Positions 1 to 13,779 of a stretch of 13,779 nucleotides of DNA are shown in pieces. Source of the stretch: Bacteroidales bacterium. GTDB lineage: Bacteria; Bacteroidota; Bacteroidia; Bacteroidales; VadinHA17. The notes under the pieces were generated by a model that ran no database searches, was not told where the DNA came from, and worked only from the letters and a program-made list of their open reading frames with translations. The first letter of the stretch is position 1; each line of letters begins with the position of its first letter. The position numbers were made by a program, and so were the translations under genes. The DNA is taken from positions 1 through 13,779 of the forward strand of contig JABUEV010000013.1 of the NCBI GenBank assembly GCA_013314865.1. The letters run 5' to 3'.

Positions 1-215
1 GAAAAATAATTATCCAGGAATCAAGGAATATTATTACGGGAAGCATACCGGCATTGCTAATTGTGGATGGAGTATATGTTGATAATATAGGGAATATTCC
101 ACCGGCTGCGGTTGAATCAATCACTGTTTTGAAAGGCACTTCAGCCGCCGTCTACGGTTCAAGAGGTTATGGAGGAGCTATTGTCATAAAAACTAAAAAC
201 GGCCCGTCAAATTGA
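1..215 (+). CDS. TonB plug-domain protein, C-terminal end (partial)
   Basis: The reading frame is open from base 3 and ends at the TGA at 213-215, giving 70 visible residues; the start lies left of the window. The sequence contains LLIVDGVYVDNI, then VESITVLKGTSAAVYGSRGYGGAIVIKTKNG. These are the closing motifs of a TonB-dependent receptor plug domain (the dG..., I..I.VLKG..A..YGsrG..GvI.I.Tk.G pattern). In a normal receptor a beta-barrel of several hundred residues would follow, but here the protein stops six residues after the last plug motif. The next 94 bases hold no barrel in any frame. Bacteroidota have proteins in which a plug closes a longer periplasmic protein, for example after carboxypeptidase-regulatory-like or macroglobulin-like domains, so this may be intact. 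The N-terminal part cannot be seen, so the overall function is unknown. Confidence 0.8.
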   Translation, partial: KIIIQESRNIITGSIPALLIVDGVYVDNIGNIPPAAVESITVLKGTSAAVYGSRGYGGAIVIKTKNGPSN

Positions 216-309
216 ATAATTTGACCGGCTACATGTTAAGATTAGAGGTTGGTATCTGGCATACATAATTAATATAAACTCATAATAAAAAGTTCTTAAC
301 TCTCATAAT

Positions 310-672
310 ATGAAACCTTCACTTGGCAAATCAGGTTTCGGATATATAGAGGCTGAAGGAATCAGGTTTGACCATGATATAATAATAAGACTTTCGGGGG
401 ATATTGAAAAAAGGAAGAAAAAGCTCTCAAAATCGGTTTATGGTACTTCACATATTGTCTCTTCCGGGGAAGCGAAATACATTTATGAAAAGGGTGCGGA
501 AAAAATAGTGATAGGAAATGGGCATAGCGGGATGTTGAAACTCTCGGAAGAAGCAGAAGAATACTTCAGTAAGAAAAAGCTAAAGGTAGTTATTGCTCCT
601 ACTTCCGAAGCAATAGAAAAGTGGAACAGGACATCAGGAAGGGTCATTGCCCTTTTTCATGTCACATGCTAA
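310..672 (+). CDS. Mth938-like (DUF498 family) protein
   Basis: This is a 120-residue protein that fills the usual length of the Mth938/DUF498 family, a small alpha/beta fold that also includes the mitochondrial complex I assembly factor NDUFAF3 and AAMDC. Recognisable features are the opening FGYIEAEGIRFDHDIII, the central GTSHIVSSGEAKYIYEKGAEKIVIGNGHSG and the late strand LKVVIAPTSEAIEKWN. The GxGxxG-like stretch around residues 68-74 (IGNGHSG) is typical of the family. No catalytic residues are established for bacterial members, so no reaction is assigned. There is no signal peptide, so it is probably cytoplasmic. It starts at an ATG after an AT-rich leader, 94 bases after the TonB plug gene on the same strand, and converges with the asparaginase gene. 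I saw no clear promoter of its own. Confidence 0.85.
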   Translation: MKPSLGKSGFGYIEAEGIRFDHDIIIRLSGDIEKRKKKLSKSVYGTSHIVSSGEAKYIYEKGAEKIVIGNGHSGMLKLSEEAEEYFSKKKLKVVIAPTSEAIEKWNRTSGRVIALFHVTC

Positions 673-746
673 AGACTGAATGGTAAAAAGTTTACTTCAG
701 AACTGAAGCACGGGAAATTTCACATACACACCGGTTGATGATCAGT

Positions 747-1823
747 CTATTTGCCAGGGTATAATATTGTACCGTCAATTCTGCTGAAACCCTTTGTATT
801 TCTTACTGACATCTGAGGGATTCTTGATCCTTTCATTGTTGCACAGCCGGTTTCTCCGAATTTGTTAATTGCAATGAATTTCTCACTTGGAAAGAATCCG
901 GGATTTACTTTTTTATAACGGTCGGTTATCATCTGAAGGGCATCCTCGCAGGCCTGTTGAGGGGTCCGGCCTTCTTTCATTCTGAGGACAATAAAATACG
1001 ACGCGCATGATTTGATCACATCTTCACCTCTTCCTGTTGCGCCGGCGGCACCAACCTCATTATCTACATATAGTCCTGCTCCTATAATGGGCGAGTCGCC
1101 TACACGTCCGTTAAGCTTGAAACTTAGGCCGCTTGTTGTGGTACAGCCTGCAATATTGCCGTTCCTGTCTATGGCAAGAACATTTGTAGTTCCATACCAG
1201 TGTTCTATGTCAGGGAAATCACGCCAGTAAGATTCTTTCTTTTCTATATCCTGCAGATGCTCAGGAACTCCCCAGTCGTCACTCTGACTCAATTCCTCCT
1301 TCCAGCGGAGCCATATTTTTCGGGCTTTGTCAGTAAGAAGATTTTCTTCCTTAAATCCCCATGCCCTGGCAAACTCAAGAGCCCCTTCACCTGTGAGGAG
1401 CACATGATCGGTACGCTCCATCACAAGCCTGGCGACGGATGATGGGGTTTTAATGTTTTCAAGACAGGCAACGGCTCCTGCTGAGTATGTCTTCCCGTCC
1501 ATGAATGACGCGTCAAGCTGAACTACACCTTTCTCATTGGGCAGACCGCCATATCCCACTGTATTATCTTCAGGATCAATTTCTATTATGTTTGCAGCTT
1601 TCTCGACTGCGTCAACAGCACTGCCTCCCGACTGGAGTATTTCCCATCCTGCTTCAACGGCATTTTTTCCTGTCTCGTTGAAATGACTTGTAACAATAAC
1701 AGGAATTGAGCCGCGCTGGCGTTCCTGAATTAATGATGTTGAAAGACCCGGGAATAAAAATGCACCGGTGCCTATGCCTGCAGTTTTAAAGAAGAAGTCT
1801 CGTCGTGTGAAATGTTTTTTCAT
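747..1823 (-). CDS. N4-(beta-N-acetylglucosaminyl)-L-asparaginase family protein, twin-arginine signal
   Basis: This is a family T2 Ntn-hydrolase of the glycosylasparaginase type, a group that cleaves the GlcNAc-Asn bond or related asparagine/isoaspartyl bonds. I take the ATG at 1823 (358 residues). It gives MKKHFTRRDFFFKTAG, a twin-arginine signal (R7, R8) followed by a hydrophobic stretch, so the protein is probably exported folded. A longer open frame reaches 1871, but that would put its start inside the -7 promoter element. Family motifs are GWEILQSGGSAVDAVE, the YGTTNVLAID stretch with the probable nucleophile Thr212, TTTSGLSFK, GRVGDSPIIGAGLYVDNE and ATGRGED. Autocleavage before Thr212 would give alpha and beta chains. 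The residue before the Thr is Gly rather than the Asp of the human and Elizabethkingia enzymes, so substrate choice is uncertain. It is monocistronic and converges with the DUF498 gene. Confidence 0.87.
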   Translation of the reverse strand: MKKHFTRRDFFFKTAGIGTGAFLFPGLSTSLIQERQRGSIPVIVTSHFNETGKNAVEAGWEILQSGGSAVDAVEKAANIIEIDPEDNTVGYGGLPNEKGVVQLDASFMDGKTYSAGAVACLENIKTPSSVARLVMERTDHVLLTGEGALEFARAWGFKEENLLTDKARKIWLRWKEELSQSDDWGVPEHLQDIEKKESYWRDFPDIEHWYGTTNVLAIDRNGNIAGCTTTSGLSFKLNGRVGDSPIIGAGLYVDNEVGAAGATGRGEDVIKSCASYFIVLRMKEGRTPQQACEDALQMITDRYKKVNPGFFPSEKFIAINKFGETGCATMKGSRIPQMSVRNTKGFSRIDGTILYPGK

Positions 1824-1868
1824 AATATAGGTGGAAGTTAAATGCTGAAATACTGTAAATGATGAATT

Positions 1869-1901
1869 CAAATATACAAACTATGTAGGAAAGGGGATAA
1901 A
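1869..1901 (-). promoter_or_regulatory. Bacteroidota-type promoter for the asparaginase gene
   Basis: On the - strand TATATTTG (1876-1869) matches the TAnnTTTG -7 consensus exactly. TTTA at 1901-1898 sits 21 bases upstream and matches the TTTG -33 element at three of four bases. Transcription would begin near 1863, about 40 bases before the ATG at 1823. This supports 1823 as the start. Confidence 0.55.
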
Positions 1902-1957
1902 AAATAAACTAATATTATATCATCTAGGCAATAACAATCTGTCAGGAAGGATGATCT

Positions 1958-2590
1958 GTTATTCAGCTCCTTCAGAGCTAGGACTGGGCAGGAGGGCTTC
2001 CCGCCACCCCCGGTTGAAACCGGTGGTTATTCATGTAGATTAACCTTCGGGGGTGTGGCAGATAGTGCTTCTGTGCCCCTGGTTGAAACCGGGGGTTATT
2101 CATGTTGATCCCCTTCGGGGATAGAGTATGAAGTGCTTCCGGGAGGGTTAAATTACTACCTTGTTGAATGAATTCTATGGTATTTTGTATTCAGCTCCTT
2201 CAGAGCTGGGGCAGGGTAGGAGGACTCTCCGCCACCCCCGGTTGGCACCGGGGGTTATTCACATTGATCTCCTTCGGGGATAGAGTATGAAGTGCTTCCG
2301 GGAGGGTTAAAGTACTACCTTGTTGAATGAATTCTCTGGTATTTTATATTCAGCTCCTTCAGAGCTGATACTGATGAGGAGGACTATCTACACCCGGTTG
2401 GCACCGGAGGTTATTCATGTTGATCCCCTTCGGGGATGTGGCGTCAAGGGCTACTTCTCACCCTGGACGCATATATCTAAGGTTATCTGTTTGTATGAGC
2501 TCTGAAAGAGCCCTATATGAATAACCCCCGGTGTAAACCGGGGGTTTACGGTCCCGCAACTTCCATGAGCCCTGAAGGGGCTCAATAAAT
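1958..2590. repeat. Cluster of REP/BIME-like palindromic repeats
   Basis: This non-coding stretch is built from three small palindromes used repeatedly. P1 is AGCTCCTTCAGAGCT (1965-1979, 2193-2207, 2352-2366; inverted and slightly altered at 2498-2511). P2 is of the type CCCCCGGTTGGCACCGGGGG (2235-2254), with variants near 2005-2024, 2076-2094 and 2393-2410 and an inverted copy at 2525-2544. P3 is ATCCCCTTCGGGGAT (2108-2122, 2423-2437; one-base variant at 2267-2281). P2 and P3 are joined by GGTTATTCATGTTG. The right end carries the elements in reverse orientation and finishes with TGAGCCCTGAAGGGGCTCA (2566-2584), a 7-bp-arm hairpin. The structure resembles REP/BIME elements mobilised by IS200-like (RAYT) transposases, but no such gene is in the window. 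Short open frames here are not credible genes. Confidence 0.85.
2089..2403. repeat. Tandem direct repeat, about 159 bp unit
   Basis: Within the palindrome cluster, 2089-2247 and 2248-2403 are near-identical tandem copies. Each starts at CCGGGGGTTATTC and runs through TTCGGGGATAGAGTATGAAG, GCTTCCGGGAGGGTTAAA and CTACCTTGTTGAATGAATTC to AGCTCCTTCAGAGCT and the P2 palindrome. Equivalent points are 159 bases apart in the first pair (TTCAG at 2190 and 2349). The second copy has lost a few bases near its end. A third, truncated copy starts at 2404. Confidence 0.85.
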
Positions 2591-2695
2591 CTTAAAATGA
2601 CAAAAATTCTTATTTTCTTAATAATTTTCTGCAGTATAATAATCCTATGCTTCATTAAATTTTTTCCGGAATTATGAATTTCAGAAAACTAGTTA

Positions 2696-2704
2696 TATTT
2701 TTGC
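2696..2704 (+). promoter_or_regulatory. Putative -7 element of the tRNA-Pro promoter
   Basis: TATTTTTGC matches the Bacteroidota TAnnTTTG -7 element. It lies about 44 bases before the mature tRNA, leaving room for a short 5' leader. No good TTTG is present 19-21 bases upstream, so only half of the promoter is convincing. Confidence 0.45.
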
Positions 2705-2747
2705 AGCGCCTTTTGATTCCACACTTACATGGAAAAGGTAAATAAAA

Positions 2748-2821
2748 CGGGGTGTAGCGCAGTTGGTTAGCGTACCTGCTTTGGGAGCAGGTGGTCGTCA
2801 GTTCGAGTCTGACCACCCCGA
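2748..2821 (+). tRNA. tRNA-Pro (anticodon TGG)
   Basis: The full cloverleaf can be drawn by hand. The acceptor stem CGGGGTG (2748-2754) pairs with CACCCCG (2814-2820), and the discriminator is A2821. The anticodon stem CCTGC/GCAGG encloses the loop TTTGGGA with anticodon TGG (2782-2784), which reads proline codons. The T arm is GTCAG-TTCGAGT-CTGAC. CCA is not encoded. It points toward the 3' end of the trp operon and is not part of it. Confidence 0.96.
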
Positions 2822-2883
2822 CTTAGTTTCGGCAGGAATAAATTTCAGACCGCAATATGGAACGAGCTGTATTAGCGGCGATT

Positions 2884-3669
2884 TCACGTAATTGATGAAT
2901 TTCTGATTCTGTCTATAAAACCTTCTATTAATACTTTGTCCGGCTTTTTATCGCTCAGGAACTTAATGAACGCACTTCCGACAATTGCCCCGTTTGCCAT
3001 TTGACACGCTTCTTTAAATGTGCTGTTATCGGAAATGCCAAAACCAATCATTAGTGGATTTAGAAGATTCATCTCCTTTATTCTTCTGAAATACTCTATT
3101 TGCCTTTCTGTGAACTGACCCTTTACACCTGTCGTTGATGAAGAGGATACCATGTATACAAATCCCCTGCTGATACTGTCTATTATTCTGACTCGCTCAT
3201 TATCAGTACGGGGTGAAATCAGCAATATGTTGTACAGACCATTTCTACTGAACAGACCTGAATATTCTTTTTTATAAATCTCAGGAGGCAGATCTGGCAA
3301 AATGACTCCATCGATTCCTGTTTCAGAGCATTTCTTACAAAAATTCTCAATTCCAAAACGCAGGACCGGATTCAGATAGCCCATTAATAAAAGCGGAATA
3401 TTGATAGTTTTACGAATGCCGGATAACTGGTTAAACAGGATTTTCAGGCTTATACCGTTTCTTAGTGCAGTTTCATTGCTTCTCTGAATGACCGGTCCGT
3501 CTGCCAGGGGATCTGAAAATGGCATTCCTATTTCTATCATATCTGCCCCTCCTTCAGCGAGCAACTTTATTAATGTTGCAGTTGAGTTCAACTCGGGGTA
3601 ACCCGCAGTAAAATAAATGGATAGAATATTATTTCTTTTGCAAAGGAAAAGTTCATCAATCCTGTTCAT
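2884..3669 (-). CDS. trpA: Tryptophan synthase alpha chain
   Basis: TrpA splits indole-3-glycerol phosphate into glyceraldehyde-3-phosphate and indole, which is channelled to TrpB. The 261-residue protein is a complete TIM barrel of near-normal family length. The catalytic pair is visible: Glu46 in MIEIGMPFSDP (E. coli Glu49) and Asp57 in PLADGPVIQ (E. coli Asp60). The phosphate-binding region is represented by VSSSSTTGVKG and by GFGISD and GAIVGSAF near the C-terminus. The ATG start opens MNRIDELF, a typical short N-terminus. It is the last gene of the operon, 29 bases after trpB. I found no convincing terminator between its stop and the convergent tRNA-Pro. Confidence 0.97.
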   Translation of the reverse strand: MNRIDELFLCKRNNILSIYFTAGYPELNSTATLIKLLAEGGADMIEIGMPFSDPLADGPVIQRSNETALRNGISLKILFNQLSGIRKTINIPLLLMGYLNPVLRFGIENFCKKCSETGIDGVILPDLPPEIYKKEYSGLFSRNGLYNILLISPRTDNERVRIIDSISRGFVYMVSSSSTTGVKGQFTERQIEYFRRIKEMNLLNPLMIGFGISDNSTFKEACQMANGAIVGSAFIKFLSDKKPDKVLIEGFIDRIRNSSIT

Positions 3670-3698
3670 TGTTTATAAAAAAGGTTAACAAAAGGTTA

Positions 3699-4895
3699 TT
3701 ATGATATATTATTCATTCTGTTCATATAACTCATATATGCCGCCATATCCTTGTCTCCCCGGCCCGACAATGTAATTACCACCACATCTTTCAGTCCGAA
3801 CCTGATTTTATCCAGCACAGCAAGGGCATGTGCGGGTTCAAGAGCCGGGATTATTCCCTCAAGGCGGGTCAGTCGGAATGCGGCTTCCATCGCTTCTTCA
3901 TCAGTCGCTGATTCAAACGTTACTCTTCCTGACTGGTTTAATGCGGCAAAGAGGGGCCCTATTCCCGGGTAGTCGAGTCCGGCAGATATTGAATATGGTT
4001 CTTTTACCTGGCCGTCTTCATCCTGTATCAGCATGGTCCGGCTGCCGTGAATTATTCCGGGAGAGCCTGTTGCTATTGTTGCTGCAGTTTCAGCGGTTTT
4101 TACACCTTTTCCTGCGGCTTCAACAGCAATCAGATTTACTTTTTCATTGTCAAGGTAATTGTAGAATGAACCTGCTGCATTACTGCCGCCTCCAACGCAT
4201 GCAATAATATAATCCGGATCGGATTTTCCGGTATGCTCCTTCAACTGCCATTTCAATTCCCGGCTGATGACCGACTGGAGCCGGGCGACCAGATCGGGAT
4301 AAGGATGAGGACCGACTACTGAACCAATAATATAATATGTGTCATTAGGATTATTTATCCAATCCCTGATAGCTTCATTGGTTGCATCCTTAAGCGTCAT
4401 ATTTCCGCTAACTACAGGCACTACTTCGGCACCCAGCATTTTCATTCTCAGGACATTCGGCATCTGTCGTTCAACATCGAGTTTTCCCATATAAACCACA
4501 CATTCGAGTCCCATAAGGGCACAGACAGTGGCTGTTGCTACGCCGTGCTGACCGGCACCTGTCTCTGCAATTATCCTGGTTTTCCCGAGCCTTCTGGCTA
4601 TCAGTATTTGCCCGATAGTGTTGTTTATCTTATGAGCTCCCGTATGGTTAAGGTCTTCACGCTTCAAATAGATATTGGTATTATAATGTTTTGAAAGCCT
4701 TTTTGCGTGAAAGAGGGGAGAAGGTCTTCCTGCATAATCCCTGAGCAGACTATTAATTTCTTTATTAAAGTCCTCACTGTTAATGATATTCAAATAATTA
4801 TCCCGGAGCAACTTAATATTTGAATGCATCATTTCAGGTATGTAAGCCCCGCCGAATTCTCCGTAATAACCCCATTCATCAACATTATATTTCAT
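3699..4895 (-). CDS. trpB: Tryptophan synthase beta chain
   Basis: TrpB is the pyridoxal-phosphate enzyme that condenses indole with serine to give tryptophan. I take the ATG at 4895 (398 residues, MKYNVDEWGYYGEFGGAYIPEMM at the N-terminus, family-typical). The frame can be extended by three codons to a TTG at 4904, but this adds nothing conserved. PLP-binding Lys89 lies in HTGAHKINN, the catalytic Glu in AETGAGQHG, and the PLP phosphate loop is GGGSNAAG. The YPGIGP and LEPAHA motifs are also present. Its ATG lies inside the end of trpF (11-base overlap), which suggests translational coupling. It precedes trpA, its partner in the alpha2-beta2 complex. Confidence 0.97.
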   Translation of the reverse strand: MKYNVDEWGYYGEFGGAYIPEMMHSNIKLLRDNYLNIINSEDFNKEINSLLRDYAGRPSPLFHAKRLSKHYNTNIYLKREDLNHTGAHKINNTIGQILIARRLGKTRIIAETGAGQHGVATATVCALMGLECVVYMGKLDVERQMPNVLRMKMLGAEVVPVVSGNMTLKDATNEAIRDWINNPNDTYYIIGSVVGPHPYPDLVARLQSVISRELKWQLKEHTGKSDPDYIIACVGGGSNAAGSFYNYLDNEKVNLIAVEAAGKGVKTAETAATIATGSPGIIHGSRTMLIQDEDGQVKEPYSISAGLDYPGIGPLFAALNQSGRVTFESATDEEAMEAAFRLTRLEGIIPALEPAHALAVLDKIRFGLKDVVVITLSGRGDKDMAAYMSYMNRMNNIS

Positions 4896-5526
4896 TACCT
4901 GCAAATTTTAAGTCATTAATAAATCTTTTTACTTTTTCAGGATCTTTAATGCCCGGACTAACTTCAAAGCGGCTGTTGATATCGACCGCAAACAGGGAAG
5001 TATGAGACAGGGATTTTATTAATCCGCAGTCTTCCGGACCGATTCCACCTCCGAGAATAAATGGTTTGGTGAGATCATACTCATCCAGCTTTCCCCAGTC
5101 AAATTTATTGCCACTGCCGCCTTTATTAGCGTTGTTGGTGTCAAATAAAAAATAGTCACACACATCGATATATTCAGCAAGAGGCTCAAAGCGGAATAGT
5201 TGGTCAACTCCAAATGCCTTTATGATACTTATGTCAGAATTTTTCAATGATTTACAATATTCCGGAGACTCGTTGCCATGAAGTTGGACCATGTCAAGAC
5301 CATAGCAACGGACCATTTCAATGATTTTTGGTAAATCTTCATTGACAAATACACCCGCTTTGAGTATATAGGCTGGAATAACCTCGAATAATGATATATC
5401 CGGCTTATGGCCCACGTATCGGACTGATTCAGGGTAAAAAATGAATCCGATCAGATCAGGTCCTGTGTCAGCTATTTGGCTTATGTTATACTTTTCTGTC
5501 AAGCCGCAGACTTTTACTTTTATCAT
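4885..5526 (-). CDS. trpF: Phosphoribosylanthranilate isomerase
   Basis: TrpF performs the Amadori rearrangement of phosphoribosylanthranilate to CdRP. The 213-residue protein opens MIKVKVCGLT, with catalytic general base Cys7. The catalytic acid is Asp129 in YFLFDT. Further family marks are the QLHGNE motif (residues 81-86), the phosphate-binding GGSGNKFDW and LGGGIGPED, and AVDINSRFE near the C-terminus. It starts 41 bases inside the end of trpC and ends 11 bases after the trpB start. The gene is separate here, unlike the trpCF fusion of enterics. Confidence 0.96.
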   Translation of the reverse strand: MIKVKVCGLTEKYNISQIADTGPDLIGFIFYPESVRYVGHKPDISLFEVIPAYILKAGVFVNEDLPKIIEMVRCYGLDMVQLHGNESPEYCKSLKNSDISIIKAFGVDQLFRFEPLAEYIDVCDYFLFDTNNANKGGSGNKFDWGKLDEYDLTKPFILGGGIGPEDCGLIKSLSHTSLFAVDINSRFEVSPGIKDPEKVKRFINDLKFAGNEI

Positions 5527-6313
5527 GATGAACTCTAATTTTATTTGTAAATTCCATAAACGCCATAACCGGATCAGGTGATTTCATAAAGAGTTCTCCT
5601 ATCAGAAAACCATTATAACCTGCCTGTCTGAGTCTGATAACAGATTCGGATGATGAAATGCCGCTTTCAGAGATCTTAATGAACTTTTCAGGGATTCTGT
5701 CTGCCAGTCCCAAAGAAACATTTATATCAATATCGAAACTCTTCAGATCCCGGTTATTAACTCCTATAATATCAATATCCTCATTGACCATTTCAATCTC
5801 AGACAATGAATGTATCTCGCATATCACTTCCATTCCAAGAGAATGTGACATTTTTGTGAACTTGCGAATACGTTTTCCTGTCAGTACGGATGCCAGGAGT
5901 AATATCGCATCAGCACCAATAGCTTTTGATTCCGGTATCTGAAATTCGTCTATTATAAAATCTTTTCTTAATACAGGAATGGAGTTGTACTCTCTGGCAG
6001 TAACCAGATCATCGGAACTGCCTCCAAAAAACAACCGGTCGGTAAGGATTGAGAGACCTGATGCACCTCCCCTTGAATATCCCTGTGTCACATCCATTAC
6101 GGACGCATCGGGATTGATTGTGCCTTTTGATGGCGAAGCTCTTTTAAATTCAGCAATAATTCCTGTTTTTGAAGGATCAGAAATAAATTCCTTTAAAGAC
6201 TTCGTTTCTTTAAAAAAGAACCTGCTCCGTTCAAGGTCAGTTATTGTTATCTGGTTTTTAAGAAGTAGCAGTTCTTTCTTTTTATTAATTAAGATTTTCT
6301 CAAGAATTGTCAT
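5486..6313 (-). CDS. trpC: Indole-3-glycerol phosphate synthase
   Basis: TrpC decarboxylates and cyclises CdRP to indole-3-glycerol phosphate. The 275-residue barrel shows AEFKRASPSKG (residues 54-64, with the conserved E, K57 and K63), SILTD, PVLRKDFI with the catalytic Lys117, EVICEIHS, IIGVNNRDL and SESGIS. The ATG start overlaps the trpD stop in an ATGA arrangement. The last part, after NKIRVHH, is a short basic tail. It extends past the conserved barrel and creates an unusually long 41-base overlap with trpF, so the tail codons also encode the N-terminus of TrpF. Confidence 0.96.
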   Translation of the reverse strand: MTILEKILINKKKELLLLKNQITITDLERSRFFFKETKSLKEFISDPSKTGIIAEFKRASPSKGTINPDASVMDVTQGYSRGGASGLSILTDRLFFGGSSDDLVTAREYNSIPVLRKDFIIDEFQIPESKAIGADAILLLASVLTGKRIRKFTKMSHSLGMEVICEIHSLSEIEMVNEDIDIIGVNNRDLKSFDIDINVSLGLADRIPEKFIKISESGISSSESVIRLRQAGYNGFLIGELFMKSPDPVMAFMEFTNKIRVHHDKSKSLRLDRKV

Positions 6314-7305
6314 GTCTGCATTTCAATGAGTGATTTTAAAGAATTAAGAGCTTTTCCGCCGAACAATGAATCTTCAGCAATTGCTCTGCACTCATCGAGT
6401 GGTTTTGACGGGCGGCAACATTTAATTGCAAGCTGTGAGTTAACAATAACCACGTCGTTCTGTGCCCTGGTTCCTTTACCCTCAAGTACTGAGATGAAAA
6501 TCTGAGCTGATTCATTGACACTTTTACCTCCATGCAAATCAGCAGGATTGCACCTGCAGAAATGAAGTGATTCAGGTGAAAGAATTTCTTCCGCGCCATC
6601 TACAATATATCTGAAACTGTCGGTAAGGGAGACTTCATCGTAACCGTCAAGACTATGGACAATTGTAAACCGGATATCTGTCGACTGGTAAAGGTAGTTG
6701 TATAACCGGGCAAGCTCCGAACTGTAAACGCCAATCATTTGTTTACGAGGAGAAGACGGATTAACAGTTGGGCCGAGCATATTAAAGAAGGTCTTCACTT
6801 TAAGAGCTTTCCGTATTGGTGCAACACTTTTCATAGCTGGGTTAAAGAGAGGAGCATGGAGGAAACAGACTCCGGCTTTGTCGATTTCTCTTTTAAGTTT
6901 ATCTTCTTCAGAAGAGAATTTATAACCGAAGTATTCAAGAATATTGGATGAGCCGCAAGCGGATGTGACAGCGTAGTTCCCATGTTTGGCAACCTTTATG
7001 CCTGCACCTCCAAGCACAAAGGTTACCAGTGTTGATATATTGAAGGTGTCCTTTCCGTCCCCCCCTGTACCGCATACATCCATAGTGTCAAAATCAGAAA
7101 GATCTACCTTGATACACAGATTCTTAAGTGCATCCCTGAAGCCCGACAGTTCCTCAACTGTTATGCTTCTCATCAGATATACTGTAATAAATGCAGCCAC
7201 CTCTGATTCAGAGTAATTATTCAGCGCAATGTTTGTCAGAACCTCCTCAGCCTCTTCCCGGTTGAGTGTTCTGTGTTCGAACAGATAGTTAAGTATTTTT
7301 CGCAT
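6310..7305 (-). CDS. trpD: Anthranilate phosphoribosyltransferase
   Basis: TrpD transfers the phosphoribosyl group of PRPP to anthranilate. The 331-residue protein has family-typical length and carries the PRPP-binding CGTGGDGKDTFNIST, the anthranilate-site motif KHGNYAVTSACGSSNILEYFG, and FFNMLGPTVNPS (usually LGPL.NP). The C-terminal region has VHSLDGYDEVSLT (HG.dG.DE type). No TrpG fusion is present, unlike E. coli TrpGD. It starts 15 bases after the trpG stop and ends in an ATGA overlap with trpC. Confidence 0.96.
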   Translation of the reverse strand: MRKILNYLFEHRTLNREEAEEVLTNIALNNYSESEVAAFITVYLMRSITVEELSGFRDALKNLCIKVDLSDFDTMDVCGTGGDGKDTFNISTLVTFVLGGAGIKVAKHGNYAVTSACGSSNILEYFGYKFSSEEDKLKREIDKAGVCFLHAPLFNPAMKSVAPIRKALKVKTFFNMLGPTVNPSSPRKQMIGVYSSELARLYNYLYQSTDIRFTIVHSLDGYDEVSLTDSFRYIVDGAEEILSPESLHFCRCNPADLHGGKSVNESAQIFISVLEGKGTRAQNDVVIVNSQLAIKCCRPSKPLDECRAIAEDSLFGGKALNSLKSLIEMQT

Positions 7306-7320
7306 TTCGGAAGATTTTTG

Positions 7321-7926
7321 TCATTTAACGGTTATCAGGGGAATGTATTCAGTCTGCATTTCAATCCAGTTCTTAATAATTTCAAATCCATGGTCAGTTA
7401 AAATGGATTCCGGGTGGAACTGAAGTCCTCTCACATCATAATTTCTGTGAGTGATACCCATTATTATTCCGTTCTCATCATCACATGTGATTTTGAAACA
7501 ATCCGGAAGGTGTTTCCTCGACACCACCCATGAATGATAACGGCCTGCCATAATTATTGGAGGAATATTTTTAAAAAGTGGTTCATCAGGTTCCTTAATT
7601 CTAACAGGGGATGCAACACCATGATATACAGTACTAAGATTAAGTATCTTTCCGCCAAACGCCTCACAGATAGCCTGATGGCCAAGGCAGATCCCCAGGA
7701 TGCTTTTGACTGGAGCAAATTGTTTAATCAGTTCAAGGCAGATACCTGATTCGGATGGTATTCCTGGTCCTGGTGAGATAACAATCTTATCATATTCTCC
7801 AATTGTTTCAATATCAACTTCATCATTTCGGAAAACTGCAGGAAGGTCACCTGTAAGTTTTTCTATATAATGTACGATGTTATAAGTGAAAGAATCATAG
7901 TTGTCGATAACTGCAATATTTTTCAT
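7321..7926 (-). CDS. trpG: Anthranilate synthase component II (glutamine amidotransferase)
   Basis: TrpG is a class I glutamine amidotransferase that supplies ammonia to TrpE. The 201-residue protein shows IDNYDSFTYN at the N-terminus, the SPGPG oxyanion motif and the nucleophile elbow ILGICLGHQ with Cys80. The catalytic His171 and Glu173 lie in LQFHPESILT. These proteins can also serve as PabA in folate synthesis. I saw no separate pabA in the window, so dual use is possible but unproven. The start overlaps the trpE stop by four bases (ATGA). Confidence 0.96.
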   Translation of the reverse strand: MKNIAVIDNYDSFTYNIVHYIEKLTGDLPAVFRNDEVDIETIGEYDKIVISPGPGIPSESGICLELIKQFAPVKSILGICLGHQAICEAFGGKILNLSTVYHGVASPVRIKEPDEPLFKNIPPIIMAGRYHSWVVSRKHLPDCFKITCDDENGIIMGITHRNYDVRGLQFHPESILTDHGFEIIKNWIEMQTEYIPLITVK

Positions 7927-9332
7927 TTTATACCTCCTGCTGTTTCAATTGCTTTTTTAAGTGCACCGAGTTTATTTTTTACTTCCTGCAATTCGTTTTC
8001 TTCATTTGAACCGGCAACAATACCTGCACCGGCCTGATAGTAAAGTATGTTGCCTTTGCTGAGGAATGTACGGATCATGATGGCAAGGTTCACAGTTCCT
8101 CTGAGATCTATTATACCTATGGCACCACCATAGTAGCCTCTTCTGTTCTGTTCATACCTGTCGATCAGTTCCATAGCTTTGTGTTTCGGAGCTCCTGTAA
8201 GTGTTCCGGCCGGGAAAGTTGCTGTAAGCATATCGCCGGTTGTCGATCCTTCACGAAGTTCACCGGAAACATTTGAAACAAGATGTATCACATGTGAATA
8301 GAATTGTACCTCGCGAAGGTTCTCAACCTTTACATTTTTTGCGTACCTGCTGAGGTCGTTGCGGGCCAGATCGACAAGCATTATGTGTTCGGCATTTTCC
8401 TTGGTATCGTAAGATAAACGCTCGGCGGCCAGTTTATCATTTTCGTCATCACCCGTGCGTTTGAAGGTGCCTGCAATGGGATTAATCCAGGCTTTCTGTC
8501 TTTGTATTTTCAGGTGTGCCTCAGGAGATGATCCGAAGATTTTATAACTGCCATAGTCGAAGTAAAACAGATACGGAGATGGATTTATAGAACGCAGTGC
8601 GCGGTAAACATTAAATTCATCACCGGAAAATGTCCTTGAGAATTGTCTTGAGAGCACGATTTGGAAAACATCGCCTCTGAAGCAGTGTTCCCGGCCTCTC
8701 CTGACCATCTCCCTGTACTGATCGTCAGAAATATCCATTGTTTCTTCCCCTTTGGCACTGAACGGGTATACGGCGAAATTCCGGCTGTTCAACAAAGTTA
8801 TTAACCTGTCAGCTTCGCTAAGATCGTCGTTTGTCAGATTCTCAATAATATATAAGACATTCTGATAATGATTGACAGCAATTATGCATTTGTAGAAGTC
8901 ATATCTGATATCAGGAATTTTATGGTCATATCTTTTACGGGATTGTAATTTTATTTTTTCAAAGAATTCGACAGCATCATATGATATATAGCCGAAAAGA
9001 CCATTTACCGGGATATCAGGGTCTATATCCCCGGCTATGAAAGATTCAATAAAAGAATTGAATCTGTGCTTGAGGGTGCATCTGTCTGTTATCTTAGTTA
9101 CTATTCTGGAACCATCGGGGTATTCTTCAGTAATTGCTCCACAATCGGCAATAAAAGAGGCCATCGATTTCAGGCAAATAAATGAATAGCTGTTCTCGCT
9201 GCCATGATAGTCAGAACTTTCAAGCAGATGGGAGTTTGGGTATATATCTCTTATTTTAAGGTAAATGTTTACAGGTGTTATAGTGTCGGCAAGTAATCTG
9301 ACTGACTTTGTTTTCACTTTAAATTTGCTCAT
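7923..9332 (-). CDS. trpE: Anthranilate synthase component I
   Basis: TrpE converts chorismate and ammonia to anthranilate, the committed step of the pathway. The 469-residue protein carries the Trp-binding LLESS motif at residues 36-40, so feedback inhibition by tryptophan is expected. The chorismate-binding half shows GSSPEAHL, NPIAGTFKRTG, YDTKENAEHIMLVDLARND, FPAGTLTGAPK, RRGYYGGAIG and YYQAGAGIVAGS. The LLESS motif and the position at the head of the operon favour TrpE over the related PabB. The ATG at 9332 lies 99 bases after the leader-peptide stop and follows the attenuator hairpin, so its transcription should be set by that attenuator. Confidence 0.97.
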   Translation of the reverse strand: MSKFKVKTKSVRLLADTITPVNIYLKIRDIYPNSHLLESSDYHGSENSYSFICLKSMASFIADCGAITEEYPDGSRIVTKITDRCTLKHRFNSFIESFIAGDIDPDIPVNGLFGYISYDAVEFFEKIKLQSRKRYDHKIPDIRYDFYKCIIAVNHYQNVLYIIENLTNDDLSEADRLITLLNSRNFAVYPFSAKGEETMDISDDQYREMVRRGREHCFRGDVFQIVLSRQFSRTFSGDEFNVYRALRSINPSPYLFYFDYGSYKIFGSSPEAHLKIQRQKAWINPIAGTFKRTGDDENDKLAAERLSYDTKENAEHIMLVDLARNDLSRYAKNVKVENLREVQFYSHVIHLVSNVSGELREGSTTGDMLTATFPAGTLTGAPKHKAMELIDRYEQNRRGYYGGAIGIIDLRGTVNLAIMIRTFLSKGNILYYQAGAGIVAGSNEENELQEVKNKLGALKKAIETAGGIK

Positions 9333-9358
9333 CTCATTTCTTTTTAGCGATTATTTTC

Positions 9359-9394
9359 AAACAAAACGGCCTGTCGTGAGTCCGACAGGCCGTT
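9359..9394 (-). terminator. trp attenuator terminator hairpin
   Basis: Reading the - strand, AACGGCCTGTCG (9394-9383) is followed by a six-base loop and the exact complement CGACAGGCCGTT (9376-9365). This is a perfect 12-bp, GC-rich stem. The next bases are TTGTTT (9364-9359), so stem plus tail reads ...GTTTTGTTT, a usable intrinsic terminator. It lies between the trpL leader peptide and trpE, in the direction of the operon. It is therefore placed to stop transcription before the structural genes. Confidence 0.92.
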
Positions 9395-9431
9395 AAATAT
9401 TATAAGTAATTTATACAAATTGCTTGAAGTC

Positions 9432-9491
9432 TCACAACAAAAGTCTAAGTCTGCTTAACCACCAACACCAATTTGTACGGAATGCTTTCAT
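9432..9491 (-). CDS. trpL: trp operon leader peptide
   Basis: This is a 20-codon frame too short for normal gene finding: ATG at 9491-9489, TGA at 9434-9432, encoding MKAFRTNWCWWLSRLRLLL. Trp is at residues 8, 10 and 11, so three of four consecutive codons are TGG or lie next to one (W-C-W-W). Trp is the rarest amino acid, and such a cluster between a promoter and a terminator in front of trpE is the hallmark of ribosome-mediated attenuation. The start codon sits about 15 bases after the expected transcription start in an AT-rich context usual for this phylum. The peptide itself should have no other role. The ribosome senses charged tRNA-Trp by stalling here. Confidence 0.9.
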   Translation of the reverse strand: MKAFRTNWCWWLSRLRLLL

Positions 9492-9506
9492 ATTTTTATC
9501 TGCTTG

Positions 9507-9543
9507 TAGATGCAAAGCTACATCTATTTTCTAAAAAAACAAA
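9507..9543 (-). promoter_or_regulatory. trp operon promoter (TTTG-N19-TAGCTTTG)
   Basis: On the - strand TTTG (9543-9540), exactly 19 bases of spacer and TAGCTTTGC (9520-9512) match the Bacteroidota housekeeping promoter TTTG-N19-21-TAnnTTTG at every fixed position. Transcription should start near 9507, about 15 bases before the trpL ATG. The -7 octamer TAGCTTTG is flanked by the inverted arms TAGATG (9526-9521) and CATCTA (9512-9507). This could be an operator or chance. Confidence 0.85.
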
Positions 9544-9551
9544 TTTTTTAT

Positions 9552-9609
9552 AGTAATTACCCAGGAGCTAAATTACTGAGCAGTTCAGAAAAATTACCGG
9601 ATGAACTGC
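9552..9609. repeat. Two inverted repeats between the propeller gene and the trp promoter
   Basis: GCAGTTCA (9580-9587) pairs perfectly with TGAACTGC (9602-9609) across 14 bases, just past the stop of the propeller gene. AGTAATT (9552-9558) pairs perfectly with AATTACT (9571-9577) across 12 bases, ending 9 bases upstream of the trp -33 element. The first could be a weak terminator for the upstream gene, although no T-run follows. The second could be either an AT-rich upstream promoter feature or a protein site. Confidence 0.4.
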
Positions 9610-9621
9610 CGTAGCGTCTGG

Positions 9622-10680
9622 TTATTGTTTTAGAGTAAAAACCCCATTGTTAGCCGTTCCTATCCAGATATTATTGTCAAAATCGGTTTCAATAACTGTA
9701 ATTTTATCGCCGTTAAACAGATTTTCCGGGGCCTTTATCCAGTTTTTACCGTCATAAACACGAAGGACATAGGTATTGCCATCAATACTGACTGCCCAGC
9801 AATAACTTCTTCTGTCGGCTTTAAGTATTGTAAAAATATAAGTCCGTGATGTCATGAAATCAGGTTTGAGCCTTGTCCATTCACTGTTTTTATATATGTA
9901 GAGCTTGTTTGTATCGGCCAAACATGAAGAAAGTCCAAAATCTTCAAGCAGGTAAATAGTGCCTGTCGGACTTACTGTGAATGCCCAAATCCAATAGAAT
10001 GTTCCACTGTAATTGCCGAGACAATTCCAGGAATTTCCTGAGATTCGGTAGATATTTGATCTTGTTACTTTGCTGAGAGTCATGACATATATGGAGCCGT
10101 AATGATCTATCGCCATATCACCGATCACATGCTGGTTGAGAATTGAGTTGTCAGGAGTGAACAGATCAAACTTTTTCCCGTTGTATACGACCAATCCCCC
10201 GTAGTCATGGGCGCCGCTGGAAAACCATACCCTTCCGTCAAGTCCAACCTCAACGTTGGTGATATAGTCTCTTGGTAATCCTGAATTATCCTTTGTATAC
10301 CAGGTGATGCCGTCTTTTGTCACATGCCCCAATCCGCCTCCGCTTGTGCCGACCCATAATGATTCATCGCCGGCAATGGAAATATCCCTTATTTCAAAAT
10401 CCAGATTAAAGATTTGCGCCGGTTGTCCATTTTTAAAGTGAAAAAGCTCCTTCCCGCTGGCTAACCAGGTATTACCTTTGTAATCAGGTTCAATGCAATC
10501 AATCCTTTTATCCTCCAGCAAGCGACCTGTGACCTCAAACCGGATCTCAGGCGAGTAATCCTTAAGTGTATCTTCTTTTCTTGTCAGTACTATATCATTA
10601 TCAACGGTACCATGAGTATCAGGCTTCCGGCAGGCAAATGAGCAGGTTACCAGGATAATTAAAAGGACCGTGATCCTTAT
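9622..10680 (-). CDS. Beta-propeller lipoprotein with no canonical start codon
   Basis: The protein is a propeller of the two-component-regulator (Reg_prop) kind, without a kinase domain. Blade-like motifs recur: GNTWLASGKELFHFKNG, SLWVGTSGGGLGHV, RVWFSSGAHDYGGLVVYNG and NIWIGTANNGVFTL. The first TTG start (10521) would give 299 residues but cuts off a clear lipoprotein signal. Upstream in the same frame the DNA encodes KKIRITVLLIILVTCSFAC, a basic then hydrophobic stretch ending in a lipobox whose Cys codon is at 10632-10630. No ATG, GTG or TTG occurs in frame between the stop at 10734-10732 and this signal. The codon expected to be ATG, before KKIRI, is TAT (10689-10687). I report from the possible ATA start at 10680 (352 residues). 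Either a rare start is used, or the gene has lost its start and may be decaying. The ligand is unknown. Confidence 0.72.
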   Translation of the reverse strand: MRITVLLIILVTCSFACRKPDTHGTVDNDIVLTRKEDTLKDYSPEIRFEVTGRLLEDKRIDCIEPDYKGNTWLASGKELFHFKNGQPAQIFNLDFEIRDISIAGDESLWVGTSGGGLGHVTKDGITWYTKDNSGLPRDYITNVEVGLDGRVWFSSGAHDYGGLVVYNGKKFDLFTPDNSILNQHVIGDMAIDHYGSIYVMTLSKVTRSNIYRISGNSWNCLGNYSGTFYWIWAFTVSPTGTIYLLEDFGLSSCLADTNKLYIYKNSEWTRLKPDFMTSRTYIFTILKADRRSYCWAVSIDGNTYVLRVYDGKNWIKAPENLFNGDKITVIETDFDNNIWIGTANNGVFTLKQ

Positions 10681-10732
10681 TTTTTTATAATCTATTAGTA
10701 ATATTTTTCTGATATTACTGCCGAAGTTATAT

Positions 10733-10740
10733 CAAAGTTA
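10733..10740 (-). promoter_or_regulatory. Putative -7 element for the propeller lipoprotein gene
   Basis: TAACTTTG on the - strand matches TAnnTTTG. No TTTG is found 19-21 bases upstream. It lies in the 79-base gap after the YdeI-family gene, about 50 bases before the lipoprotein signal. If used, transcription would begin near 10728, downstream of the in-frame TGA. Confidence 0.4.
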
Positions 10741-10759
10741 TAACTAATATCAGCTCGGT

Positions 10760-11353
10760 TTACTTTAAACCAAGTTTTTCTCTTCTTTTAAGTTGTTCTA
10801 TTGATTCATTCAAACGTTTCCGGATAGTATCTTCTCTTTTTGCACTTGTGATCCACATCACATAATTTCGTTTATGCGACGGAGCAAGATTTTTGAAATT
10901 TGTCAATGCGGGTTCATTTTGTGAGAATGCTTTTATTATGAATACCGGAATCTGAAATCCAGTCTCACTATTTTTTTCTTTCCTGTTTTTAACCTCGTGA
11001 TCAACTTTGCCTTCTTCTAATGAACTGCCAATCTTAGCCAGACCTGCTTCAGTCATTTTTCCATTTTCTATCAGAGAAAGGGCAATTTTCTTATTCAGAT
11101 CTGACCAGTTGTGAGTGTTGGTTCTTGGCGTGAATTTCCTTACGTACCGGTCATCGTCGATTTTTTTTATGATACTGTCAATCCATCCAAAACAGAGTGC
11201 TTCTTCCAGTGCCTCCCTGTATTCAATGCATTTAGAATTTGTATGTTTTTTATTGAATATCATCCAGATACCGGCACTCTTTTCATGATTCTTTTCGAGC
11301 CAGTTTCTGAAGGATGCCCGGCTGTCAAAATAAATGTGTTCAAGATGTTTCAT
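10760..11353 (-). CDS. YdeI/OmpD-associated (OmdA) family protein
   Basis: The 197-residue protein matches the YdeI/OmpD-associated family, annotated in places as bacteriocin-protection proteins. Visible family marks are the opening LEHIYFDSRASFRNWLEKNH, then GIWMIFNKK, the strongly conserved ALCFGWIDS (about residues 52-60), RKFTPR...WSDLNKK, and the C-terminal ITSAKREDTIRKRLNESIEQL helix. The full length and all landmarks are present, so it looks intact. There is no signal peptide. The molecular function of the family is poorly known, so I assign none. It starts with ATG and lies 79 bases upstream of the propeller gene's possible start on the same strand, but a separate -7 element in the gap suggests separate transcription. 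Confidence 0.85.
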   Translation of the reverse strand: MKHLEHIYFDSRASFRNWLEKNHEKSAGIWMIFNKKHTNSKCIEYREALEEALCFGWIDSIIKKIDDDRYVRKFTPRTNTHNWSDLNKKIALSLIENGKMTEAGLAKIGSSLEEGKVDHEVKNRKEKNSETGFQIPVFIIKAFSQNEPALTNFKNLAPSHKRNYVMWITSAKREDTIRKRLNESIEQLKRREKLGLK

Positions 11354-11618
11354 TTCATTCTGCTGTTTTAGATATCAGTAAAATCAAAAGGTCTTGCAAT
11401 ATTATTCTCTGGTCAAGTGTGCTAATATTACTCAAATTTAATGATCTTGGGTGAGGAATGGCAAATATCGTTAGAACGTCCAGTTGTCAATCAAAAAATT
11501 TAATTATTTAAATATGCCAGGATTTGTTTATAGTACAGCTAAGGTATTTGGTCATTAGTTTGTGAAAAATTTAACAATTGGATCGTTTTCACTAACAATT
11601 CTTTAAGAGTTACTGTCT

Positions 11619-11626
11619 TATTTTTG
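11619..11626 (+). promoter_or_regulatory. Putative -7 element for the beta-barrel gene
   Basis: TATTTTTG matches TAnnTTTG and lies 26 bases before the ATG at 11653, implying a short leader. The -33 region is weak. The rest of 11372-11618 is AT-rich, and I see no gene or structured element in it. Confidence 0.45.
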
Positions 11627-11652
11627 TTCAACATTAATTAAAACCCGCCAAC

Positions 11653-12207
11653 ATGAAAGTCCTCACCAGAACACTTCTCACTATTTTCTTTTCAGGCTTC
11701 TGCTTAATCTTATCATCTCAAATGACTGGCAAGCATTCTATTGGAATACAGCTTAATCCTTACTTTGATGAAGCTTTATTCAAACAAATTTCTGTCAAAC
11801 CTGTTTATGCGTTACGTTATTCTTATCGTATAAACGAACATATAACTATCGGACCGGAGTTATCAGGCTATTTTGCTAAGGTACTGAACGACGATTTTAC
11901 TTTTGGTAATTTTAATGCCGGAGGTTTTTTCCGTTATTCATTTTTACCTTCAGCCAGGATAAGACCATTTATTGAGTTGAGCCCATACTATACTTACCAT
12001 TACTGGAAGAACTTTCCGGAGATTGCATATTCAGATCAAGAACCGAATGGAAATATGAGTTTTATCTCAGGATATGCTGCACCGGGAATTTCATTATTCA
12101 GCAAGTCAGGAAAAATAAGTCTGGATCTGTTCTACAAATTCTCCAACAAGACCTTTGTAAATAACAATCAATCTGTTTTTTCATACAGGCTGAACTTTAA
12201 CTTCTGA
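11653..12207 (+). CDS. Outer-membrane beta-barrel family protein
   Basis: The protein has 184 residues and opens with a Sec signal peptide, MKVLTRTLLTIFFSGFCLILSSQ, with cleavage probably near residue 22-23. The mature part alternates polar and aromatic residues in strand-like stretches, such as HSIGIQLNPYF, ALRYSYRINEHITIGPELSGYF and FFRYSFLPSARIRPFIELSPYYTYHYW. It ends in YRLNFNF, with a terminal aromatic residue as expected for insertion by the BAM complex. The size fits a barrel of about eight strands, like the small porin-family or OmpA-like barrel proteins common in Bacteroidota. No periplasmic domain or ligand-specific motif is visible, so function is unknown. It is transcribed alone and converges with the SprB-repeat gene. 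Confidence 0.75.
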   Translation: MKVLTRTLLTIFFSGFCLILSSQMTGKHSIGIQLNPYFDEALFKQISVKPVYALRYSYRINEHITIGPELSGYFAKVLNDDFTFGNFNAGGFFRYSFLPSARIRPFIELSPYYTYHYWKNFPEIAYSDQEPNGNMSFISGYAAPGISLFSKSGKISLDLFYKFSNKTFVNNNQSVFSYRLNFNF

Positions 12208-12453
12208 ATATGTTAGTCAGCTCCGGAAAAGTGATAAATCCCGTAAATCTCTCGTTTACCCCCTACCCCCTGAAGGGGGAATGAATAATAAGCAATTTGT
12301 AAAAGACCCCTTTACGGGTGGAATTAAAAATCATAACAGGCTAAATATTTAATCTTAAATCTCCGGCAATTATATGCCCGCCGGTTGCACACTCGAGTAT
12401 TTCAAATATGACTGATCTTGAAAGGCTAACATATTAAAGCCAGCTTATTATAC
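12208..12453. other. Intergenic region with small palindromes, no gene seen
   Basis: Between the convergent genes I see no credible reading frame. CCCCCTGAAGGGGG (12266-12279) forms a 5-bp stem with a TGAA loop. It resembles the CCCTGAAGGGG core found at 2570-2580 in the palindrome cluster. It has no following T-run, so it is a doubtful terminator for the beta-barrel gene. ACCC/GGGT (12306-12319) and CCGGC/GCCGG (12363-12384) are further small hairpins. Confidence 0.5.
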
Positions 12454-12489
12454 AAAATGAAAATCCCGGATCAATACTGACCCGGGATT
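12454..12489 (-). terminator. Terminator of the SprB-repeat gene
   Basis: On the - strand, just past the TAA at 12522-12520, AATCCCGG (12489-12482) and CCGGGATT (12469-12462) form an 8-bp perfect stem. The inner TCA/TGA bases can extend it. The T-rich tail TTCATTTT follows (12461-12454). Confidence 0.8.
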
Positions 12490-12519
12490 CACCATCATGA
12501 CTGCTGTCTTATATTATGT

Positions 12520-13779
12520 TTATTCGACAGCCGGAAGAATTCGTGCATTTACGATAATATAGATATTACCTGATAAGCCATTAACTGTGAATGTATCTGA
12601 GGTTGCATTCGTCAGATCATGCTGATAAGGATAGAAGGCCGGGTCTGTAGTATAATTACCGCCTTCTTTTGGAAGCATGTCATTACCTATATAAACACTT
12701 GTGTGGTTCATTACATATCCTTCTTCAAGGGTTATCTTCACTGTTGCAACTCCGGCATAGTAGTGCAATTTTACCACGCCAACCTTAACTGCATTTGAGA
12801 CATCGCAGCCGCTTGCTTTCATGTAGAGAAAATAAGTTGATTCAAAGGTCGGATCCGGATACATTGCACCGTTTGTCCAGCCCCAGGTGTCAAAGTCTTT
12901 TGTGCCGTCACCGTTAAGGTCAAGGTCAAGGAAGCAGTGTACCATTGGGTCATATGTTTTACGTGCAAATGCCATCTCACCTTTAGGCTTTTCCTGCTCA
13001 GGTTCTTCCACAAGCAGACCCCTTATGGCTGTATTACAGCCGTTGGCATCTGTGATTGTAACATAATAGGTTCCGGGGCCAAGGCCGCTGAGATCCTCGG
13101 TTGTGGCACCTGTATTCCACAGAAAACTGTACGGAGGTGTTCCGCCGGATACTGTAACATCTATTGCACCATCATTGGCACCAAACACTGAAATATTTGT
13201 CACTACAGCTGATGCAGATATTCCTGAAGCCGGCTGTCCGACAACAAGGTTCGACAAGGTTACGGAGCACTGTTTTGCATCATAAACTGTCACGGAATAA
13301 GTACCTGCAGGAATGTTATTAAGGTCTTCAGATGTGGCTCCATTGCTCCATACAAATGTGAACGGGGAGGTTCCTTTTTCCACTGTCAGGTCAATAGCTC
13401 CGGTTGAAGCGCCAAAACACTTCACGTCAGTTATTACAGCTTTTGCTGAGAGATCACAAACCACAGGCGGTTCGCAACACTCAGGAACATAATGTATATA
13501 ATACCACCATGAGGTCCCTTCGCCCTGATGATCTCCTGCCCATGCTGTATCATCCCTTGAGGTTCCATTAACCGAAACCACCACATCTCCGTGAACAAGA
13601 ATATAGAATGCAGCATCACATTTTAGTCCAAGTTCAGCAAGAGAAAAGCCAATATAGACCGTTTTCTTATCCGCAGGGACGGTGAATTTAAAAGGGAATG
13701 ACCCTGCTGAAGGTCTTGATGTAAAAGGCATTGTTGCCCCAATCCATATTTTAAGGTTTTCAGCGCTATTCTGAAATCC
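12520..13779 (-). CDS. SprB-repeat surface protein, C-terminal part (partial)
   Basis: The frame is open to the right edge (GFQNSAENLKIWIGAT precedes the first visible Met at 13731), so the start is outside the window; 419 residues are visible. Two tandem SprB repeats of about 72 residues lie at 13449-13231 and 13215-13000. Each has the pattern GA..GAIDlTV..G..P..F.W..GAT.EDL...paGTYsVTv.Da..C. Such repeats occur in long adhesins exported by the type IX system, including the gliding adhesin SprB. After them comes DLDLNGDGTKDFDTWGW, with a calcium-loop-like DxNxDG. Segments before and after the repeats share VYIG...L...AFY...H (visible residues 41-63 and 362-387), which hints at a duplicated flanking domain. 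The C-terminus (YIIVNARILPAVE) is not an obvious type IX sorting domain. A surface or secreted location is inferred from the repeats only. Confidence 0.85.
   Translation of the reverse strand, partial: GFQNSAENLKIWIGATMPFTSRPSAGSFPFKFTVPADKKTVYIGFSLAELGLKCDAAFYILVHGDVVVSVNGTSRDDTAWAGDHQGEGTSWWYYIHYVPECCEPPVVCDLSAKAVITDVKCFGASTGAIDLTVEKGTSPFTFVWSNGATSEDLNNIPAGTYSVTVYDAKQCSVTLSNLVVGQPASGISASAVVTNISVFGANDGAIDVTVSGGTPPYSFLWNTGATTEDLSGLGPGTYYVTITDANGCNTAIRGLLVEEPEQEKPKGEMAFARKTYDPMVHCFLDLDLNGDGTKDFDTWGWTNGAMYPDPTFESTYFLYMKASGCDVSNAVKVGVVKLHYYAGVATVKITLEEGYVMNHTSVYIGNDMLPKEGGNYTTDPAFYPYQHDLTNATSDTFTVNGLSGNIYIIVNARILPAVE

Follow-up and report, generated by a model that had tools for sequence, protein, structure and literature searches.

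A predicted tryptophan attenuator before a Bacteroidota trp operon, with an antiterminator that appears to pair with the terminator apex

Described tryptophan leaders and the window's element

The logic of E. coli trpL joins Trp codons, a stalled ribosome, alternative hairpins and a terminator; in the T-box and TRAP systems that control trp genes in Firmicutes, sensing is by direct tRNA binding or by a protein. For other phyla, a 2010 survey by Lopatovskaya and others reportedly includes the Bacteroidetes. This survey of attenuation in bacteria is among the works cited by PMC4833913. The closest described element is Bacteroid-trp (RF01692), listed for Bacteroidetes in Table 1 of PMC2864571 (Weinberg et al. 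2010), and this entry answers the question, raised in an earlier sequence-only reading of the DNA studied here, of whether such an attenuator had been described. A passage of PMC6414381 places Bacteroid-trp upstream of trp in Flavobacterium psychrophilum and likens it to the E. coli mechanism, and one in PMC7366714 speaks in general terms of leader-like short frames in Bacteroides thetaiotaomicron. Within the literature consulted (supplements, including that of PMC2864571, and most subscription papers lay outside its scope), no account was found of antiterminators directed at the apex, or of leaders on trpB2 or pheA, in Bacteroidota. The element treated here has an ordinary function of a kind described in 2010, missed in this case by the standard cut-off; the apex-directed antiterminator and the reach of such leaders to trpB2 and pheA may be new.

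The window, a stretch of 13,779 nt from a Bacteroidales bacterium (contig JABUEV010000013.1 of assembly GCA_013314865.1), holds a complete trpEGDCFBA operon on the minus strand, ending at 2884. Its first structural gene is trpE (7923..9332, start at 9332), for which the best family is NCBIfam TIGR00564 at 423.3 bits, under the curated cut-off of 517.7; trpG, trpD, trpC, trpF, trpB and trpA follow in that order on the same strand (2884..7926), each with an NCBIfam match. Five of the seven genes (trpG, D, C, B and A) exceed their curated cut-offs, and trpE and trpF match below theirs. Among named contigs, the closest belong to MAGs with the label Bacteroidales or Bacteroidota, whose TrpE is 75-77% identical. 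A tRNA-Pro gene (anticodon TGG; 2748-2822, plus strand) faces the operon's end, and a frame upstream of the leader (9622-10521, minus strand) weakly resembles the type IX secretion protein PorZ (43 bits against a cut-off of 260).

Over the leader region, RF01692 is the first-listed Rfam match and lies in register with the start codon (9511-9384, minus strand), at 26.4 bits (E 0.75) against a gathering score of 49. At gathering, Rfam returns only tRNA over the window, with neither T-box nor RF00513; other sub-threshold matches (MicC, RsaE, HPnc0260 and others) fall far under their cut-offs and were set aside. Four of 20 tested loci pass RF01692 at gathering, including the same-genus trpE leader L013 (64.9 bits), through which the window's element is homologous to sequences that pass. 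Among 58 genomes of the genus, 30 have a match at E <= 1 and one exceeds the cut-off, so that standard annotation of Trp control is incomplete in this genus. Searches of the window's own genome returned no RF01692 match at E <= 0.001, nor at E <= 1 with stricter filters, because the window's hit is too weak.

With Bacteroid-trp, the window's element shares the phylum, a position upstream of tryptophan genes, a short frame with Trp codons, a leader hairpin (predicted in the window) and the GGC(C/U)UGUC arm of the terminator. The two differ in that the Rfam model stops at the terminator 5' arm, which places the apex and its pairing outside the model. The window's copy is thus a diverged relative of the described element, not a formal RF01692 member by score. 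The logic of E. coli trpL (RF00513) is likewise that of the window, but the E. coli antiterminator pairs with the 5' arm of the terminator and the window's appears to pair with the apex; RF00513 is unlisted for 9250-9650 up to E 10. Trp-dependent termination, predicted in the window, is also common to the T-box and TRAP systems, which differ in their tRNA-binding or protein sensor.

Leader and terminator upstream of trpE

On the minus strand, TTTG (9543-9540), 19 nt and TAGCTTTG (9520-9513) make up a motif (9513..9543) that we take to be a Bacteroidota-type promoter and whose TAnnTTTG part is conserved; it departs from the sigma-70 consensus, and a sigma-70 scan of the window did not list it. 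The putative leader peptide gene MKAFRTNWCWWLSRLRLLL (9432..9491) runs for 19 codons from ATG at 9491 to the stop TGA at 9434-9432, with the sensing codons (9459..9470) being TGG at codons 8, 10 and 11 (9470-9468 and 9464-9459). Between this leader and the first gene lies an intrinsic terminator (9358..9394), AACGGCCTGTCG GACTCA CGACAGGCCGTT, in which all 12 pairs of the stem (9394-9365) form, eight of them G-C, followed by the T-rich tail TTGTTTG. Promoter, 19-residue frame with Trp at 8, 10 and 11, 12-bp terminator and trpE thus stand where the sequence-only reading had put them. The stretch 9505-9358 folds at -44.4 kcal/mol (z -4.78 against 200 shuffles), and the terminator core is unique in the window's own genome, allowing up to 2 mismatches.

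The check proposed in that reading, comparison of the regions upstream of trpE in relatives, was carried out on a sample of 98 genomes, the window's own included, together with named contigs. In the sample, trpE was found at E <= 1e-60 in 50 genomes and 51 places, of which 50 places were obtained (30 + 20); 80 named contigs brought the total to 130 loci, and removal of two cut inside trpE and of five duplicates left 123 distinct regions, the window's among them. The named contigs were picked up as top matches to the window's trpE, so the survey does not sample the phylum at random. A script searched for a short frame in which a run of four codons includes two Trp or more, followed by a terminator. 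It found the pair in 113 of the 123 regions; of 615 dinucleotide shuffles 2 qualified (none when three Trp were required), and of the 123 reverse complements none did. Relatives that retain the hairpin and have lost the Trp frame, named beforehand as a case that would count against attenuation, were sought; the relatives keep both, with at least three Trp in four codons in 101 of the 123 regions.

Two of the script's misses, L002 and L031 (which L111 duplicates), show both parts by eye, and L084 has 47 nt of upstream sequence only; in seven adequately long regions (L030, L102, L118, L124, L125, L127 and L128) the script found no leader. One call, L119, is doubtful and was excluded from the alignment and from the folding of 112 loci described below. 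A tandem pair of Trp leaders precedes trpE in L025, L036 and L037, the upstream one with its own terminator-like hairpin. Genome G056 carries trpE twice (L002 and L111), with a Trp leader of its own before each copy; identity to the window's trpE is 76% and 75%.

Alignment A1, of 45 leader sequences, adds finer resolution. Little or no variation is seen in its columns for codons 10 and 11, unlike those for codon 8; at the terminator, 95.7% of cells pair, and 11 of the 12 pairs have changed on both sides. At 93 of 113 loci a TAnnTTTG motif precedes the leader start by no more than 60 nt (57 of 1130 letter shuffles), although only 54 of these 93 add TTG or TTTG at about -33. The leader, its Trp codons and the terminator are in this way shown by comparison among relatives.

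A different reading is that the terminator merely separates transcripts, the short frame being untranslated and trp standing under a repressor or other control. The window's leader has, by eye, no Shine-Dalgarno sequence, a point in favour of such a reading; Bacteroidota mostly start translation without Shine-Dalgarno sequences. TGG has no synonyms, and its clustering before the terminator in 113 of 123 regions, with the recurrence of the same type of leader on trpB2 (34 of 49 regions, and none of 490 shuffles), makes a simple transcript separator very unlikely. We give equally little credence to an additional role in trans for the RNA or peptide of the leader once termination has released it: the support for this idea is the precedent of the Sinorhizobium trp leader, reported in PMC7298713, whereas the peptide outside the Trp cluster varies between genera, is more alike within a genus and indicates no target.

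Antiterminator pairing and the proposed switch

The antiterminator, unnamed in the sequence-only reading, was identified here as the segment GUUGUGAG (9431..9438), which overlaps the leader stop codon. Read from 9438 to 9431, it can form 8 pairs with CUCACGAC (9380-9373; 9373..9380), made up of the last four loop bases and the first four bases of the 3' arm, and the pairing covaries among relatives. The bases 9376-9373 are shared with the terminator stem, so that by computation the antiterminator competes with it. The "classical mechanism" of the earlier reading therefore holds in outline, as an attenuator, but the antiterminator appears, from the sequence comparisons that follow, to capture the terminator apex (loop and upper 3' arm) and not the 5' arm as in E. 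coli.

In a duplex test on 113 loci, the leader segment was set against three parts of the terminator: the 5' arm minus its last three bases, the apex (the loop flanked by those three bases and by six of the 3' arm) and the remaining 3' arm. Mean duplex energies were -4.65, -10.6 and -2.79 kcal/mol, respectively; the parts differ in length, and it is therefore the z-scores against shuffled leaders, not the raw energies, that matter. These averaged +0.16 for the 5' arm (113 loci), -2.56 for the apex (113) and +0.32 for the rest of the 3' arm (112). Taken singly, the apex duplex reached p <= 0.01 in 63 of 113 loci. At 81 of the 113 it overlaps the stop codon, and at 107 its position relative to that codon is between -12 and +8 nt.

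Swapping partners among loci points the same way. For 52 distinct apices, true pairings gave -11.1 against -8.18 (sd 0.31) for permuted ones (z -9.5), and 0 of 5000 permutations were as low; for 37 distinct cores, true partners gave -11.3 against -7.62 (sd 0.38). Single pairs are less specific, the own leader falling in the best tenth for only 17 of 52 apices, because relatives share apices. On A1, seven of the 8 antiterminator pairs have changed on both sides, and covariation is 0.192 against 0.143 (sd 0.013), a value reached by 0 of 500 shuffles; the share of paired cells is 72%, and still 57.5% after a slide by +3. Two of five measures are less clear, pair types being reached by 48 of 500 shuffles and both-side-changed pairs by 14 of 500. 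Comparison thus shows a covarying pairing between the putative antiterminator and the apex.

Should the attenuator instead have textbook geometry, the antiterminator would pair with the 5' arm, and complementarity to the apex would be secondary, or would reflect contact with the loop while the stem stays closed. E. coli K-12 trpL does score in this manner by the same method (one sequence; 5' arm -10.9 kcal/mol, z -1.8; apex z +0.57), the apex as defined here takes in the last three bases of the 5' arm, and a contact with the loop only is compatible with a closed terminator. Across the 113 loci, however, leader segments pair with the remaining 5' arm no better than shuffled ones do, and in loci such as L058, L092 and L129 the duplex includes stem bases adjoining the loop and hence competes with the terminator. 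Textbook geometry is in our judgement unlikely, and capture of the apex is the reading followed below.

A leader hairpin (9414..9477), with a long-range stem pairing 9477-9469 with 9422-9414, is predicted by the minimum-energy fold. Covariation on A1, which aligns poorly there, does not support this stem (0.109 against 0.106, with 211 of 500 shuffles as high); the stem is accordingly retained as a prediction and not as an established part.

Folding calculations indicate how these elements might act as a switch. The window's leader RNA was folded at successive lengths to mimic its emergence during transcription, and all bases up to the ribosome's front edge were held single-stranded; folding was nested, so that the antiterminator and terminator helices are mutually exclusive by construction. 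At RNA ends 9373-9371, the computed probability of the antiterminator is 0.95-1.00 with a ribosome at Trp codons 8, 10 or 11, and 0.00 without a ribosome or with one at the stop codon. The antiterminator is dominant only at RNA ends 9375-9371: at 9370 its probability in the stalled state falls to 0.36-0.44, and from 9369 on the terminator is favoured in every ribosome state. With dominance confined to so short a range of RNA ends, the switch must be kinetic.

Over 112 loci, mean antiterminator probability is 0.93 with the ribosome at the last Trp codon, 0.87 at the first, 0.33 with no ribosome and 0.02 at the stop codon, the last value following largely from the masking itself. At 78 of 112 loci the stalled value is higher than the empty one by over 0.3; a single locus shows the opposite, and in some relatives the ribosome-free probability is already high. 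The switch between RNA states accordingly comes from modelling by folding; we infer where transcription starts, that ribosome and polymerase are coupled, and that the leader responds to Trp.

In the proposed sequence of events, transcription would start about 15 nt before the leader ATG, with a ribosome trailing RNA polymerase. When charged tRNA-Trp is plentiful, the ribosome would reach the stop codon and cover the antiterminator segment at 9438-9431; with no translating ribosome, the leader hairpin would hide the same segment. In both cases the terminator would form and transcription end at about 9360. When tRNA-Trp is scarce, the ribosome would stall at codons 8-11 and open the leader hairpin, leaving GUUGUGAG free to pair with CUCACGAC at once as the terminator loop emerges. 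The terminator would then be too late to close, and trpEGDCFBA would be transcribed.

It is highly probable that the element before the trp operon is a ribosome-mediated transcription attenuator: the frame has three TGG in 19 codons, a Trp-rich leader being conserved among relatives, an intrinsic terminator separates it from the first gene, and a competing antiterminator is found by computation. Leader and terminator together very probably let the host turn its tryptophan genes on only at tryptophan shortage. We lean slightly towards a broader reading, in which Bacteroidota Trp attenuators would represent a distinct design: an antiterminator at the stop codon captures the loop and upper 3' arm before the terminator closes, a terminating ribosome covers the switch, the arrangement recurs on trpB2, and tight coupling of ribosome and polymerase is implied. 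An apex-directed antiterminator would depart from the textbook model in a concrete way that can be checked. Attenuation of this type needs the first ribosome on the leader to stay close to RNA polymerase; such leaders, found widely in Bacteroidota here, should allow transcription-translation coupling in the phylum to be checked with a simple reporter.

Leaders before trpB2 and pheA

Several sub-threshold RF01692 matches in the genus precede a stand-alone TrpB-like enzyme (NF009057, 705 bits), which we take to be trpB2. Among 14 further RF01692-like stretches in the genus, nine have another Trp leader, eight of these before a trpB2-like frame (L152, L154, L156-L159, L161 and L163); L153 and L155 are trpE-type leaders, and L160, L162 and L164 show no Trp leader. 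In the upstream regions of trpB2 (L166-L215), the script found a Trp leader with terminator in the 34 of 49 distinct regions already cited, and the pairing with the apex is again present (mean z -3.85). The script missed 15 regions, among them the truncated L172 and four (L197, L199, L201 and L209) in which a Trp-rich frame can be seen. One Bacteroidota trpB2 leader (L166, 1359-1463) exceeds the RF00513 cut-off (43.3 against 41 bits), perhaps through convergence.

The Trp leaders on trpB2 suggest a role for this TrpB-like enzyme in supplying tryptophan, including in some draft genomes in which trpE was not matched (G014, G027, G043 and G052). This apparent absence of trpE may be partly a matter of assembly, since G048, likewise without a trpE match, has the trpE-type leader L155 at a contig end. 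In the window's own genome trpB2 was not found (the best match is the window's trpB), nor was the trpB2 terminator pattern; pheA lies near a contig end (C558) in this genome, so an assembly gap is possible for trpB2.

The 45 leaders, the window's among them, were used to train a covariance model, R1. At E <= 0.01 it has matches in 55 of 56 genomes of the genus and in 101 of 198 from the phylum; many of the weak matches are probably bare terminators. Thirty-eight extra matches, hand-chosen from the lists and including one place twice (L286 and L307), were examined. The script found a Trp leader in 26, of which 22 stand before trpE, two before trpD, one before trpB2 and one at a contig end; 12 were without. 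In L280, a Trp leader MNPICTYWRWRLQLFNCE precedes an apparent trpB start (by eye) cut by the contig end, and trpB alone may be attenuated there.

A His attenuator was sought before hisG in the window's own genome, and no His-rich frame was found among listed ORFs of at least 20 aa. A Phe/Tyr-rich frame is present in 22 of 23 pheA regions (L318-L340) from 31 genomes, and the script found frame and terminator together in 20 of the 23, against 1 of 230 shuffles. The pheA of the window's own genome (L326; G000:C558:4429-5241) has the Phe/Tyr-rich leader MNIVYNIFAYFYFYFYFFKRR. A further case is L311, one of the 12 R1 matches without a Trp leader, where a Phe/Tyr-rich leader precedes a prephenate dehydratase-like gene (best family prephenate dehydratase, 196.7 bits, cut-off 219). 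Its antiterminator-like segment resembles the 3' arm by eye, which suggests the ordinary 5'-arm geometry at this locus.
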